Assembly: GCA_902550555.1 (NCBI GenBank)
Contig: CACCZR010000008.1
Coordinates: 1 to 64,000 of the forward strand
Direction: 5' to 3'
Length of the DNA stretch: 64,000 nt
Origin: an uncultured SAR116 cluster alpha proteobacterium
GTDB taxonomy: Bacteria > Pseudomonadota > Alphaproteobacteria > Puniceispirillales > Marisalimonadaceae
The notes beneath the pieces are model-generated. The model ran no database searches. It was not told where the DNA came from and saw nothing but the letters and a program-made list of their open reading frames with translations. Of the stretch, positions 1-64,000 are shown piece after piece. Numbering within the stretch: the first letter of the stretch is position 1; each line of letters begins with the position of its first letter. A program made the translations under genes and the position numbers.

Positions 1-1368
1 AGCAATGGTGGTTTGGCAGCGAACTATTCGATTAGTCCTGGTCAGACAACAACAGCTAACATCACAGCGAAGGCTCTAACTGTATCTGCATCAACATCTA
101 ATAAAATTTATGACTCAACAACTTTAGCAAATACAACCTTAACTTTAAATGGTCTAATTGGTTCCGAAACATTAAATGTAATTGGTAATTCTACTTTTGA
201 TAATAAAAATATTGGTTCTGGAAAAACTGTTACTGTAAACTCAATAACTCTTGCTAATGGAACTAATGGCGGTTTAGCTACCAACTATTCCGTAGCGACT
301 GGTCAAACAACAACAGCAACGGTTACTGCTAAACCTTTAATTGTTTCTGGCATAACGGCATCAAGCAAATCCTATGATACAACAACATCTGCGTCATTGA
401 ACACCTCATCTTTATCGTATAATGGATTAGTTGCTGGCGATGATTTTACAGGATCTTTTACTGGTGCATTTAGTAACGCTGACATTGGTACAGGAAAGTT
501 AATAACGTTAACACCAACGTTTTCTGGAAGTGATGTAACAAATTATTCTATTACAAATCATCCTAATATTTATGCAAATGTTACAATTGGTAATCCTTCA
601 ATAAGTGGTTTAAGCGATCAATCTAAACACTTTAGAGACTTAAGTTTTACATTAGCGGGTATTTCAAGTATTTCAGGATTGCCAATAACATATACTTCTA
701 GTAACACTGAAGTGGCAACAGTTTCAAATACAGGTGCCGTAACTATTTTAGACGTTGGGACAACTACTATTTCCGCAAATATTTCATCAACATTAAATTA
801 TAATTCAGCGACTGCGTCTTACCAATTAGTAGTGAAGTTAAATTCAACAGATGTTGAGAGAATATCACATGATACAATTAGATTATCTGATAATTTGTCA
901 CAAAATAATCAGAGTTCAACTAATTCAAACTCAAATGTTGTCTCTAATAACACAAACACAAAAGAAATGTCTAGACAAGGTGGAGGAGTTATAAAAGCAA
1001 AAGTTGTTATTTCTTCAAATGATCAAAATCCAACAGTTGAAGGTATATATGATGATGGTTCAAATTTAGGTGAAGTTTCAACAGAATTTACTGATGATGA
1101 AGAAAAAGAAAGATTTGAGGAGCCTGGTAACATTGTTGAAAAAAGAAATATTATATTGAAAGTTTCATCTGGTGACTCTTATAATTATCAGCTTGAGTTA
1201 AGAAATAAAGGTCTGGTTATTAAAGCTTTAGATAATAGTTCAGTATCTTTTATTGAGAGTAACAAAGGCTTAGTTATACAATCTGCAATATCAGAAGTAA
1301 TGAGTGTTGTAGGCTTTGTCAAAAGTCAGATCAAAACAATTATCATTGATATTAAAGAAAAATTTTAA
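1..1368 (+). CDS. C-terminal part of a YDG/MBG-repeat surface protein (5' end outside the window)
   Basis: The frame is open from base 1, so the TTG at 13 is not a true start and the gene is cut by the window edge. The product carries repeated units with the YDG signature (IYDSTT, SYDTTTSA) and the linker GQTTTATVTAK, as in MBG/YDG repeat adhesins. A bacterial Ig-like (Big2-type) domain follows around residues 200-280 (TYTSSNTEVATVSNTGAV). After it come a Ser/Asn-rich linker and a charged C-terminus of about 120 residues with no recognisable anchor or autotransporter barrel. Such repeats occur in very large secreted or surface proteins of aquatic bacteria. The role in adhesion is inferred from the repeat type. 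It converges with the next gene, overlapping by 4 bp. Confidence 0.75.
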   Translation, partial: SNGGLAANYSISPGQTTTANITAKALTVSASTSNKIYDSTTLANTTLTLNGLIGSETLNVIGNSTFDNKNIGSGKTVTVNSITLANGTNGGLATNYSVATGQTTTATVTAKPLIVSGITASSKSYDTTTSASLNTSSLSYNGLVAGDDFTGSFTGAFSNADIGTGKLITLTPTFSGSDVTNYSITNHPNIYANVTIGNPSISGLSDQSKHFRDLSFTLAGISSISGLPITYTSSNTEVATVSNTGAVTILDVGTTTISANISSTLNYNSATASYQLVVKLNSTDVERISHDTIRLSDNLSQNNQSSTNSNSNVVSNNTNTKEMSRQGGGVIKAKVVISSNDQNPTVEGIYDDGSNLGEVSTEFTDDEEKERFEEPGNIVEKRNIILKVSSGDSYNYQLELRNKGLVIKALDNSSVSFIESNKGLVIQSAISEVMSVVGFVKSQIKTIIIDIKEKF

Positions 1369-2213
1369 ATCACTTTAGGAATATTTTTTATACCATTTAC
1401 AATAGAATTCTCGTAATCATCTATAGTAGAGTTAGTATTCTTTTTTGATTTTGATTCAATATAACTAAGCAAATCTTTTTCTAAAATGCCCATGGTATTT
1501 TTTTTTTCAAAATTTTCTTTAGACCAATTTAAATTATCATAGTTTTGTGCAAACCAATTATCACCTGTTGAACATTTAACAACATCTAGTAATTGTTTTT
1601 TTGTCAATCCAAAGTCATTAATTTGAGCCAATACATTTCTTGTTGCTAGCACTGATGAAGCAGCAATAAAGTTGTTTAGTAATTTAACTGACATGCCTTT
1701 ACCAAAATCACCAATATGTAACACATTATCACCTAAAATATTTAATAGTGGCATTATATATTGCACTTCATCATTTTTTCCACCTACCATAAATGTTAAT
1801 GTACCTTCTTGAGCTTTAATAGTTGAGCCTGACATTGGCGTATCAATTAATATAAAATTTTTAGGTAATTTATTTTTCAGTTCTGCAATATAAGTTGTTG
1901 GTAATGTTGAACAAATTAAAATAGTTGCATTTTTTTTTGATAGCAGTGCATTATTATTAATTAACAAATCATTCGTTTCTTTTGTGTCTCTAACTATTGA
2001 TAATATAACATCATTTTTTTTAAAAAAATTAGACTTTGATGGTATATATCTCTCCCCAAAATCCTTAAAATTTTTACTTGCCTTTTTATCGTGTCCATTC
2101 GCATTAATATTATTTTGCAACAGCATTTTTAACATTGGGTAACCCATTTCACCACATCCAGCTATACCAATGGATTGGTTCAGTATATTTGTTTCAATTT
2201 TTGTAATAGACAT
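1365..2213 (-). CDS. NAD(P)-dependent 3-hydroxyisobutyrate dehydrogenase-family oxidoreductase
   Basis: A 282-residue member of the beta-hydroxyacid dehydrogenase family. The N-terminal Rossmann motif is GIAGCGEMGYP (about residues 16-26). The substrate-binding segment is DTPMSGSTIKAQEGT, and the helix with the catalytic lysine is GKGMSVKLLNNF (about residue 171). The family oxidises short beta-hydroxy acids such as 3-hydroxyisobutyrate, or reduces tartronate semialdehyde; the exact substrate cannot be read from sequence. It is transcribed divergently from the hydratase-like gene starting at 2261, with only about 47 bp between starts. A cytosolic enzyme of small-acid metabolism is the likely role. 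Confidence 0.8.
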   Translation of the reverse strand: MSITKIETNILNQSIGIAGCGEMGYPMLKMLLQNNINANGHDKKASKNFKDFGERYIPSKSNFFKKNDVILSIVRDTKETNDLLINNNALLSKKNATILICSTLPTTYIAELKNKLPKNFILIDTPMSGSTIKAQEGTLTFMVGGKNDEVQYIMPLLNILGDNVLHIGDFGKGMSVKLLNNFIAASSVLATRNVLAQINDFGLTKKQLLDVVKCSTGDNWFAQNYDNLNWSKENFEKKNTMGILEKDLLSYIESKSKKNTNSTIDDYENSIVNGIKNIPKVI

Positions 2214-2260
2214 AATGAGTGATTATAATAATATTAATAAAAATTTTACAAATTATTTAT

Positions 2261-3097
2261 ATGAATATTGAAGAATTAAAAAAATGGATAGGCTCTTCTG
2301 AAACCTCTGAAGATATTATTACATCATCACTTGAACAAAGATTTAGAGCAACTTTAGATATAGATCCTGGAGATCCAAAAATAGGTGATGCAGCATCAAG
2401 TGGTATACATTGGACGTTAGCACCACCAGTTTATAAACATTCTGATTTAGGTAAAGATTCTCATCCAAAAAAAGGTGGTTTTTTACCACCCGTAACTTTT
2501 CCAAGAAGAATGTGGGCAGGTTGTGAAACTGATTTTTATTCTAAACTTTATATTGGAGACAAGGTTACAAAAGTATCTTCAGTAGATGATATTTCATTAA
2601 AAGATGGGAAGTCCGGAAAATTATGTTTTGTTAGAGCGAAGTATGAATTTTATGTAAACAATGAAATTAAAATTAAAGAATTTCATAATATTGTATACAG
2701 AGAAATAAGTACAAATCAGAATATTCATAAGGTTGAGTTACCTTATGAAAAATTTGATAATGAAAAATCCATTTACACCCATCCCACAATTATGTTTCGT
2801 TATTCCGCTATTACATTTAATGGACATAGAATTCATTATGATTATCCCTACAGTACTAAAGAAGAGTTTTATCCTGATCTTGTTTTTCATGGCCCATTAC
2901 AAGCGACCTTGCTATTACATCTTTCTGAAGAAAATGCTAATAAAACTGCAAAAAAGTTCATTCATAGAGGGGTGTCTCCAGTTTTTGCTAATATGAATTT
3001 AAATTTAAAATTAAAAAAAATTGATGATGAAGAATATCACTCTTTTACAGAGACTGATCAGCACGGAATGGCGATGGAGGGAAAAGCTTATTTCTAG
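2261..3097 (+). CDS. HTD2/MaoC-type hydratase, 3-methylfumaryl-CoA (mesaconyl-C4-CoA) hydratase-like
   Basis: I start the gene at ATG 2261 because the 14 upstream codons are hydrophobic AT-rich filler unlike the family. The 278-residue product matches the N-terminal FAS1-like dehydratase/hotdog family: it has PPVTFPRRMWAG, GDKVTKVSSVDDI, and a second half with ITFNGHRIHYDYPY, the hydratase motif of MaoC-like folds. Family members hydrate mesaconyl-C4-CoA or 3-methylfumaryl-CoA and are often encoded beside class III CoA-transferases, as here (convergent neighbour ending 3099, 2 bp away). The precise CoA ester is inference. The C-terminal QHGMAMEGKAYF is typical of the family. Confidence 0.75.
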   Translation: MNIEELKKWIGSSETSEDIITSSLEQRFRATLDIDPGDPKIGDAASSGIHWTLAPPVYKHSDLGKDSHPKKGGFLPPVTFPRRMWAGCETDFYSKLYIGDKVTKVSSVDDISLKDGKSGKLCFVRAKYEFYVNNEIKIKEFHNIVYREISTNQNIHKVELPYEKFDNEKSIYTHPTIMFRYSAITFNGHRIHYDYPYSTKEEFYPDLVFHGPLQATLLLHLSEENANKTAKKFIHRGVSPVFANMNLNLKLKKIDDEEYHSFTETDQHGMAMEGKAYF

Positions 3098-3098
3098 T

Positions 3099-4238
3099 TT
3101 AATTTTTAAATTCTTCTCTAATAGTTTCTGAATTAGAATTAAGCTCTGGAACATTGTTTGCATATTGATGCAATCCATCATGTTCTGCACCTGGAGCTAT
3201 CATTTTTACTTTTCCATGAGGCGCGTTTACCTCAATAAATTGATTTTGTGGATGTTTTGAGAATTGATCTATATTTGAAATTCTTCCATATGCAATTCCG
3301 CCTACATCACATTTTTCAATTATTTGATCTCGAGTGTGTTTTTTAAATTTAGTGTTGATAATTTCTTCTAATTTTTTCGTGTTAACAACCCTTGCGTTGT
3401 TTGAACAAAACATTTCATCATCAGCTATATTTTCATCTTCAAGAACAAATTTACAAAAATTAAGCCACTCTCTTTCATTTTGAATACCAATTAAAATTTC
3501 TAAATCGTCAGAACATTCAAAAGATGCGTATGGTGTAATTGTTGGGTGTCTTATCCCACATCTCTTAGGCTCTTTTTTTGAGTAAACATATTGTAAGTAT
3601 GGAACATTCATCCAATCAGATAATGCTGAAAATAAAGATACTGAAATATGTCTTCCTTTTCCTGTTTTCTGTCTGCCAATTAGAGCTTGTAAAACTGCAT
3701 TTAATGCAGTCATTCCTGCAGAAATATCACACACAGAAACACCTACTCTAGATCTTCCTTTTTCAATTTCATTTTCAGGCACACCCGTTAAGTCTGTAAG
3801 TCCAGTTTCAGCTTGAATAAGCATGTCATATGCTTTTTGCTTCATATATGGACCCTTTTCGCCAAAACCTGTAATTGAACAAGTGATGAGTTTAGGATAT
3901 TGATCTCTTAAATCTTGTAAATTAAGTCCTAATCTTTCAAATGCACCAGGAGCTAAATTCTGAATTAAAATATCAGATTTCTTTATAATATTTTTTAAAA
4001 CCTGTAGATCATTTATATCTTTTAAATTTAAAGCTATTGACTCTTTTCCTCGGTTTAACCAAACAAAATAGGCACTATCTCCATTGACAAAATCATCATA
4101 TTTTCTTGCAAAGTCTCCTTCATGTCTCTCAACTTTTATTACTCTTGCTCCAGCATCTGCTAGTCTGCTAGATAAGTATGGAGCTGCAACAGCTTGTTCA
4201 ATTGACACTACTAATATATTTTCTAAATCTTTTGACAT
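3099..4238 (-). CDS. CoA-transferase family III (CaiB/BaiF)
   Basis: A 379-residue class III CoA-transferase. Family signatures are visible: the N-terminal VEQAVAAPYLSSRLADAGARV with KVERHEGDFAR, QNLAPGAFERLGL, ITGFGEKGPY, and the segment VSVCDISAGM, whose Asp is expected to be the acyl-carrying nucleophile. These cytosolic enzymes move CoA between carboxylic acids such as formate/oxalate, succinate/mesaconate or carnitine. The adjacent mesaconyl-CoA-hydratase-like gene suggests a C5 dicarboxylate, but this is context only. It diverges from the glutathione reductase gene across an 88 bp AT-rich gap that must hold both promoters. Confidence 0.85.
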   Translation of the reverse strand: MSKDLENILVVSIEQAVAAPYLSSRLADAGARVIKVERHEGDFARKYDDFVNGDSAYFVWLNRGKESIALNLKDINDLQVLKNIIKKSDILIQNLAPGAFERLGLNLQDLRDQYPKLITCSITGFGEKGPYMKQKAYDMLIQAETGLTDLTGVPENEIEKGRSRVGVSVCDISAGMTALNAVLQALIGRQKTGKGRHISVSLFSALSDWMNVPYLQYVYSKKEPKRCGIRHPTITPYASFECSDDLEILIGIQNEREWLNFCKFVLEDENIADDEMFCSNNARVVNTKKLEEIINTKFKKHTRDQIIEKCDVGGIAYGRISNIDQFSKHPQNQFIEVNAPHGKVKMIAPGAEHDGLHQYANNVPELNSNSETIREEFKN

Positions 4239-4326
4239 ACATGAACTATAATATAAATTATCGTAAAATATAATATGAATTAAAAAAATATTTAATTATC
4301 TTAATATTCGCTTATAAAAATACATT

Positions 4327-5676
4327 ATGAATAAATTTGACTATGATTTGATTGTAATTGGGGCTGGTTCAGGTGGAACAAGAACGGCAAGAATAGCTGC
4401 TGGATATGGTGCCAAAACTGCTGTAATCGAAGGTGATAGACCAGGTGGAACATGTGTTTTACGTGGTTGTGTACCTAAAAAATTGCTAATCTATGGCTCT
4501 GAATTTTCTCATCAAGTTGAAGATGCAATTGGTTATGGATGGAAAACTGGTAGTTATAAATCAAATTGGAAAGATTTGATTTTAAAAAAAAACAAAGAGT
4601 TAGATCGACTTCATCAAATTTATAAAAACTTAATAACCAATTCTGGATGCGATTTAATATCAGGATGGGGAAAAATTTTATCTCCCCATGAAGTTTTAGT
4701 AAAAAATGAAAGTTTAAAAGAACGTAAAATTTCTGCCAAAAAAATAATGATTGCAGTGGGTGGAAAATCAAGTTTTCCTGAATTTGATGGTAATTTGAAT
4801 ATGATTAATTCTGATGAAGCATTAGATTTAAAAGAGTTACCAAAATCAATTTTAATTTATGGCTCTGGTTATATAGCTGTAGAATTTGCAGGTATTTTTA
4901 ACGGTTTTGGCGTTGAAACTAACTTAGTTTTTAGGTCTGATTTTGTTTTGAGGGGTTTTGATTTAGACATAAGAAAGAAACTTACCGAACAAATAGAAAA
5001 TAGAGGCATAAAAGTCTTTTCTAGAGCAACAATTGAAAAAATAGAAGGAAGTAACCAATTTATTACTCATCTTTCTAATGGGAAAAAGATTTTAACTGAT
5101 AAAGTTATGGGAGCTACTGGACGTATTCCAAATATAGAAACTTTAGGATTAAATGAAATAGGCATAAAAACTGGCAAACAAGGCAATATAATTGTAAATG
5201 AATTTAATCAGACCAATATTAAATCTATTTTTGCTATTGGTGATGTTACAGATAGAATAAATTTAACCCCAGTAGCAATTGCTGAAGGTCACGCATTTTC
5301 TGATAGAGAGTTTGGAAATAAAAATAGATTTATTTCATACGACAATGTTCCAAGTGCTGTATTTTCTCAACCACCAGTATCAGTTGTGGGTTTAACTCTT
5401 GAAGATGCAAAAACTTTAAATATAAAGGCAAAAGAATTTGTATCTGAATTTAATCCCTTGAAAAATACAATAACGGGTAAACAAGAGAAAACTCTTATGA
5501 AACTTGTTGTTGATGAAAATGACAAAGTTTTAGGTGCTCACATGCTTGGAGACTATTCTCCTGAAATTATTCAAGGTATTGCAGTATCTATAAAAGCAGG
5601 AGCAAAAAAATCAGATTTTGATGCAACTATTGGGATACATCCAACAGCAGCTGAAGAATTTGTTACAATGAAATAA
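4327..5676 (+). CDS. gor: Glutathione-disulfide reductase
   Basis: A 449-residue flavoprotein disulfide reductase that regenerates GSH with NADPH. It shows the FAD-binding GAGSGG near residue 12 and the redox pair in GGTCVLRGCVPKK (Cys43 and Cys48). The NAD(P)-binding GSGYIAVEFAG lies near 178, and the second FAD motif IFAIGDVTD near 300. The C-terminal GIHPTAAEEF supplies the His-Glu pair of the dimer active site. The RGC spacing is that of glutathione reductase rather than lipoamide dehydrogenase. Monothiol glutaredoxin and BolA genes lie further along the window, in line with a glutathione-based thiol economy. Confidence 0.92.
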   Translation: MNKFDYDLIVIGAGSGGTRTARIAAGYGAKTAVIEGDRPGGTCVLRGCVPKKLLIYGSEFSHQVEDAIGYGWKTGSYKSNWKDLILKKNKELDRLHQIYKNLITNSGCDLISGWGKILSPHEVLVKNESLKERKISAKKIMIAVGGKSSFPEFDGNLNMINSDEALDLKELPKSILIYGSGYIAVEFAGIFNGFGVETNLVFRSDFVLRGFDLDIRKKLTEQIENRGIKVFSRATIEKIEGSNQFITHLSNGKKILTDKVMGATGRIPNIETLGLNEIGIKTGKQGNIIVNEFNQTNIKSIFAIGDVTDRINLTPVAIAEGHAFSDREFGNKNRFISYDNVPSAVFSQPPVSVVGLTLEDAKTLNIKAKEFVSEFNPLKNTITGKQEKTLMKLVVDENDKVLGAHMLGDYSPEIIQGIAVSIKAGAKKSDFDATIGIHPTAAEEFVTMK

Positions 5677-5733
5677 AAGTTATTAACATTGATAAAAATT
5701 ATTTTTATTATAATCTGATCAAAAGGTATAGAT

Positions 5734-7092
5734 ATGAAATGGACTATTGATTCTTGGCAAAATTACCCAATTAAACAAGTGCCAACATATAATGATGGAA
5801 ATGAGCTTAAAAATGTTGAGGATGAACTCTCACTGAGACCTCCTTTAGTATTTGCAGAAGAAGTTAGAAGACTTCGAAGAAGATTAGCATCTGTGGCGGA
5901 GGGCAAAGCATTTTTATTACAAGGTGGTGATTGTGCTGAATCTTTTTTAGAACATAATGCAAATAATATTAGAGATAGTTTTAAAGTTATACTTCAAATG
6001 GCAGCTGTGCTTACATATGGCTCTTCATTACCCGTCATTAAAATTGGAAGGTTTGCTGGTCAATATTCTAAGCCAAGATCATCTCCAACCGAAGTGATAA
6101 ATGGCATTGAACTCCCAAGTTATAAAGGCGACATGATCAATGATATGGCCTTTACAAAGGAGGGTAGAAACCCTGATCCTAATAGACTTTTAATGGCATA
6201 TGATAAGTCAGCCTCTACACTGAATTTGTTGAGAGCATTTGCAAGTGGAGGAATGGCAGATTTGAACAAAATTCAAGAATGGAATTTAGAATTTGCTAAA
6301 GGAACATATGAAGTTAATCGATATATTGAAATAGCTGAAAAAATATCAGAAGCTTTAACTTTTATGAAAGCTTGTGGAATAACTCCAAGTAATACATTGC
6401 AGTTAAGAGAAACTGAGTTTTACACTTCACATGAGGGTTTATTACTTAATTATGAAGAGGCTCTTACTAGAAAAGATACCATAACAGAAGAAAAAGGGTG
6501 GTTTGCAACTTCAGCTCATATGTTGTGGATTGGTGATAGAACAAGAGATTTAGATGGTGCTCATGTAGAATATATGAAAGGAATAGCAAATCCTATTGGC
6601 TTAAAATGTGGACCTTCAACTGATCCAAATGAACTTTTAAAACTAGTGGAAATTTTAAATCCAACTAATTCATTTGGAAGATTAACTTTAATTGCCAGAA
6701 TGGGGGCTTCTCAGGTAAGAGAAAAGTTATCTCCACTTGTTAAAGCTATTAAAAAATCTGGATTAGCAGTTGGTTGGTGTTGTGACCCAATGCATGGAAA
6801 CACAATTAAGGCATCCAATGGTTACAAAACAAGAAAAGTTGATGATATAATGGAAGAGGTAAAAGGTTTTTTTGAAGTTCACTTCGATAATAGCACCATT
6901 CCTGGTGGGGTTCATTTCGAAATGACTGGTCAAAATGTAACTGAGTGTGTTGGTGGAATATATAATGTTAAAGAAGATAATTTAAGTGATAGATATCATA
7001 CTCATTGTGACCCTAGACTAAATGCAAATCAATCACTTGAATTAGCTTTTCTTTTGGCTGAATTGTTAGTTAATAAAAGGAAAAGTGATTAA
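5734..7092 (+). CDS. aroG: Class II (plant-type) 3-deoxy-7-phosphoheptulonate synthase
   Basis: First enzyme of the shikimate pathway, condensing PEP and erythrose 4-phosphate. The 452-residue product starts MKWTIDSWQNYPIKQ and carries RPPLVFAEEVRRLR, GDCAESF (metal Cys), and KIGRFAGQYSKPRS. It also has GDRTRDLDGAHVEY, GLKCGPS, WCCDPMHGNT and GGVHFEMTGQNVTEC, all diagnostic of the class II DAHP synthase family and distinct from the E. coli AroF/G/H type. The length is normal for the family. It is followed 17 bp later by a nicotinate phosphoribosyltransferase gene. No leader attenuator was seen upstream. Confidence 0.93.
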   Translation: MKWTIDSWQNYPIKQVPTYNDGNELKNVEDELSLRPPLVFAEEVRRLRRRLASVAEGKAFLLQGGDCAESFLEHNANNIRDSFKVILQMAAVLTYGSSLPVIKIGRFAGQYSKPRSSPTEVINGIELPSYKGDMINDMAFTKEGRNPDPNRLLMAYDKSASTLNLLRAFASGGMADLNKIQEWNLEFAKGTYEVNRYIEIAEKISEALTFMKACGITPSNTLQLRETEFYTSHEGLLLNYEEALTRKDTITEEKGWFATSAHMLWIGDRTRDLDGAHVEYMKGIANPIGLKCGPSTDPNELLKLVEILNPTNSFGRLTLIARMGASQVREKLSPLVKAIKKSGLAVGWCCDPMHGNTIKASNGYKTRKVDDIMEEVKGFFEVHFDNSTIPGGVHFEMTGQNVTECVGGIYNVKEDNLSDRYHTHCDPRLNANQSLELAFLLAELLVNKRKSD

Positions 7093-7109
7093 TCTAAAAT
7101 TTTATTAAT

Positions 7110-8276
7110 ATGGTTAATATGAATAAAATAAATACTTCAAAAGATATATTTGATAATTCAAGGCCTAACATAGAAGATCTATCATCAATTACTGATAGTT
7201 ATTTTACAAAAAGTAAATCTATTGTGTCAAAATTTGGTGATACTGAAGTGACTTATGCAATTTTTATGAGAAGGCCAGTGTTGTCAGCTCTTAACCCTGC
7301 TTTAAAATGGCTTGATAATATTTTAAAAGAAAGAAATTGTAAAATTAACATTAAGAGATTTTTTGAAGAAGGAGAGTATGTTGGTGCTGGTGAACCTCTA
7401 GCATATATATCTGGTTCTTTTTTTAATCTTGTAGATTTAGAAACAGCTTTATTACAAAAGATTGGAGCAACATGTGTTGCTGCTTATAATGCAAAATCTA
7501 TGGTAAGTTCTTTACCCTATGCTTCTTTTCTTGCGATGGATGCAAGGCATTGCGCAGGAACTGACATGGCTGATTTAATGGCTTATGGCGCTTATGTTGG
7601 TTCAGAATCTGCTAAAAAAGAAAAGGATGTTGTGGGATTTATTGGGTGTGCTACAGATAGGACAGCATCTTTATTTGATAAAAAAAGTGGCTTGGGAACA
7701 ATGCCTCATGCTCTGGTTGGTTATGCTGGCACAACCCTTGAAGCTGCAAAAATGTATCATGAAACATTTCCCAAGGAACCATTAACTGTATTAATTGACT
7801 ATTTCGGAAAAGAAATTACGGATGGATTATCAGTAGCTAGATATTTTAAAGATCTTGCAAAAGAGGGAAAGTTATCACTTCGTTTAGATACTCATGGCAG
7901 TAGATATTTAGAAGGTCTAGACGTAGCTGGCTCATATAATGTATTAGAGAGAAATGCCCCTGATTCAATAAGAGGTTATCGAACAGAACAAGAGTTAAGA
8001 TATTTAATAGGTACAGGAGTATCAGCTGCTTCAGTTTGGAGATTAAGAGAAATTTTAAATGATGCTAATTTTCAAAAAGTAAAAATTGTTGCAAGTAGCG
8101 GATTTGGCCCTGAAAAATGTAAAGTTTTTTCTTTTGCAAACGTCCCAGTCGATACTATTGGTACCGGGTCATATTTACCAAGTAAATGGTCCGAAACATA
8201 TGCTACAGCAGATATTGTTTCCTATGGCGGAAAATCAATGGTTAAATTAGGAAGAGAATTTCTATTTAAGAAGTAG
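7110..8276 (+). CDS. Nicotinate phosphoribosyltransferase family protein
   Basis: A 388-residue phosphoribosyltransferase of the NAPRT type, making nicotinate mononucleotide from nicotinate and PRPP. Visible family features are the quinolinate/nicotinate PRTase-like N-domain, the segment MDARHCAGTDMADLMAYGA, and LDTHGSRYLEGLD. The ribose-phosphate-binding barrel strands include SSGFGPEK and DTIGTGSYLP. The next gene is glutamine-dependent NAD synthetase (22 bp downstream), so the pair forms a NAD salvage unit. A start at ATG 7119 (the fourth codon, MNKINTSK) is an equally possible alternative. This family is annotated variably and can include paralogues of unknown specificity. Confidence 0.82.
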   Translation: MVNMNKINTSKDIFDNSRPNIEDLSSITDSYFTKSKSIVSKFGDTEVTYAIFMRRPVLSALNPALKWLDNILKERNCKINIKRFFEEGEYVGAGEPLAYISGSFFNLVDLETALLQKIGATCVAAYNAKSMVSSLPYASFLAMDARHCAGTDMADLMAYGAYVGSESAKKEKDVVGFIGCATDRTASLFDKKSGLGTMPHALVGYAGTTLEAAKMYHETFPKEPLTVLIDYFGKEITDGLSVARYFKDLAKEGKLSLRLDTHGSRYLEGLDVAGSYNVLERNAPDSIRGYRTEQELRYLIGTGVSAASVWRLREILNDANFQKVKIVASSGFGPEKCKVFSFANVPVDTIGTGSYLPSKWSETYATADIVSYGGKSMVKLGREFLFKK

Positions 8277-8298
8277 AATTTATAACTATATATAGATT

Positions 8299-9954
8299 AT
8301 GGTAACAAATTTAAAAATTGCATTAGCGCAACTTAATCCTTTGGTTGGAGATGTAATTAGTAATGTTGATAAATTAATTTCTGTAAGGTCAAATTTAGAT
8401 GATAATGTTGATATATTAGTAGCACCAGAGCTTTATATTTCTGGTTACCCAATTGATGATTTGGTTCTGAGAGAAGATTTTTTAGATTTAGTAGATAAAG
8501 GTTTAGAAAATCTTGCTAAAGCTACAAAAGATTGTAAATCATCCATAATTGTTGGAGCTCCTAGAAAAGAGAAAAATACTATTAAAAACTCAGTATTTGT
8601 AATTGAAAATGGAGAAATTTCTACATTTAGAGATAAATATGAATTACCAAATTCCGGGGTTTTTGACGAACAACGTATATTCACACCTGGAAATTTATCT
8701 GGGCCAGTTAATATTAAAGGAGTAAGAATTGGCATTCCAATTTGTGAAGATATTTGGAAAGAAAATGTTATTGAGTGTCTCGCAGAATCAGGAGCAGAAA
8801 TAATTATATCAATAAATGCGTCTCCATTTACTTTGAGTAAAAATAATGAAAGATTGTCGGTTGTTATATCTAGAATTAGAGAAAATGAGCTTCCTTTAGT
8901 TTATCTTAATCGATATGGAGGTCAGGACGAACTGGTTTTCGATGGCAACTCTTTTGCTTTAAATGATGATGGTTCAATATGTTTGAGTTGTAAATCATTT
9001 GAACATGATATTTCTATAATTAATTTTAGAAAAGATAAAAAATGGATTGGAAAAGGAGATATAATTAAATCTTCAACTAAATATGAAAGTTTGTATAAAG
9101 CGCTTGTTTTAGCTTTAAGAGATTATGTAAAAAACAATAAATTTCCAGGAGTTATTTTAGGAATGTCTGGAGGAATAGATTCTGCTTTAGTAGCATCCCT
9201 TGCTGTTGATGCTCTTGGCCCTCAAAATGTTCATGCCGTGATGATGCCAAGCCCTTATACAAGTAATGAAAGTTTAAATGATGCTAAGGAAGCTCTTAAT
9301 TTTCTTGATGTAGAATATAATGAATTAAACATTGAAGACAGCATGAAAACTGTTGATAAAACACTTTTAGATTTTAAAGGCCCAGATTTTAAATTAGGTA
9401 TTACAGAGGAAAATATTCAATCAAGATTGAGAGGTTTATTATTAATGGCTCTATCTAATCGATTTGGATATATGTTGTTAGCAACTGGTAATAAGTCAGA
9501 GTACGCGGTTGGATATGCAACATTGTACGGAGATATGTGTGGAGGTTATGCTCCAATAAAGGATGTTTGGAAAACAGATGTGTTTGAATTATGTAAATGG
9601 AGAAATAATAACCACTCTTCATTTTTTTTAGGCCCAAACTCAAAAGTTATGCCAGATAATATCATTAATAAACCACCTACTGCTGAGTTAAGAGATAATC
9701 AAAAAGATACTGATAGTTTGCCAGATTATAATATTTTAGACGAAATTTTGAGAAGCTTAGTCGAAAAAGAATTGTCTGTTCAAAATATTGTTAGTAAAGG
9801 TTTCAATGAAACCGAAGTTAAAAAAGTTTCTCGATTATTATCTATTGCTGAATATAAACGTTTTCAGTCAGCTCCTGGACCTAAAGTTACAGATAAAGCT
9901 TTTGGCCGAGATAGAAGGTTTCCATTAACTAGTGGATTTTCAAATTGGAATTAA
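8299..9954 (+). CDS. nadE: Glutamine-dependent NAD+ synthetase
   Basis: A 551-residue two-domain enzyme. The N-terminal nitrilase-like glutaminase (about 1-250) has the catalytic set Glu in APELYISGYP, Lys in RDKYELPN and Cys in GIPICEDIWKE. The C-terminal ATP-pyrophosphatase synthetase domain has the P-loop SGGIDSALVASL near residue 290, then ATGNKSEYAVGYATLYGD. Ammonia released from glutamine amidates deamido-NAD to NAD. It directly follows nicotinate phosphoribosyltransferase. The start ATG at 8299 gives the expected N-terminus ending in the first beta strand (LKIALAQLNPLVGD). Confidence 0.95.
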   Translation: MVTNLKIALAQLNPLVGDVISNVDKLISVRSNLDDNVDILVAPELYISGYPIDDLVLREDFLDLVDKGLENLAKATKDCKSSIIVGAPRKEKNTIKNSVFVIENGEISTFRDKYELPNSGVFDEQRIFTPGNLSGPVNIKGVRIGIPICEDIWKENVIECLAESGAEIIISINASPFTLSKNNERLSVVISRIRENELPLVYLNRYGGQDELVFDGNSFALNDDGSICLSCKSFEHDISIINFRKDKKWIGKGDIIKSSTKYESLYKALVLALRDYVKNNKFPGVILGMSGGIDSALVASLAVDALGPQNVHAVMMPSPYTSNESLNDAKEALNFLDVEYNELNIEDSMKTVDKTLLDFKGPDFKLGITEENIQSRLRGLLLMALSNRFGYMLLATGNKSEYAVGYATLYGDMCGGYAPIKDVWKTDVFELCKWRNNNHSSFFLGPNSKVMPDNIINKPPTAELRDNQKDTDSLPDYNILDEILRSLVEKELSVQNIVSKGFNETEVKKVSRLLSIAEYKRFQSAPGPKVTDKAFGRDRRFPLTSGFSNWN

Positions 9955-10020
9955 TTAACTTTACATAAACGTACCAAGAGTTTATTAAAATTTCAACAGA
10001 AATATTTTTTGGAAAATATA

Positions 10021-11355
10021 ATGAATAAGCTACGATTTGCCCCTAGTCCTACTGGCAATTTACATGTTGGGAATTTTAGAACTGCATTGATAAATTATCT
10101 ATTGGCAAAAAAATTATCAGGCCATTTTATGTTGAGAATTGACGATACTGATATCGAGAGATCTAATTTGATTTATGAAAAGCAAATAAAAAAAGATCTT
10201 GTTTGGGCAGGTATGAATTGGGATAGTGAAGTTAAACAAAGTCAAAGAATTAATAAATATAAAGAAGTTTTAGATTTGTTAATAAGTAAACAATTAGTTT
10301 ATCCATGTTTTGAAGATCCTGAAGAATTAAACCTTAAAAGAAAAGCTCAATTGTCATCTGGAAAACCTCCAATTTATGACAGAAAATCATTAAATTTAAC
10401 GGATAAAGAGATAGAAGAAAAAATATCAAATGGAAAAAAACCTCATTATAGATTTTTCTTGAAAAGTGAAAAAATTATTTGGAATGATTTAGTTCGTGGT
10501 GAATGTGTATTAGACACATCATCTGTTTCTGATCCGATTATTGTGAGAGAAGATGGTAGATTTATTTATACTTTAGCTTCTGTAATAGATGACAGTGATT
10601 TTAAAATTACTCATATAATTCGTGGAGAAGACCATGTTACAAATTCAGCAGTGCAAATTCAAATTTTTAAAGCTTTAAACTCACAAGTTCCTCAAATGGG
10701 ACATTTATCATTAATGACTGATATTGATGGAGGAGGATTATCTAAGAGAATAGGAAGTCTGTCTATTGATGAATTAAAAAAACAAAATATAGAACCTCAA
10801 GCTTTAACGAGTTATTTAGCTAAAATTGGTTCCTCTCAAAATGTTGAATTACATAATTCTATAAATCAGCTAATTAATGAATTTGATATCAATTCATTTA
10901 ATAAAGCACCTACAAAGTTTGATCATGAATTTTTAAAAAATTTTAATATTAAATTTTTTCAATTAATTAATTTTAATACTATAAAAGAGAGAATAACTGA
11001 GAATAAAGCTTATTTCACAGAAGAGTTTTGGGATTTTATTAAAACTAATGTTTCTTCAATTGATCAAATTCATGAGTGGTTAGATATCCTTTATGGTAAC
11101 TTTTACATTGATAAAAATAATAATTTTGAAACAAAAAAATTCTATTTGAATTGTTTTCCAGATCAGTCAATTGATCATTTAACATGGTCTAAGTGGTTAG
11201 AAAATATAACACTAAAAGTTAATGATAAAAAAATTAATATTATTAAAAATATTAGAGCATTTTTAACAGGTAAATCATCAGGACCTGAGTTATCAAGTTT
11301 AATAATTTTTTTAGGAAAAGAAAAAATCTTTCAAAGGCTTAAGACAGATAATTAA
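10021..11355 (+). CDS. gltX: Glutamyl-tRNA synthetase
   Basis: I take ATG 10021 (MNKLRFAPSPTGNLHVGN) rather than the upstream TTG. The class I HIGH-type motif is PSPTGNLHVGN. The KMSKS-like loop is GGGLSKRIG, a variant typical of alphaproteobacterial GltX paralogues. The ~444-residue length and the anticodon-binding C-terminal helical domain agree with a bacterial GluRS. It charges tRNA-Glu (and possibly tRNA-Gln for later amidation). It is followed after 2 bp by cysS, so the two synthetases are probably cotranscribed. A second gltX may exist elsewhere, as many alphaproteobacteria have two. Confidence 0.93.
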   Translation: MNKLRFAPSPTGNLHVGNFRTALINYLLAKKLSGHFMLRIDDTDIERSNLIYEKQIKKDLVWAGMNWDSEVKQSQRINKYKEVLDLLISKQLVYPCFEDPEELNLKRKAQLSSGKPPIYDRKSLNLTDKEIEEKISNGKKPHYRFFLKSEKIIWNDLVRGECVLDTSSVSDPIIVREDGRFIYTLASVIDDSDFKITHIIRGEDHVTNSAVQIQIFKALNSQVPQMGHLSLMTDIDGGGLSKRIGSLSIDELKKQNIEPQALTSYLAKIGSSQNVELHNSINQLINEFDINSFNKAPTKFDHEFLKNFNIKFFQLINFNTIKERITENKAYFTEEFWDFIKTNVSSIDQIHEWLDILYGNFYIDKNNNFETKKFYLNCFPDQSIDHLTWSKWLENITLKVNDKKINIIKNIRAFLTGKSSGPELSSLIIFLGKEKIFQRLKTDN

Positions 11356-11357
11356 AT

Positions 11358-12722
11358 ATGCTAAAGGTTTATAATACATTATCTAAAAAAATTGAAGATT
11401 TTATCCCTATAAATAAATCTCATATTAAAATTTATGTATGTGGTCCAACTGTATATGATAAAATACATATTGGAAACGCTAGACCTTTGATTGTTTTTGA
11501 TACATTTGTAAGATTATTAAGGTATAAGTATCCAAAAGTGACTTACGTAAGAAATATTACAGATGTTGATGACAAGATAAATGATCGTTTGATATCTGAA
11601 AAAATTACTTTAAAAGATCTTACTGATAAAACTATTTATGATTTCCAAAAAGATTGTACATCATTAAATAATTTACATCCAGATTATGAACCCAGAGCAA
11701 CTGAACATATTACAGAAATGATTGAAATGATAGAAAATCTAATTTTAAATGAATTTGCTTATTTATCAAAAGGACATGTTTTATTTAATATTAAAAAATT
11801 TCTAGAATATGGAAGTTTATCAAATAGAACATTAGATGAAATGATCTCTGGTTCTAGAGTAGAGGTCGCTGATTATAAAATTAATCCTGGAGATTTCGTT
11901 CTTTGGAAACCTTCAGAGCAAAATATACCAGGATGGGAAAGTCCATGGGGAAGGGGCAGGCCAGGCTGGCATATTGAATGTTCTGCGATGAGCAAAAAAT
12001 ATCTAGGAGTTCAATTTGATATTCATGGAGGTGGCGCGGATTTAATTTTCCCTCATCATGAAAATGAAATTGCCCAATCTAGATGTGCAAATAACTCTAA
12101 TTCTCTAGCAAATTACTGGATGCATAATGGTTATGTAAATATTGATAATGTTAAGATGTCTAAGTCTTTAAAGAACTTTGTAAGTATATCAGAACTTCTT
12201 AATAAATTTAAGGGTGAAACTATAAGATATTTTTTGTTACAATCACACTATAGAGCACCTTTAAATTTCTCAAATAATTCTCTTTTAGAAGCAAATACTT
12301 CATTATCAAGTTTGTATAGATCAGTTCAAGATTTATCTGTAAATGGTGATCCTGATAAAGAAATATTAACTAATTTAGAAGATGACTTTAACACTCCTAA
12401 AGTTTTTTCTAGATTACATTATTTGTCTGAACAAGCTAACAAGGGAAGTATAGAGTCTGCACAGCTTTTAAAAAATTCATCACAAATTTTAGGATTGCTT
12501 GAAAATACTTCAGATAATTGGTTTAAAACAAATTCATTTAATCAAGATGATTTATCAATTAATAAGCTAACAAAAAAACAAATTTTAGAACTTATTAAAA
12601 AAAGAGCAAATGCTAAAACCAAAAAAGATTTTGAATTAGCAGATAAAATAAGAAAATCTTTAGATGATGAAGGAATAGTTTTAGAAGACAATGCAAACGG
12701 TACAGATTGGCGATATAAATAA
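11358..12722 (+). CDS. cysS: Cysteinyl-tRNA synthetase
   Basis: A 454-residue class I synthetase with YVCGPTVYDKIHIGNARP (zinc Cys plus HIGH-type motif) near residues 27-45. It has the zinc-site region GWHIECSAMSKKYLG and DIHGGGADLIFPHHENEIAQS, and KMSKSLKNF near residue 265. The C-terminal DALR-like helical part ends with the usual GTDWR-type tail. It lies 2 bp after gltX and is followed 5 bp later by trmJ, indicating one translation-related operon that ends with rpsD. Confidence 0.95.
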   Translation: MLKVYNTLSKKIEDFIPINKSHIKIYVCGPTVYDKIHIGNARPLIVFDTFVRLLRYKYPKVTYVRNITDVDDKINDRLISEKITLKDLTDKTIYDFQKDCTSLNNLHPDYEPRATEHITEMIEMIENLILNEFAYLSKGHVLFNIKKFLEYGSLSNRTLDEMISGSRVEVADYKINPGDFVLWKPSEQNIPGWESPWGRGRPGWHIECSAMSKKYLGVQFDIHGGGADLIFPHHENEIAQSRCANNSNSLANYWMHNGYVNIDNVKMSKSLKNFVSISELLNKFKGETIRYFLLQSHYRAPLNFSNNSLLEANTSLSSLYRSVQDLSVNGDPDKEILTNLEDDFNTPKVFSRLHYLSEQANKGSIESAQLLKNSSQILGLLENTSDNWFKTNSFNQDDLSINKLTKKQILELIKKRANAKTKKDFELADKIRKSLDDEGIVLEDNANGTDWRYK

Positions 12723-12727
12723 TTTAT

Positions 12728-13468
12728 ATGAATAATGTTTTTATAATATTGGTTAAGCCACAATTAGGTCAAAACATTGGTTCTGTAGCAAGAGTAATGA
12801 AAAATCTAAATTTTAAAAATTTAAGGATTGTTAATCCAAGAGATGGTTGGCCAAATCAAGATGTAATATCAACTGCCGCTGGTGCTGATGATGTTGTAAC
12901 AAATACTAAAGTGTTTGATAACGTTTCTGAAGCTTGTAATGATTTAAATTATTTATTTGCATCCTCTGCAAGAAAAAGAGACTTAAATATTAAAACTTTG
13001 AATTTAGTCAATACAGTTTCTTCTTTAGATAAAACTGAGTTTTCTAGAAATGATTTTAAATTTGGTATTTTATTTGGTTGTGAAAGTTCAGGGTTATCAA
13101 ACGAAGATTTAATTACTGCAAATCAATTGATTTACATACCATCTAATTCAGATTTTTCTTCATTAAATATATCTCATGCAGTTTCATTGATATGTTGGGA
13201 ATTCTTTAAATTTTTTAATGATTTAACCTTAGATCAAAATTCAAAAATTTCTCTAAATACATCTCCTACAATAAAAGATATGGATTATTTTTATAAAAAT
13301 TTATGTGAAAAATTAAATAAATCAGGTTTTTTCCATTCAGATTTTATGAAAAAATCAATTATGGAAAATATTAAAGTTTTATTTAATAGGGCTGAATTAT
13401 CGTCTCAAGAAATAAAAACTTTAAATGGTATAATAAAATCTTTGTATGAATACAATAAACAAGCTTGA
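12728..13468 (+). CDS. trmJ: tRNA (cytidine/uridine-2'-O-)-methyltransferase TrmJ
   Basis: A 246-residue SPOUT/SpoU methyltransferase. The N-terminal LVKPQLGQNIGSVARVMKNL and LRIVNPRDGWPN, then ILFGCESSGLSNEDL and the knot-forming SLNISHAVSLICWEFFK, are the conserved motifs of the TrmJ/TrmH family. A C-terminal helical extension with the segment MKKSIMENIKVLFNRAEL fits TrmJ. It methylates the 2'-hydroxyl at position 32 of tRNAs. The gene ends in TGA, followed by a 44 bp gap to rpsD. Confidence 0.88.
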   Translation: MNNVFIILVKPQLGQNIGSVARVMKNLNFKNLRIVNPRDGWPNQDVISTAAGADDVVTNTKVFDNVSEACNDLNYLFASSARKRDLNIKTLNLVNTVSSLDKTEFSRNDFKFGILFGCESSGLSNEDLITANQLIYIPSNSDFSSLNISHAVSLICWEFFKFFNDLTLDQNSKISLNTSPTIKDMDYFYKNLCEKLNKSGFFHSDFMKKSIMENIKVLFNRAELSSQEIKTLNGIIKSLYEYNKQA

Positions 13469-13512
13469 CATTAATGATTCAAACGTTATTTTAGGGAAAA
13501 AATAGGAAAAGT

Positions 13513-14139
13513 ATGGCTAAATCTGATCACAAACGTTTAAGTTCAAAACATAAAATTGACAGACGTCTTGGCGTTAATTTATGGGGTCGTCCCAAATCAC
13601 CTTTAAATATGAGAGATTATGCTCCTGGTCAACATGGACAAAGAAGAAAAAAACCTACTGACTTTGGTGTACAGTTAATGGCTAAACAAAAGTTAAAAGG
13701 TTATTATGGAAATATCGGTGAAAAACAATTTAAAAAATATTATGTAGAAGCAGTAAGACGCAAAGGTGATACTGGTGCTAATCTTGTTGGTTTGTTAGAA
13801 TGTAGATTGGATGCAATTATCTATAGAATGAAATTAGCTCCAACTGTTTTCGCTTGTAGGCAGTTAATTAATCATGGGCATGTTAACGTTAATGACAAAA
13901 GATGTAACATACCTTCCAGGATGATTAAAGTTGGTGATGTTATATCATTAAAAGAAAAGGCCAAAACAATACCGTACGTATTGCAAGCCATAGAAACACC
14001 TGAACGTGATGTTCCAGATTATATTGAAATTGATCATACTAAATTCTCTGGTGGAATTTTGAGAATACCTGCACCTGATGAAATTCCATATCCAGTTCAA
14101 ATGGAAACAAATTTAGTAATTGAGTATTACTCTAGATAA
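13513..14139 (+). CDS. rpsD: 30S ribosomal protein S4
   Basis: A 208-residue S4 protein beginning with a lysine/arginine-rich segment and containing [22 protein letters not shown] and the S4 RNA-binding domain (about residues 95-160, [27 protein letters not shown]). It binds 16S rRNA early in small-subunit assembly. The C-terminus ([18 protein letters not shown]) is canonical. It has a reasonable SD (AGGAAAAG) upstream, and is followed by a rho-independent terminator at about 14155-14188. It stands alone after trmJ, as in many alphaproteobacteria, not within the alpha operon. Confidence 0.97.
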
Positions 14140-14152
14140 TAATCAATTTAAT

Positions 14153-14188
14153 TAAAAAAAACCTGCTTTTAATAGCAGGTTTTTTTTT
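14153..14188. terminator. Bidirectional rho-independent terminator between rpsD and the molybdenum hydroxylase genes
   Basis: A perfect 7 bp stem (ACCTGCT at 14161-14167 and AGCAGGT at 14174-14180) with a 6-base loop is flanked by an A tract on the left and a run of nine T on the right. It can therefore terminate transcription from both sides of this convergent junction. Confidence 0.92.
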
Positions 14189-14193
14189 AATAT

Positions 14194-16428
14194 CTAATCG
14201 CTAATTTTTTCTAGCACTTTAGGTGGAGACATAGGCAAACTATAAAACCTTGTTCCTATAGCATTGTAAATAGCATTTGCAATGGCTGATAATGGTGGAA
14301 CTATCGGTACTTCTCCGACACCTCTGACACCTTGAGGGTGTTGTGGATTTGGTACTTCTACAAGTATTGTATCTATCATAGGAAGATCAGAACAGACCGG
14401 TATTCTATAATCTAAAAAGCCAGGATTATCTAGTTTACCTTCCTTATTATAAATATACTCTTCATTTAATGCCCAACCAATCCCTTGAACAACTCCACCT
14501 TGAAGTTGGCCTTCAACATAAGCAGGGTGTATAGCTTTTCCTACATCTTGTGCTGCTGTATATCTTATAACTCTTGCTATACCAAGCTCTATATCCACCT
14601 CTACGTCGCATATGTGTGTGGCAAAACCACCTTCAGCTCCAACAGTGTTAACTTGATGTCCTGCACCTATAGGTCCACCTGTTGGTGTAGCTTGTTCAGC
14701 TAGTTCAACAAGAGACAATGGTTTGAATTTACCTGCATTATCTCCTGCAGGACGGGCCTCACCATTTTCCCATTCAATAGCTTCTTTCTCGATATTCCAG
14801 ATTTTTGATGCTCTATCTTTAAGTATATCAATTACCTGATTTGTTGATTCTGTAACAACTAATGCTGAAGCAAATAATACACGACTTCCACCTGTTAAAT
14901 TACTGAAGCCAATTGTAGCTGTATCACCAATCAATACAGATACTCTATTTACGTCAATGCCTAGAAGTTCAGCTGTAATATTTGCAATCGATGCTCTAGA
15001 ACCACCAATATCTGGATGTCCAGTTGTCACTACAACATTACCATCTTCTGTTATGTTAACCTGAGCACTTGATTCGCCACCAGCATTAAACCAAAAACCA
15101 CTCGCATAACCTCTTCCTTGAAGTTTTTTTAATGGAGCTTTGTAGTGTGGATGAGATAAACAAGCTTCTAAAGTTTCAACATAACCCATTACAGGATAAG
15201 TTGGTCCATGAACGGCTTTAGTACCTTCTTTAGCAGCATTTTTTAATCTAAACTCTAAAGGACACATCTTAAGTGCTTCTGCAACCTCATCTAATACACA
15301 TTCAACAGCATATGCACCTATAGGTGCACCTGGCGCTCTATAGGCAGCCACTTTTGATCTATTTGAAACAACATCGTAACCTAAGGTATGTGCATTTGGT
15401 ATGTCATACGGTGCTAAACAGCATCCTGCTGCACCTCTTATTGGTGCGCCAGGAAATGCACCAGCTTGTAGATAAAAAGTTCCTTGAGCAGCTGTAATTT
15501 CACCATTATTTTTGGCACCAATTTTAACCTTACTTTTTGAACCGGATGTTGGTCCACTGGCTCTCATAACTTCTTCTCTAGTCATAACCATTTTTACAGG
15601 TCTACCTGACTTTTTTGATAAAATTGTAGCAACCGGTTCAAGATATACTATCGTCTTTCCACCAAATCCTCCACCAATCTCTGCTGGAATTGCTCTAATA
15701 CTACTTTGAGGAATGCCAGTGATAAATGATGTCATTGCTCTAACCATAAATTGACCTTGGCTTGAACTCCATATGATTGTTCTGTCATCAGGAGACACAC
15801 TAACCAAACAAGCGTGAGTTTCTAGATAACCTTGATGAACAGCAGCAGTCTCAAACTCTCTTTCGATTATGATATCTGCTTCTTTAAAACCTTCTTCAAT
15901 ATCACCTTTTTTGTGTTCTAGTGTTCCTGCAATATTTGATGGTTTACCATCAAATTTAATGAAATCATGTAGAATAGGAGCATCAGGTTTTAGAGCATCA
16001 TCTATCTCTATTGCCCAAGGGTGAATGTCATATTCAACTTCAATAAGTTCACAAGCTTTTTCTGCAATTTCTTCGGTTCTAGCAGCTACAGCAGCAATTG
16101 GATGTCCATGGAATAGTACTTTTTCTTTTGCCAAAACGTTTCTAGCCATCCATCTTATATCCTGAATTCCTAATATTACAGGTGTATCAACTGGAAAATC
16201 AACACAATCAGCTGATGTTGCAACCGAAAAAACACCATCCAATTCTTCAGCTTTTTTTGTATTAATTGATTTAATTGTAGCATGAGGGTGAGGGCTTCTT
16301 AAAACTTTACCCCAAATCATTCCTGGCATTATAGTATCAGCAGCATATTCAGCTCTTCCTGTTACTTTATCAGCTCCATCTGGTCTAATTGTATTTTTAC
16401 CAATCCATTTGTTATCCATTTCATTCAT
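14194..16428 (-). CDS. Xanthine dehydrogenase-family molybdopterin-binding (large) subunit
   Basis: A 744-residue CoxL/XdhB-type subunit carrying the molybdenum cofactor. It starts with GKNTIRPDGADKVTGRAEYA and contains EIGGGFGGKT (near 255), AYRAPGAP (near 360), GGSRASIANI and the C-terminal GVRGVGEVPIVPP with the expected catalytic Glu. The loop AYRAPGAP lacks the cysteine of form I CO dehydrogenase (AYRCSFR), so CO oxidation is not supported; the substrate is probably a small heterocycle or aldehyde. Its ATG overlaps the stop of the iron-sulfur subunit gene (TAATG), showing translational coupling in the order FAD-FeS-Mo. No maturation genes are in the window. Confidence 0.88.
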   Translation of the reverse strand: MNEMDNKWIGKNTIRPDGADKVTGRAEYAADTIMPGMIWGKVLRSPHPHATIKSINTKKAEELDGVFSVATSADCVDFPVDTPVILGIQDIRWMARNVLAKEKVLFHGHPIAAVAARTEEIAEKACELIEVEYDIHPWAIEIDDALKPDAPILHDFIKFDGKPSNIAGTLEHKKGDIEEGFKEADIIIEREFETAAVHQGYLETHACLVSVSPDDRTIIWSSSQGQFMVRAMTSFITGIPQSSIRAIPAEIGGGFGGKTIVYLEPVATILSKKSGRPVKMVMTREEVMRASGPTSGSKSKVKIGAKNNGEITAAQGTFYLQAGAFPGAPIRGAAGCCLAPYDIPNAHTLGYDVVSNRSKVAAYRAPGAPIGAYAVECVLDEVAEALKMCPLEFRLKNAAKEGTKAVHGPTYPVMGYVETLEACLSHPHYKAPLKKLQGRGYASGFWFNAGGESSAQVNITEDGNVVVTTGHPDIGGSRASIANITAELLGIDVNRVSVLIGDTATIGFSNLTGGSRVLFASALVVTESTNQVIDILKDRASKIWNIEKEAIEWENGEARPAGDNAGKFKPLSLVELAEQATPTGGPIGAGHQVNTVGAEGGFATHICDVEVDIELGIARVIRYTAAQDVGKAIHPAYVEGQLQGGVVQGIGWALNEEYIYNKEGKLDNPGFLDYRIPVCSDLPMIDTILVEVPNPQHPQGVRGVGEVPIVPPLSAIANAIYNAIGTRFYSLPMSPPKVLEKISD

Positions 16429-16907
16429 TATGCATTCTCCCTAATTTCTTCAGCTGCTGCTTGAACTGCTTTTACAATTTTATCATAACCTGTACATCTA
16501 CATAAATTCCCAGCTAACCAATAACGAATTTCAGTCTCTGTAGGATTTGTATTTTTCTCAAGAAGAGATTTTGCGGCAACTAACATTCCAGGGGTGCATA
16601 TTCCACATTGAAGAGCAGCATGTTCTAGAAAGGTTTTTTGTAAAACGTTAAAATTGCCATTTTTTGCCATTCCCTCGATAGTTTCAATATTTTTATCTTC
16701 TGTTTCTGCAGCTAATACTAAACAGGAACATACCAGTCTTCCATCCATTGTGATACTACATGCACCACAGTCTCCAGTACTACAAACTTCTTTAGTTCCA
16801 GTCATGTTTAAATCTCTTCTTAGTACGTCAAGAACTGTATCATATGGCTGGCAAAGAAATTCTGTCTCTTCACCATTTATTTTTGTTTTAACCTGTATTT
16901 TAGCCAT
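16428..16907 (-). CDS. Xanthine dehydrogenase-family [2Fe-2S] small subunit
   Basis: A 159-residue CoxS/XdhC-like electron-transfer subunit. The plant-ferredoxin-like N-domain ligates one cluster through Cys42, Cys47, Cys50 and Cys60 (CSTGDCGACS). The helical C-domain has the second cluster motifs CGICTPGM and CRCTGY. It passes electrons from the molybdenum centre to the FAD subunit. It lies 4 bp after the FAD-subunit gene and overlaps the large-subunit gene by 1 bp. The length is standard. Confidence 0.93.
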   Translation of the reverse strand: MAKIQVKTKINGEETEFLCQPYDTVLDVLRRDLNMTGTKEVCSTGDCGACSITMDGRLVCSCLVLAAETEDKNIETIEGMAKNGNFNVLQKTFLEHAALQCGICTPGMLVAAKSLLEKNTNPTETEIRYWLAGNLCRCTGYDKIVKAVQAAAEEIRENA

Positions 16908-16911
16908 TTAT

Positions 16912-17784
16912 TTATCCTCTTTTTGCTCGTTCAATCGCTTTTTCTAAAGCTCTTTTGAATAATACTTTTGAAACTTTTTTTCTATAACTTATGGTTCCTC
17001 TTTTATCGTCGATAGGGTTACAAGCTGCTTCACATGCTAGAGCTGCTTTTTCAACAGCCTCTTTCTCAAAATTTGATCCGATTAGGGCTTTAGAAGCATC
17101 TTCAACTAACAATGCGGTAGGAGCAACTGCACCAAGAGCGACTCTTGCATCGACACATTTATCATTTTCAATAGTAACATTCACAGCGCAACCAACGACA
17201 GCTATATCCATTTCAGTTCTTGGTATCATTCGAAGGTAAGCATCTCCTGAATGTTTTTGTTTTTTTGGAAATTGAAAGTTAACAACAATTTCACCATTCT
17301 TTAAATTAGTTTTTCCTGGACCTACATGAAAACTTTCAATAGGCATGTTTCTTTCGCCTTCAGGACCCTGTAACTTAACAGTAGCACCAGATGCTATTAA
17401 TGCTGGCACACTATCTCCAGCAGGCGAGGCATTACAAAGATTACCACCCAATGAAGCTCTTCCTTGTATCTGCTCAGAGCCAATTAATCTTAAGGCCTCA
17501 AGAACTCCTGGCCAATTGTTACCGAAATCTTCTTCTTCATCTAAAACTGCACCTGCAACCGCGGCACCAATTGTATATGATCCATTATCATTACTTATCT
17601 CTTTTAACTCTTTTATATTTTTAATATCAATTATTGTATCAGGTTGAGATATCCCAGAACGAATTTGAACCAAAAGATCAGTACCTCCTGCTAAAATTTT
17701 AGTTTTTCCTTCTTTACTTGATTTTGAATATGCATCTACCGCTTGTTCAATTGTTTCAGGGGATATGAATTTAACTTCAGACAT
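16912..17784 (-). CDS. Xanthine dehydrogenase-family FAD-binding subunit
   Basis: A 290-residue CoxM-type flavoprotein subunit of the same enzyme. The FAD pyrophosphate motif is AGGTDLLVQIRSG near residue 32. The second motif is GRASLGGNLCNASPAGD near 108-125. The C-terminal CO-dehydrogenase flavoprotein domain ends RGTISYRKKVSKVLFKRALEKA. It is the first gene of the three-gene operon. The spacer upstream (17785-17851) separates it from the glutaredoxin gene ahead of it on the same strand. Confidence 0.92.
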   Translation of the reverse strand: MSEVKFISPETIEQAVDAYSKSSKEGKTKILAGGTDLLVQIRSGISQPDTIIDIKNIKELKEISNDNGSYTIGAAVAGAVLDEEEDFGNNWPGVLEALRLIGSEQIQGRASLGGNLCNASPAGDSVPALIASGATVKLQGPEGERNMPIESFHVGPGKTNLKNGEIVVNFQFPKKQKHSGDAYLRMIPRTEMDIAVVGCAVNVTIENDKCVDARVALGAVAPTALLVEDASKALIGSNFEKEAVEKAALACEAACNPIDDKRGTISYRKKVSKVLFKRALEKAIERAKRG

Positions 17785-17851
17785 GTTTTTTATTCTCCAA
17801 TTATTTTTATAACAGCTTAAGAATTTAATAAGATTAAATCAATAGTTAAGG

Positions 17852-18181
17852 TTAATTAGTTTTAATATTTTTTTCTTCAAAAAAACTCGTTAACTCTCCA
17901 TTTTCATGCATTTCTCTAATTATATCACAACCTCCAACAAATTCATTTTTTACGTAAAGTTGAGGTATAGTTGGCCAATCAGAATATTCTTTAATGCCTT
18001 CTCTTATTTCTTCATCTTGTAAAACATTGCTGGTTTTATAATTAACTCCTAAATGATTTAAAACACCTACAACTGCTGCAGAAAATCCGCACTGTGGCAT
18101 TTCAGGAGTTCCTTTCATAAAAAGTATTACTTCACTTTCATTTATAAGATTTTCAATTTTTTCTTTTACAGAATTTTCCAT
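17852..18181 (-). CDS. grxD: Monothiol glutaredoxin (Grx4 family)
   Basis: A 109-residue CGFS-type glutaredoxin. Residues PQCGFS (Cys31) form the active site that, with glutathione, coordinates a bridging [2Fe-2S] cluster. [19 protein letters not shown] supplies the glutathione-binding cis-Pro and GGCD motifs. It carries Fe-S clusters and forms a complex with BolA, whose gene is directly upstream (16 bp). The linkage grxD-bolA-purL is typical of alphaproteobacteria. Confidence 0.95.
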
Positions 18182-18197
18182 TTTAATTCTCCATTAT

Positions 18198-18431
18198 TTA
18201 TTTGGGTTCAGATGTATTTAAAGCTAATGCATGAAGATCATACCCCATTTTACCTTTAAGAGCCTTGTAAACCATTTGATGTTGTTTAACTTTTGAAAGA
18301 CCTTTAAATGAGCTAGTTTCAATATAAGCTGCATAATGATCCCCGTCACCTCTAAGATCATCAATTTTAATCTTGGCATCGGGAAACGTTTCTAAAATTA
18401 AATCTTTTATTTCATTTGCTTGCATTGGCAT
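18198..18431 (-). CDS. BolA family protein
   Basis: A 77-residue BolA/IbaG-like protein with the class II KH-like fold. The motif GDGDHYAAYIETSSFKGLSKVKQHQMVYKAL is the family core (residues about 24-55; described here by its parts GDGDHYAAYI and KVKQHQMVY). It acts with the monothiol glutaredoxin encoded next door in Fe-S cluster or iron sensing. The start ATG at 18431 follows purL by 10 bp. There is an alternative ATG two codons in. Confidence 0.92.
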   Translation of the reverse strand: MPMQANEIKDLILETFPDAKIKIDDLRGDGDHYAAYIETSSFKGLSKVKQHQMVYKALKGKMGYDLHALALNTSEPK

Positions 18432-18441
18432 AAGTTCACCT

Positions 18442-20700
18442 CTAAGAAAATAAGTTTGGGATAGTATTGTTGTATAAATCTAAGCACTTATTTATACATA
18501 TGCTATCATATTTTGGTATTTCAACAACACCTGTATTATTGGTTTTTCCAATGCAATATATTTTAATATTTTCAGATTTTGAAAACTCCATTAACTTATC
18601 AGGTTTATTTGTTGAAATTATTATTCTGCTTTGATCTTCCCCAAATAACCAGCCATGTAAAAATAAAAGATTTTTTTCGTTTGGATTTTGTATTCTAGGA
18701 GGCAAATTTATATCAATACCCAATTTATTAAATAATAGCATTTCAATCATGCAGGGCAATAATCCACCATCAGAAATGTCATGAGCAGAGTTAATAATTT
18801 CATTATCATTCAGCTTCATTACAAAATCATGAAATTGTTTTTCTTTTTGTAAATCAATTGGTGGAACTTGTCCTAAAAAGTCATCACAAAAAACTTCTTG
18901 GTATAAACTTGATTGAAGAAAACCATCATACTTGTTTTCATCTTGGCCTACAATAAATAAAGTTTCATTATTTTTTGCGTTTATGTAAATAATTTTTTCA
19001 ATATTATTTACAATACCTACCATGCCAATCACGGGTGTAGGCAATATACTTTTCCCATTTGTTTCATTATACAATGATACATTTCCAGAAACCACAGGAG
19101 TGTTTAATTGTTCACATGCTTCTTTAATTCCTTTTATTGAGCCCACAATTTGACCCATAATTTCTTTTTTTTCAGGATTTCCAAAGTTTAGGTTATTTGT
19201 TATTGCTAATGGCTTTGCACCTGAAGCTACTAAATTTCTTGCAGCTTCTGCAACAGTAATTTTCCCGCCTTCAATTGGATTGTTTAAAATATATCTTGAA
19301 TTGCAGTCAGTTGATATAGCAACCGCTTTACCTTTGAATTCACCTTTTTCACTACCATGAATTTTAACAATTGATGCGTCACTTTTATTACCTATAGAAA
19401 TAGTATCATTCATTACAGAACTATCATATTGTTCATAAATCCATTTTTTTGAAGCAAAGTTTTCGTTTTCAATTATTTTGTATACAGTTGTTTTTACTGA
19501 ATTTTTATTAAAAATTTTACTGTTACTTAAATTTACTTTAGAAGTTTTGATCTCGTATTCTCTATCAAGTTCAGGGGATTCATTTACCAAGAAGTCAAGC
19601 GGTAAATTACAAACTATTGTGTTTTCTTTTTTTAAAATTATTTTCTTTGGACCAATGATTTTTCCAATTACAGCAAAATCTAAATCCCATTTTTTAAAAA
19701 TCTTTTTAGCATCTTCTTCAGCTCCTTTTTTTAAAATCATTAGCATTCTTTCCTGACTTTCTGAAAGCATAATTTCGTAACTTGACATGTTTTTTTCTCT
19801 AAGAGGAATTTCGTCTAAATCAATTTCAATTCCAACATTTCCTTTTGAAGCCATCTCAACGCTTGAACTTGTTAAACCAGCTGCACCCATATCTTGTATA
19901 GATAATATCAATTCTGTCTTCATTAATTCTAAGCATGCCTCTAATAAAAGTTTTCCAGTGAATGGATCTCCAACTTGAACAGTTGGTTTTTGGCTTTCTG
20001 TATCATCAGAGAATTCAGCTGAGGCCATAGTAGCTCCATGTATGCCATCTCTTCCTGTTTTTGCGCCAACATAAATTACTGGGTTTCCAACGCCGCTTGC
20101 AGCTGAGTAAAAAATTTTATTTTTATTTACTAAACCTGTAGCCATTGCGTTTACAAGTATGTTCGAGTTATAGGATTTGTTAAAATTTGTTTCACCACCA
20201 ACTGTTGGAATACCTATACAATTTCCATAACCTCCAATTCCTTTAACAACTCCACGAAGCAGATGATTAGTTAATGAATGATTAATTTCTCCAAATCGTA
20301 GAACATTCATAAGTGCAATTGGTCTTGCTCCCATTGTAAAAACATCTCTTAATATTCCTCCAACACCTGTGGCAGCACCTTGATATGGGTCTATAAAAGA
20401 GGGATGATTGTGAGACTCTATTTTGAAAACAATAGCTTGATCGTCTCCAATATCAATTATACCAGCATTTTCTCCCGGTCCTTGAATAACGTGATCGCCA
20501 GAGGTCGGTAATGTTTTTAACCATTTTTTTGAACTTTTATAAGAACAATGTTCAGAAAACATTGCTGAGCAAATACCAGCTTCAGTCAGATTTGGTGTTT
20601 TACCAATTTTTTGGCATATTAATTTAAACTCTTCTTCTGTAAGTCCCATCTCCATTGCTTGATTTAATGTACATTCACTATTTATATTTTCTTTTGTCAT
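18442..20700 (-). CDS. purL: Phosphoribosylformylglycinamidine synthase subunit PurL
   Basis: The 752-residue small-type PurL is the ATP-dependent synthetase part of FGAM synthase, working with separate PurS and PurQ. It contains [14 protein letters not shown] near the N-terminus, [37 protein letters not shown] and [10 protein letters not shown]. The second half has [11 protein letters not shown] and [15 protein letters not shown] take ATG 20700, three bases after the purQ TGA, over the TTG two codons upstream. All expected domains (AIRS-N and AIRS-C twice) are present. Confidence 0.96.
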
Positions 20701-20702
20701 TA

Positions 20703-21377
20703 TCAACTCAATAATTGTTCCATTAAGTTCTGAAAAAATAATTTGCCATCTAAAGAATTATGATTATCAAAAACTGATCTTTCTGGATGAGGCATCATTC
20801 CAAGAATTCTTCCGTTTTCAGATAATACACCTGCAATATTTTCCACTGAACCATTAGGATTGAAACTTTCTTCATATTTAAAAGCTATCTGTCCATTAAA
20901 TTTTAATTTTTTTAATTCATTATCATTGATATAATAGTTTCCTTCGTTGTGAGCAATTGGAATATTAAGTTTAGCACTTGGTTTAAATCCCCATGTAAAA
21001 GGACTTGCAAGTGTATCTTGGACGATCACATTTAAATCATGACATAAAAATTTTAAAACACTATTTCTAATTAAAGTTCCAGGAAGAAGTTTTGTTTCTG
21101 TTAAAATCTGAAATCCATTACAGATTCCTAAAATTGCTCCACCTCTACTAGCATGGTCTCTAATCGATTTAATTACTGGTGAATTTGAAGCCAAAGCACC
21201 ACATCTTAAATAATCTCCAAAAGTAAATCCTCCAGGAATTATAATTAAATCAAAATTTTCAATATTTGTTTCTTTATGCCAAATGAATTTAGGCAATTTT
21301 TTTGAAATAGATTTTATAGCTTCAAATACATCTCTATCACAATTTGAACCAGGAAAGACTACAATTGCAACTCTCAT
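20703..21377 (-). CDS. purQ: Phosphoribosylformylglycinamidine synthase glutaminase subunit PurQ
   Basis: A 224-residue class I glutamine amidotransferase that delivers ammonia to PurL. It has FPGSNCDRD at the start and the nucleophile elbow GICNGFQIL (Cys near 95). The catalytic His-Glu pair is in [11 protein letters not shown] near 200. It sits 1 bp after purS and 2 bp before purL on the same strand. Length and motifs are normal. Confidence 0.96.
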
Positions 21378-21378
21378 A

Positions 21379-21633
21379 TCAATCTTTCTTTAGAAGTGAA
21401 ATTTCATAATCTTGTATGTTAGTGTTTACTAGAATCTGATCACACATTAGTTTGGATTGATATAGACAATCTTCTTCATTCAAATTCTTAAATGAAAGTT
21501 TTATTTGTTTACTAAGAACTAATTCATCAATATTTTTATAACCCAAATTTGATAAGGTTTTTTTTACGGCCTCAGTTTCAGGGTTTAAAACTTCTTTTTT
21601 CGGAAATATATCAATTATAACATCAATCATCAT
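21379..21633 (-). CDS. purS: Phosphoribosylformylglycinamidine synthase subunit PurS
   Basis: An 84-residue PurS, the small dimeric bridge between PurL and PurQ. The pattern IFPKKEVLNPETEAVKKTL with LGYKNIDELVLSKQ is characteristic. The first two codons are both ATG; either 21633 or 21630 could start it. Position between purC and purQ matches the usual gene order. Confidence 0.93.
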   Translation of the reverse strand: MMIDVIIDIFPKKEVLNPETEAVKKTLSNLGYKNIDELVLSKQIKLSFKNLNEEDCLYQSKLMCDQILVNTNIQDYEISLLKKD

Positions 21634-21636
21634 TAA

Positions 21637-22365
21637 TTAACTCTCTATTTTTATTTCAAATCTATTTACAATTTCTTGATAACCTTTAATCAAATCACCT
21701 GTATTATTTCTAAATATATCTTTATCAAAATTCTTTTTTGTACTTTTGTCCCATAACCTGCAATTATCTGGACTTATTTCATCTGCAAGTATTAATTTAT
21801 TTTTATTATCATTAACAGTTTTTCCAAACTCAATTTTAAAATCAATAAGTTCAATATTAATTTTGCTAAATAAATTAACTAAGTGTTCATTAATTATAAG
21901 CGCCTTATTTTTTAGATCTTCTAATTCTGATATGTTAACCCAACCTAATTCTATAATTAAATCGTCATTTATGAGTGGATCATTTAATTCATCTTTTTTT
22001 AAAAATAATTCAATTAACGGTTTTTTAAATTTATATTCTTTGGATAAATTATATCTTTTTATTATAGAACCAAATGCAAAATTTCTGACTACAAATTCTA
22101 TAGGAATTATTTTTACTTTTCTTATAAGTTGTTCTCTTGAATTTACTCTTTTAATGAAATGATTATCAACTCCCTTTTTACCAAGAAAATTCATAATATA
22201 TTCAGAGATATAATTATTAATAATTCCTTTGGAATTAATTATTTCTAATTTTTGTGCATTATGGGCTGTTGCATCATCTTTGAAAAATTGAATAAGTTCA
22301 TTAGATACATTAGTTTCGTATAAAATTTTTGCTTTACCTTCATATAAAATACTTAATTTAGTCAT
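21637..22365 (-). CDS. purC: SAICAR synthetase
   Basis: Phosphoribosylaminoimidazole-succinocarboxamide synthase, the ATP-dependent ligase joining CAIR and aspartate. I start at ATG 22365 (MTKLSILYEGKAKILYET), because the upstream in-frame extension lies inside purB. Diagnostic segments are YEGKAKILYE, VVRNFAFGSIIKRY, KIEFG and LADEISPDNCRLWD. The length of 242 residues is normal. The gap to purB is 1-2 bp. Confidence 0.95.
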   Translation of the reverse strand: MTKLSILYEGKAKILYETNVSNELIQFFKDDATAHNAQKLEIINSKGIINNYISEYIMNFLGKKGVDNHFIKRVNSREQLIRKVKIIPIEFVVRNFAFGSIIKRYNLSKEYKFKKPLIELFLKKDELNDPLINDDLIIELGWVNISELEDLKNKALIINEHLVNLFSKINIELIDFKIEFGKTVNDNKNKLILADEISPDNCRLWDKSTKKNFDKDIFRNNTGDLIKGYQEIVNRFEIKIES

Positions 22366-22366
22366 A

Positions 22367-23677
22367 TTAATCTTCAAACACCCTTTTAAAAATAGCATCA
22401 ATATTTTTTGTATGGTATTTATAATCAAACTGCTTGTTAATTTCATCTTTAGATATGTTTGATATTATTTCCTGATCTTGAATTAAAAGTTTTTTAAATA
22501 GACCAGACCTTTTAGATGAAGGAGCTTCCCAGACTTTCATGGCATTTCTTTGAACTATTTCATATGCTTTTTCCCTACTAAAGCCTTTTTGGGTTAGCAA
22601 TAATAGAACCTGCTGTGAAAAAACTAATCCGCCTAAAGCATCTAAATTTTCTTTCATTTTATCTGGATAAATAACTAAATTTTTTATGACATTAGTTAGT
22701 CTACTCAAGGCAAAATCTAGTGTGATTGTAACATCTGGTGCAATCATTCTTTCTACAGATGAATGAGATATATCTCGCTCATGCCATAAGGCAACATTCT
22801 CTAATGCTGGTATTACTGAACTTCTTACAACTCTTGCTAATCCTGTTAAGTTTTCAGTTAGAACAGGGTTTCTTTTGTGTGGCATTGCGCTCGAGCCTTT
22901 TTGACCTTTTGAAAAGTATTCCTCAACTTCTCTGACTTCAGTTCTTTGCAAATGCCTTATTTCTGTAGAAACTCTCTCTATACTTGATGCTATAACTCCC
23001 AGGGTTGCAAAATACATTGCGTGTCTGTCTCTAGGTATAACTTGTGTAGATATTTCCTCTGGGTATAAATCTAATTTCTTAGCAACATATTTTTCAACAA
23101 ATGGATCTATGTTTGCAAAAGTACCTATGGCACCAGAAATAGTACAAGTAGAGATTTCTTTATCGGCATTTTCTAAACGCTTTTTGTTCCTTTTAAATTC
23201 AGAGTAAAAAGATGCCAACTTTAAACCAAATGTCATTGGCTCAGCATGTATTCCATGAGATCTACCAATTGTAAGTGTCTCCTTGTGTTCTAACGCTCTA
23301 TTTTTTAATGCTAATAAAAGTTCGTCAATTTCTCTCAAAAGTATCTGATTAGATTTTTTTAATTGAATTGATAAAGTTGTATCTAGAATATCTGAGGAGG
23401 TCATGCCTTGATGTACAAAACGAGAATCTTCCCCAATTGATTCTGCTAGATTTGTTAAAAATGCAATAACATCATGTTTTGTGATTTTTTCAATTTCATC
23501 AATCTTAGCAGGGTCTACTTTTCCTTTATTCCAGATATTTTTTACTGACTCTTTTGGTATCTTGCCTAATTCAGCCATTGCTTCACATGCAAATGCTTCA
23601 ATCTTAAACCAAATATTATATTTTTCTTGAGATGACCAAATTTTTTTCATCTCAGGTCTGGAGTATCTTTCAATCAT
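22367..23677 (-). CDS. purB: Adenylosuccinate lyase
   Basis: A 436-residue fumarase/aspartase-superfamily enzyme acting twice in purine synthesis (SAICAR to AICAR, adenylosuccinate to AMP). It shows HDVIAFLTNLAE, MTSSDILDTTLS, TIGRSHGIHAEP (catalytic His) and the signature loop GSSAMPHKRNPV. It heads the pur run on the minus strand. The intergenic gap 23678-23749 upstream is very AT-rich and holds the presumed promoter. No purine riboswitch is visible there. Confidence 0.96.
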   Translation of the reverse strand: MIERYSRPEMKKIWSSQEKYNIWFKIEAFACEAMAELGKIPKESVKNIWNKGKVDPAKIDEIEKITKHDVIAFLTNLAESIGEDSRFVHQGMTSSDILDTTLSIQLKKSNQILLREIDELLLALKNRALEHKETLTIGRSHGIHAEPMTFGLKLASFYSEFKRNKKRLENADKEISTCTISGAIGTFANIDPFVEKYVAKKLDLYPEEISTQVIPRDRHAMYFATLGVIASSIERVSTEIRHLQRTEVREVEEYFSKGQKGSSAMPHKRNPVLTENLTGLARVVRSSVIPALENVALWHERDISHSSVERMIAPDVTITLDFALSRLTNVIKNLVIYPDKMKENLDALGGLVFSQQVLLLLTQKGFSREKAYEIVQRNAMKVWEAPSSKRSGLFKKLLIQDQEIISNISKDEINKQFDYKYHTKNIDAIFKRVFED

Positions 23678-23749
23678 TTATTTACCTAAAATTATAATTA
23701 TTATAAAATATGTTATAAATAAAGTATAAACATGTAATTAGTCTTATAA

Positions 23750-23968
23750 ATGTTAAATATAATTAAATTTGCTACAAAATTAGCATTAAAAAATCCAAAA
23801 GTAAGAGAAGGTATCAAGAAAGTTGCTATTAAATCTTACAATAAAGCTAAGCCAATAATTAAGAAGAATATTGAAGTTATAAAAAAAACATCAAATCAAA
23901 CATCACCTGTTAAAAACTTTAAATCGTTTAAAAAAAAATATAGAGAAAATTTTAAAAATTATGATTGA
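23750..23968 (+). CDS. Small lysine-rich protein of unknown function
   Basis: A 72-residue, strongly basic protein (MLNIIKFATKLALKNPKVRE start; many Lys, ending KKKYRENFKNYD). It has no membrane segment beyond a weakly hydrophobic N-terminus. It starts 72 bp from the divergent purB start and overlaps the 3' end of map by 10 bp on the other strand. I do not recognise a family. The composition could suit nucleic-acid or ribosome binding, but that is speculation. That it is a gene rests on length, ATG start and placement. Confidence 0.5.
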   Translation: MLNIIKFATKLALKNPKVREGIKKVAIKSYNKAKPIIKKNIEVIKKTSNQTSPVKNFKSFKKKYRENFKNYD

Positions 23969-24738
23969 GGAAATTCCAGTCCCTTTGGTGATAGAGTAAA
24001 AATCTCACAACCTTCTGAAGTTACTCCAATACTATGTTCGAACTGAGCTGATAAGCTTTTATCCCTTGTAACCGCTGTCCATCCATCAGATAGTATTTTT
24101 ACATCGTGTTTTCCAGAGTTTATCATAGGCTCAATTGTAAAAAACATTCCTTCTTCAATAATTAACCCAGTTTTTGGTTCACCATAATGAAGTACAGTTG
24201 GAGACGTGTGAAAAACAGTACCAAGTCCATGGCCTGTAAAATCTCTTACAACAGAAAATCCATTTGTTTCAGCATGAGATTGAATTGCAAAACCCACATC
24301 ACCTAATGTTTTACCTGGTTTAACTGTTTCAATACCGATCATTAAACATTCATATGTAATTTTTGTTAAAATTTTAGCCTTAGCAGATGGTTTGCCTACA
24401 TAAAACATTCTACTTGTGTCACCGTACCAACCATCAAGAATTACAGTGACATCTATATTTAAAATATCACCATTTTTTAAAATTTTATCACCTGGAATTC
24501 CATGACACACAACATGGTTTACAGATATACACGTTGATTTTGGGAAACCTTTATAATTTAGTGGTGCAGGAATAGCATTATTTTTTATAATGAACCTATG
24601 ACACAGGTCATTCAAATAATTTGTTGTTATATCAGGTTCTATAAAATCATTTATATAATCTAAAACTTCAGCTGCAAGTTTTCCAGCTTTATGCATTTTA
24701 AGAAAATCTTTTTTTGAATGTTTTAAAATAGATGACAT
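23959..24738 (-). CDS. map: Type I methionine aminopeptidase
   Basis: A 259-residue metallopeptidase removing N-terminal methionine. Metal ligands appear in NIDVTVILDGWYGDTS (two Asp), GHGLGTVFH (His), FTIEPMI (Glu) and AQFEHSIGV (Glu). The substrate-gating His is in NHVVCHGIP. There is no N-terminal extension. It diverges from the CinA-like gene over 58 bp. Confidence 0.95.
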   Translation of the reverse strand: MSSILKHSKKDFLKMHKAGKLAAEVLDYINDFIEPDITTNYLNDLCHRFIIKNNAIPAPLNYKGFPKSTCISVNHVVCHGIPGDKILKNGDILNIDVTVILDGWYGDTSRMFYVGKPSAKAKILTKITYECLMIGIETVKPGKTLGDVGFAIQSHAETNGFSVVRDFTGHGLGTVFHTSPTVLHYGEPKTGLIIEEGMFFTIEPMINSGKHDVKILSDGWTAVTRDKSLSAQFEHSIGVTSEGCEIFTLSPKGLEFPQS

Positions 24739-24796
24739 TATTTCTATTTACTCATTTTTCTTTAACTTGTAAATTGTATATTTTAGGAGTTTTTTT

Positions 24797-25543
24797 ATGA
24801 GTTCTTCAGCAGGAATTATAATTATTGGAGATGAAATCTTATCGGGAAGAACTAAAGACACAAACATTAATTGGATTGCAAATGAATTAAATGAAATAGG
24901 TATTAAACTCAAAGAGGCGAGAGTTATAGAGGATGATAAAAAAACAATTATTAATACAGTTTTAGAATTTAGCAAAAAATTTACATATGTTTTCACCTCT
25001 GGCGGAATTGGTCCAACTCATGATGATATAACAACTGAATCAATTGCTGCAGCATTTCAAGTTGATTTAGAGAAAAATAAAATAGCAATGAATTTATTAA
25101 AAAAATATTATGAAAAATCTAATATCGAATTTAATGAATCCAGGCAAAAAATGGCAATTATTCCAAAAGGAGCATCACTTATTGATAATCATGTTTCAGT
25201 TGCACCAGGTTTTAACATAAAAAATGTATATGTTTTTGCTGGCATTCCCAAAATTATGCAAAGTATGTTTCATTCTATTTCTAATAACTTAAAAGGTGGA
25301 ATTGTAATCAAGTCTAAAACAATAACTTGTGATATTGGAGAAGGGAAGATTGCTAGTGATTTAAGTCAAATTGAAAAACAATTTTCAAATATGAAAATTG
25401 GTTCTTATCCATATTTTAACCCTCAATCTTTTGGAACTTCAATTGTCATTAGATCAGAAAAAATAGAGGACATTGATCTAGCTTTAGAAAAATTAACAAA
25501 AATTATTATACAATTCGGCGGAAAATATGAAATTATAACATAG
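24797..25543 (+). CDS. CinA N-terminal / molybdopterin-binding domain protein
   Basis: A 248-residue protein with the MoaB/Mog-like fold of the CinA N-terminal region: IIIIGDEILSGRTKDTN at the start, VFTSGGIGPTHDDITTESIA near 70, then VAPGFNIKNVYVFAGIP. It lacks the C-terminal CinA amidohydrolase domain, so it is the short competence/damage-inducible protein A type found in many alphaproteobacteria. Its true substrate is not established. A good SD (AGGAG) precedes the ATG. Confidence 0.85.
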   Translation: MSSSAGIIIIGDEILSGRTKDTNINWIANELNEIGIKLKEARVIEDDKKTIINTVLEFSKKFTYVFTSGGIGPTHDDITTESIAAAFQVDLEKNKIAMNLLKKYYEKSNIEFNESRQKMAIIPKGASLIDNHVSVAPGFNIKNVYVFAGIPKIMQSMFHSISNNLKGGIVIKSKTITCDIGEGKIASDLSQIEKQFSNMKIGSYPYFNPQSFGTSIVIRSEKIEDIDLALEKLTKIIIQFGGKYEIIT

Positions 25544-26260
25544 TTAATTACTATTTGGTAAAGAGCCTTTAGTTAATTTTTTTGATTGCTTTGATTTTTT
25601 TTTTCTAAAAATAATTATTAAAATTATTCCAGCTATAAAACCTCCAATATGAGCAAAATAAGCAATATTACTTTCTTCGCTATTATTTAAACTAAAAAAC
25701 TGAATAAATATCCAACCTCCAATTACAAACATGGCTGGAATTCTAAAAATTTTTATAAATACGAAAAACCAAAAAAATACCTTTATGTCTTTTTTAGGAA
25801 ATAATATTAAATAAGCGCCAAGAATACCTGATATTGCTCCTGAAGCGCCTATCATTGGGATTTCAGAGTTGACATCAATTAATGCCTGACACAATCCTGC
25901 AAATATTCCACAAGATATATAAAAAATTATAAATTTAAATTTTCCAAGTTCATCCTCAATGTTATCACTAAAAATATATAAATATGTCATATTTCCAATT
26001 AAATGCATCCATCCTCCATGTAAAAACATAGATGATATTAACGTCATGTAAGCTGGAATAATTACGAGATCATCTGATAATTGTTTAATATTAAACAATA
26101 CAGAAGGTATCATTCCAAAAGATAATATAGTTTTTTGTTCAAAATGATAACCTGAAATTTTTTGATTTATAAAAATTAATATACAACTAACTAAAATTAT
26201 CCAATTTATTAAAGGTTTTTTTTTAGTGGCGTTTACATCTGATATTGGGAAGAAAAACAT
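25544..26260 (-). CDS. Rhomboid family intramembrane serine protease
   Basis: A 238-residue polytopic protein of six or so membrane segments. Rhomboid motifs are the WMHLIGNMTYLYIF helix (HxxxN), the catalytic serine in GASGAISGILGAYL and the catalytic histidine in AHIGGFIAG. It ends in a short Lys-rich cytoplasmic tail. It cleaves transmembrane substrates within the inner membrane; targets are unknown. Its start abuts the panC stop (shared base 26260), so it is probably cotranscribed with panC. Confidence 0.9.
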   Translation of the reverse strand: MFFFPISDVNATKKKPLINWIILVSCILIFINQKISGYHFEQKTILSFGMIPSVLFNIKQLSDDLVIIPAYMTLISSMFLHGGWMHLIGNMTYLYIFSDNIEDELGKFKFIIFYISCGIFAGLCQALIDVNSEIPMIGASGAISGILGAYLILFPKKDIKVFFWFFVFIKIFRIPAMFVIGGWIFIQFFSLNNSEESNIAYFAHIGGFIAGIILIIIFRKKKSKQSKKLTKGSLPNSN

Positions 26261-27102
26261 TAATTAAATTCAATATTATCGATTAGTCTTGTTTGTCCAA
26301 GTTTAACAGAACTTAAAAGTATTTTTCTTTCAGAAGTATTTAGTTTTAATTTTTCTAATTCTGTGGTCATAAAAGATACATAGTTTACTAGGAATTTATT
26401 TTTTTCTAAATTAGCAGTGATATATTTAATCGTTTCTTCAAAATTGTTGGAGTTTTTTAGATTTTTAATTCCGTCTAATAATATTTTGTAGAATAAAGGC
26501 GCAATTCTAATCGATGTTTTATCTAAATATAAGTTTCTAGAGGAAAGTGCAAGTCCATTTTTAGTTCTGATTGTTGGTGCAGAAATGATTTTTAATTTTG
26601 GAAAATATTTTTTTGCCATTTGCTTAATAAGATAAAGTTGTTGAAAGTCTTTTTTACCAAAAACTGAAAGATTTGGTTCAGTTAATTGAAAAAGCATATA
26701 GACGACTTTTAAAACGCCATCAAAATGACCAGGTCTAATTTTACCACATAAAATATTTCCTTTTGGGCCAGCTTTTAAATTTTTCAGATCGTCAAAGTTA
26801 TTAAAAACTTCATTTTTCGATTTAGGCGCAAAGAGAATATCGCAATTATGTTTTTTTAATTTGTCAATATCCTGTTTCATTGTTCTTGGATATGATGCAA
26901 AATCCTCGTTTTTTCCAAATTGAAGAGGGTTTATAAAAATTGTTGTGATAACTTTACTTGATTTTTTTTTGGCAATTTCAACCAAAGATAAATGGCCATC
27001 ATGTAAATTACCCATTGTTGGAACTAGTGAAATTATTTCACCCTTTGATTTTAGAAGATTGATATAGTTTTTATAATCTTCTTTTGTATCTAAAATAATC
27101 AA
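26260..27102 (-). CDS. panC: Pantothenate synthetase
   Basis: A 280-residue enzyme joining pantoate and beta-alanine. It has LVPTMGNLHDGHLSLVEIA (nucleotide-binding HIGH-like motif), TTIFINPLQFGKNEDFASYPRT, KVVYMLFQLTEPNLSVFGKKD and SSRNLYL. The gene lies 20 bp downstream of tRNA-Leu on the same strand, so it may be read from the tRNA promoter. No panB is in the window. Confidence 0.94.
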   Translation of the reverse strand: MIILDTKEDYKNYINLLKSKGEIISLVPTMGNLHDGHLSLVEIAKKKSSKVITTIFINPLQFGKNEDFASYPRTMKQDIDKLKKHNCDILFAPKSKNEVFNNFDDLKNLKAGPKGNILCGKIRPGHFDGVLKVVYMLFQLTEPNLSVFGKKDFQQLYLIKQMAKKYFPKLKIISAPTIRTKNGLALSSRNLYLDKTSIRIAPLFYKILLDGIKNLKNSNNFEETIKYITANLEKNKFLVNYVSFMTTELEKLKLNTSERKILLSSVKLGQTRLIDNIEFN

Positions 27103-27122
27103 CTTACAACCATTTTTATAAG

Positions 27123-27209
27123 TGGTACGAGCGGGGGGACTTGAACCCCCACGACCATATGGTCACTGGATTTTAAGTCCAGTGCGTCTACCTATTCCGC
27201 CACGCTCGC
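27123..27209 (-). tRNA. tRNA-Leu (anticodon UAA)
   Basis: The reverse strand folds into a class II tRNA: acceptor GCGAGCG pairs with CGCUCGU, the anticodon stem CUGGA/UCCAG encloses CUUAAAA with anticodon UAA, there is a long variable arm (GACCAUAUGGUC), T-loop GUUCAAG, discriminator A and encoded CCA. Length is 87 bases including CCA. Confidence 0.96.
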
Positions 27210-27333
27210 ATATCGTAAAGATTTACCAATCTAATTATATTTAGGCAAGTACTTTTATGAATTAAGTATAGGTTAAAAAAATTGATAAATTACTTTATTT
27301 GATTTATTTTTAAATTATGTCATAAGAATTCTT

Positions 27334-28032
27334 ATGGATTATTATGAAACTCAAAAAAAATATAGAAAAAAAAGCTTTAAAGTATTTGCAAATATATTTT
27401 TAAAAGTTTTATTAGTTGCTATTTCAATATTAATTGGCTGGAGAATTGGTGCGTCAGATAGAGACATTTTATTATTAGAAAATGAAAAAAAATTAAAATC
27501 TTTTGAAGCATCAATATTAAACCTTGAAGAACAACTTGTTTCAATCAAGTTGAAGCTTAAGGAAGCTAATAGGGCACTTAGAGAAAAAAATATTGTTGAA
27601 GGTAAAAACTATGGATTTGAAGCAAAAAAAGTTTTAGCTGTTGCTTTAGCCAATGGGATATCAGAGAAAAAAATAATAAATCATTTACGTATTTTAAACG
27701 CCAAAGAAAATTGTCGTAATTTCACTTCTAAGGAGATGTCTGTATCTACTGAAAATTTCATACCTCCAAATAGCTTTTTAACATTGCTTGGTGGCGGATT
27801 ACGATTGAAAGCTCAAGGAGAATCAATTGACAACTCTCCTGACAAACCCTTTTTTGACCCAAGAAAACCAATTAATGTGTCATTAATTTATTTTGGTGGA
27901 ACAGAAACTCTTACAGAAAAATTACCTATTACAAAAAAAATATATGCAGGGAAATTTGTAATAAATTTAATTATAAAGAGATCAAATGTGAGAGGTAGTA
28001 TTATAGTTAATTATAATACGTGTAAACTATAA
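27334..28032 (+). CDS. Membrane-anchored coiled-coil protein of unknown function
   Basis: A 232-residue protein with one N-terminal transmembrane helix (about residues 20-41, IFLKVLLVAISILIGWRIG). A coiled coil follows (about 48-90, rich in Leu/Glu/Lys heptads), then a C-terminal domain with two cysteines (ENCRNF and NYNTCKL). The orientation suggests a short cytoplasmic tail and a periplasmic domain. I recognise no family. Its stop overlaps the next gene's ATG (TAATG), which ties it to the SDR and NTF2-like genes downstream. Confidence 0.65.
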   Translation: MDYYETQKKYRKKSFKVFANIFLKVLLVAISILIGWRIGASDRDILLLENEKKLKSFEASILNLEEQLVSIKLKLKEANRALREKNIVEGKNYGFEAKKVLAVALANGISEKKIINHLRILNAKENCRNFTSKEMSVSTENFIPPNSFLTLLGGGLRLKAQGESIDNSPDKPFFDPRKPINVSLIYFGGTETLTEKLPITKKIYAGKFVINLIIKRSNVRGSIIVNYNTCKL

Positions 28033-28808
28033 TGGAAGTATTGAAGTACAATCTTAAAAAAATAGCTGTTATAACTGGAGCCAGTGAAGGAATTGGAGCA
28101 GCTTTAGTAAATGAACTTTTAGTAAATAATTATAAGGTAATAGCTATAAGTCGAAATTCTAAAAAATTATCAAAATTAAAATCTTTTAATTCAAAATTTA
28201 AAAATGATTTACAAATTTTTTCAGCAGATGTGACAAACTTATCTCAACTTTTATCTATTGCAAAACAAATTGATTCACCAGATCTTTTGATTTTAAATGC
28301 AGGGATATATGAACCAGTATCAATTGAAAAGTTTTCTGTAGAGACTTTTGTAAAACAATCGGAAATAAATTATTTAGGAGTCATTAAATCCTTTGATGCT
28401 TTTATAAAAAAAATGATTTTAAGGAGGGTTGGCACAGTTTTGATTATGTCATCCATAGCTGGTTGGATAGGTTTGCCAAAAGCATCTGCTTATGCACCCA
28501 CAAAATCTGCACTTCGATTATTTGCTCAATCTATAAGGTATGATTTAGCTAAGTATAATATAGCAGTTAAATTATGTTCTCCTGGATTTGTGAACACAAA
28601 AGCTGTAAAAGTTAACAATTTTAAGATGCCAGGATTAATTGAACCTGATATAGCTGCAAAAAAAATATTAAAAAATTTAAATAGTAAAAAATTTGAGATT
28701 ACTTTTCCTTGGTTGTTTTCTACTTTTATGAAGTTTCTAACATATTTTCCAGATAATCTTTCTTACAAATTTATTAAATACGTAACATTATATGAAAAAG
28801 AAAAATAA
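28032..28808 (+). CDS. Short-chain dehydrogenase/reductase
   Basis: A 258-residue classical SDR: cofactor motif TGASEGIGAALV near residue 15, NAG in LILNAGIYEP, catalytic Ser in VLIMSSIAGW and YxxxK in AYAPTKSALRLFA. A C-terminal extension (WLFSTFMKFLTYFP) is hydrophobic and may sit at the membrane. SDR genes of this type, with an NTF2-like partner, commonly accompany photolyase/FAD-oxidoreductase/DUF1365/CFA clusters such as the convergent one that follows. A lipid-linked substrate is therefore plausible but inferred. Confidence 0.85.
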   Translation: MEVLKYNLKKIAVITGASEGIGAALVNELLVNNYKVIAISRNSKKLSKLKSFNSKFKNDLQIFSADVTNLSQLLSIAKQIDSPDLLILNAGIYEPVSIEKFSVETFVKQSEINYLGVIKSFDAFIKKMILRRVGTVLIMSSIAGWIGLPKASAYAPTKSALRLFAQSIRYDLAKYNIAVKLCSPGFVNTKAVKVNNFKMPGLIEPDIAAKKILKNLNSKKFEITFPWLFSTFMKFLTYFPDNLSYKFIKYVTLYEKEK

Positions 28809-29220
28809 TATTGAAAATTATATAAAATTATTTGAAAACTTAAATCTAGAAAATTTAAACAAATTTGATGAGTTATTAGACGACAATATTCATTTCGAAG
28901 ATCCTTTTAATAAAGTTAATGGAATTAAAAATTTCAAAAGAATCTTTTCAAATACTTTAAAAAATTTAGATGATGTAAAATTTAAGGTTTTAAATATTAT
29001 CTCAAAAAAAAATATTCATATCATAAAGTGGGAAATGACTTATTTTGCATTTAATAAAAGTAATTCTATTTTTGGTCTTTCGGAAGTAACTATTAGTGAA
29101 AACAATAAAATTGTTTCACATATTGACTATTGGGATAGTTATAATAATTTTTACACTCAAATACCATTCTTTGGACTGATATTTAAATTTGTTTTAAGTC
29201 TTATAAAAAAGAAACTTTAA
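28792..29220 (+). CDS. NTF2-like (SnoaL-type) protein
   Basis: A 142-residue protein with the cone-like NTF2 fold pattern: N-terminal helices, LLDDNIHFEDPFNKVNGI, FKVLNIISKKNIHIIKWEMTY, then ISENNKIVSHIDYWDSYNNFY. It ends in a hydrophobic helix (FFGLIFKFVLSLI). It overlaps the SDR gene by 17 bp, so the two are translationally linked. The protein may bind a small hydrophobic ligand in lipid modification. It ends convergently with the CFA-synthase gene, overlapping by 4 bp. Confidence 0.72.
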   Translation: MKKKNNIENYIKLFENLNLENLNKFDELLDDNIHFEDPFNKVNGIKNFKRIFSNTLKNLDDVKFKVLNIISKKNIHIIKWEMTYFAFNKSNSIFGLSEVTISENNKIVSHIDYWDSYNNFYTQIPFFGLIFKFVLSLIKKKL

Positions 29221-30383
29221 TTATGCATTATTTTAATTTGGTTTAGACCAATTCTTTTAGTTTTAAAACCACTTTCACAATAAGCTAAGTAATAATTCCA
29301 CAATCTTATAAACCTTTCATCAAATCCATTATTTTTAATTTCATTTAAGGATGAGTTGAAATTTTTTCTCCATTTTTTTAAAGTTTTTGCATAATGTTCT
29401 GCATAATTATTATTTTCAATAATTTTTAATTTGTTATTTTCTAAAATATTCTTGAGTATTTTTATACTTGGTAACATTCCTCCTGGAAAAATATGTTTTT
29501 GAATAAAATCTGGATTTTTTTTATAATACTCAAAGGCATTATCTTTGATTGTAATTATTTGCAAAACAATTATTCCATTTCGATTTAATAAAGATTTTAA
29601 TTTTTTAAAGTAAATGTCCCAAAATTCTCTGCCTACAGCTTCAAACATTTCTATAGATATTATTTTATCAAATTGACCTGAAAGATCCCTGTAATCTTTA
29701 TTTAATATATTTATATTTTTATTCTTTATTTTTAAAAACTTTGATGTCACATACTTGTATTGTTCGTCTGAAATTGTTGTTGTTGTAATTTTACAATTAA
29801 AACAACTGGTTATTTGATCAACAAAACCGCCCCAGCCAGAACCAATTTCTAAGACTTTGTCACTATCTTTTATTTCGGCTAAATTTAATAATTTATTATA
29901 TTTATTTCTTTGGGCTATTTGCAAATTATCAGTTTCATTTTTAAAAATTGCCGATGAATATGTCATTGATTTATCAAGCCAAATTTTATAAAAATTATTT
30001 CCTAAATCATAATGAGAATGAATATTTTTCTTTGACCCTTTTTTTGTGTTTCTATTGAAATGATGATTTAATTTATTTTTAATTTTAAATAAAAAATTAT
30101 ACTTAATGTTTTTTTCAACTTCATCATTGTTAATGGCAAAATAACTTAATAGATCTTCTAAATTAGATGTTTTTATATTTCCATTAACATACTCTTCTCC
30201 AAATGCAACAGAACCCTCAATTAGTATTTTTTTTATGATATCTTTATCTTCAATTTTTAAATTAGCAGAAGGTCCTGGAAATTTCCCAGAAATAAAATGA
30301 TGGTTTTCATTAATTGATAAATTTAACTTACCATGTTTTAAATTACTTAAAGCTAATATAAAGATTTTTGTCCACATATTCAT
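29217..30383 (-). CDS. Cyclopropane-fatty-acyl-phospholipid synthase-family methyltransferase
   Basis: About 388 residues (a start at 30401 overlapping the previous gene is also possible). The SAM-binding motif is DKVLEIGSGWGGFVDQ. Upstream is HSHYDLGNNFYKIWLDKSMTYSSAIF, the lipid-methyltransferase signature; described by parts YDLGNNFY and MTYSSAIF. Later motifs are SIEMFEAVGREFW and HIFPGGMLPS. It methylates unsaturated acyl chains of membrane phospholipids. It is the last gene of the photolyase operon. In Rhodobacter sphaeroides related genes belong to the sigma-E/ChrR singlet-oxygen response and furan-fatty-acid pathway. Confidence 0.88.
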   Translation of the reverse strand: MNMWTKIFILALSNLKHGKLNLSINENHHFISGKFPGPSANLKIEDKDIIKKILIEGSVAFGEEYVNGNIKTSNLEDLLSYFAINNDEVEKNIKYNFLFKIKNKLNHHFNRNTKKGSKKNIHSHYDLGNNFYKIWLDKSMTYSSAIFKNETDNLQIAQRNKYNKLLNLAEIKDSDKVLEIGSGWGGFVDQITSCFNCKITTTTISDEQYKYVTSKFLKIKNKNINILNKDYRDLSGQFDKIISIEMFEAVGREFWDIYFKKLKSLLNRNGIIVLQIITIKDNAFEYYKKNPDFIQKHIFPGGMLPSIKILKNILENNKLKIIENNNYAEHYAKTLKKWRKNFNSSLNEIKNNGFDERFIRLWNYYLAYCESGFKTKRIGLNQIKIMHN

Positions 30384-30384
30384 T

Positions 30385-31155
30385 TTATGATTTTTCAGCA
30401 AAGGTATTTTTAATTTTATTGTCTAGAGGTTTTTTTTCGATCTTAATTTTTTTTAAAAATAATTTCAATGCTTGATAGTGAATATTTATCCACACTTTTC
30501 CAGGAAATATCAAATTTTTAATCAATGCAGCAAGTAATGAATAGTTGTTGTCATTAATAATTTTAGCATTTAAAAATGCCTTTAATTTTATGATATCTTT
30601 TACAATATAATTTATTTTCACAAAAACTGACTTATTTTTAAAATTTGACAAAATTTCGTAATATCCGTCATTCTTGAAAAAAGGTGATACAAACATTCTT
30701 TTATGAAATCTACTTTTAGGAACTTTATTCTTTGTTATGTAGTGATGTATGTCGCCAAATGTGTTTTTAACTTCATATATGGTATGTGTGATTTGGTTAT
30801 TATAAGAAAAAAAATATATTGAAATTGGATTAAAGCCAAAGTTAAAAATTCTTGGAAAACATAAAAGGTAAATGTCATCAAATTTTTTTATTTTTGATAA
30901 TTTAATAATATATTCTTTTAAACATTCAATTTTTTTATCATTTCGATTACCATGATCTTTTACGTACCATGATAGAATATTAAATTTATTAATAGATAAT
31001 AATGAAAATTTCTTACACATAGATGGCATATTGCAACTTTTAATTTTAGAAATATTTATAAGTAAAAAAAGATGAAGATTTGTAAACTTATGTTTTGTTT
31101 TTCCAAGCCTTTGATGAATTATTTTCCCCTCATAAAAATTAATTAGACTTTTCAT
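30385..31155 (-). CDS. DUF1365 family protein
   Basis: A 256-residue protein with the DUF1365 pattern: the N-terminal IIHQRLGKTKHKFTN, then LLCFPRIFNFGFNPISIYF, HTIYEVKNTFGD, KRMFVSPFF and the C-terminal LIKNLIFPGKVWINIHYQALKLFLK. The family is nearly always encoded between a FAD-dependent oxidoreductase and a CFA-synthase homologue, as here. Biochemistry is not settled. It overlaps the oxidoreductase gene by 17 bp and is followed 1 bp later by the CFA gene. Confidence 0.9.
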   Translation of the reverse strand: MKSLINFYEGKIIHQRLGKTKHKFTNLHLFLLINISKIKSCNMPSMCKKFSLLSINKFNILSWYVKDHGNRNDKKIECLKEYIIKLSKIKKFDDIYLLCFPRIFNFGFNPISIYFFSYNNQITHTIYEVKNTFGDIHHYITKNKVPKSRFHKRMFVSPFFKNDGYYEILSNFKNKSVFVKINYIVKDIIKLKAFLNAKIINDNNYSLLAALIKNLIFPGKVWINIHYQALKLFLKKIKIEKKPLDNKIKNTFAEKS

Positions 31156-32416
31156 TCTTTTCTATCCAACTAAGATCAACTTTTAATATATTTGCAATAT
31201 TTAAAGCAGATTTAACACCATCTTCATGAAATCCAAATCCGTTCCAAGCACCTGCAAAAAAAATATTATTTTTACCTTGATATGATTTAATTTGTTTTTG
31301 CACTAATAAAGAGTTTTTATCATAAATAGGGTGCTCATATTTGAATATTTTTATAATTTTATTTTCTTTTGGAATTTCAATTGGATTTAACGTTATAAAA
31401 ATATTTTTATCTGCATCTAAATTTTGTAATTTATTCATCCAATAGGTTATGCATGAAATTTGTTTTTTAGAATTGGTGCTATAATTCCAACTTGACCAAA
31501 ATAATTTATTTTTAGGCATTAAACTTTGATCAAAATGAAGATAAGCTAAATTATTTTGATATCTAAATTTATTTAATAATATAGAAACATTTTTATCTAT
31601 ACTCTTAACGATTTTAGAAGATTGATCTGTATGACATGCTAAAACAACATAGTCAAACTCATACTTTTTATTTTTTTTATCTATAACTAACTGTTTTGAT
31701 TTATTTTTTTTAATACTAATTATTTCAGTTTCTAGTTTAAATGAATTATTTTTATTTACTTTCAAATATGAAATTAAACTATCAACATAATTTCTTGAAC
31801 CACCTTTAATTGTTCTCCATTGAGGTCTTTCAACAAAATTAAGTAATTGATGATTGTTATAAAAATCAAAAAGAGATTTTACTGGAAACTTTAAAATTTC
31901 TTTTTCTGGTGATGACCAAATAGCAGAAGCCATTGGTGTTATATGATATTTATTAAAGTGATTTGAAAAATTAAATTTATTTAAAAATTCATCTAATGTG
32001 CAATCGTCATCAACTTTTTTCAGATATTTTGGACTAAGTTTAAAAAATCTAAAAATATCATAAATCATTTTATGATAATTTTTATCAAATAAGTTTTTAT
32101 AATTTCCTAACATTCCAATTAAAGATCCTGAATATTCAAAACTTTTATCAACAGACATTGCAAAGGACATATCTGAAATATCGCTTGGCGTGTTTAGATA
32201 ATCAAGAATTTTAATAAAGTTGGGATAATTCTTTTTGTTATATACTATAAATCCACAATCAATTGGAATATTTTTATTTACATAATTAAAATCATACGTA
32301 TTTGCATGTCCACCAAACTTTTTGTTTTTTTCAAATAATGTAATATCTGAAAATTTAGATAAATAAAAAGCTGTAGACAAGCCAGATATCCCTGATCCAA
32401 TAATTGCTATTTTCAT
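31139..32416 (-). CDS. FAD-dependent oxidoreductase (amine-oxidase/desaturase type)
   Basis: A 425-residue flavoprotein: IAIIGSGISGLSTAFYL (dinucleotide fold) at residues 3-19, FEKNKKFGGHANT, and the C-terminal FFAGAWNGFGFHEDGVKSA that completes the FAD site. It belongs to the group found with DUF1365 and CFA-synthase genes, thought to oxidise or desaturate methylated acyl chains. Its ATG overlaps the photolyase TGA (ATGA). Confidence 0.88.
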   Translation of the reverse strand: MKIAIIGSGISGLSTAFYLSKFSDITLFEKNKKFGGHANTYDFNYVNKNIPIDCGFIVYNKKNYPNFIKILDYLNTPSDISDMSFAMSVDKSFEYSGSLIGMLGNYKNLFDKNYHKMIYDIFRFFKLSPKYLKKVDDDCTLDEFLNKFNFSNHFNKYHITPMASAIWSSPEKEILKFPVKSLFDFYNNHQLLNFVERPQWRTIKGGSRNYVDSLISYLKVNKNNSFKLETEIISIKKNKSKQLVIDKKNKKYEFDYVVLACHTDQSSKIVKSIDKNVSILLNKFRYQNNLAYLHFDQSLMPKNKLFWSSWNYSTNSKKQISCITYWMNKLQNLDADKNIFITLNPIEIPKENKIIKIFKYEHPIYDKNSLLVQKQIKSYQGKNNIFFAGAWNGFGFHEDGVKSALNIANILKVDLSWIEKNEKSN

Positions 32417-33837
32417 GAATTAAGCTTTCTTAAATTTGAATAAGTTTCTAATGCTCTTTCCCTTGCAAATTTATGATCAACTATCATTGACTTATATGTA
32501 CTTTTCGATGGTGAATGAATTTCTTTTGGATCAATATTTTTTAATTCAGGAATATATTTTTTTATATATTTCCCTGATGAATCAAATTTTAAACTTTGTG
32601 TTAGAGGGTTAAATATTCTGAAAAAAGGTGCTGCATCTGCACCGCATCCTGCAACCCATTGCCAACTTGCATAGTTCGAAGCAAAGTCTGCATCTAATAA
32701 AGTATCATGAAACCAATTAGCTCCCCACTGCCAGGGAATTAATAAATGTTTTGTTAAAAAAGACGCTGTAATCATTCTTGCTCTATTATGCATCCAACCT
32801 GTATTCCATAATTCTTTCATAGCTGCATCTACTATAGGATATCCTGTATTTCCTTTAGTCCAAGCTTTAAAATTTTCTTCATTATTATCCCATTTGAAAT
32901 GATCAAAATTTTCTTTAATATTTTCTTTATCTAAATTTGGATATAAAAACATCAAATTTACTGCAAACTCTCTCCAAATAATTTCAGAAAGAAAAACTTT
33001 GCGGCCATTTGAAATTTTTTCATAATTTTGATTGTTACATGTCATGTTCCAAATCTTTACAGGAGAAATTTCTCCAAAATGTAAATGTGGTGAAAGTTTT
33101 GAAGTCCCATCTTTAAATGGAAAATTTCTATCTTCATCATAATCATCAATGCCCTTTGATATAAATTTTTCTAATTTATTTAATGCAACTTCCTCACCAA
33201 CATGCCAAACACCATTAAACTTTTTCATCCAGTTGTTAGAAATCAAATTTAGTTCACTTAGTTTTAGAGATGATGGTATTTTAAAATGGTATTTTGTTTT
33301 TGAAATGGGTAAAGATTCAGGTATAAAATGATTTACAAGTAAAGAGTTTTTATATGGTGTGAATACTTTTAAATTTTGGTTCTGTTTCCCTTTGATGTTC
33401 CAAGGCTCTACTAAAACCTTGCCATTATATGTTTGAACATTGATATTTAATCTTTTGAACTTTAATTTAATTTTTGTATCTCTTTCAACGCATTTAGCTT
33501 CGTATCTTCTATTCCAAAAAATACCATTAATTTTAATTTTTTTGATTAAATCAGAGAAAATTTTTTCTGGATCACCCTTAAAAAGATTAATATCAAAATC
33601 ATTTTTTTGAATTAAATCATTAGAAAAGTTTTCATTAAATTTTTTTAAACTGTTATACAACCACCATTTACTTGCAGATCCTAAATCAGTTGATAGGCAG
33701 TTAAAGTTTTCTAGTATATATATAATTGAAATTTGGCTATTATTTTTTTTTGCATATTCATTTGCGTGATATAGAGCAGGGTTATCTTCTAATCTAAGGT
33801 CATTTCTTAACCAAACTATTGTAATTTCAGAATTCAT
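32413..33837 (-). CDS. phrB: Deoxyribodipyrimidine photolyase
   Basis: A 474-residue photolyase taken from ATG 33837 (MNSEITIVWLRNDLRLEDNP). The N-terminal antenna-binding alpha/beta domain precedes the FAD domain. The FAD domain has TSKLSPHLHFGEISP, WREFAVNLMF, GYPIVDAAMKELWNTGWMHN and LDADFASNYASWQWVAGCGADAAP, with the Trp chain of class I CPD photolyases. It repairs UV cyclobutane dimers using blue light. Its start overlaps the stop of a 55-codon gene (TAATG), and it leads into the lipid-modification genes. Confidence 0.95.
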   Translation of the reverse strand: MNSEITIVWLRNDLRLEDNPALYHANEYAKKNNSQISIIYILENFNCLSTDLGSASKWWLYNSLKKFNENFSNDLIQKNDFDINLFKGDPEKIFSDLIKKIKINGIFWNRRYEAKCVERDTKIKLKFKRLNINVQTYNGKVLVEPWNIKGKQNQNLKVFTPYKNSLLVNHFIPESLPISKTKYHFKIPSSLKLSELNLISNNWMKKFNGVWHVGEEVALNKLEKFISKGIDDYDEDRNFPFKDGTSKLSPHLHFGEISPVKIWNMTCNNQNYEKISNGRKVFLSEIIWREFAVNLMFLYPNLDKENIKENFDHFKWDNNEENFKAWTKGNTGYPIVDAAMKELWNTGWMHNRARMITASFLTKHLLIPWQWGANWFHDTLLDADFASNYASWQWVAGCGADAAPFFRIFNPLTQSLKFDSSGKYIKKYIPELKNIDPKEIHSPSKSTYKSMIVDHKFARERALETYSNLRKLNS

Positions 33838-34004
33838 TAATTGGTTTTTCTTATAATGCCACCCCTTGGCGTGCACTTATCTGAAAACATTTGTTGTAAC
33901 ATTGATTCTTTACATTTTAAGTGATCAGGTGTTGGTAAATTTGAATATTCTCTATACATCGATGATAATACAAGGATAACTAGAAGCGTAAGTAAAATCC
34001 ACAT
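33837..34004 (-). CDS. 55-residue membrane peptide upstream of photolyase
   Basis: This small ORF runs from ATG 34004 to TAA 33837. The product opens MWILLTLLVILVLSSMY, a single transmembrane helix or signal anchor. A short polar domain with two cysteines follows (LKCKES and SDKCTPRGG). Its stop codon shares a base with the photolyase ATG (TAATG), and it begins 13 bp after the YcgN-like gene, so it fits tightly in the operon. I recognise no family; the two cysteines after a membrane segment could form a periplasmic disulfide. Support is from placement and composition. Confidence 0.65.
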   Translation of the reverse strand: MWILLTLLVILVLSSMYREYSNLPTPDHLKCKESMLQQMFSDKCTPRGGIIRKTN

Positions 34005-34016
34005 TGTTTTTGACAC

Positions 34017-34460
34017 TTAATTATTCTCCCAATCGGTAATATAATTTTGTATTTTTTTTATATCAATTTCTTTTTCACTTGTAACTCGATTTCGTACACA
34101 CATTTTTTTTTTTTTCATTTCTTCAAAATTTCCTGTGAGTAAATAATGCCATGAAGGTAATTTTTTTCCTTCATTTATCAATCTGTAAGAGCAAGTTTTT
34201 GGCATCCACTTTAAAGTATCAATATTATTATAGCTTAAGGTTGTACAATCTTTAACTATCTTTTTTCTATTTATATAATTTGTACAATTCCCTGTTTTAA
34301 CACAAAGTAATTTACAAGAAATATTTGTATAAAATATTTCGCCATTATCCTCATCTTCTAGTTTGATCAGACAACATTTTCCACATCTGTCACAGAGAGC
34401 TTCCCATTCTTCTTTATTAAATTGGTTAAGTTTTTTTTTCCAAAATTTTTTCTTTAGCAT
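34017..34460 (-). CDS. YcgN/UPF0260-family cysteine-cluster protein
   Basis: A 147-residue protein from ATG 34460 (MLKKKFWKKK). The cysteine pattern is CDRCGKCC near residue 24, then SCKLL, GNCTNY, VKDCTTL and KTCSYR, as in the zinc/iron-binding YcgN family (UPF0260, YkgJ superfamily). WHYLLTG near the end is also typical. The metal and role are unknown. It is first in the photolyase operon. An upstream ATG at 34499 would overlap the divergent mnmC start. Confidence 0.85.
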   Translation of the reverse strand: MLKKKFWKKKLNQFNKEEWEALCDRCGKCCLIKLEDEDNGEIFYTNISCKLLCVKTGNCTNYINRKKIVKDCTTLSYNNIDTLKWMPKTCSYRLINEGKKLPSWHYLLTGNFEEMKKKKMCVRNRVTSEKEIDIKKIQNYITDWENN

Positions 34461-34488
34461 ACTATATAAATATATAGTTAGTAAATTA

Positions 34489-36264
34489 ATGGAAAACAAA
34501 TTAAAAAATATATCTGTTATAAGTTCAAATAAAATTTTGAAATCAGAAAAATTTAATGATTTTTATTTTAATTCAATAAATCCGACTAATGAATGTAAAT
34601 ACGTTTATATAGATGCTAATAATTTAATTAAAAAAATTGAACAAACATCAAATTTAGTTATAGGTGAGTTAGGTTTTGGTATAGGCTTAAATTTTCTTAT
34701 TACTGTTAAGTCACTTAAAAAAAAATTAATTAATAATAAACATCTTCACTATATAAGTTTCGAAGGGTACCCATTAGAACATAAACAATTAAAAGAAATA
34801 TACTCAAATTTCAAAGAACTTAATATTATTTCTAATGTATTACTAAATAGACTTCCTTTGAAAATGTCAGGTGTACATGATATTCATTTTCCAGAATATA
34901 ATACTACTCTGACCCTAATTTATGATGATTTTAGTTCTATTGAAAAATTTTCTTTTTTGGCTGATGCGTGGTATTTAGATGGATTTGCACCTAAGAAAAA
35001 TTTATCTGCTTGGACCGAAGATATTTTAAAAAATGTATATAAAAAAACAAAATTTGAGGGTACTTTTTCTACTTTTACATCTGCAACTAAAGTTAGAAAA
35101 GAGTTAATAAAAGTTGGTTTTGATGTCTCAAAAAAAATAGGCTTTTCTCATAAAAGAGAAATGCTAATAGGAATTAAAAGAAAAAATATAAAAAAAATTA
35201 ACTTGAGTTTTAATAATTTTAATATAGAGCCTGTTGCAATTATTGGAGGAGGGGTGACTGGAGCCTCATTAGCTTTTTCACTTAAAAAAAGAAATATAGA
35301 GTGTTTTATAGTTGAAAAAGGACATGAGTTAGGTAACGGTGCTAGTGGTAATTTGGTGGCTTTTCAAATGCCAAAATTAACATTAGATGACTCAATTTAT
35401 GGTATTTTTTCATTAAGAAGTTACTTATATTCAAGAAATCTTGCCATTAATCTAGATAGTGTTCCAATTTCTAATGGTGTAATAATTTTCCCAAATAGAG
35501 ATCGAGAGAAAAAAAAATTTGAAGAGTTATTAAATTTAAAATGGCCATACGAATTATTTCATAATTATAAAAGTGTTGAATTTCAAAATTTTAAAAATTT
35601 ACATATATTTCCAAAATCGGGAATTGTTGAAACAAAAAATTTTTTAAAAAATTTATCAAAATCTGCTAAGTTTATAAGTAACTTTGAAGTTAAAAAAATT
35701 GACCACTTTAAAAATAAGAAGATTTTATATAATACTGTTGGAGATACAATTTCTGCAAAGACAGTTGTTTGGGCAAATGGTTACGAGGTAAAAAATGAAC
35801 TTTTAAAAAAAATATGTATACCAACATCTGGTCAAGTTACATATATAAAAAAAGACGTAAATTTTGTGAATCAAAAATTAAACTATAGTTATGGAAATTT
35901 TTTCTCACAAGAATTTAACGATCTTCATCAAATTGGATCAACATTTTCAAAAGATTTAAAAAAGAATGAAGATTATAATAATAAACTAAATATTCGAAAC
36001 ATCCCATTGTTTTTAAAAGAAAAATTTAAATCTCAACTAAAAGTAGTTAATTCTCGTTTTAGCATAAGATCTTCTACTGCTAACAGATTACCTTACTTTG
36101 GATCACTTGAAGAAGAAAATGAATTTTTTATAGGAGGGATGGGGTCATGGGGATTTACCTATGCACCTTTTTTAAGTGAATTGCTAGTAAAACATATCAT
36201 GCATGAGCCAAAAATAATTGAAACAAAAATTTTAGAAAAATTAATTTTAGATTATAGATTTTAA
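34489..36264 (+). CDS. mnmC: Bifunctional tRNA mnm5s2U34 biosynthesis protein MnmC
   Basis: A 591-residue fusion from ATG 34489. The N-terminal SAM methyltransferase domain (about 1-235) has GELGFGIGLNFLI and WYLDGFAPKKNLSAWT. The C-terminal FAD oxidoreductase domain starts at VAIIGGGVTGASLAFSL (about 245) and contains GNGASGNLVAFQMPKL. It ends with RSSTANRLPYFG and FIGGMGSWGFTYAPFLSE. It converts cmnm5U to mnm5U at the tRNA wobble position. Only 28 bp separate it from the divergent YcgN start. Confidence 0.92.
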   Translation: MENKLKNISVISSNKILKSEKFNDFYFNSINPTNECKYVYIDANNLIKKIEQTSNLVIGELGFGIGLNFLITVKSLKKKLINNKHLHYISFEGYPLEHKQLKEIYSNFKELNIISNVLLNRLPLKMSGVHDIHFPEYNTTLTLIYDDFSSIEKFSFLADAWYLDGFAPKKNLSAWTEDILKNVYKKTKFEGTFSTFTSATKVRKELIKVGFDVSKKIGFSHKREMLIGIKRKNIKKINLSFNNFNIEPVAIIGGGVTGASLAFSLKKRNIECFIVEKGHELGNGASGNLVAFQMPKLTLDDSIYGIFSLRSYLYSRNLAINLDSVPISNGVIIFPNRDREKKKFEELLNLKWPYELFHNYKSVEFQNFKNLHIFPKSGIVETKNFLKNLSKSAKFISNFEVKKIDHFKNKKILYNTVGDTISAKTVVWANGYEVKNELLKKICIPTSGQVTYIKKDVNFVNQKLNYSYGNFFSQEFNDLHQIGSTFSKDLKKNEDYNNKLNIRNIPLFLKEKFKSQLKVVNSRFSIRSSTANRLPYFGSLEEENEFFIGGMGSWGFTYAPFLSELLVKHIMHEPKIIETKILEKLILDYRF

Positions 36265-36265
36265 A

Positions 36266-37090
36266 CTATTCTGCAGCTATTGATGCTTTAACATTTAATT
36301 TTTCAACTATACTTTTAAATATATTCTTAATATTATTTATATTTTTTTTAAGTTCAAAGGTACTTTCGTTCATATAGTAATTTTTCGAAATTTCAAGTTG
36401 AATTACATTTACATTTTCATCTTTATTTCCATATTTTCTAGTTATATATCCTCCTGAATAAGGGCTGTTGATTGACAATCTTAAATCTAAATTTTTAAAA
36501 TGATTAATTAAATCGTTTTTAAAGTTTTCTTCACTACTTTTTCCAAAGTTGTCACCGATAATAACGTCTGGAAAGTTTTTATTATTATTTGATAGCGTGG
36601 GCGTTGAATGTATGTCTATTAAGTATACAACTCCAAACTTTGATTTTAAGTAATTTATTCTTTTACTTAATTTTTTATGAAATGGATCATAATATTTCTC
36701 TAACATTTTTGATATATAAAAATTTGGCAATTTAGATTTAAAAATTTCCTCAGTATAACATTTTGAGGGTATGACTCCGAGGCCTGACTTAATTAATAAT
36801 ACTTCTTCATGAGGAGTAGTTTTTATTTTTAAATTAAACATTGAATCATCTAATGATTGCCTTGATCTATTTAAATCAACTACAGCTCTAGAGCATTCTG
36901 CGATAAAAATGTCTGCCAAATTCAAATTTATTTTTTCAATGAATGTATCTGTTTTAAAATCTTCCATTATTTTTAATTTTTTTATATCTATAGATTTATA
37001 TTTCAAAAACTCTTTTGGATAGTAATTTCCTGCATGAGGTATAGATATAATTAAAGGAGTAATTGGAGTTTTTCTGATATGAAATTGCAT
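36266..37090 (-). CDS. N-formylglutamate amidohydrolase family protein
   Basis: A 274-residue zinc hydrolase of the HutG/FGase family. Visible are IISIPHAGNYYPKEF (metal site), AVVDLNRSRQSLDDSMF, VYLIDIHSTP, PDVIIGDNFG, and SPYSGGYITRKYGNKDENVNVIQLE, given here in parts as SGGYITRKYG and VIQLEISK. It removes formyl from N-formylglutamate or related amides, in histidine breakdown. No other hut gene is adjacent. It is convergent with mnmC, 1 bp apart. Confidence 0.88.
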   Translation of the reverse strand: MQFHIRKTPITPLIISIPHAGNYYPKEFLKYKSIDIKKLKIMEDFKTDTFIEKINLNLADIFIAECSRAVVDLNRSRQSLDDSMFNLKIKTTPHEEVLLIKSGLGVIPSKCYTEEIFKSKLPNFYISKMLEKYYDPFHKKLSKRINYLKSKFGVVYLIDIHSTPTLSNNNKNFPDVIIGDNFGKSSEENFKNDLINHFKNLDLRLSINSPYSGGYITRKYGNKDENVNVIQLEISKNYYMNESTFELKKNINNIKNIFKSIVEKLNVKASIAAE

Positions 37091-37131
37091 TTTTTCTTTA
37101 AATAAATTATTTTTTATAAAGTTAATTAATT

Positions 37132-37566
37132 ATGAAAATAAATCCACATAAAAAAATAGAGTACCCTTGTTTTTATAAATTAAAAACAAGATGGAAAGAT
37201 AATGACGTTTACGGTCATATTAATAATGTAATTTATTATGAGTATTTCGATACTGCGGTGAATTTGTGGCTAATTGAGAATGATTTATTAAATTTCAAAT
37301 CTGGAAAAAATATTGGATTTATTGTCAAATCAGGTTGTGATTATATTTCTCCAATCTCACATCCTTCAAACCTTATTATTGGAATAGGTGCATCTGCAAT
37401 AGGAACATCTTCAGTAACATACAAATCCGCAGTATTCAAAGAAAATGAGGAATTTGCTTCAGCTCAAGGGTTTTTTACTCATGTGTATGTTAACAGGACC
37501 ACTCAAAAAGCGTCGCCTATATCAAATGAATTTAGAGGAAAATTAAATGGAATTTTTAAACCTTAA
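37132..37566 (+). CDS. Acyl-CoA thioesterase, 4HBT hotdog family
   Basis: A 144-residue single-hotdog protein. It has RWKDNDVYGHINNVIYYEYFDTAVN, shown in parts as DNDVYGHINN with the catalytic Asp and YYEYFDT; FVKSGCDY-like IVKSGCDYISPI follows. This is the 4-hydroxybenzoyl-CoA thioesterase pattern of YbgC/FcbC-like enzymes. It hydrolyses short or medium acyl-CoA; the substrate is unknown. It diverges from the formylglutamate hydrolase gene over 41 bp. Confidence 0.85.
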   Translation: MKINPHKKIEYPCFYKLKTRWKDNDVYGHINNVIYYEYFDTAVNLWLIENDLLNFKSGKNIGFIVKSGCDYISPISHPSNLIIGIGASAIGTSSVTYKSAVFKENEEFASAQGFFTHVYVNRTTQKASPISNEFRGKLNGIFKP

Positions 37567-37567
37567 T

Positions 37568-37951
37568 TTATCTCCAATCTAAACTTATCTCATCACCGGG
37601 TTTTATATTGTCAAAATCTGATTTTTTGAAACCACAATCTGCCCATACATTGCATGGACCTATTAATCTAATTTCCTGACCTACTGAAACTGGTGTTTTC
37701 CCATAGCCAATTGCAATAGCTGATCCTTCTGTCCAAAATGCTAATTCACCTAATTGCATTACATCTCTTGCATCATCTTCAAGTTTAACTTGAAGATTAG
37801 TATTAAAAAATATTTCTTCTCCCCATATTTGAATTTTAGATTTTATTGGGACTGACTCGGCTATTAATCTTGCTGTTTCAGTATTTCTTAAGTTAATTTC
37901 AAATAGTTTTGAATTAAATTTTAAAATTAGTTTTTTGTCATTATTATGCAT
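37568..37951 (-). CDS. Cyclophilin-like fold protein
   Basis: A 127-residue beta-rich protein of the TM1367/cyclophilin-like family. It shows the family core IWGEEIFFNT, MQLGELAFWTEGSAIAIGYG and a C-terminal strand LIGPCNVWADC. These proteins share the cyclophilin barrel but lack the isomerase residues. Function is unknown. It is convergent with the thioesterase gene, 1 bp apart. Confidence 0.72.
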   Translation of the reverse strand: MHNNDKKLILKFNSKLFEINLRNTETARLIAESVPIKSKIQIWGEEIFFNTNLQVKLEDDARDVMQLGELAFWTEGSAIAIGYGKTPVSVGQEIRLIGPCNVWADCGFKKSDFDNIKPGDEISLDWR

Positions 37952-38038
37952 TTGGATTATAATATCATATATTACTTATTTATTAATTGAAAATGGTTAT
38001 GTTTTATATATAAATATCAAACTATTTAAGTTTCTAAA

Positions 38039-38113
38039 GGGACTATAGCTCAGCGGTAGAGCACTACGTTGACATCGTAGGGGTCGCTAGTTCGAACCTA
38101 GCTAGTCCCACCA
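38039..38113 (+). tRNA. tRNA-Val (anticodon GAC)
   Basis: A 75-base cloverleaf: acceptor GGGACUA pairs with UAGUCCC, the D arm contains AGCUCAGCGGUAGAGC, the anticodon stem CUACG/CGUAG encloses UUGACAU (anticodon GAC), then GGUCG, T-arm CUAG/CUAG-type with GUUCGAA, discriminator A and CCA encoded. Confidence 0.97.
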
Positions 38114-38130
38114 TTTAAAAAGGACTCATA

Positions 38131-38781
38131 TTGAATTATTTTAAAATAACTCATATTCCAAAAGTTAAGTGGAGTTCAGATAGTCCTTTTAATATAAAAC
38201 CAAATCCAAAAACTTTATTTTTTCTATTTTTTGGATTGACGCTATTTGGATTAGGTGAAGCTTTGCTTATAGTGTCAAATTTTGGTGTTACTCCTTGGAC
38301 GGTTTTTGCTGAAGGAGTTGCCAAAAATTTTGATATAAGTATTGGTTTAGCAACTTTTTTAGTAAGTATTAGCATTTTAATTTTGTGGATCCCTTTAAAA
38401 CAAAAAATAGGTATTGGTACTATTTCAAATGCTATTATCATTGCTTTTACGATTGATTTATTTGTTTATTTATTACCTCTTAGTAAAAATACTGTTTTAT
38501 CAATTATAGAGATGATCATTGGAATATTATTAGTTGGAATTGGAAGTGGCATTTATTTAATAACAAATTTAGGCCCAGGAACAAGAGATGGATTAATGAA
38601 AGGAATTTCAGAAAATTTTCATAAACCAATTTATTTAATTAGATTATCTATTGAAATAGTAGTTGTAATTTTAGGATGGATTTTGGGTGGAACAGTTGGG
38701 TTAGGTACATTAATGTTTGCTGTACTAATAGGTCCAATTATTTCAGTTAGTTTAATTGTAATAAAAAGGATTGATAAGTGA
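38131..38781 (+). CDS. YczE/YyaS/YitT-family membrane protein
   Basis: A 216-residue integral membrane protein of about five helices. It starts at TTG 38131 with an AGGA-type SD eight bases upstream. Family motifs are FGLTLFGLGEALLIVSNFGVTPWTVFAEGVAKN (parts: FGLTLFGLGEAL and GVTPWTVFAEG) and LITNLGPGTRDGLMKGIS. The PGTRDGL signature is characteristic of YczE. Function is unknown; members are often near transport or regulator genes. The gene ends in TGA and the next gene begins 21 bp later in the same frame. Confidence 0.82.
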   Translation: MNYFKITHIPKVKWSSDSPFNIKPNPKTLFFLFFGLTLFGLGEALLIVSNFGVTPWTVFAEGVAKNFDISIGLATFLVSISILILWIPLKQKIGIGTISNAIIIAFTIDLFVYLLPLSKNTVLSIIEMIIGILLVGIGSGIYLITNLGPGTRDGLMKGISENFHKPIYLIRLSIEIVVVILGWILGGTVGLGTLMFAVLIGPIISVSLIVIKRIDK

Positions 38782-38802
38782 TGGATAATATATTTTAAAA
38801 TT

Positions 38803-39474
38803 ATGGCGTTGTTAGGAAAAGGAGCATTATTGAATTGGGGTGGAGTGCTTCCTAAACATGATCTTGATTATAATTTGTGGCACAGCTTAGAACATATGCC
38901 TGAAAGAATGAGTGTGAAAGGTTTTTTACGGGCGTTTAGATGTGTTGGGCTTAAGGGTACTAATAATAATGATAAATATTTCATGATGTACGATGTAAAA
39001 AGCATAGATATTTTATCTTCAAAACAATATTTAAATAGATTAAATAATCCAACAGATTGGACGTCCAAAATTTTATCAAAATATGTCTATCCATCACGTG
39101 CTATTTGTGAAGTGATTAAAACAAAGTCACTAACAAATGGTTTAAGTGGTTTTTTTATAACTATAAGATATTTATCACAAAATAATGATATCAAATATTT
39201 CTATAATATTTCTGATGAAATTATGAGTCAAAATGGAATTTTCTCTATTCATTGCTTTCAATCAGATAGAGAAATTAGTCTAATAAAAACAAAAGAAAAA
39301 GTAATTAGAAGCTTCCAAGGGAATGAAGATGAAATTATAGATTATGCTGTAGTTATTGAATGTTTAAATATAAATAAAGTAAAAAATTTTTTATTAAATA
39401 ACTTAAAAATAAAATCTGATAAAAAAATAAAAATCAATTATTATCAATTACAACATGTTATGGAATTAGATTAA
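38803..39474 (+). CDS. Uncharacterised protein, possibly dimeric alpha/beta-barrel (EthD/DUF4286-like)
   Basis: A 223-residue soluble protein. The first half (NLWHSLEHMPERMSVKGFLRAFRCVG, with HSLEHMPERM and MMYDVKSIDILSS) has the EHxPE...GFLRA pattern seen in small ferredoxin-like barrel proteins. The second half repeats the strand-helix theme with FFITIRYLS and VIECLNI, suggesting two barrel domains in one chain. It abuts tRNA-Arg (ends 1 bp before it), so it marks the conserved left flank of the island. Function is unknown. Confidence 0.65.
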   Translation: MALLGKGALLNWGGVLPKHDLDYNLWHSLEHMPERMSVKGFLRAFRCVGLKGTNNNDKYFMMYDVKSIDILSSKQYLNRLNNPTDWTSKILSKYVYPSRAICEVIKTKSLTNGLSGFFITIRYLSQNNDIKYFYNISDEIMSQNGIFSIHCFQSDREISLIKTKEKVIRSFQGNEDEIIDYAVVIECLNINKVKNFLLNNLKIKSDKKIKINYYQLQHVMELD

Positions 39475-39475
39475 T

Positions 39476-39553
39476 GCGCTCTTAGCTCAACTGGATTAGA
39501 GTACCAGATTTCGACTCTGGGGGTTAGGGGTTCGAGTCCTCTAGAGCGCACCA
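39476..39553 (+). tRNA. tRNA-Arg (anticodon UCG), integration target
   Basis: A 78-base cloverleaf: GCGCUCU pairs with AGAGCGC; the anticodon stem CCAGA/UCUGG encloses UUUCGAC with anticodon UCG; T-loop GUUCGAG; discriminator A; CCA encoded. Its last 16 bases (39538-39553) recur at 41926, 43876 (inverted) and 48156, so the gene is the attachment site of the downstream island. Confidence 0.96.
39538..39553 (+). other. att core copy 1 (3' end of tRNA-Arg)
   Basis: The 16-base sequence CCTCTAGAGCGCACCA is the T-stem/acceptor/CCA end of the tRNA. Three more copies mark junctions in the next 9 kb. This copy preserves the intact tRNA. Confidence 0.85.
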
Positions 39554-39729
39554 CTTATACATTTGTTGAATCCCTTATCAGACAACATTCTGCAATGTTT
39601 CTCACAAATTTTAAGTGGACTGTAGAGGACTGTAGAGGACATTAGCAACGCAAGTTGCGTTATTAACGCAAGTTTTAGGGTATTAACAACGCAAGTTTTT
39701 TTTGTTGAATTTGTTGATTTTGATTTAAT
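39554..39729. repeat. Island left-end spacer with short direct repeats
   Basis: TGTAGAGGAC is repeated in tandem at 39621-39640. AACGCAAGTT occurs three times, at 39647, 39665 and 39688. The first copy is part of a palindrome (AACGCAAGTTGCGTT). Short repeats beside an att core resemble integrase arm-binding sites; alternatively the last part, running into TTTTTTTT, could be a terminator. Confidence 0.5.
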
Positions 39730-40665
39730 TTATTCAACTTCATATATTTGTCTAAAATATCCTTGGCTTGACCATTTCCCAGGTTCATTTATAGGATCCC
39801 ATGATGTAGTTTTGACTTTTTTTCCAATTAACGATTGAGCTTTTTTTGTCACTTGAAGATCTTTGTCAAATGTTGATATTTTTATAGTTTTAACACTTCC
39901 ATTTCTAAAAGTTAAAATCGTATTAATTGACCCTCTATATAGAACATTTGTTTCTACTTTTTCAAGTATTTGAGGTTCTTCAACTATTACATTATTTCCT
40001 TTTAATTTACCTCGTTCTTTTTCGTTATTTAATTTAATAATTTCATTTCGAAGTTTTTCGTTCTCTTTTTCTTTTTTCCCTAGAGCTTCACCAGCCACAC
40101 TCATACTTTTAACTGCTTCGTTAGCGATGTTTCTTATTCTCTCATTTTCATTTTCTAGTTCCAATAGAGTTTTACGATAATTTTCTTCTGCTTGTTGTTT
40201 GGCATCATTTTTAATTTTTTCTAATTCTTGATTAGAGATATTTTTTGAATAAAGTTTTTGAGCTAATTTTTCAAAGGTATTTGCTTCTCCAGAGATATAG
40301 TAAGGATGTAATTCAATCAATTTTTGAGGAGTAATTTTATTTTCTTTTCTCAAGCTTGATAAAAGTGAGGAAAGGTGTATTTCAGTTTCTATGCCATGTC
40401 GCATGACTGTGACAACTTTTGGGTTTGGATATTCAGTATACCTTATAATAAAAATACCTTTTTCTACATTTCCATTGTTACCTACGAAATTAGCATCAAC
40501 TTTAAATTTCACCTCAAATTCCTGCCATTCATAATTTTTGCAATTAAAAAGATCTAGTGCAGTTGTTTTTTCATAGTGAATTCCATATCTAAATGGAAAT
40601 GAATCCATATTAGCATGTTCATGCTTTACAACATCTACCAAAAGTTTTGAACTTCCATACTTCAT
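39730..40665 (-). CDS. Coiled-coil protein of unknown function, island cargo
   Basis: A 311-residue protein in three parts. The N-terminal domain of about 130 residues is beta-rich (FRYGIHYEKTTALDLF, FIIRYTEYPNPKVVTVMRHG). A long charged coiled coil spans about 140-225 (LEKIKNDAKQQAEENYRK, LGKKEKENEKLRNEI). The C-terminal domain has LYRGSINTILTFRNGSVK and KKVKTTSWDPINEPGKWSS. No membrane segment or known family was recognised. It is the first gene inside the island, reading toward tRNA-Arg. A structural or sensor role is only a guess. Confidence 0.6.
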   Translation of the reverse strand: MKYGSSKLLVDVVKHEHANMDSFPFRYGIHYEKTTALDLFNCKNYEWQEFEVKFKVDANFVGNNGNVEKGIFIIRYTEYPNPKVVTVMRHGIETEIHLSSLLSSLRKENKITPQKLIELHPYYISGEANTFEKLAQKLYSKNISNQELEKIKNDAKQQAEENYRKTLLELENENERIRNIANEAVKSMSVAGEALGKKEKENEKLRNEIIKLNNEKERGKLKGNNVIVEEPQILEKVETNVLYRGSINTILTFRNGSVKTIKISTFDKDLQVTKKAQSLIGKKVKTTSWDPINEPGKWSSQGYFRQIYEVE

Positions 40666-40740
40666 ATAATAATTCCTATTTTAATTTCATTTTATTTTTA
40701 ATAAAGTAAAATGATAATTTAGAATTTTAAAGAAAATTAA

Positions 40741-40827
40741 ATGTTTGATATAATTTCTTATATTACACTTGGCATTATAATAGTTTTGATTATTTGTTTT
40801 TATATATCTAGTATTTTTCTAAAATAA
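40741..40827 (+). CDS. Possible 28-residue membrane peptide
   Basis: ATG to TAA encodes MFDIISYITLGIIIVLIICF and eight more residues, almost entirely one transmembrane helix. The ribosome-binding site is weak. The next gene starts 35 bp downstream. In such AT-rich DNA this could be chance. Confidence 0.25.
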   Translation: MFDIISYITLGIIIVLIICFYISSIFLK

Positions 40828-40862
40828 AATAGATAATCTTGAAATTTTTTAGGAGATTCATA

Positions 40863-41162
40863 ATGCCTAAACATAAATTAAGCTACGTAATTTTCAACAA
40901 TACAGATAATTCAAATCTTTTAGAACCCAATGAAGCTTGGAAATTTATTGTAGATGTAGAAGATGAAAATGAAGCTTATATGCAAATGGCCAAAGTTTTC
41001 CAAGGGTCACAAATGACAGGGTTCAAAGTTATGAATGTATATTTAAACAATAATCAATTTAATCCAAGAGCGTGGTATACAGATGGAGTTAATAGTGACA
41101 ATATTGAATATGATGAAAATATAAAAATAAATCAGTTACATGATGAAACAATAAAAAAATAA
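40863..41162 (+). CDS. Small uncharacterised protein
   Basis: A 99-residue acidic soluble protein from ATG 40863, with AGGAG nine bases upstream; the upstream ATG 40839 reads through that SD and is less likely. Features are KLSYVIFNNTDNSNLLEPNE (first strand-turn), EAYMQMAKVFQGSQMTGFKVMNVYLNNN (parts) and an Asp/Glu/Asn-rich tail. The strand-helix-strand order is weakly like ferredoxin-type folds. It lies in the first island segment. I know no family for it. Confidence 0.55.
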   Translation: MPKHKLSYVIFNNTDNSNLLEPNEAWKFIVDVEDENEAYMQMAKVFQGSQMTGFKVMNVYLNNNQFNPRAWYTDGVNSDNIEYDENIKINQLHDETIKK

Positions 41163-41300
41163 CTTGAACTAATCTTGTTATTTTAAAATTTCAATTATAG
41201 TCCTATATATCTACTTAAATAACCAAATTAAGTTTCTATCTATACAAATCATTATAATAAAAAAGATGATAGCATAATACAAAAGTTCATTTCTATTCAT

Positions 41301-41804
41301 CTATGAAATCTCTTGTAAAGCGTCTTCAATTCCTCTTACTTGTTCCCTAATTGCATCTCTTATAGATAAGCCCCCTACACCAGTTCCAAGACCTGTCATT
41401 CCTAAGTATGATACATTCCTTTTGTGGGCAGCAATCACAGAAGCATATGCACATGAATATGATACAGATTCATGTCCAGACAAGCCTTCACCAGTAACAC
41501 TTACAGTTGGTGTAATAATAAGAAATTTTACTTTATCGTGACCAGTCATTACTGAAATAGCTTCGCCTACACTTATAGGAAATTTTTCAATATATTGCCT
41601 AACACGCATCTCTATTGTTAATCCAAAAAATCTTCTTAAAACAGCATCATATCCTCCATTCATAATGCCCTTAGTGTTTGCTGGGCTGACTACACCGTCA
41701 ATTTCAAAAGCTAATGGATTACCTAATTCAATGTCAAATGAAGGATTACATTCTTCTGCAGCAGTTATAACTCCTTGTTTGTGATCTGCTATAAGAACAT
41801 TCAT
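41301..41804 (-). CDS. Macro domain (ADP-ribose-binding) protein
   Basis: A 167-residue stand-alone macro domain. Motifs are DGVVSPANTKGIMNGGYDAVLRRFFG (parts: VVSPANTKG for the adenine/ribose loop and MNGGYD for the catalytic-loop region), FLIITPTVSV, and the second phosphate loop TGLGTGVGGLS. A canonical DAIVNAAN is replaced by DGVVSPAN, so it is a diverged member. Macro domains bind or hydrolyse ADP-ribose on proteins or nucleic acids. In an island this could counter or support ADP-ribosylating toxins. No partner toxin is obvious. Confidence 0.75.
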   Translation of the reverse strand: MNVLIADHKQGVITAAEECNPSFDIELGNPLAFEIDGVVSPANTKGIMNGGYDAVLRRFFGLTIEMRVRQYIEKFPISVGEAISVMTGHDKVKFLIITPTVSVTGEGLSGHESVSYSCAYASVIAAHKRNVSYLGMTGLGTGVGGLSIRDAIREQVRGIEDALQEIS

Positions 41805-41925
41805 ATAAATATATTATTAAAATAAATTGTCATTGTAAAATTAGAAGCTCAATTAACAGCACAAATCAGATTGTTGATTTGCTCTACAGACATTGTTTTT
41901 ATTAAATAAATTCCTATCTCTTACT

Positions 41926-42016
41926 CCTCTAGAGCGCACCATTCCACATTATGTGTTTCCCATAAGTCATTGATTTCATAGCGAAAGTTAAAACTTGGAC
42001 TTGGGGTGTGAAACAA
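41926..42016 (+). repeat. att core copy 2 with integrase leader (repeat R1, direct)
   Basis: It begins with the exact 16-base tRNA-Arg end and continues for 75 bases up to 2 bp before the integrase ATG. A near-identical inverted copy lies at 43801-43891 and a diverged direct copy at 48156-48245. The segment likely carries the integrase promoter. Confidence 0.85.
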
Positions 42017-42017
42017 T

Positions 42018-43157
42018 ATGAGAAACAAATATGTACCAAATCATTTGTTGAATCGTGATGGTAGTTATTACTTTGTAAGGCGTGTTCCAAATGACTTGAA
42101 GAGTCTTTATGCAGTTAAAAGATTATGTTTTAGTCTTAAAACTAAATCATATTCATCAGCTATAAGAATGATAAAATCAGTTAGTCAAAGACTAGAAGAT
42201 TATTGTTTTGGTATCAGGCTTCAGAATATGAATGTTCCTGCAATGCATTTGATAAAAACTGATAGTGATAATAATAATGGTCCCAATATAATAGATGCTC
42301 TTCAATTATATCTAAAGTTAAAAGGAGTAAATAAGAATAAAACATTTCTAAGAACTGCTCATAGAAATGTTGAGTATATAATTAAAGTTTTGGGTAATAA
42401 ATCTATTCAATCATATTCATCATTAGAGGCAGGGAAATTTTGTGATTGGTTAATAGAGCAGGGGATGTCTAACTCAACAGTAAAAAGAGTATTCTCATCT
42501 GTAAGAGCAATTATTAATTTAAGTATAAGTGAGCATGGATTAAATATAGTTAACCCTTTCTCTAAGGTTTATTTACCTTCAATAGATAATGAATTAAGAA
42601 TGAGTATTCCTATGGATAAAATTAGATTAATTCATGGGTATTGCAGACAAATGGATGATGAACCTAGATGGTTGATATCTTTATTATCAGACAGTGGTAT
42701 GCGTTTATCTGAGGCATTAGGGTTAGCTAAAGAGGATATAAAACTAGAAGAACCTATACCTCATATTAGATTCATTCCTCATTCATGGAGACGTTTAAAG
42801 ACTAGAAGTAGTCAAAGATATATACCTTTAGTTGGAGAGGCTCTATGGGCTTGTAAGAGGATTCTAGAGCATAATCATGATAGTATATTTGCTTTCCGTA
42901 GATATATCTCTATAAATCAATGTAATGCTAATTCAGCAAGTGCAGCTTTAAATAAATAGCTAAAGAGTAAACTGATAGATGATTATGTCATTCATGGTTT
43001 TAGACATAGTTTTAGAGATAGGTTGAGGGCAGTTGAATGTCCTTCAGATATTATAGACCAGTTAGGTGGATGGAGTTTTAAAAGCGTAGGGCAGGGATAT
43101 GGTAAAGGATATAAATTATCTATTCTTGGCAAATGGATGAAGAATATTGAATATTGA
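42018..43157 (+). pseudogene. Tyrosine-recombinase integrase interrupted by an in-frame TAG
   Basis: The N-terminal 313 codons include a start typical of alphaproteobacterial prophage integrases (HLLNRDGSYYFVRRVPNDLK), a core-binding domain (about 90-180) and the catalytic Arg in SDSGMRLSEALGL. A TAG at 42957-42959 interrupts the frame. Translation in the same frame then gives 65 more residues with the remaining active-site elements: HGFRHSFRDR (HxxR), GGWS and the tyrosine in VGQGYGKGY, ending at TGA 43157. A full-length product of 379 residues would be normal for the family. Without readthrough the enzyme lacks its catalytic tyrosine. Sequence error is an alternative. It belongs to the tRNA-Arg island. 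Confidence 0.85.
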
Positions 43158-43161
43158 TGGT

Positions 43162-43647
43162 CTAGTGAAACCAACTGAAACCTTCAAACATAGCTAACCC
43201 AAAAACAGAATGTCGTGCTAACAAAATAAGCGAAGTTAAGAAAGGCATATCAGTTTTTCTTGCAAGCACTCCCTGACCAGTAAAAGGCATGAAAATGAAT
43301 AATGGGGCAATCGTTGTTAATGCACCAAACAATAGCCCATTTCTGTAGGATAAATCAAATAACGGATAACTAATGAAGAATATATAAAACACAACAGCCC
43401 AAGCTACAGCAATTAAATAATGGAAAGCCCAGCCAATTTTTACTTCATGAGCTATTGGCATAGAATCTGAAATTTGTGGATTAAAAATCTCTCCTCGCCT
43501 GACCATGTAAAAAACCCAACGACCAACAACACCCCATGAAGGTTCGGGTATTTTAAATAAAATCAATAAGAGACGGCCAAACATATCTAAAGCTATACAG
43601 GAAAAAAATCCTGCTATAATAATACTTAGAAAATCAACCATAGGCAT
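43162..43647 (-). CDS. DUF2938 family membrane protein
   Basis: A 161-residue protein with about four membrane helices. DUF2938 features are SCIALDMFGRLLLI, PSWGVVGRWVFYM, IGWAFHYLIAVAWAVVFY and PFTGQGVLARKT. Function is unknown. It lies exactly between the integrase 3' end (5 bp away) and a second integrase C-terminal remnant that starts one base upstream of its ATG. The gene therefore appears to have been carried in or trapped by recombination at duplicated integrase ends. Confidence 0.82.
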   Translation of the reverse strand: MPMVDFLSIIIAGFFSCIALDMFGRLLLILFKIPEPSWGVVGRWVFYMVRRGEIFNPQISDSMPIAHEVKIGWAFHYLIAVAWAVVFYIFFISYPLFDLSYRNGLLFGALTTIAPLFIFMPFTGQGVLARKTDMPFLTSLILLARHSVFGLAMFEGFSWFH

Positions 43648-43791
43648 TGTTTCAGAGATAGATTAAGAGTAATTGAATGTCCATCAGAAATTATTAACGA
43701 ATTAGGTGGATTGAGTTTAAAGAGTGTAGTGTAGGGTTATGGTGAAGGATTTATTAAAGAAATATTGTTTAAATGGATAAAACAAATTTGA
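43648..43791 (+). pseudogene. Remnant of a second integrase C-terminus
   Basis: Frame translation gives CFRDRLRVIECPSEIINELG, then GLSLKSVV, a TAG, GYGEGF and a tail ending KWIKQI at TGA. This aligns residue by residue with the C-terminus of the integrase at 42018-43157 (FRDRLRAVECPSDIIDQLGG, SFKSVGQGYGKGY). It lacks everything upstream and has an internal stop. It is directly followed by the inverted leader repeat at 43801. Confidence 0.8.
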
Positions 43792-43800
43792 TGTAATTTA

Positions 43801-43891
43801 TTGTTTCACACCCCAAGTCCAAGTTTTAACTTTCGCTATGAAATCAATAACTTATGGGAAATACATAATGTGGAATGGTGCGCTCTAGAGG
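43801..43891 (-). repeat. att core copy 3 with integrase leader (repeat R1, inverted)
   Basis: The reverse complement of 41926-42016 with only a few differences, including the exact 16-base att core at 43876-43891. The two copies form 90 bp inverted repeats around the integrase and DUF2938 genes. Confidence 0.85.
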
Positions 43892-44320
43892 AGTTCTATT
43901 CCTAGTGTATGCACCACAAATAATATCATTCTAGCTATAGCTTAGGATATGTATTCATATCGTGATGTCAATACGCACGATTTGTTTCACAGTTTGTTTT
44001 ACATTTAAATTAGCGTTCTTAGTATAGGTAACTGTAGACATCGTAGGTGTCATTAATATCCTCTTAAAAAGACATTTATACTGCCTAACATTTTAAATGT
44101 TACCACCCCACGCATGAGCCATGGGGGTATGGGTAGATAGTGTTAACACTTAAAGTGTTAGGAAGAATAATTTCTAGAAGGTTACTATCACTGATGTAGC
44201 TTACAGTTATTTACACTAAGGACAGTCATTTTTGTTAATTAATGATAAACACTTTACATAGAGTTTTAATTTTTAATATATTTAAAAGGTAATTTTAATT
44301 TATTTACAGAAGGATTTATT
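43892..44320. repeat. Gene-free spacer containing the left arm of a ~130 bp inverted repeat
   Basis: No ORF of merit. Bases 44007-44138 are the imperfect reverse complement of 47910-48039, including CATGGCTCATGCGTGG and CTACCTATACTAAG-type blocks. A palindrome TAACACTT-A-AAGTGTTA lies at 44144-44160 and could be an operator or terminator for the cargo genes that follow. The last part before 44321 holds a purine-rich SD (GAAGGA). Confidence 0.7.
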
Positions 44321-44620
44321 GTGACTAGTAAAGCTGTTTACATGATTGGTGACGTGGATATAAAAAATATAGAAGAATACAAAAAATATATGGAAAAAGT
44401 AAAACCTATGATTGAAAGCTATGGTGGTGAATATTTAATTCGTGGTGGAGAGATAGATGCTTTGGAAACAAATTTGTGGAAACCTACTAGAATGGTATTA
44501 GTAAAGTTTCCTAACAAGAAAATTGCCATGGAATGGTACAATAGCGACGAATATAAGCCCTATAAAAACATAAGATTAGACAATGCTACATCAAATATTT
44601 TAATGGTTGAGGGGCTATAA
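44321..44620 (+). CDS. DUF1330 family protein
   Basis: A 99-residue dimeric alpha/beta-barrel protein starting at GTG 44321 with a GAAGGA SD. DUF1330 signatures are IGDVDIKNIEEYKKYMEKV, YGGEYLIRGGEIDALE, RMVLVKFPNKKIAMEWYNSDEYKP (parts: MVLVKFPNK and WYNSDEYK). Members are cytosolic and of uncertain enzymatic role. It is the first of several small barrel proteins in this island segment. Confidence 0.9.
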   Translation: MTSKAVYMIGDVDIKNIEEYKKYMEKVKPMIESYGGEYLIRGGEIDALETNLWKPTRMVLVKFPNKKIAMEWYNSDEYKPYKNIRLDNATSNILMVEGL

Positions 44621-44682
44621 TGGCCTATAAGAGAACCTATAATTTTGATTTTTAATATTTGAAATTAGTACATGGGATGATT

Positions 44683-45027
44683 ATGAATAAAAAAAAATCA
44701 CTTTTTTTAAATTCACTTTATATGGATTTTTTAACAGAAAATGAATTAGATTTATTTCTAAAATCCCTTGATGAAATATGGACTGCTGAACTTTATGCAA
44801 AATTAAAGCAAAATGGATTAATTCGTCATGTTATTTCAAAAGTATGGAACAAGGGTCAACATAGGATTACCCAAGTTTTTGAATATGAAAATCAAGATTC
44901 TTTTAAAAAATGTGAGAGCATATTGAATGATGCTTTCACCCCTGAAAATTGTCCTGTCTTAGCAAAATTTGTTTTTAAAATATTTAATAACAGAGGTATA
45001 GTGGTTTCTGAGTTTAAAAATGATTGA
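44683..45027 (+). CDS. Small dimeric-barrel-like protein, paralogue A
   Basis: About 114 residues from ATG 44683 (in-frame ATG 44677 is also possible). Core features shared with the genes at 47504 and 51827 are the N-terminal strand, ENELDLFLKSLDEIWT, a W-N-K element (VWNKGQHRITQVFEYE) and FKKCESIL, then FNNRGIVVSEF at the end. The repeated layout suggests a ferredoxin-like dimeric barrel. It lies 62 bp after the DUF1330 gene. Function is unknown. Confidence 0.65.
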   Translation: MNKKKSLFLNSLYMDFLTENELDLFLKSLDEIWTAELYAKLKQNGLIRHVISKVWNKGQHRITQVFEYENQDSFKKCESILNDAFTPENCPVLAKFVFKIFNNRGIVVSEFKND

Positions 45028-45163
45028 AGTATATAAGAAGTTCAGATGTTAAAAAAATAGTCAGAATAAAAATTCAATTTCATAAAGAACTTATTTAACT
45101 TGTCATATAATTGTAATGATTACATGATTCTATTAATTACTTTATAAATGGAGGATTAATAAA

Positions 45164-45784
45164 ATGAGTGATACTAACTACATTATATTAACTGTAGCGT
45201 CAGTTGATTTTAGTTATAGAGAAAATATGACAAAATTAATGGCTCAGCATTCAAAAGATTTAATTGCTAATGCAGGTGTCAAAGGCACACGATTTGGTTC
45301 TATAGGTACTGGTGAGCATGCTGGCAGCCTAATCTTTATCCAATTTTATGATGAGTTAAATGGATATCAAAAGGCTATGGAATTCCAATCTCAATCACCT
45401 GTATTTAAAGAGATTATGGATAGTGGAAAAGTTAATGTGTATTTAAGAAATATAGCTACTTCACTACCAACAAAATTTGAAAATAGCACAGAACATCCAA
45501 AATATATTGTTATTACAAGAGCAGAGGCTGCAATGTCTGATAAGGATAAATTTCTAAACTGCATAAATGATGCTGCTTCTTGTTTTAAGGATAATGGTGC
45601 TATTACCTTAAGATTTGGTAATTTACTTACTGGTTCTAATGTAGGTAACTATTTACTTGGCGTAGGATATCCATCTTTGGAAGCTATTGAAAAAACCTAT
45701 GATGAATTGTTAACACATAGCTCGTACAAAGAACTCATGACTTTTGCTAAAGTTAATATGAGGAATATAATTAAGATTCTTTAA
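45164..45784 (+). CDS. Two-domain small-barrel protein of unknown function
   Basis: A 206-residue protein with a strong SD (GGAGG). It reads as two tandem ferredoxin-like halves: [19 protein letters not shown] with [14 protein letters not shown], and [18 protein letters not shown] with [17 protein letters not shown]. Each half has strand, helix, a Gly-rich turn and a [15 protein letters not shown] helix. No catalytic motif is evident. It sits between barrel paralogue A and the AEC-family transporter. Confidence 0.7.
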
Positions 45785-45831
45785 ATTGAAATCAATATTG
45801 TAAGATTTTATAAGTCTCTTTTTTAACAAAT

Positions 45832-46797
45832 ATGTTTGAAATTTTAGGTATTACAGCATCTTTTTTTGCTATCATTGCATTGGGAGCATTTACTAAACAC
45901 ATAGGCTTATTTGATGAAAAAAGTAGTCAAATATTTTCTAACTTTGCATTTTATGTAGCGTTGCCTCCAATGATAATAACTTCAATTATAGCTAACCCAA
46001 TTAAGGGACTTATAAACTTTGATTATATTATTAGATTTGAAATTGCTACATTGATTATATTCGTATTATCTTATTCAGTAGCTAAGTTTATATTTAAGCT
46101 CAAAAATAATGAGAATTCAGTATTTGCCCTGAATGCAACTTACTCAAATTATGGTTATATTGGGCTTCCTTTAGTCTTATTACTCTTTGGACAAAAGGCA
46201 GTTCTCCCTGCTGCGTTAATTTTAGTTTTTGACATAGCTTTTGTCTTAGCTTTAGTAGCTATTTTCTCAACTAATTTTAATAATAATTCAGGATTTTTAA
46301 ATTTTATAAATGCATTGAAATCAATAATAAAAAATCCAGTAATTATTTCTTGTGTAATAGGTTTGTTATTATCATTTTATGAACTTAATTTAGGAAAGTT
46401 TCTTGAAGAGACATTAAATATTTTGTCTGGAGCAGCTGTCCCAACAGCTTTATTTGCTATTGGAATTATAATTGTTAGTAAAAATGTAGAAAAAGCTTAC
46501 TCAGAATTAATATTTATAAGTTTTATTAAGTTAATTATGCACCCTTTATTAGTAATTCTATTATTTGTTTTTTGGTCAACAGATAGCCTTAAAATGCTTG
46601 ATATAATGTGGATACAAGTGGCTATAATTTTCTCTTGTTTACCTGTTGCTGCAACTGTGTTTCCAGTTTCTCAATATTATAAAGCTTATGTTTTAAAAAC
46701 TTCATCAGCTATAATTGTTACAACCGTAATTAGTATAGTAACAATACCATTTATTTTGTGGATAGTTAATAAGGAGAATTTTTTAAATCTTCTATAA
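45832..46797 (+). CDS. AEC-family (auxin efflux carrier-like) transporter
   Basis: A 321-residue membrane protein with about ten helices in two inverted halves. Typical motifs are FFAIIALGAFTKHIGLFDEKSSQIFSNFAFYVALPPMI (parts: LGAFTKHIGLFD and YVALPPMI), NYGYIGLPLVL, and the second-half AAVPTALFAIGIII and SCLPVAATVFPVSQYY. These exporters or uptake systems move organic anions. Substrate is unknown; the neighbouring barrel proteins may act on the same compound. It is the last gene before a repeat-rich gap. Confidence 0.9.
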   Translation: MFEILGITASFFAIIALGAFTKHIGLFDEKSSQIFSNFAFYVALPPMIITSIIANPIKGLINFDYIIRFEIATLIIFVLSYSVAKFIFKLKNNENSVFALNATYSNYGYIGLPLVLLLFGQKAVLPAALILVFDIAFVLALVAIFSTNFNNNSGFLNFINALKSIIKNPVIISCVIGLLLSFYELNLGKFLEETLNILSGAAVPTALFAIGIIIVSKNVEKAYSELIFISFIKLIMHPLLVILLFVFWSTDSLKMLDIMWIQVAIIFSCLPVAATVFPVSQYYKAYVLKTSSAIIVTTVISIVTIPFILWIVNKENFLNLL

Positions 46798-47161
46798 CTT
46801 TATTTGTTTTTTCAATAATTCTCTAACTTATATCTTACCCAAGCAAACCACGTCTCATGGAGACTAACACAGCCACTTTAACCACATTTTATGTACCAAT
46901 TGCTGTACTAACACTGACACCACTGTATAACTCTCTATGACTCATTAAACTAGTTAACACACTCACACCCCAATCTGTTGCACAAACCAACTATATGCAT
47001 CTTGCCATACCCCCACGGCTGATGCGTGGGTAGTTCATTAATATTTAAACTTATAAAGTCCTTCCATTACTGGAGCATTTTTAATATTATAGCATTTGTG
47101 CCTGTTGACAGAGACACTGTAATCCATAAACTATATGATATAGATTTGACAGAGGCAAAAT
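46798..47161. repeat. Gene-free spacer containing direct repeat DR1
   Basis: Bases 46951-47132 resemble 47864-48102 in blocks: TAGTTAA...ACTCACACCCCAATCTGT, CCATACCCCCA-GGCT-ATGCGTGG and CCTGTTGACA..CTGTAATCCATAAACT. The 46798-46950 part shows nothing recognisable. The repeats bracket the next two genes. Confidence 0.65.
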
Positions 47162-47485
47162 ATGATAGGCGTTACAGTAACTGTAAAACTTCAAAATAAA
47201 CTTGCAAAAGACTCAATAATAATGAGTTTAAAAAATGTAAGCCAACACTTGTTTACTGAAGAAAGAGGGTTACTGCTAAGATGCTTTACCAACGTTTCTG
47301 ATACACAAGTTGATATGTTTCATTTATGGAAAGATAAATCTTATCAATTACAAACTAGAAAAGAATTTTCCACGAAATTTTGGGAAGATATTAAAGAGAT
47401 GGGTGGTGTTGTTTCTTTAACAGAAGGTGAGTGTGAAGTAGAAATGTCATCTTTTATAAATTCGTCATTAGTAAAAATTAAATAA
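47162..47485 (+). CDS. Small uncharacterised protein in repeat-bounded module
   Basis: A 107-residue protein. The N-terminal strand MIGVTVTVKLQNKLAKDS is followed by a helix, then GLLLRCFTNVSDTQVDMFHLWKD (parts: LLLRCFTN, DMFHLWKD), SYQLQTRKEF and FWEDIKEMGG, a strand-helix-strand layout like antibiotic-biosynthesis-monooxygenase barrels. It has an AGAGG SD. It is followed 18 bp later by barrel paralogue B, and both lie between direct repeats. Confidence 0.6.
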   Translation: MIGVTVTVKLQNKLAKDSIIMSLKNVSQHLFTEERGLLLRCFTNVSDTQVDMFHLWKDKSYQLQTRKEFSTKFWEDIKEMGGVVSLTEGECEVEMSSFINSSLVKIK

Positions 47486-47503
47486 AAAATAAATGGATTG
47501 TAT

Positions 47504-47842
47504 ATGACTACATCAAAACTAATAAATTATACAACAAGAGAGTTTGTATCTGAAAATGAGTTAGAATTATATGCTGCTAAGCAAGATGAAATATTTACTC
47601 CTGAAGTAATTGAGCATTTTAAAAAAGCAGGTATGTTAAGAAGAGTTTTAACAAGAATTTGGAATAAAGAAGGCGTGGCAAGAGTAGGGATATTATTTGA
47701 GTACAAAGATGAAAAAGCTTTTGTAGCTTGTCAGACATTATTAGATAAATATCATGCACCAAAAGTAAAAACTTTTGTAAATAAAGTTGTTGGAAGTAGA
47801 GGAATTGTACTTCATGAGTTTACAGCAGATGATTTCAAATAA
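47504..47842 (+). CDS. Small dimeric-barrel-like protein, paralogue B
   Basis: A 112-residue protein from ATG 47504. It shares with paralogues at 44683 and 51827 the sequence order SENELELYAAKQDEIF, helix, RRVLTRIWNKEGVARVGILFEYKDEKAF (parts: IWNKEG, FEYKDEKAF), a CQ dipeptide and GSRGIVLHEF at the end. Identity to the 51827 product is highest in the IWNKEG-EYKDEK core. Function is unknown. Confidence 0.65.
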   Translation: MTTSKLINYTTREFVSENELELYAAKQDEIFTPEVIEHFKKAGMLRRVLTRIWNKEGVARVGILFEYKDEKAFVACQTLLDKYHAPKVKTFVNKVVGSRGIVLHEFTADDFK

Positions 47843-48314
47843 TATATACTATTTAGTTTTGTATAGTTAATACTCACACCCCAATCTGTCACACTCACCA
47901 ACTATATACATCTACCCATACCCCCATGGCTCATGCGTGGAGTGGTAACATTTAAAATGTAAGGTATAGTATATTTATAAGAAGGATATTAATGACACCT
48001 GGGGTGTCTACAGCTACCTATACTAAGGAACGCTAATTTTAGGAGTAGACCATATGGTAGACCATTTGTACCTGTTGACACAGACTCTGTAATCCATAAA
48101 CTGTTGTTATTGCTTGTGCTGCAATATTGATGGTGCAAATGAAGTGTATTTAGAGCGTCTAGAGCGCACCATTCCACATTATGTGTTTCCCATAAGTTAT
48201 TGATTTTATAACGAAAGTTAAAATTTGGACTTAGAGTGTGAAACAATTTTAGAAAAATATATGGCATAAAATTATATATAAATTAAAGTAAATTTTATAT
48301 ATTGGAGAATTAAG
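47843..48314. repeat. Repeat-rich spacer: direct repeat DR2, right arm of the long inverted repeat
   Basis: 47864-48102 is the second copy of DR1. 47910-48039 is the right arm of the inverted repeat whose left arm is 44007-44138. After 48102 comes an att copy with its leader (next entry). No coding sequence was accepted here; the minus-strand reading frame across 47989-48267 simply spans these repeats. Confidence 0.7.
48156..48245 (+). repeat. att core copy 4 with diverged integrase leader (repeat R1, direct)
   Basis: The core matches 15 of 16 bases, and the following 75 bases match the integrase leader at 41942-42016 with several changes. The next bases (TTTTAGAAAAATATATGG) look like a decayed copy of the integrase start, so an integrase was lost here. 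It is the probable right boundary of the island. Confidence 0.8.
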
Positions 48315-48842
48315 ATGACGAATAAAATTCAAAATTTAATTCCTAAACCTTATCAAGGAACAAATCCAAGTAATAAAATTTCAGATATATTTATCCAAGA
48401 CAGCTTTTCCAAAGATGATGATAGGTTATGGGTTCCATTATCATCTGGGCGTTGGTCAAGACCACTTTGCTATAATATCAGTCAAGGTTATTGGGTTCAT
48501 TTGACAAAAGTTATAGGTGGAGGTTTTTTATCTAGGCATAAGCATCCAGCTCCGGTTCATGGGTTTGTTATAAAAGGTTCTTGGAGATATCTTGAACATG
48601 ATTGGGTTGCAAAAGAAGGTTCTTATCTATTTGAACCACCTGGTGAAATTCATACTTTGGTAGTTGATGAGAATTGTGATGAAATGATTACATTATTTCA
48701 TAATACTGGAGCTTTACTTTATTGTGATGAAAATGGAAATACAATAGGCTCTACAGATGTATTTGATAGAATTGAAGTTGCTAGAAATCATTTTATAGAA
48801 GTTGGTTTAGGTGAAAATTTTATTGATCAGTTTATAAGATGA
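48315..48842 (+). CDS. Cupin protein, 2,4'-dihydroxyacetophenone dioxygenase-like
   Basis: A 175-residue single cupin. Metal-ligand motifs are SRHKHPAPVHGFVIKGSW (two His and, later, Glu/Gln equivalents) and the second motif PPGEIHTLVV. WVPLSSGRWSRPLCYNISQGYWVHL before them is typical of the 2,4'-dihydroxyacetophenone dioxygenase family. Known members cleave alpha-hydroxyketone C-C bonds with Fe(II); substrate here is unknown. It lies just outside the last att copy, with GGAGA as SD. Confidence 0.82.
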   Translation: MTNKIQNLIPKPYQGTNPSNKISDIFIQDSFSKDDDRLWVPLSSGRWSRPLCYNISQGYWVHLTKVIGGGFLSRHKHPAPVHGFVIKGSWRYLEHDWVAKEGSYLFEPPGEIHTLVVDENCDEMITLFHNTGALLYCDENGNTIGSTDVFDRIEVARNHFIEVGLGENFIDQFIR

Positions 48843-48985
48843 TATGAATTTATATAAGATACTAAATTTAATTTCAAAAGTTATATTTGTATAAATACTG
48901 GTTATTTAATTAACAAACTTGTATTACATCTATAAACTTATGCTAATTGAGGAAATGTTACTTATAATAAATAAAAAGACTAAAT

Positions 48986-49981
48986 ATGTTTAATTTATCA
49001 TTTAACTCCAAACCATCGATCTATATCATTCATGAAAACCAAGAGTGGACTAAACCTCTTTGTGAGGAATTAAAAAAAATGAATGTGCCATTTCAAGATT
49101 GGGATATGAGTCATTCTACTTTAGATGTGTCAGCTAAAGCTCCTCAGGGTGTTTTTTACAATAGAATGAGCGCTTCGTCACATACTAGGGGGAATAGATT
49201 TGCACCTGAGAGTACAATTGGACTATTAGCTTGGTTAGAATCCCAAAATTGCTGCGTTATTAATGGTAGAAGTGCATTAAATTTAGAAATTTCAAAATTG
49301 GTTCAATATGCATCTCTAAGTGTTGTAGGTTTAGATTTTCCATCAACAATTGCTGTTACAAAAAAAGAAGATTTAATTGATGCATATAATAAATTTTTCT
49401 ATAAAGACGTTATTACCAAACATAATAGAGCTGGTAAAGGATTAGGTGTACAACTTTTAAAATCTAAAGATGCAATGTTTCAATATGTTAATGGAGATCA
49501 ATTTAGTGAATCTATTGATGGAATTACACTTATTCAGCAATATATAAAACCAATTGATAATAAAATAACTCGTGTAGAATTTATCGGTGGTGAGTTTGTA
49601 TATGCAGTGGATGTAGATACTTCAGATGGATTTGAGTTATGTCCAGCAGATGTTTGTGAAGTTGGTCAAGACTTTTGTCCAACAGATTCATTAAAGAGAA
49701 ACACATTTGAAATTGACTTGAATTTTGAAAATAGTGATATAGGTCAAAAAACCATTCCTAAAATGAAGCAGCTCATGAAAAATGAAGGTATTAATGTTGC
49801 AGCTTTTGAATTTGTATGTGATGAAAACTCAAAACCATATTTTTATGATATTAATACAAACACAAACTATAATAGTGATGCTGAAAAAAGGGCTGATGTT
49901 TCTGCTATGAAATCATTAGCTATATATTTAAAAAACTCTCTTTATAAACTTTCTCAAGACAATTTTAAAAAAGTAATTTAG
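48986..49981 (+). CDS. RimK-like ATP-grasp ligase
   Basis: A 331-residue ATP-grasp protein. The N-terminal domain (IYIIHENQEWTKPLCEELKK) is followed by NRMSASSHTRGN. The ATP-binding domain has DVITKHNRAGKGLGVQLL, LIQQYIKPIDNKITRVEFIGG (parts), AFEFVCDE and PYFYDINTNTNYN, with the Mg-binding Glu/Asp/Asn at the end. It resembles alpha-L-glutamate ligases that add amino acids to proteins or small molecules. The target is unknown. It stands as a single gene after the cupin. Confidence 0.85.
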   Translation: MFNLSFNSKPSIYIIHENQEWTKPLCEELKKMNVPFQDWDMSHSTLDVSAKAPQGVFYNRMSASSHTRGNRFAPESTIGLLAWLESQNCCVINGRSALNLEISKLVQYASLSVVGLDFPSTIAVTKKEDLIDAYNKFFYKDVITKHNRAGKGLGVQLLKSKDAMFQYVNGDQFSESIDGITLIQQYIKPIDNKITRVEFIGGEFVYAVDVDTSDGFELCPADVCEVGQDFCPTDSLKRNTFEIDLNFENSDIGQKTIPKMKQLMKNEGINVAAFEFVCDENSKPYFYDINTNTNYNSDAEKRADVSAMKSLAIYLKNSLYKLSQDNFKKVI

Positions 49982-50010
49982 TAATTTAATTAATACTTTT
50001 TAAAACGTAA

Positions 50011-50349
50011 TTAATCAATCCGAGTTGCTCCACTTTCAGTTTTTATAATTTTACCATTTAATAAGGTATGTACTGCCATTATAGCTTCTTTGGTATTATC
50101 AGGAAAATTACCTATATTGTGAATAACTAAAATATCATCATTTTCATATATACATCTGTTATTTTCAAAACTAAGTTTTCCTTCTTTCATCGCATTAAAC
50201 ATTCCTGTAACAACAGGCACCCATGCAGATTTAGTTACTTCTTGATTTGATTGATGTCTTACAAAAACATAGTCATCATGAAGTAGGTTTAGATAATCAT
50301 CTAAATTACAATCATCAATAGCCTTAACCATTTTATTATAAATTGACAT
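50011..50349 (-). CDS. NTF2-like (SnoaL/DUF4440-type) protein
   Basis: A 112-residue protein: MVKAIDDCNLDDYLNLLHDDYVFVRHQS (parts: YLNLLHDDYVF), EVTKSAWVPV, NRCIYENDDILVIHN and VHTLLNGKIIKTESGATRI. The pattern is the standard NTF2-like cone with its ligand pocket. Function is unknown. It follows the CBS-domain gene (25 bp) on the same strand. Confidence 0.75.
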   Translation of the reverse strand: MSIYNKMVKAIDDCNLDDYLNLLHDDYVFVRHQSNQEVTKSAWVPVVTGMFNAMKEGKLSFENNRCIYENDDILVIHNIGNFPDNTKEAIMAVHTLLNGKIIKTESGATRID

Positions 50350-50374
50350 TTTTATTACCCTTCAAATAAGTGTA

Positions 50375-50908
50375 TTAATTAATAAAAGCTCTAACTGTTG
50401 CAAATATAGCAACGGCATAAACTATCATGAAAATAAACAATGAGTTTATTGAAAAACCTTTCATAAAGCTTGATTTAGCCATTTGAGAAGCTTGGTAAAT
50501 TAAATCAGGCCATGTGTAAGAAACAAAATCACCCTGAGTGAAAATAACTTTGATTTTGTTTTTTTCATCTACAACTGGTAATCTTCTAAATCTATCGTTG
50601 GACATTATTCTTAACCAATCTAATACATTATCATTTTCATTAGCAACCCTAGGATTTTTAGTCATTATTTTCTCTAATTTAGTATTTTTCGATGATAATC
50701 CAGCATTAACTAGCTTCTTGACAATATCTCTTTCTGTTACTACACCAATAACTTTTTCTTGTTTATCTACAATTATAACCGAACCATAATTTTTTTCAGA
50801 CATTACATTTACAGCTTCTGAAACTTTATCAGTAGCTAGAAAAGTGATGGGTTTAGGTTTTGTTTTAAATTCTGGTCTATCAATTAATCTTGTACCTATG
50901 CGTGACAT
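50375..50908 (-). CDS. CBS-domain protein with C-terminal membrane anchor
   Basis: A 177-residue protein with two CBS motifs (about 22-80: VSEAVNVMSEKNYGSVIIVD, VIGVVTERDIVKKL; about 85-140: IMTKNPRVANENDNVLDWL, RRLPVVDEKNKIKVIFTQGD). One transmembrane helix is at the C-terminus (SLFIFMIVYAVAIFATVRAF). CBS pairs bind adenine nucleotides and sense energy state. The anchor is unusual for a stand-alone pair and places it at the membrane. Confidence 0.85.
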   Translation of the reverse strand: MSRIGTRLIDRPEFKTKPKPITFLATDKVSEAVNVMSEKNYGSVIIVDKQEKVIGVVTERDIVKKLVNAGLSSKNTKLEKIMTKNPRVANENDNVLDWLRIMSNDRFRRLPVVDEKNKIKVIFTQGDFVSYTWPDLIYQASQMAKSSFMKGFSINSLFIFMIVYAVAIFATVRAFIN

Positions 50909-51089
50909 GGGGACTCCTTTAGGAAAATACTTTATATTATTTTAGGTGATGTTTGATATGTATTACTTATTTTTAAAATTACAATACACATTAGCTATTT
51001 ACTTTTGGATATATTCTTAATTATTAATTCCATTATTTTTAAAATTACTTTATGTTTTGAATTAATTACAAAACTTTTTTGAGGATAAA

Positions 51090-51437
51090 ATGAAAAGATA
51101 TATTGGATTATTGATATGTTTTATCATTATTATTGGAGCTATATCCCATGTTGGGTTTAATTTTTATAATGATGTTTTAAGTTTTTTATTTGTTGCTGGT
51201 GGAAGTGTTGGTTATGGATTGTTAAAAAATCAAAATGAAAAATTTATACAAAATTGTGGTAATGGTGCAGTTTATTTTGGTTGGTTTGGCACATTAATTG
51301 GTTTAATAGCTTTAACTGCTGGAAAATGGGAAAATTGGGGCGATATTGATAAAACAGGGCTAGCCTTATCGGTAGCAATGTTAACCATATTTTATGGTTA
51401 TATCATCAAACTTATAACACTTGTTTTTAAAAATTAA
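51090..51437 (+). CDS. Small membrane protein resembling a MotA-type N-terminal segment
   Basis: A 115-residue protein with four hydrophobic helices: YIGLLICFIIIIGAI, VLSFLFVAGGSVGYGLL, VYFGWFGTLIGLIALTAG and LALSVAMLTIFYGYIIKLI. The GTLIGLI...D...G.ALSVAMLT.FYG pattern recalls the pore helices of MotA/ExbB proteins, but the rest is missing. It may be a distant small relative, not a motor protein. It has a GAGGA SD. It is convergent with the riboswitch-controlled peptide gene. Confidence 0.6.
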   Translation: MKRYIGLLICFIIIIGAISHVGFNFYNDVLSFLFVAGGSVGYGLLKNQNEKFIQNCGNGAVYFGWFGTLIGLIALTAGKWENWGDIDKTGLALSVAMLTIFYGYIIKLITLVFKN

Positions 51438-51442
51438 TTTAA

Positions 51443-51468
51443 GGGAGTAAGTTTTTAAACTTACTCCC
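51443..51468. terminator. Hairpin between convergent genes
   Basis: GGGAGTAAGTTT and AAACTTACTCCC form a perfect 12 bp stem with a 2-base centre, between the membrane-protein stop (51437) and the 38-codon gene stop (51482). It could stop transcription from both sides, although U tracts are weak. Confidence 0.65.
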
Positions 51469-51481
51469 ATTAGTAGTTTGC

Positions 51482-51598
51482 TTAAGCAGCCAATTTGGAC
51501 TTACAAGACATAGGTGTACGATAATTCAATAACTTATGAATAAGTGCACGTTTACGTGCAATTACACATTGTTTCCATTGATATTGTTTGTATGTCAT
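51482..51598 (-). CDS. 38-residue basic peptide controlled by tandem glutamine riboswitches
   Basis: ATG 51598 to TAA 51482 encodes a peptide with many Lys, Arg, Gln and Tyr: it starts MTYKQYQWKQCVIARKRALI and ends with MSCKSKLAA. An exceptionally strong Shine-Dalgarno (GGGAGGTG) lies four bases before the ATG. The gene directly follows two glnA-type aptamers. In cyanobacteria a glutamine riboswitch controls GifB (IF17), a small basic inhibitor of glutamine synthetase. By analogy the peptide might act on nitrogen metabolism, but no sequence homology to IF7/IF17 is claimed. Confidence 0.75.
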   Translation of the reverse strand: MTYKQYQWKQCVIARKRALIHKLLNYRTPMSCKSKLAA

Positions 51599-51622
51599 AG
51601 TCACCTCCCTCTGTTAAAGTTA

Positions 51623-51676
51623 GGTGCGTTCCTTCGGCATCATTACCTACTTCCGTCTCTTACGAGATGAACGATG
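51623..51676 (-). promoter_or_regulatory. Glutamine riboswitch (glnA motif), proximal aptamer
   Basis: Reading the minus strand, CGTTCATC is followed by a hairpin TCTC-GTAA-GAGA, then the invariant ACGGAAGTAGG, a short loop arm (TAATGATG), and CCGAAGGAACGCACC. CGTTC pairs with GAACG to close stem P1. This is the conserved glnA RNA (glutamine-I) architecture. It lies 25 bases ahead of the peptide start codon. The CACCT at 51626-51622 is complementary to AGGTG inside the SD at 51606-51602, a plausible translation switch. Confidence 0.88.
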
Positions 51677-51680
51677 ATAA

Positions 51681-51733
51681 TGCGTTCCTTCAGTATTATA
51701 TTAATACTTACTTCCGTCCTAAAGGATGAATGT
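51681..51733 (-). promoter_or_regulatory. Glutamine riboswitch (glnA motif), distal aptamer
   Basis: The minus strand has CATTCATC, a small hairpin CCTTTAGG, ACGGAAGTAAG, a longer variable arm and CTGAAGGAACGCA. It keeps the conserved GACGGAAGTA and GAAGGAACGC elements but has a mismatch in P1 and a G-to-A change after GTA. It is five bases from the second aptamer, forming a tandem pair as often seen for glutamine riboswitches. Confidence 0.82.
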
Positions 51734-51759
51734 ATTTATATAATAATATTCAAAAGTTC

Positions 51760-51765
51760 ATTATA
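51760..51765 (-). promoter_or_regulatory. Probable -10 element for the riboswitch transcript
   Basis: TATAAT on the minus strand lies about 27 bases before the distal aptamer. A transcript from here would start with both aptamers intact. The -35 region is AT-rich and unclear. Confidence 0.4.
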
Positions 51766-51826
51766 CAAGAGGAGTATTTTAAAAGTTATAATATTATATT
51801 AATATTATCAAAATGGAGATTAAAAA

Positions 51827-52156
51827 ATGCCAGATTCAAAATTAATGAGTTATATAACTAGTGATTTTCAATCCCAAAGCGATTTAAAGGTGGGTCAGAT
51901 GGAATGGGAGAAAATAATGGAAGAAAAATTTCAAAAATTCAAAAATGCTGGAGCACTTCGTCAAACGGTATCTCAAATTTGGAATAAAGAAGGTACTCTA
52001 AGATTAGGCCATTTGTGGGAATATAAAGATGAAAAATCTTTTGTACAATGTCAAAAAATTTTTAGAGAAGCTGAAATTGAATTTAAAACCAAAACTGGTA
52101 TTGAATGGAAAGTTTTTTCAAATAGAGGTGTAATAATTTATGACGTTGAGTATTAA
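51827..52156 (+). CDS. Small dimeric-barrel-like protein, paralogue C
   Basis: A 109-residue protein with GGAGA as SD. It shares the IWNKEGTLRLGHLWEYKDEKSFVQCQ block (parts: IWNKEG, EYKDEKSF, CQK) and the terminal FSNRGVIIYDVEY with paralogues A and B in the island, despite lying 3.6 kb beyond the last att copy. It diverges from the riboswitch gene, so both could respond to nearby regulation. Function is unknown. Confidence 0.68.
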   Translation: MPDSKLMSYITSDFQSQSDLKVGQMEWEKIMEEKFQKFKNAGALRQTVSQIWNKEGTLRLGHLWEYKDEKSFVQCQKIFREAEIEFKTKTGIEWKVFSNRGVIIYDVEY

Positions 52157-52197
52157 GTTCTAAATGAAATGATGAAATATTTTAATTTCAAGTTACC

Positions 52198-52593
52198 TTA
52201 TTTTTTTTTAAATAGCCTACGGTATCGATTTGTTGTAGCAAGATTTAATATTAATAAAAAAGCCAACCAAAAAGCAGGTATTAAATATTCTTCTTTAGGC
52301 ACATCTAATCTATACATAAGTATAATCCCAAAAAAACACATATTAAATATATAAACCTTAACAAAACTTATTGGATAAACTTCTTTACTTAAACCTAATA
52401 CATATTGAATTCCAAAATAAGCTAAAGTAAAAAAGACTGCTAATCTTATTCCTTGCCACCTAAAATAAGGAATCTCTCCTTCTTCTGTTATAGTAAATGG
52501 AAATTGAACTGAAACACCAAGTAAACCCATTATTCCAATACTAAGAGCCCAAATAACAAAAATTGCAATTAGTATTTTTGCCAACATTCGCAT
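52198..52593 (-). CDS. Polytopic membrane protein of unknown function
   Basis: A 131-residue protein with four predicted helices: ILIAIFVIWALSIGIMGLLG, LAVFFTLAYFGIQYVLGL, VYIFNMCFFGIILMY and LIPAFWLAFLLILNL. It ends with a basic tail (RYRRLFKKK), giving a cytoplasmic C-terminus by the positive-inside rule. I recognise no family. The opposing plus-strand frame at 52169-52354 is rejected as a shadow. Confidence 0.6.
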   Translation of the reverse strand: MRMLAKILIAIFVIWALSIGIMGLLGVSVQFPFTITEEGEIPYFRWQGIRLAVFFTLAYFGIQYVLGLSKEVYPISFVKVYIFNMCFFGIILMYRLDVPKEEYLIPAFWLAFLLILNLATTNRYRRLFKKK

Positions 52594-52671
52594 TCGATTA
52601 AATTAACACAAATTTTAAAAAAAACTAATATTAAATATATATGTTACAATGATTAAAAAGGAGGAAAGTTT

Positions 52672-52995
52672 ATGAAGTTCATTTTTTTAGGTAAATATAG
52701 TAAGGTAGGTTTAACTGGCTTTTTAAACAACCCATCTCAAGATCGAAAATCAATCATATCTTCAATGATGGAAAAAGAAGGGTGAACACTTGATGACTTA
52801 TTTTTAACTAGAGGATCCTATGATGTAGTTGTTATTGGTTCAGCAAATGATTTTGAAACAGTTGGTGCCATTAAAATGGTTATTATGTCAACAGGAGCTT
52901 TTGATGAGGCAACAATTTTAGAAGAAACAGATTTTAATAAAATTGCAAATAAAGCATCAGAAATTTCAGGTTTTTATAAGTCACCTAGCTCATAA
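52672..52995 (+). pseudogene. GYD-domain protein gene with an in-frame TGA
   Basis: A strong SD (GGAGG) precedes ATG 52672. The frame reads FIFLGKYSKVGLTGFLNN, ends MMEKEG, then TGA at 52783, and continues TLDDLFLTRGSYDVVVIG, then MVIMSTGAFDEATIL to TAA 52995. Together these make an ordinary 107-residue GYD-domain protein (named for a G-Y-D signature, here G-S-Y-D). The stop sits where relatives carry a Gly or other residue (GGA to TGA is one change). It may be a recent nonsense mutation or a sequencing error. Confidence 0.75.
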
Positions 52996-53056
52996 AATCT
53001 AAATTACAAAAAATTTTTTGTCTAATATAATTTAGAACTTAATAATGTAATCAAAT

Positions 53057-53082
53057 AGTTAAACTCTTTTTGGAGTTTAACT
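53057..53082. terminator. Hairpin between GYD pseudogene and HPF-like gene
   Basis: AGTTAAACTC and GAGTTTAACT form a perfect 10 bp stem with a TTTTTG loop, at the convergent junction. No strong U tract follows, so termination is only likely by position. Confidence 0.5.
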
Positions 53083-53449
53083 ATGAATTTAGGTGAAACC
53101 TAACCAAATCTTTTTTTACATTATCAATTCTGTTATTAAGCAATCTATGGTTCTTAATTTTTCTATAATGTCTTCTTAATCTTTTTGAGATATTTTCAAC
53201 TGCTTCATCAAGTGCTAAGGTTGCAATTTTAGAACGTCCTAATGTTTCAAACTTGATGTTGTTATCAATTAAAATATCTAATTTGACCTTAAAAAAAACA
53301 TTTCTTTTTTCTAACACTGTATTAGCGCTAATTGGATTAGCTGAGTATTTTAAGAAAACAGATGAAAGTTTTTTTAGGTTATATTTTTGAAAAAAAGAAC
53401 CAAGCTCAATATTTTTGCCAGTGGCTTTGATATTGAAATAATTTTTCAT
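53081..53449 (-). CDS. HPF/RaiA-family ribosome-associated protein
   Basis: A 122-residue protein with the ribosome-hibernation fold: the opening strand IKATGKNIELGSFFQKYNLKKL (parts), then VFFKVKLDILIDNN, KFETLGRSKIATLALDEAVENI and a basic helix SKRLRRHYRKIKNHR. The basic helix is typical of contacts to 16S rRNA. It lacks the long C-terminal dimerisation domain, so it is the short type. Sequence is diverged, hence moderate certainty. Confidence 0.72.
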   Translation of the reverse strand: MKNYFNIKATGKNIELGSFFQKYNLKKLSSVFLKYSANPISANTVLEKRNVFFKVKLDILIDNNIKFETLGRSKIATLALDEAVENISKRLRRHYRKIKNHRLLNNRIDNVKKDLVRFHLNS

Positions 53450-53604
53450 ATTTAAATCTTACCATAAATTTGCTGCTAGAAAAAACAAAAAAATAATTAA
53501 CAAATTCATTTTATTAAATAAAAAATTTTAATTTTACTTTTTATTAATGTGATGACAATAAATCAATCAAATGGTAGTTTTTATTCTTATTTGTGAGGAT
53601 TGTA

Positions 53605-54639
53605 ATGGACAATAATTTAATTAATGCGGCCTTTTACAGAGGTAAAAAAACATTTTTAGTTGAAAAGGTAGAATTAAAAAAACCAGAGCCAAATGAAGTG
53701 GCAGTTAAAATTGCGTATGTTGGAATATGTGGAACTGATATGCATGTGTTTGCAGGTCATATGGATAAAAGGGTTGGATTTGAAAGAATTATAGGCCACG
53801 AAATGTCAGGATATGTTCATCAAATTGGATCGAATGTAAAAGGTTTTAAAATTGGTCAACCAGTTGTTGTTCGTCCTCTTGATCATTGTGGTGAATGTCC
53901 AGCTTGTAAGTCAGGTTTCGAGCATATATGTCATAATCTCAAATTTTTAGGTTTAGATACAGATGGAGCTCTTCAAGAAATATGGAATGTTCCTTATCAT
54001 ACCTTACATCATCTTCCTGAAAAATTAAGAATGGATTACGCTGCTTTAATTGAACCAGTTGCTGTGGCTTGTCATGATGTAAGACTTTCACGTTTAAAAA
54101 AAGATGAGGATGTATTGGTAATTGGTGGAGGGCCAATTGGAGTTTTGGTTGCCATGGTTGCTCGAGATTCTGGTGGTAAAGTAATAATTTCTGAAGTAAA
54201 TCCTTTTCGTTTAAAAATCGCACAGAAATTAGGTTTTGAAACAATAAATCCAAAAGAAATTGATTTAATTGAAGAGATTAATAAGAAAACAAATCATAAA
54301 GGTGCAGATGTAGTTTTTGAAGTTTCGGGTTCACAAACAGGTGTTGATGTAATGACAGAGTGTGCTGCAACAAGAGGTAGGATTGTAATGGTTGCAATTC
54401 ACGCAGAAAAACCAGTTGTTGATATGTTTAAATTTTTCTGGAAAGAATTAGAGTTGATTGGAGTTCGTGTTTACGAAAAAGAAGATTATGAAAAAGCAAT
54501 AAAAATATTAGAATCTGGTGGAGTTGATGCAGATACAATAATTACTGATGTCAGTAATTTAAAAGAAGTTCAAAACGCTTTTAATAGTTTATCTAAAAGT
54601 CCAACTGCACTTAAAAGTTTAATAAAAGTAGGAGATTAA
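53605..54639 (+). CDS. Zinc-dependent alcohol dehydrogenase-family protein
   Basis: A 344-residue medium-chain dehydrogenase from ATG 53605 with a GAGGA SD (the GTG at 53593 overlaps it). Catalytic-zinc ligands lie in GICGTDMHVFAGH and GHEMSGYV. The structural-zinc lobe is CGECPACKSGFEHIC. The Rossmann motif is VIGGGPIGVLVA near 170. It resembles threonine/sorbitol/galactonate-type dehydrogenases. The partner SDR 3 bp downstream resembles KduD, which points to a sugar or sugar-acid substrate. Confidence 0.88.
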   Translation: MDNNLINAAFYRGKKTFLVEKVELKKPEPNEVAVKIAYVGICGTDMHVFAGHMDKRVGFERIIGHEMSGYVHQIGSNVKGFKIGQPVVVRPLDHCGECPACKSGFEHICHNLKFLGLDTDGALQEIWNVPYHTLHHLPEKLRMDYAALIEPVAVACHDVRLSRLKKDEDVLVIGGGPIGVLVAMVARDSGGKVIISEVNPFRLKIAQKLGFETINPKEIDLIEEINKKTNHKGADVVFEVSGSQTGVDVMTECAATRGRIVMVAIHAEKPVVDMFKFFWKELELIGVRVYEKEDYEKAIKILESGGVDADTIITDVSNLKEVQNAFNSLSKSPTALKSLIKVGD

Positions 54640-54642
54640 TTA

Positions 54643-55413
54643 ATGTCAACTTTAAAGTCTTTTGATTTAACTGGGAAGTTAGCTCTAGTTACTGGTGCTA
54701 GTCGTGGTATAGGTAGAGGAATAGCAGAAGCATTAGCTGGTGCCGGAGCTGATATTTTGGGAGTAAGTGCGTCACTATCTTCATCAGGTAGCGAAGTTGA
54801 AACTTCAGTAAAAAAAATTGGCAGAGATTTTAAAGGTTATAAAGTTGATTTTTCTAAAAGAAATGAACTTCTAAATTTTGTAGAAAATTTGAAAAATGAA
54901 AAAATTGTACCAGATATACTCATTAACAATGCTGGTACTATAAGACGTAATATAGCTGAAAATCACCCCAATGAGTGGTGGGATGAAGTAATAGAGGTTA
55001 ATTTATCTTCTCAATTTCTTTTAAGTAGAGAAATTGGAAGAGAAATGATTAATAGAGGATCAGGAAAAATTATCTTTATAGCTTCTCTTTTAACTTTTCA
55101 AGGAGGAATTACTGTTCCTGGATATGCTGCTTCTAAAGGTGGCATAGGGCAGTTAACAAAAGCACTTGCAAACGAATGGGCCTCTAAAGGAATAAATGTT
55201 AATGCAATTGCTCCTGGATATATAGCAACAGATAATACAGAAGCTTTAAGGAATGATAAGGTTAGATATAAAGCTATATTGGAGAGAATTCCTCAGGGAA
55301 GGTGGGGTACGCCAGATGATTTCGCTGGTCCTGCAGTTTTTTTAGCTTCCAACGCCTCTAACTATGTAAATGGTGAAATTCTTACTGTAGATGGTGGATG
55401 GATGGGAAGATAG
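54643..55413 (+). CDS. SDR oxidoreductase, 2-deoxy-gluconate 3-dehydrogenase (KduD)-like
   Basis: A 256-residue classical SDR: FDLTGKLALVTGASRGIGRGIA (parts), LINNAGTIRR, the catalytic Ser in IIFIASLLTFQGG and YAASKGGI as the YxxxK. C-terminal VNGEILTVDGGWMGR is standard. NNAGTIRR and SLLTFQGG are seen in KduD and related sugar-acid dehydrogenases. It lies 3 bp after the Zn-dehydrogenase gene in an operon. Confidence 0.88.
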   Translation: MSTLKSFDLTGKLALVTGASRGIGRGIAEALAGAGADILGVSASLSSSGSEVETSVKKIGRDFKGYKVDFSKRNELLNFVENLKNEKIVPDILINNAGTIRRNIAENHPNEWWDEVIEVNLSSQFLLSREIGREMINRGSGKIIFIASLLTFQGGITVPGYAASKGGIGQLTKALANEWASKGINVNAIAPGYIATDNTEALRNDKVRYKAILERIPQGRWGTPDDFAGPAVFLASNASNYVNGEILTVDGGWMGR

Positions 55414-55426
55414 ATAAAAGAGCAAT

Positions 55427-56056
55427 ATGTATTTACCAGAACATTTTAAAGAAAAAAATGAAAATCACATCTATGATCTTGTGAAATCTTTTCCACTTTC
55501 TACTTTACTTTGCATAGATGATGATGAAATTATTGCAAATCATATCCCCATTTTTTTGAAAAATAAAAACTCTCTTATTGGTCATATTGCAAAAGAAAAT
55601 AAACTTCATAAGTTAATTTCGAATGGCTCATATTGTCTATCTATTTTCCATGGTGAAAATAGTTATATATCACCTAATTGGTATCCATCAAAAAATCTTA
55701 ATCATAAAGTTGTACCAACTTGGAATTATCAAGTTGTACATTTAAGTGGAAAAATCTTCTTCTCTGATAATAAAAAAGATAAAATTGAAGTTATTGGAAG
55801 TTTAACTGATTATCATGAGAAAAATCTTGCTAAGAACAAACCTTGGAAAATTTCAGATGCTCCAAAAGAATATATAACCATTATGTTGCAAAATATTGTT
55901 GCTTTTGAAATAAAAGTAGATAAATGCTTATCAAAATCGAAATTAAATCAAAATAAATCAAAAGAAGATTTTAAATCTGTTTTATTAAAAATGAAAGAAA
56001 ATGCTAAAGATCAATTGTATAAAAAAATGAAAAAAATTAATAAAAACAATAAGTAA
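55427..56056 (+). CDS. PaiB-family FMN-binding protein
   Basis: A 209-residue protein of the PaiB/negative transcriptional regulator family: it begins MYLPEHFKE and contains NHIPIFLKNKNSLIGHIAKENK (parts), FHGENSYISPNWYPSK, VPTWNYQVVHLSG and TDYHEKN. The fold is a split-barrel flavin-binding domain. Members may be oxidoreductases in spite of the regulator name. It follows the SDR gene by 13 bp. Confidence 0.88.
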   Translation: MYLPEHFKEKNENHIYDLVKSFPLSTLLCIDDDEIIANHIPIFLKNKNSLIGHIAKENKLHKLISNGSYCLSIFHGENSYISPNWYPSKNLNHKVVPTWNYQVVHLSGKIFFSDNKKDKIEVIGSLTDYHEKNLAKNKPWKISDAPKEYITIMLQNIVAFEIKVDKCLSKSKLNQNKSKEDFKSVLLKMKENAKDQLYKKMKKINKNNK

Positions 56057-56166
56057 CAATTAAATGTAAATAGAATTGTTAATACCATCTAATCATTCCA
56101 AAGATTCCTGCTAATGTATAATATAATTAAAGTGAGGATTTTAATAAAAATCTTCTTAACTGGTTA

Positions 56167-56247
56167 TTAAATAAAATCTTTAAGGATAAATAATCCCCAA
56201 AAAAATAATCCTATCCAAATAATGGTTTTTTTTTGTTTATTAGACAT
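56167..56247 (-). CDS. Possible 26-residue membrane peptide
   Basis: ATG 56247 to TAA 56167 gives MSNKQKKTIIWIGLFFWGLF followed by ILKDFI: a basic start and one hydrophobic helix. The SD is poor. It is the only ORF-like object in the 272 bp gap between the PaiB and cupin genes. Confidence 0.3.
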   Translation of the reverse strand: MSNKQKKTIIWIGLFFWGLFILKDFI

Positions 56248-56328
56248 AAATATACTTTATATTAATTAATTATTTATTTAAATGGGTAATTATAAATTTA
56301 AAATAGAAATAAGTTAGAAAGTAAAATT

Positions 56329-56604
56329 ATGTCAAAATCTAAAATTATGATTGATAATTCCAGAACCAGGGTTACTGAGTGGAAATTTGAGCCTGGTGAA
56401 GAAACAGGCCAACATATCCACGAATTCGATTATGTTGTTGTCCCAATGGAAGACGGGGTTTTAAAAATCATAAACGAGGATGGTTCGACTACATTTTCAG
56501 AATTAAAAAAAGGAATAAGCTATTTTAAACAAAAGGGTGTAAATCATAACGTCATCAACAACAATAAATTTCCTTACAGTTTTATAGAAATTGAACTAAA
56601 GTGA
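56329..56604 (+). CDS. Small cupin-domain protein
   Basis: A 91-residue single cupin: RVTEWKFEPGEETGQHIHEFDYVVVPMEDG (parts: GEETGQHIHEFDYVV carries the His-His-Glu-type metal ligands) and the second motif GVNHNVINNN. Enzymatic activity is unknown; such short cupins bind metal or small acids. It is followed by a VOC-family gene. Confidence 0.85.
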   Translation: MSKSKIMIDNSRTRVTEWKFEPGEETGQHIHEFDYVVVPMEDGVLKIINEDGSTTFSELKKGISYFKQKGVNHNVINNNKFPYSFIEIELK

Positions 56605-56641
56605 TATTATATATTAATTGTTAATTCAGAATATTAGAACT

Positions 56642-57181
56642 ATGAAAAGTATATTACAAGCTCAAGGAATACACCACATTACATTAAATGGTGCTGATAA
56701 AAAAACTTCTATAAGTTTTTGGCAAGACATTCTTGGTATGAGATTTATTTTTGAACAACCTAATTTAGACGACCATGATGTTAACCATTTGTATTTTGAT
56801 TGCGGAGATGGAACAACTGTAACAGTTTTTACAGATGAAAAAAGAAAGCCAAAAAAAATTAAGATTGAAAATGAAATTGGATCTTTGCATCATGTGGCTT
56901 TTTGGGTCAGTCAAAGTACAATTAGAGTTGCAGAAAGAAATCTTTCTGAAAATGGATTTGCTAATACAGGAATTAAGGACAGGGGTTTTATGGATTCAAT
57001 ATATTTTAGAGATCCATTAGGACTTTTAATAGAATTAGCAAGTTATAAATTTGATCCGCCGTTTGGTTATTCTCATGCCAATGTTCTTGAAAAGGCTCAT
57101 AACCTAAGGGTTAAAAGAGGTGCTTTAAATATTGAAGATGTTGATGTATCTTTAGCTATAAGAAAATTAAGCGAAACTTAA
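56642..57181 (+). CDS. VOC-family (glyoxalase/ring-cleavage dioxygenase-like) protein
   Basis: A 179-residue protein from ATG 56642. It has two beta-alpha-beta-beta-beta units: GIHHITLNGADKKTSISFWQDILGMRF (parts; metal His in IHHIT), then SLHHVAFWVS and the Glu ligand in LLIELASYKF. These match VOC superfamily dioxygenases or isomerases that use Fe(II) or Mn(II). Substrate is unknown. It overlaps the end of the convergent EamA gene by 4 bp. Confidence 0.87.
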   Translation: MKSILQAQGIHHITLNGADKKTSISFWQDILGMRFIFEQPNLDDHDVNHLYFDCGDGTTVTVFTDEKRKPKKIKIENEIGSLHHVAFWVSQSTIRVAERNLSENGFANTGIKDRGFMDSIYFRDPLGLLIELASYKFDPPFGYSHANVLEKAHNLRVKRGALNIEDVDVSLAIRKLSET

Positions 57182-58078
57182 ATAAACCTATTTTTGATAT
57201 AATTTATTATTCTTTCGTCTAATATGATTAGACCTAAAGTTATAATAATTAATCCAATCAACTCATAAATTTTTATTATTTCATTGATAAAAAAAGCATT
57301 TAATAAAATCGATGATGGAGGAATTATTATTGTACATATGAGTAAGTTTCCGGCTCCATTAGTTTCTAATATTTTAAAATATAAAAAATAAGCTAATACA
57401 GAACAAATAAATGCAAACATGCATGAATAATATAAAACTTTAGAATTTATCTTAATTAGTTCATTGCCATTATATGTAATTATAAATGGAAAAAGAATAA
57501 TTGTACTCATTGACAGCATTCCTGTTGCAGAAATAGTAGGATGTATGTTTGTGAGTTTGGTTTTTGCAAAGATGGCTGCAAATGAATAAGATAAGCAAGA
57601 AAATAACATTAAAACTATTCCAAAATTATAATTTTTGAATTCAAACAAGTTTTCAAATCCAACTATAACAATTACGCCAATTATTCCGATTATAATACCA
57701 AGTAATCTATAACTAGTTAATTTTTCATCTTTAAGAAAAAGAGATGCTAAAAAAATTGTAAAAAAAGAAGTATTTGCATTTAGTATTGAGGCAAGTCCAC
57801 CTGTTATTGTTTCTTGTGCATATGCTATCAATAGAAAAGGTATAACATTATTTAATAATCCCATTGTAAAGAAAGTTAAAAGTATTTCTTTAGAAAAGTT
57901 AACTTTTAAATTGGTGAAAATAAGCACATAAATAATTAAAATTATTGATGCTAATGAAACTCTAAAAAAGACAATTAAAATTGGGTTAATATAATTTAAT
58001 AAAATTTCTGTGAATAAAAAACTACTTCCCCCAAATAAAGCCAAGCAAAATTACAAGTGACCAAGTTTTGTTATTCAT
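57178..58078 (-). pseudogene. EamA/DMT-family transporter with an apparent one-base frameshift
   Basis: The main frame (58044 down to 57178) encodes about ten membrane helices with EamA features (FLLIAYAQETITGGLASILN, TSYRLLGIIIGIIGVIVIVG). It has no good start. ATG 58078 in another frame gives MNNKTWSLVILLGFIWG, the expected first helix, then hits TAG. The two join perfectly as FIWG-SSFLFTE if the run of five G (58028-58032, C on the plus strand) had four. The gene therefore has one extra base, from mutation, phase variation or sequencing error. Drug/metabolite export is the family role. Confidence 0.8.
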
Positions 58079-58187
58079 ATTTTATAATTATCATGTCTAA
58101 ATAATTTATTAAACCTAAACTAAGAAATTAAAAATATCTTAATTTTTTGAAACTTGAATTAAAAAATAAATTAATTTATTTTCAATT

Positions 58188-58673
58188 ATGATTTGGGGTC
58201 CAGGAAAGTTGTTATTTATACATATTGCTGAAAAAGCTTCTTCAGACATGAAAGAGCTTAAAGAAGCAATTTTGATAGAAGGAAAGGGAATTAAAGGCGA
58301 TAGATATTTTAATAATAAAGGAAATTATTCAAATATCCCAGACATCAGAGATGTAACAATAATTGAAAATGAGGTTTTGATTGCCCTTAAGGAAAATCAA
58401 CCACCATTGCAAAAAGATAAAATTATTTTAAAACCTAATGAGCATAGAAGAAATTTGACTTCTCAAGGTGCTCCACTCAATTATTTGGTGGGAAAAAGGA
58501 TTCAAATTGGTGAAATTATTTTAGAGTGTGGAAGATTTAATTTCCCTTGCAAATATTTATCTGACTTACTTAACAAACCTCTCTTATTACCTCTTTATAA
58601 CCGTTCAGGTTTAAACTGAAAAATAATCAAAGGAGGTAGGATTAGAGTTAATGATGAAATTAAACCAGTTTAA
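58188..58673 (+). pseudogene. MOSC-domain protein with an in-frame TGA near its C-terminus
   Basis: The frame to TGA 58617-58619 encodes 143 residues of a MOSC domain: ILIEGKGIKGDRYFNN, IRDVTIIENE, RRNLTSQGAPLNYLVGKRI and the conserved Cys region GRFNFPCKYLSDLL. After the TGA the same frame continues KIIKGGRIRVNDEIKPV to TAA 58673, which is the usual final strand of MOSC domains. Either the protein is truncated by 18 residues, or a single base changed. The domain handles molybdenum-cofactor sulfur or related transfer. Confidence 0.78.
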
Positions 58674-58690
58674 TTAAATTTAAAACATTT

Positions 58691-59380
58691 ATGCTATTAA
58701 AAAATCTAAGATATATTATAATTTTCTTTATATTAATTTTAATATCTATTTTCTTCTTTAGTGATTTAAAAAACTTTTTTACACTTGGTTATATAAAGGA
58801 AAATTCGATAAATTTTCGTTTATTATTTAAAGAAAATGTTCTTTTATTTAGTTTAATATTTTCATTGATTTATATTATGTCTTCAGCATTATCTTTGCCA
58901 TTTGCTACATTGTTAACATTACTCTCAGGGTATATTTTTGGGTTAACCTTAGGAGTATTTATAGTATCTTTATGTAGTACAGTTGGTGCATCAATTGCTT
59001 TTTTGACATCTAAATTTTTATTTTATGATTTTATACAAAAGAAATATAAAAAACAATTAGTTACAATTAATAATGAATTTATCAATCAAGGAATTTTTTA
59101 TATTTTTGCATTAAGGTTGGTTCCTGTTTTTCCTTTTTTTGTTGTAAATATTGTCACATCATTATTGCCTATTAAATTAAGCACTTTTTTTTGGGTAAGT
59201 ATGTTAGGAATGTTTCCTGCAACATTGGTTTATGTTAATGCAGGTAATGAGTTATCTAAAATAAACTCTTTTTCAGACATCCTTTCTTTTCAAGTTTTAA
59301 TATCTTTTTCACTAATTGGAATTTTACCGCTTACAATAAAATTTTTGTTAAATAAAATTAGAAAAAAAAATAATATTTAA
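58691..59380 (+). CDS. TVP38/TMEM64 (VTT-domain) membrane protein
   Basis: A 229-residue protein with about six membrane helices. VTT features: LSLPFATLLTLLSGYIFG, STVGASIAFLTSKFLFYDF, the FALRLVPVFPFFVVN loop and YVNAGNEL. DedA/VTT proteins act in lipid or ion handling in the inner membrane. It stands 18 bp after the MOSC gene. Confidence 0.9.
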   Translation: MLLKNLRYIIIFFILILISIFFFSDLKNFFTLGYIKENSINFRLLFKENVLLFSLIFSLIYIMSSALSLPFATLLTLLSGYIFGLTLGVFIVSLCSTVGASIAFLTSKFLFYDFIQKKYKKQLVTINNEFINQGIFYIFALRLVPVFPFFVVNIVTSLLPIKLSTFFWVSMLGMFPATLVYVNAGNELSKINSFSDILSFQVLISFSLIGILPLTIKFLLNKIRKKNNI

Positions 59381-59459
59381 GTGTCTAATTCATATTGATT
59401 TATTATTTTTTAAATTAATCATATTTGGAATGTTTAAAGTTTTTAGCTAAGGTTATTTT

Positions 59460-60212
59460 ATGCATAATTTATTTATAAAAATTTTGATTATTATTATGGC
59501 TTATTTTTTAAGCATTAGCATGACTTATTCTGATGATAAAACTATGCAGAAAATTTCAAATTTTTTAATTGATAAGACAGAAGTTTCTATTGGAGAATTT
59601 AAAGTTTATGCTAAAGAAACATTATTTATCTCTTTGGCTGAAAAAAATGGAGGAGGGCTTGTGTATGAAAATGGATGGGTTCAAAAAAAAGGATGGAACT
59701 GGAAAAGGCCATATGGTTTGGTGGCTTTAGATAATGAGCCAGTTGTTCATATCAATTTTAATGAAGCAGAAAATTATTGTAAATGGAATAAAAAAAGAAT
59801 TCCTACAATTAAAGAATGGGAACTAGCTGCATATACTGAGTTTAGACTTAATAATAAGGATGGTTATAAATTTAAAAAATCTTATCCATATCCAACTGGT
59901 GAAAACACATTAGGTCTCAATTGTTTGAATGATTGTAACTTTAATTATCCTTCAAAATATTCTAAATTTTTGTTACGTGGTTATGGCCACGTATCAACTT
60001 CTTCAACAAAAAAAGGGATTAATGGATTGTATGATATGGGTGGAAATGTTTGGGAATGGGTTGATATTAATGATGATTCCTACAAAGGTACCAAGGGAGG
60101 ATCTTGGTGGTATGGAAAAAATCAAATGATTCAAGGTTATAACGCAACAAAACCAAAATATATGTCAGCTGTATATATTGGTTTTAGATGTGTAAAAAAT
60201 TTTAAAAATTAG
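59460..60212 (+). CDS. Exported formylglycine-generating-enzyme (FGE/SUMF1)-like protein
   Basis: A 250-residue protein with a signal peptide (about 1-24, LFIKILIIIMAYFLSISM). The FGE fold has LIDKTEVSIGEFKVYAKE, PVVHINFNEAENYCKWNKKRIPTIKEWELAA (parts), the GYGHVST turn, NGLYDMGGNVWEWV and GGSWWYG, ending VYIGFRCVKN. The paired redox Cys of true sulfatase activators are not evident, so it is a general member of the family. The site is periplasmic. Confidence 0.87.
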   Translation: MHNLFIKILIIIMAYFLSISMTYSDDKTMQKISNFLIDKTEVSIGEFKVYAKETLFISLAEKNGGGLVYENGWVQKKGWNWKRPYGLVALDNEPVVHINFNEAENYCKWNKKRIPTIKEWELAAYTEFRLNNKDGYKFKKSYPYPTGENTLGLNCLNDCNFNYPSKYSKFLLRGYGHVSTSSTKKGINGLYDMGGNVWEWVDINDDSYKGTKGGSWWYGKNQMIQGYNATKPKYMSAVYIGFRCVKNFKN

Positions 60213-60259
60213 AATTGGATATATTTAATTTTACATATATCATTTTACTGAGGTAAAGC

Positions 60260-61246
60260 ATGAGTTTAGATTTTTTAACAAGTAAATTTATTATTAATGA
60301 GCATGATTTTAAAACTCCAATTATAGTAACAGGAGCTGGTGGATGTATTGGAAGTTGGGTTTTATCAATTTTAACTAAATCTAAAATCCCATGTGTAGGT
60401 TTTGATCTTTCTGACTCAAAGAGAAGATTAAATTTGATATTGGGAGATGATGCAGAAAATGTTCCTTGGGAAAAAAATGATGTTACCAATTATCCTGAGC
60501 TCCTTAATTTAGTAAAAAAATATAATCCTTCTGCAATAATTCACTTAGCAGGTTTACAAGTGCCTTTTTGCGCAGCAGATCCTGCTTTAGGTGCAAGAGT
60601 AAATGTTGAGGGTACAATTAATGTATTTGAAGCTTGTAGAGAGATTGGGTTAAGAAGAATAGTTTATGCTTCATCGGTAGCCTCTTTAGGCATGCCTCCT
60701 GGGGGAGAGTGGAAAGAAACATTTTATGGTGTTTATAAACAAGCTAATGAACATACAGCTTTTGTTTATAATGCAGATCTTCAAATACCTTCAATTGGGA
60801 TTAGACCAAATATTGTTTATGGATTAACAAGAGATCAAGGTGTTAGTTCAAAAAATACAATAGCAATTCAATCAGCGGCATTAGATGAAGAATATGACAT
60901 TCCGTATAAGGGTAAATATAGCTGGTTGTATGCAGGGGAAGCGGCTTCAGCATTTATTTATTCTGTAATGAAGGAATTTAGTAAAGCTTATGTTTTTAAT
61001 TTGAATGGCCAATGTGAAACTATTGAAAATGGTATCTCTATATTAAAGTCTCTTAAACCTGAAGCTAAAGTAACTTGTTCAGGTCAAAATTTCCCTTTTC
61101 CACCTGATTTAAGTGATGAGCCACTCAGAAAATTAATAGGAAATTACCCGACATATTCTGTTGAAGAAGGAATTAGTGACACTTATAATTCTTTTAAACA
61201 ACTCAAAGAGTTAGGTCGTTGTCCAGAAATAAATAAGGCTAATTAA
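60260..61246 (+). CDS. NAD(P)-dependent epimerase/dehydratase
   Basis: A 328-residue extended SDR: IIVTGAGGCIGSWVLSIL, FDLSDSKRR, AIIHLAGLQVPFC and VYASSVASLG. YGVYKQANEH holds the YxxxK pair, and GIRPNIVYG follows. It resembles UDP-glucose-4-epimerase-like enzymes and uronate dehydrogenases that act on free sugars. It starts a three-gene operon with a PhyH-type and an enolase-type gene. Confidence 0.87.
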   Translation: MSLDFLTSKFIINEHDFKTPIIVTGAGGCIGSWVLSILTKSKIPCVGFDLSDSKRRLNLILGDDAENVPWEKNDVTNYPELLNLVKKYNPSAIIHLAGLQVPFCAADPALGARVNVEGTINVFEACREIGLRRIVYASSVASLGMPPGGEWKETFYGVYKQANEHTAFVYNADLQIPSIGIRPNIVYGLTRDQGVSSKNTIAIQSAALDEEYDIPYKGKYSWLYAGEAASAFIYSVMKEFSKAYVFNLNGQCETIENGISILKSLKPEAKVTCSGQNFPFPPDLSDEPLRKLIGNYPTYSVEEGISDTYNSFKQLKELGRCPEINKAN

Positions 61247-62041
61247 GTGGACATTTCTGATAATCAGATTAAATCTTATAAAGAAGATGGTGCTATTCTT
61301 TTAAAAGGAGTTTTTCTTGATTGGGTTAAAACTTTAGAAGCTGGAATTGAAAAATTAATTAAAAATCCGAGCCCAAGAGAGAGATCATACTTACCTGAAG
61401 ATGGTACTGCAAAATTTTTTCAAGATTTATGCAATTGGAATAGAATTGATGAATTTAAAGATTTTATTTTTAATTCTGATATTGGAAAAATTTCTTCGGC
61501 TTTGATGAATTCACAATCTAGTCGTTTTTTTCATGATCATGTTTTAGTAAAAGAACCTGGGTCATCTTTAGCTACTCCATGGCATCAAGATCTTCCATAT
61601 TATTGTGTTGATGGTGTTCAAAATGTAAGTTTTTGGATACCATTAGATCCAATATCAAAAGAAATATGTTTAAAATGCATATCTAAATCCCATTTAACAG
61701 GTAAAATTCATAGACCTAAAAGATTTAACGGAAATGATTTATATGAAAATGATAATACTGAAGAAATGCCAGATATTGAAAATAATTTAGATTCTTACAA
61801 TATTCTTGCTTGGGACATGGAGCCAGGTGACGCAATAGCTTTTGATTTTAGAATAATTCATGGTGCAAGTGCCAATTTTAATGAAAGTTTAAGAAGACGA
61901 GTTTTTTCGGCAAGATGTGTTGGTGAAAAGACACGTTTTGTTGATAGAAAAGGTAAAGGTTCACCACCTTTTGAACATATTAAGTTAAATACAGGAGATA
62001 AATTAGATGTTGAGGATTTTCCTGTCGTATATGAAAATTAA
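61247..62041 (+). CDS. Phytanoyl-CoA dioxygenase-family protein
   Basis: A 264-residue Fe(II)/2-oxoglutarate oxygenase starting at GTG 61247, directly after the epimerase TAA. IIG-type motifs are TPWHQDLPYYCVDGV (HxD), FWIPLDPIS and the distal IIHGASANFNESLRRRVFSARC (parts: IIHGAS and RRRVFSARC with the 2OG-binding Arg). It hydroxylates a small molecule, possibly a sugar acid or an acyl chain. The epimerase and mandelate-racemase-like neighbours favour the former. Confidence 0.87.
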   Translation: MDISDNQIKSYKEDGAILLKGVFLDWVKTLEAGIEKLIKNPSPRERSYLPEDGTAKFFQDLCNWNRIDEFKDFIFNSDIGKISSALMNSQSSRFFHDHVLVKEPGSSLATPWHQDLPYYCVDGVQNVSFWIPLDPISKEICLKCISKSHLTGKIHRPKRFNGNDLYENDNTEEMPDIENNLDSYNILAWDMEPGDAIAFDFRIIHGASANFNESLRRRVFSARCVGEKTRFVDRKGKGSPPFEHIKLNTGDKLDVEDFPVVYEN

Positions 62042-62044
62042 ATT

Positions 62045-63223
62045 ATGACATTGATTAAAAAAGTTGAACTTCACGAATTTAAATTCCCTGTTAATAATTT
62101 AGGTAATTTAACTGGAGCTAATAGTGTCGGTGCTTTTGGGTATTCAAAAGGTGAGGTCAGTGAATTAAAAAAGTTTGCTATTAAAATAATTACAGATGAT
62201 GGAACTGTTGGTGAATATGTTACTCACTGGTGTTCAACAGTCTCAACTTTTGCACAATCATGTATGCTTGCTCCCAAATTACTTGGGAGACATGCCGAAG
62301 AAAGAGAGGGTATTTATGATGATTTTAAACGTGAATTAAGACAATTTGATCATATGGGGCATGGACCGATTGACATTGCTTTGTGGGATTGGTTTGGCAA
62401 AAAATATAAATGTTCAGTAAAAAATTTGTTAGGTGGTTTTAAAAATAAACTTCCAGCATATGCCAGTACATATCATGGAGATAGGAATGGTGGATTAGAC
62501 TGCAAAGAAGCATATGCAGACTTTGCCGAAAAATGTTTTGATATTGGATATAAAGCCTTCAAAATTCATGGTTGGAATGAAGGAAATGTAAAAGAAGAAA
62601 TTGATAATATTTTACATGTTGCAAAAAAAGTTGGTCATAAAATGACTTTAATGCTAGATCCTGCTTGTGAATTAAGAACTTTTGCGGACGCTTTGGCAGT
62701 TGGCAGAGCATGTGATGAAGCAAATTACTTTTGGCTTGAGGATCCATATAGAGATACTGGTGTGTCAGCTTTTGGTCATAAAAAGCTTAGAAGTTTTATT
62801 AAAACTCCAATACTTCAAACAGAACATGTAAGAGGTGTAGAGCCTAAAGCAGATTTTATTTTAGCAGGAGGAACGGATTTTTTAAGAATGGATCCTGAAT
62901 ATGATATGGGGATAACTGGAGGAATGAAGATTGCACATCTAGCAGAATCTTTAGGTGTTGATGTTGAGATACATGCTTGTGGACCAGCTCACAGAATTAT
63001 GATGTCTGCAATTAGAAATACAAATTACTACGAAGTAGCTTTAGTTGGTCCAGACTGTGATAATGCTATACCTCCTGTATACTTATGTGGATATAGCGAT
63101 ATGCTTGAATGTGTAGATGATAATGGGTTTGTAGATGTTCCTGAGGGTGATGGGCTTGGTGTAGTATACGATTGGAATTATATTGATAAAAACAAAACTC
63201 AATTTGAGCTTTTCGATATTTAA
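62045..63223 (+). CDS. Enolase-superfamily sugar-acid dehydratase (mandelate racemase type)
   Basis: A 392-residue protein with the MR/MLE capping domain (about 1-140) and a TIM barrel. Barrel residues: KAFKIHGWNEG (KxH in place of KxK), metal ligands Asp in MLDPACEL, Glu in WLEDPYRD and Glu in LQTEHVRG, then EIHACGPAH with the catalytic His. Close relatives are acid-sugar dehydratases; the substrate cannot be assigned. It follows the PhyH gene by 3 bp. Confidence 0.85.
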   Translation: MTLIKKVELHEFKFPVNNLGNLTGANSVGAFGYSKGEVSELKKFAIKIITDDGTVGEYVTHWCSTVSTFAQSCMLAPKLLGRHAEEREGIYDDFKRELRQFDHMGHGPIDIALWDWFGKKYKCSVKNLLGGFKNKLPAYASTYHGDRNGGLDCKEAYADFAEKCFDIGYKAFKIHGWNEGNVKEEIDNILHVAKKVGHKMTLMLDPACELRTFADALAVGRACDEANYFWLEDPYRDTGVSAFGHKKLRSFIKTPILQTEHVRGVEPKADFILAGGTDFLRMDPEYDMGITGGMKIAHLAESLGVDVEIHACGPAHRIMMSAIRNTNYYEVALVGPDCDNAIPPVYLCGYSDMLECVDDNGFVDVPEGDGLGVVYDWNYIDKNKTQFELFDI

Positions 63224-63276
63224 TTGGTTTTGGTAACCAACTTTTAGATATTTCAACAAAAATTTGGAAATAAACA

Positions 63277-63816
63277 TTGCATTTTAATGATATTCTTACT
63301 TTTTGGTTTCATGAAATTCAACCTAAACAATGGTGGAAAAAAGATAAAAAATTTGACGATCTTCTTAGATGTAGATTTTTAAACATTCATTCTCTTGCAA
63401 TTAAAAGTCAGCTTACATCTTGGAAAACATGTGAAAAAGGTAGATTAGCTGAAATAATAGTGATTGACCAATTTTCCCGAAATATTTTTAGAAACAAACC
63501 AGAAGCTTTTAATTCAGATCATTTGTCTCTTTTTTTATCAAAAGAGATATTACGTTTAGGTCTTTATCAAAAGTTTAATAAAATTGAAAAAATATTTGCT
63601 TTTATGCCATTTATGCATAGTGAAATTTTTGAAGACCAAATTATTTCATTAAATTTGTATAGTAATTTGGGGATAAAAGAAAATTTTCGTTCTGCTCTTA
63701 AGCATTTTAACATTATTAGAAAGTTTGGCAGATTTCCTCATAGGAATAAAATTTTAAATAGAAAATCAACTGATGAGGAGTTAGCTTTTTTAAAAACTCC
63801 AGGAAGTTCTTTTTAA
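63277..63816 (+). CDS. DUF924 family protein
   Basis: A 179-residue protein from TTG 63277. It has ILTFWFHEIQPKQWWKKDKKFDDLLRCRF (parts: FWFHEIQPKQWW, FDDLLRCRF), EIIVIDQFSRNIFRNKPEAF, YLPFEHSE-like FAFMPFMHSE and FGRFPHRNKI, all hallmarks of DUF924 (TPR-like). Function is unknown. Its TAA overlaps the next ATG (TAATG). Confidence 0.9.
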   Translation: MHFNDILTFWFHEIQPKQWWKKDKKFDDLLRCRFLNIHSLAIKSQLTSWKTCEKGRLAEIIVIDQFSRNIFRNKPEAFNSDHLSLFLSKEILRLGLYQKFNKIEKIFAFMPFMHSEIFEDQIISLNLYSNLGIKENFRSALKHFNIIRKFGRFPHRNKILNRKSTDEELAFLKTPGSSF

Positions 63817-64000
63817 TGTATTATATTGCTTATGGATCAAATTTAAACTTTAAACTAATGAGATCACGATGTCCAAGAGCTAAACCTGTATTTTATCTAA
63901 ATGGATTTAGAGTAAATAAACTTTTTGGATGGAAATTAGTTTTTAATAGATATGCTAACATCATAAAAGATAATAAGAGTTTTGTTCCAATAGGTTTATG
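63816..64000 (+). CDS. Gamma-glutamylcyclotransferase-like protein, N-terminal part
   Basis: From ATG 63816 the frame runs off the window end. The visible 61 residues begin MYYIAYGSNLN, the YGSNL signature of the AIG2/GGCT fold, then CPRAKPVFYLNGFRVNKL. It is translationally coupled to the DUF924 gene. Whether it has the catalytic Glu lies outside the window. Confidence 0.75.
   Translation, partial: MYYIAYGSNLNFKLMRSRCPRAKPVFYLNGFRVNKLFGWKLVFNRYANIIKDNKSFVPIGL

Follow-up and report, generated by a model that had tools for sequence, protein, structure and literature searches.

The window, by which we mean the entire 64,000-nucleotide stretch of DNA analysed here, contains two glutamine riboswitch aptamers in tandem on the minus strand. 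The distal aptamer lies at 51679–51734 and the proximal aptamer at 51623–51675, with cmscan scores of 50.1 bits (E 5e-8) and 61.3 bits (E 4e-11) for RF01739, respectively, where both E values were computed over the 64,000-nt window. A preliminary description, made from the letters alone, had recognised this pair and suggested an Infernal search; both copies exceed the RF01739 gathering cut-off of 35 bits, and the coordinates were correct. In the RF01739 alignment, both aptamers contain the CGGAAGUA and GAAGGAACGC cores and P1, and the two matches are 3 nt apart (Rfam boundaries). The proximal P1 is perfect, as claimed (CGTTC/GAACG, 51669–51673/51627–51631), with the G23 equivalent of this aptamer at 51653, and the imperfection that the description implied for the distal P1 is a single A-C mismatch. 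No further RF01739 copies beyond the tandem pair were found in the entire genome assembly. The glutamine-II riboswitch model RF01704 scored 11.9 bits at the locus, below its cut-off of 33, which places the locus outside that class.

Directly behind the aptamers lies the open reading frame of 38 codons with a strong Shine-Dalgarno (SD) sequence that the description had pointed out. The peptide gene (MTYKQYQWKQCVIARKRALIHKLLNYRTPMSCKSKLAA, 51482–51598, minus strand) is preceded by the SD GGGAGGTG (51602–51609, minus strand), of which AGGTG occupies 51602–51606, before an ATG start codon. A hairpin read from the sequence and the list of open reading frames, GGGAGTAAGTTT/AAACTTACTCCC, lies 3' of the gene at 51443–51468 on the minus strand. 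This hairpin is likely a terminator, and it is absent from the list produced by a terminator scan. As the next gene (51090–51437) is on the plus strand, the peptide gene stands alone in its transcription unit.

The 38-codon frame is under purifying selection. Across 35 distinct coding sequences, pN/pS is 0.34 in frame versus 1.29 and 1.46 in the other two frames, and the third codon position is the most variable. The peptides share the core M[TR]Y-x-P-[YF]-[QS]-W-K-x-[FC]-x-x-A-R-x-R-A-x-[VI]-H-[KR]-x-L-x-[YF]-R; the tail behind it is free. An AlphaFold2 model of the peptide consists of one helix at residues 5–27 (mean pLDDT 76). Pfam, NCBIfam and PHROGs contain no match for the family, which falls outside DUF4278 (PF14105), and a PDB search with the peptide returned chance-level matches only. 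Given its very small size and the absence of matches across the family libraries, the ORF could have arisen by chance or encode just a leader peptide, with the riboswitch acting on something else. This explanation is very improbable, as it is contradicted by the selection on the frame and there is no same-strand gene downstream in the window for the riboswitch to act on; in many phage loci, the downstream genes are convergent as well. The real, conserved small gene that had been expected behind the RNA is intact in four alphaproteobacterial genomes and kept in 50 viral loci, and it encodes a new protein family.

Distribution of the cassette in bacteria and ocean phages

Relatives of this genome are Alphaproteobacteria MAGs, consistent with the origin proposed in the preliminary description, and RF01739 is present in 9 of 101 relatives. 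Homologues of the peptide behind the same RNA, which that description had suggested looking for, were found in G006, G019 and G048, where tandem aptamers are followed by the same 38-aa peptide family. One weak aptamer in G033 precedes a decayed copy of the peptide with three in-frame stops, one aptamer in G012 precedes a gltB-like start, and tandem aptamers in G059, G062 and G065 precede an ammonium-transporter-like gene. A profile search detected the intact peptide in only four of the 136 genomes of the order (4/58 within the family), and among 84,980 named genomes three matched, which are marine Alphaproteobacteria MAGs such as MED-G100. The copy in the window has a bacterial neighbourhood, collinear with G006 at 92–99% protein identity. 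In G010, which belongs to the same genus, the flanking genes lie close together without the cassette and thus form an empty equivalent site, and in G019, G048 and G033 the cassette is found in the same region adjoining other genes. The bacterial cassette is sporadic, it is not a prophage, and it is probably mobile on an evolutionary scale.

A glutamine riboswitch in alphaproteobacteria is not unique to this site. Elsewhere in this class, in related or same-class genomes, glutamine riboswitches precede amt, glnA, gltB and an ORF of 436–468 aa. The alphaproteobacterial genome G319 (L256, L262, L263 and L265) contains eight glutamine aptamers as four tandem pairs, which precede a glnA-like gene, two ammonium-transporter-like genes and, in L256, an ORF similar to the 468-aa ORF of L257–L260. 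In these latter four genomes, which are 1.4 Mb in size and belong to another alphaproteobacterial family, a single riboswitch lies 40–41 nt before the 468-aa ORF (MYNEVYKNSKVRKFYNQIYDW...). We take this ORF to encode a permuted ATP-grasp-type protein.

The cassette belongs mainly to phages, which had not been foreseen in the preliminary description. Searching IMG/VR with the peptide profile alone yielded 50 viral loci, and in all 50 a glutamine aptamer ends 28–31 nt before the start codon (25–31 nt before the ATG if the three named genomes are included); RF01739 itself was confirmed in nine of the viral loci. The viral aptamer is usually single, with tandem aptamers in L044 and L173. Several viral contigs contain T4-like genes, including those for the large terminase, family B DNA polymerase, clamp loader, UvsX and ribonucleotide reductase (NrdA), and one viral record contains gp23 and a prohead protease. 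The peptide had no match in a phage reference collection, so the phages with this peptide family are known here from metagenomes only. The occurrence of the cassette suggests that a tiny glutamine-triggered regulator is used by viruses and bacteria alike.

Near the peptide, one phage contig also encodes a protein of unknown function (L211:5825–6163). Many genomes in the family of the window, G000 (C13:32379–32723) among them, have full-length copies that are 58–66% identical. Elsewhere in the class, the copies are mostly more distant, although one partial copy, in a different family of the same order, reaches 60% identity. The copies in the window's family hint that phages with the cassette infect this lineage.

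Viral glutamine riboswitches typically target small basic proteins. Among the matches listed in an aptamer pattern scan of IMG/VR, 113 viral riboswitches had enough downstream sequence, and 100 of these precede an ORF of 20–65 aa at SD distance; such a tiny ORF follows 2.4% of random positions. The 100 products among these listed matches are all net positive (median pI 10.3) and form 14 sequence clusters. Kinship between the other viral riboswitch peptides and the present family was rejected, as the similarity is weak at best (27–33 of 1000 shuffles as good for three, none for most). In L054, L074, L084, L095 and L108, the viral glutamine riboswitch precedes a YRGVxY protein. The one that was tested, the L054 peptide, scored 19.9 bits against DUF4278, the N-terminal domain of GifB, which is below the threshold (25.3).

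The cultured phage Melnitz (L239, MZ577097.1) has an RF01739 riboswitch at 46398–46446 that was published as controlling a tmRNA (PMC9004378). The match to the alphaproteobacterial tmRNA model stops at 46390, before the riboswitch. Downstream, the riboswitch lies 26 nt before a basic 32-aa ORF (MTLYQQWCYLKAQKEYRRRQKILMYFRIRLKG; riboswitch and ORF together occupy 46398–46564), which is unnamed in the Melnitz record, where an antisense frame is annotated instead. This suggests that the 32-aa ORF, rather than the tmRNA, is the target of the Melnitz riboswitch.

Proposed control of translation by glutamine

An anti-SD element, CACCT (51622–51626, minus strand), was identified from the sequence, from covariation over 103 and 63 leaders, and from folding; it pairs with the AGGTG of the SD. 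Its first base, 51626, is the equivalent of C60 and lies directly 3' of P1. In the crystal aptamer, C60 is likewise directly 3' of P1, and it pairs with G23 only with ligand (PMC5393176, PMC11477058). The SD/anti-SD helix is longer in 103 distinct leaders than with reshuffled 5' segments (5.03 versus 4.51, shuffle maximum 4.67), and over 63 leaders in a fixed register the Watson-Crick fraction is 0.86 at N4 (0.46 on average and at most 0.65 in shuffles) and also 0.86 at N3 (0.66 on average and at most 0.81 in shuffles), figures that are not probabilities because the leader sets include related sequences. Exchanges between C-G, T-A and A-T pairs were seen in the 63 leaders, in which N5 was not above the shuffles. 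When C60 is removed in folding, the SD hairpin is weaker by 3.1 kcal/mol and the openness of the SD rises from 0.25 to 0.37. Four of the SD pairs remain when P1 is in place and C60 is taken out, so only a modest degree of switching is predicted.

As C60 is common to the ligand pocket and the helix that hides the SD, glutamine should switch translation on, and we consider it quite probable that it does so for this peptide. The two tandem type-1 aptamers would sense free glutamine. Without glutamine, CACCU, starting at C60, would pair with the SD and block translation. With glutamine, C60 would be drawn into the ligand pocket (G23-C60), which would weaken the SD helix and allow the 38-aa basic helical peptide to be made. 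The glutamine-dependent control of the peptide that had been proposed is the likely output of the locus. The same C60/SD platform precedes gltB in G012, and as the gltB product consumes glutamine, we count this platform in favour of activation.

The reverse is unlikely, namely that glutamine stabilises P1, stacked on the SD hairpin, and shuts off translation of a real peptide that is then made under nitrogen shortage. In its favour, the minimum-energy fold contains both P1 and the SD helix, one directly adjoining the other, and the nitrogen-shortage genes amt and glnA come with glutamine riboswitches in genomes that are related or of the same class. However, C60 cannot join the SD helix and the G23-C60 pair simultaneously, and in the amt leaders that we read, the 3' hairpin is set back by one base, leaving C60 free. 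Moreover, characterised glutamine riboswitches activate, as reported for those of gifB and of a Prochlorococcus small protein (PMC6316151).

Candidate targets of the peptide and relation to known systems

Returning to a peptide that is made when glutamine is present, it would most likely bind and restrain a nitrogen-assimilation protein, the foremost candidate being glutamine synthetase, followed by PII or a different node. Glutamine synthetase is our leading, if tentative, guess by analogy with cyanobacterial GifB. GifB inhibits glutamine synthetase, and characterised glutamine riboswitches drive small proteins (PMC6316151). T4-like marine phages would presumably carry the cassette so that the glutamine level governs nitrogen flux in the host or the timing of infection. 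For the account as a whole, a stand-alone, glutamine-induced small-protein cassette whose peptide acts on nitrogen assimilation, we see an even chance.

We rejected homology between the peptide and IF7/GifA or a DUF4278-IF fusion protein, as there was no signal beyond shuffles. The IF7/GifA model (NF052599) gave nothing at E<=1 with one phage member of the family, while an IF7 control scored 123.5 bits; the reverse test was at shuffle level (202 of 808 scoring shuffles as good). The lack of GlnE was also rejected as a reason for a glutamine synthetase brake, as this adenylyltransferase is encoded in the same genome, and a second brake is therefore not required. The GlnE frames in the window's family (G000:C7:9846–10571 and relatives) are mostly about 500–528 aa with one matched domain, presumably about half the length of E. 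coli GlnE. Judging from these frames, only one of the two GlnE activities may be left in this family. The OM43 host of Melnitz reportedly lacks glutamine synthesis (PMC9004378), so a glutamine synthetase brake would have no target there.

Alternatively, the peptide may originate from phages and serve in host takeover, with a target that does not belong to nitrogen assimilation, such as the ribosome, RNA polymerase or lysis; glutamine would then be no more than an infection clock, and the bacterial copies would be domesticated. We regard this as possible, at somewhat less than an even chance. The phage copies far outnumber those in bacteria, where the cassette is patchy (intact in 4 of the 58 genomes of the family, with the site empty in G010 and the G033 copy decayed), and the 14 clusters of viral riboswitch peptides among the matches listed share a basic charge and no common sequence. 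However, the intact bacterial copies lie in bacterial neighbourhoods, have kept their tandem aptamers and are under purifying selection, and the other glutamine-riboswitch genes of assignable function are nitrogen genes.

The aptamer class RF01739 was already known; the peptide family, its sharing with phages and the SD platform are new. The circuit from glutamine riboswitch to small protein, known from cyanobacteria, is hereby extended to marine bacteria that are heterotrophic and, most of all, to ocean phages, with a concrete base-level model of the switch (C60 as part of both the ligand pocket and the anti-SD), a named set of candidate peptides and an alternative reading of the published Melnitz tmRNA case. 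Phages would steer host nitrogen flux via glutamine sensing if nitrogen assimilation is where these peptides act. It is conceivable, though we hold this view with less than even confidence, that one general strategy is common to T4-like marine phages and the bacteria they infect: very small, basic, helical proteins that take over nitrogen metabolism would be turned on by glutamine riboswitches, and many unrelated peptide families would play this part in different hosts.

Among known systems, the Melnitz riboswitch resembles the present one in its RF01739 aptamer, its marine T4-like phage, its C60-type SD hairpin and the tiny basic ORF downstream, whereas its 32-aa peptide is unrelated to the window family in a profile comparison and its published target is the tmRNA. 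The downstream-peptide/glutamine-II riboswitch (RF01704) likewise precedes short conserved marine ORFs, encoding peptides of 17–100 aa (PMC2864571), but the aptamer in the window is RF01739, a distinction that is based on the aptamer score. The gifB (IF17) riboswitch of Synechocystis (Klahn 2018, as reviewed in PMC6316151) is also RF01739, controls a small basic protein and matches the activation by glutamine that is expected here. Unlike that cyanobacterial system, the cassette in the window is found in an alphaproteobacterium and in phages, has tandem aptamers, and encodes a peptide of 38 aa that is unrelated in sequence and contains no DUF4278 or IF domain.
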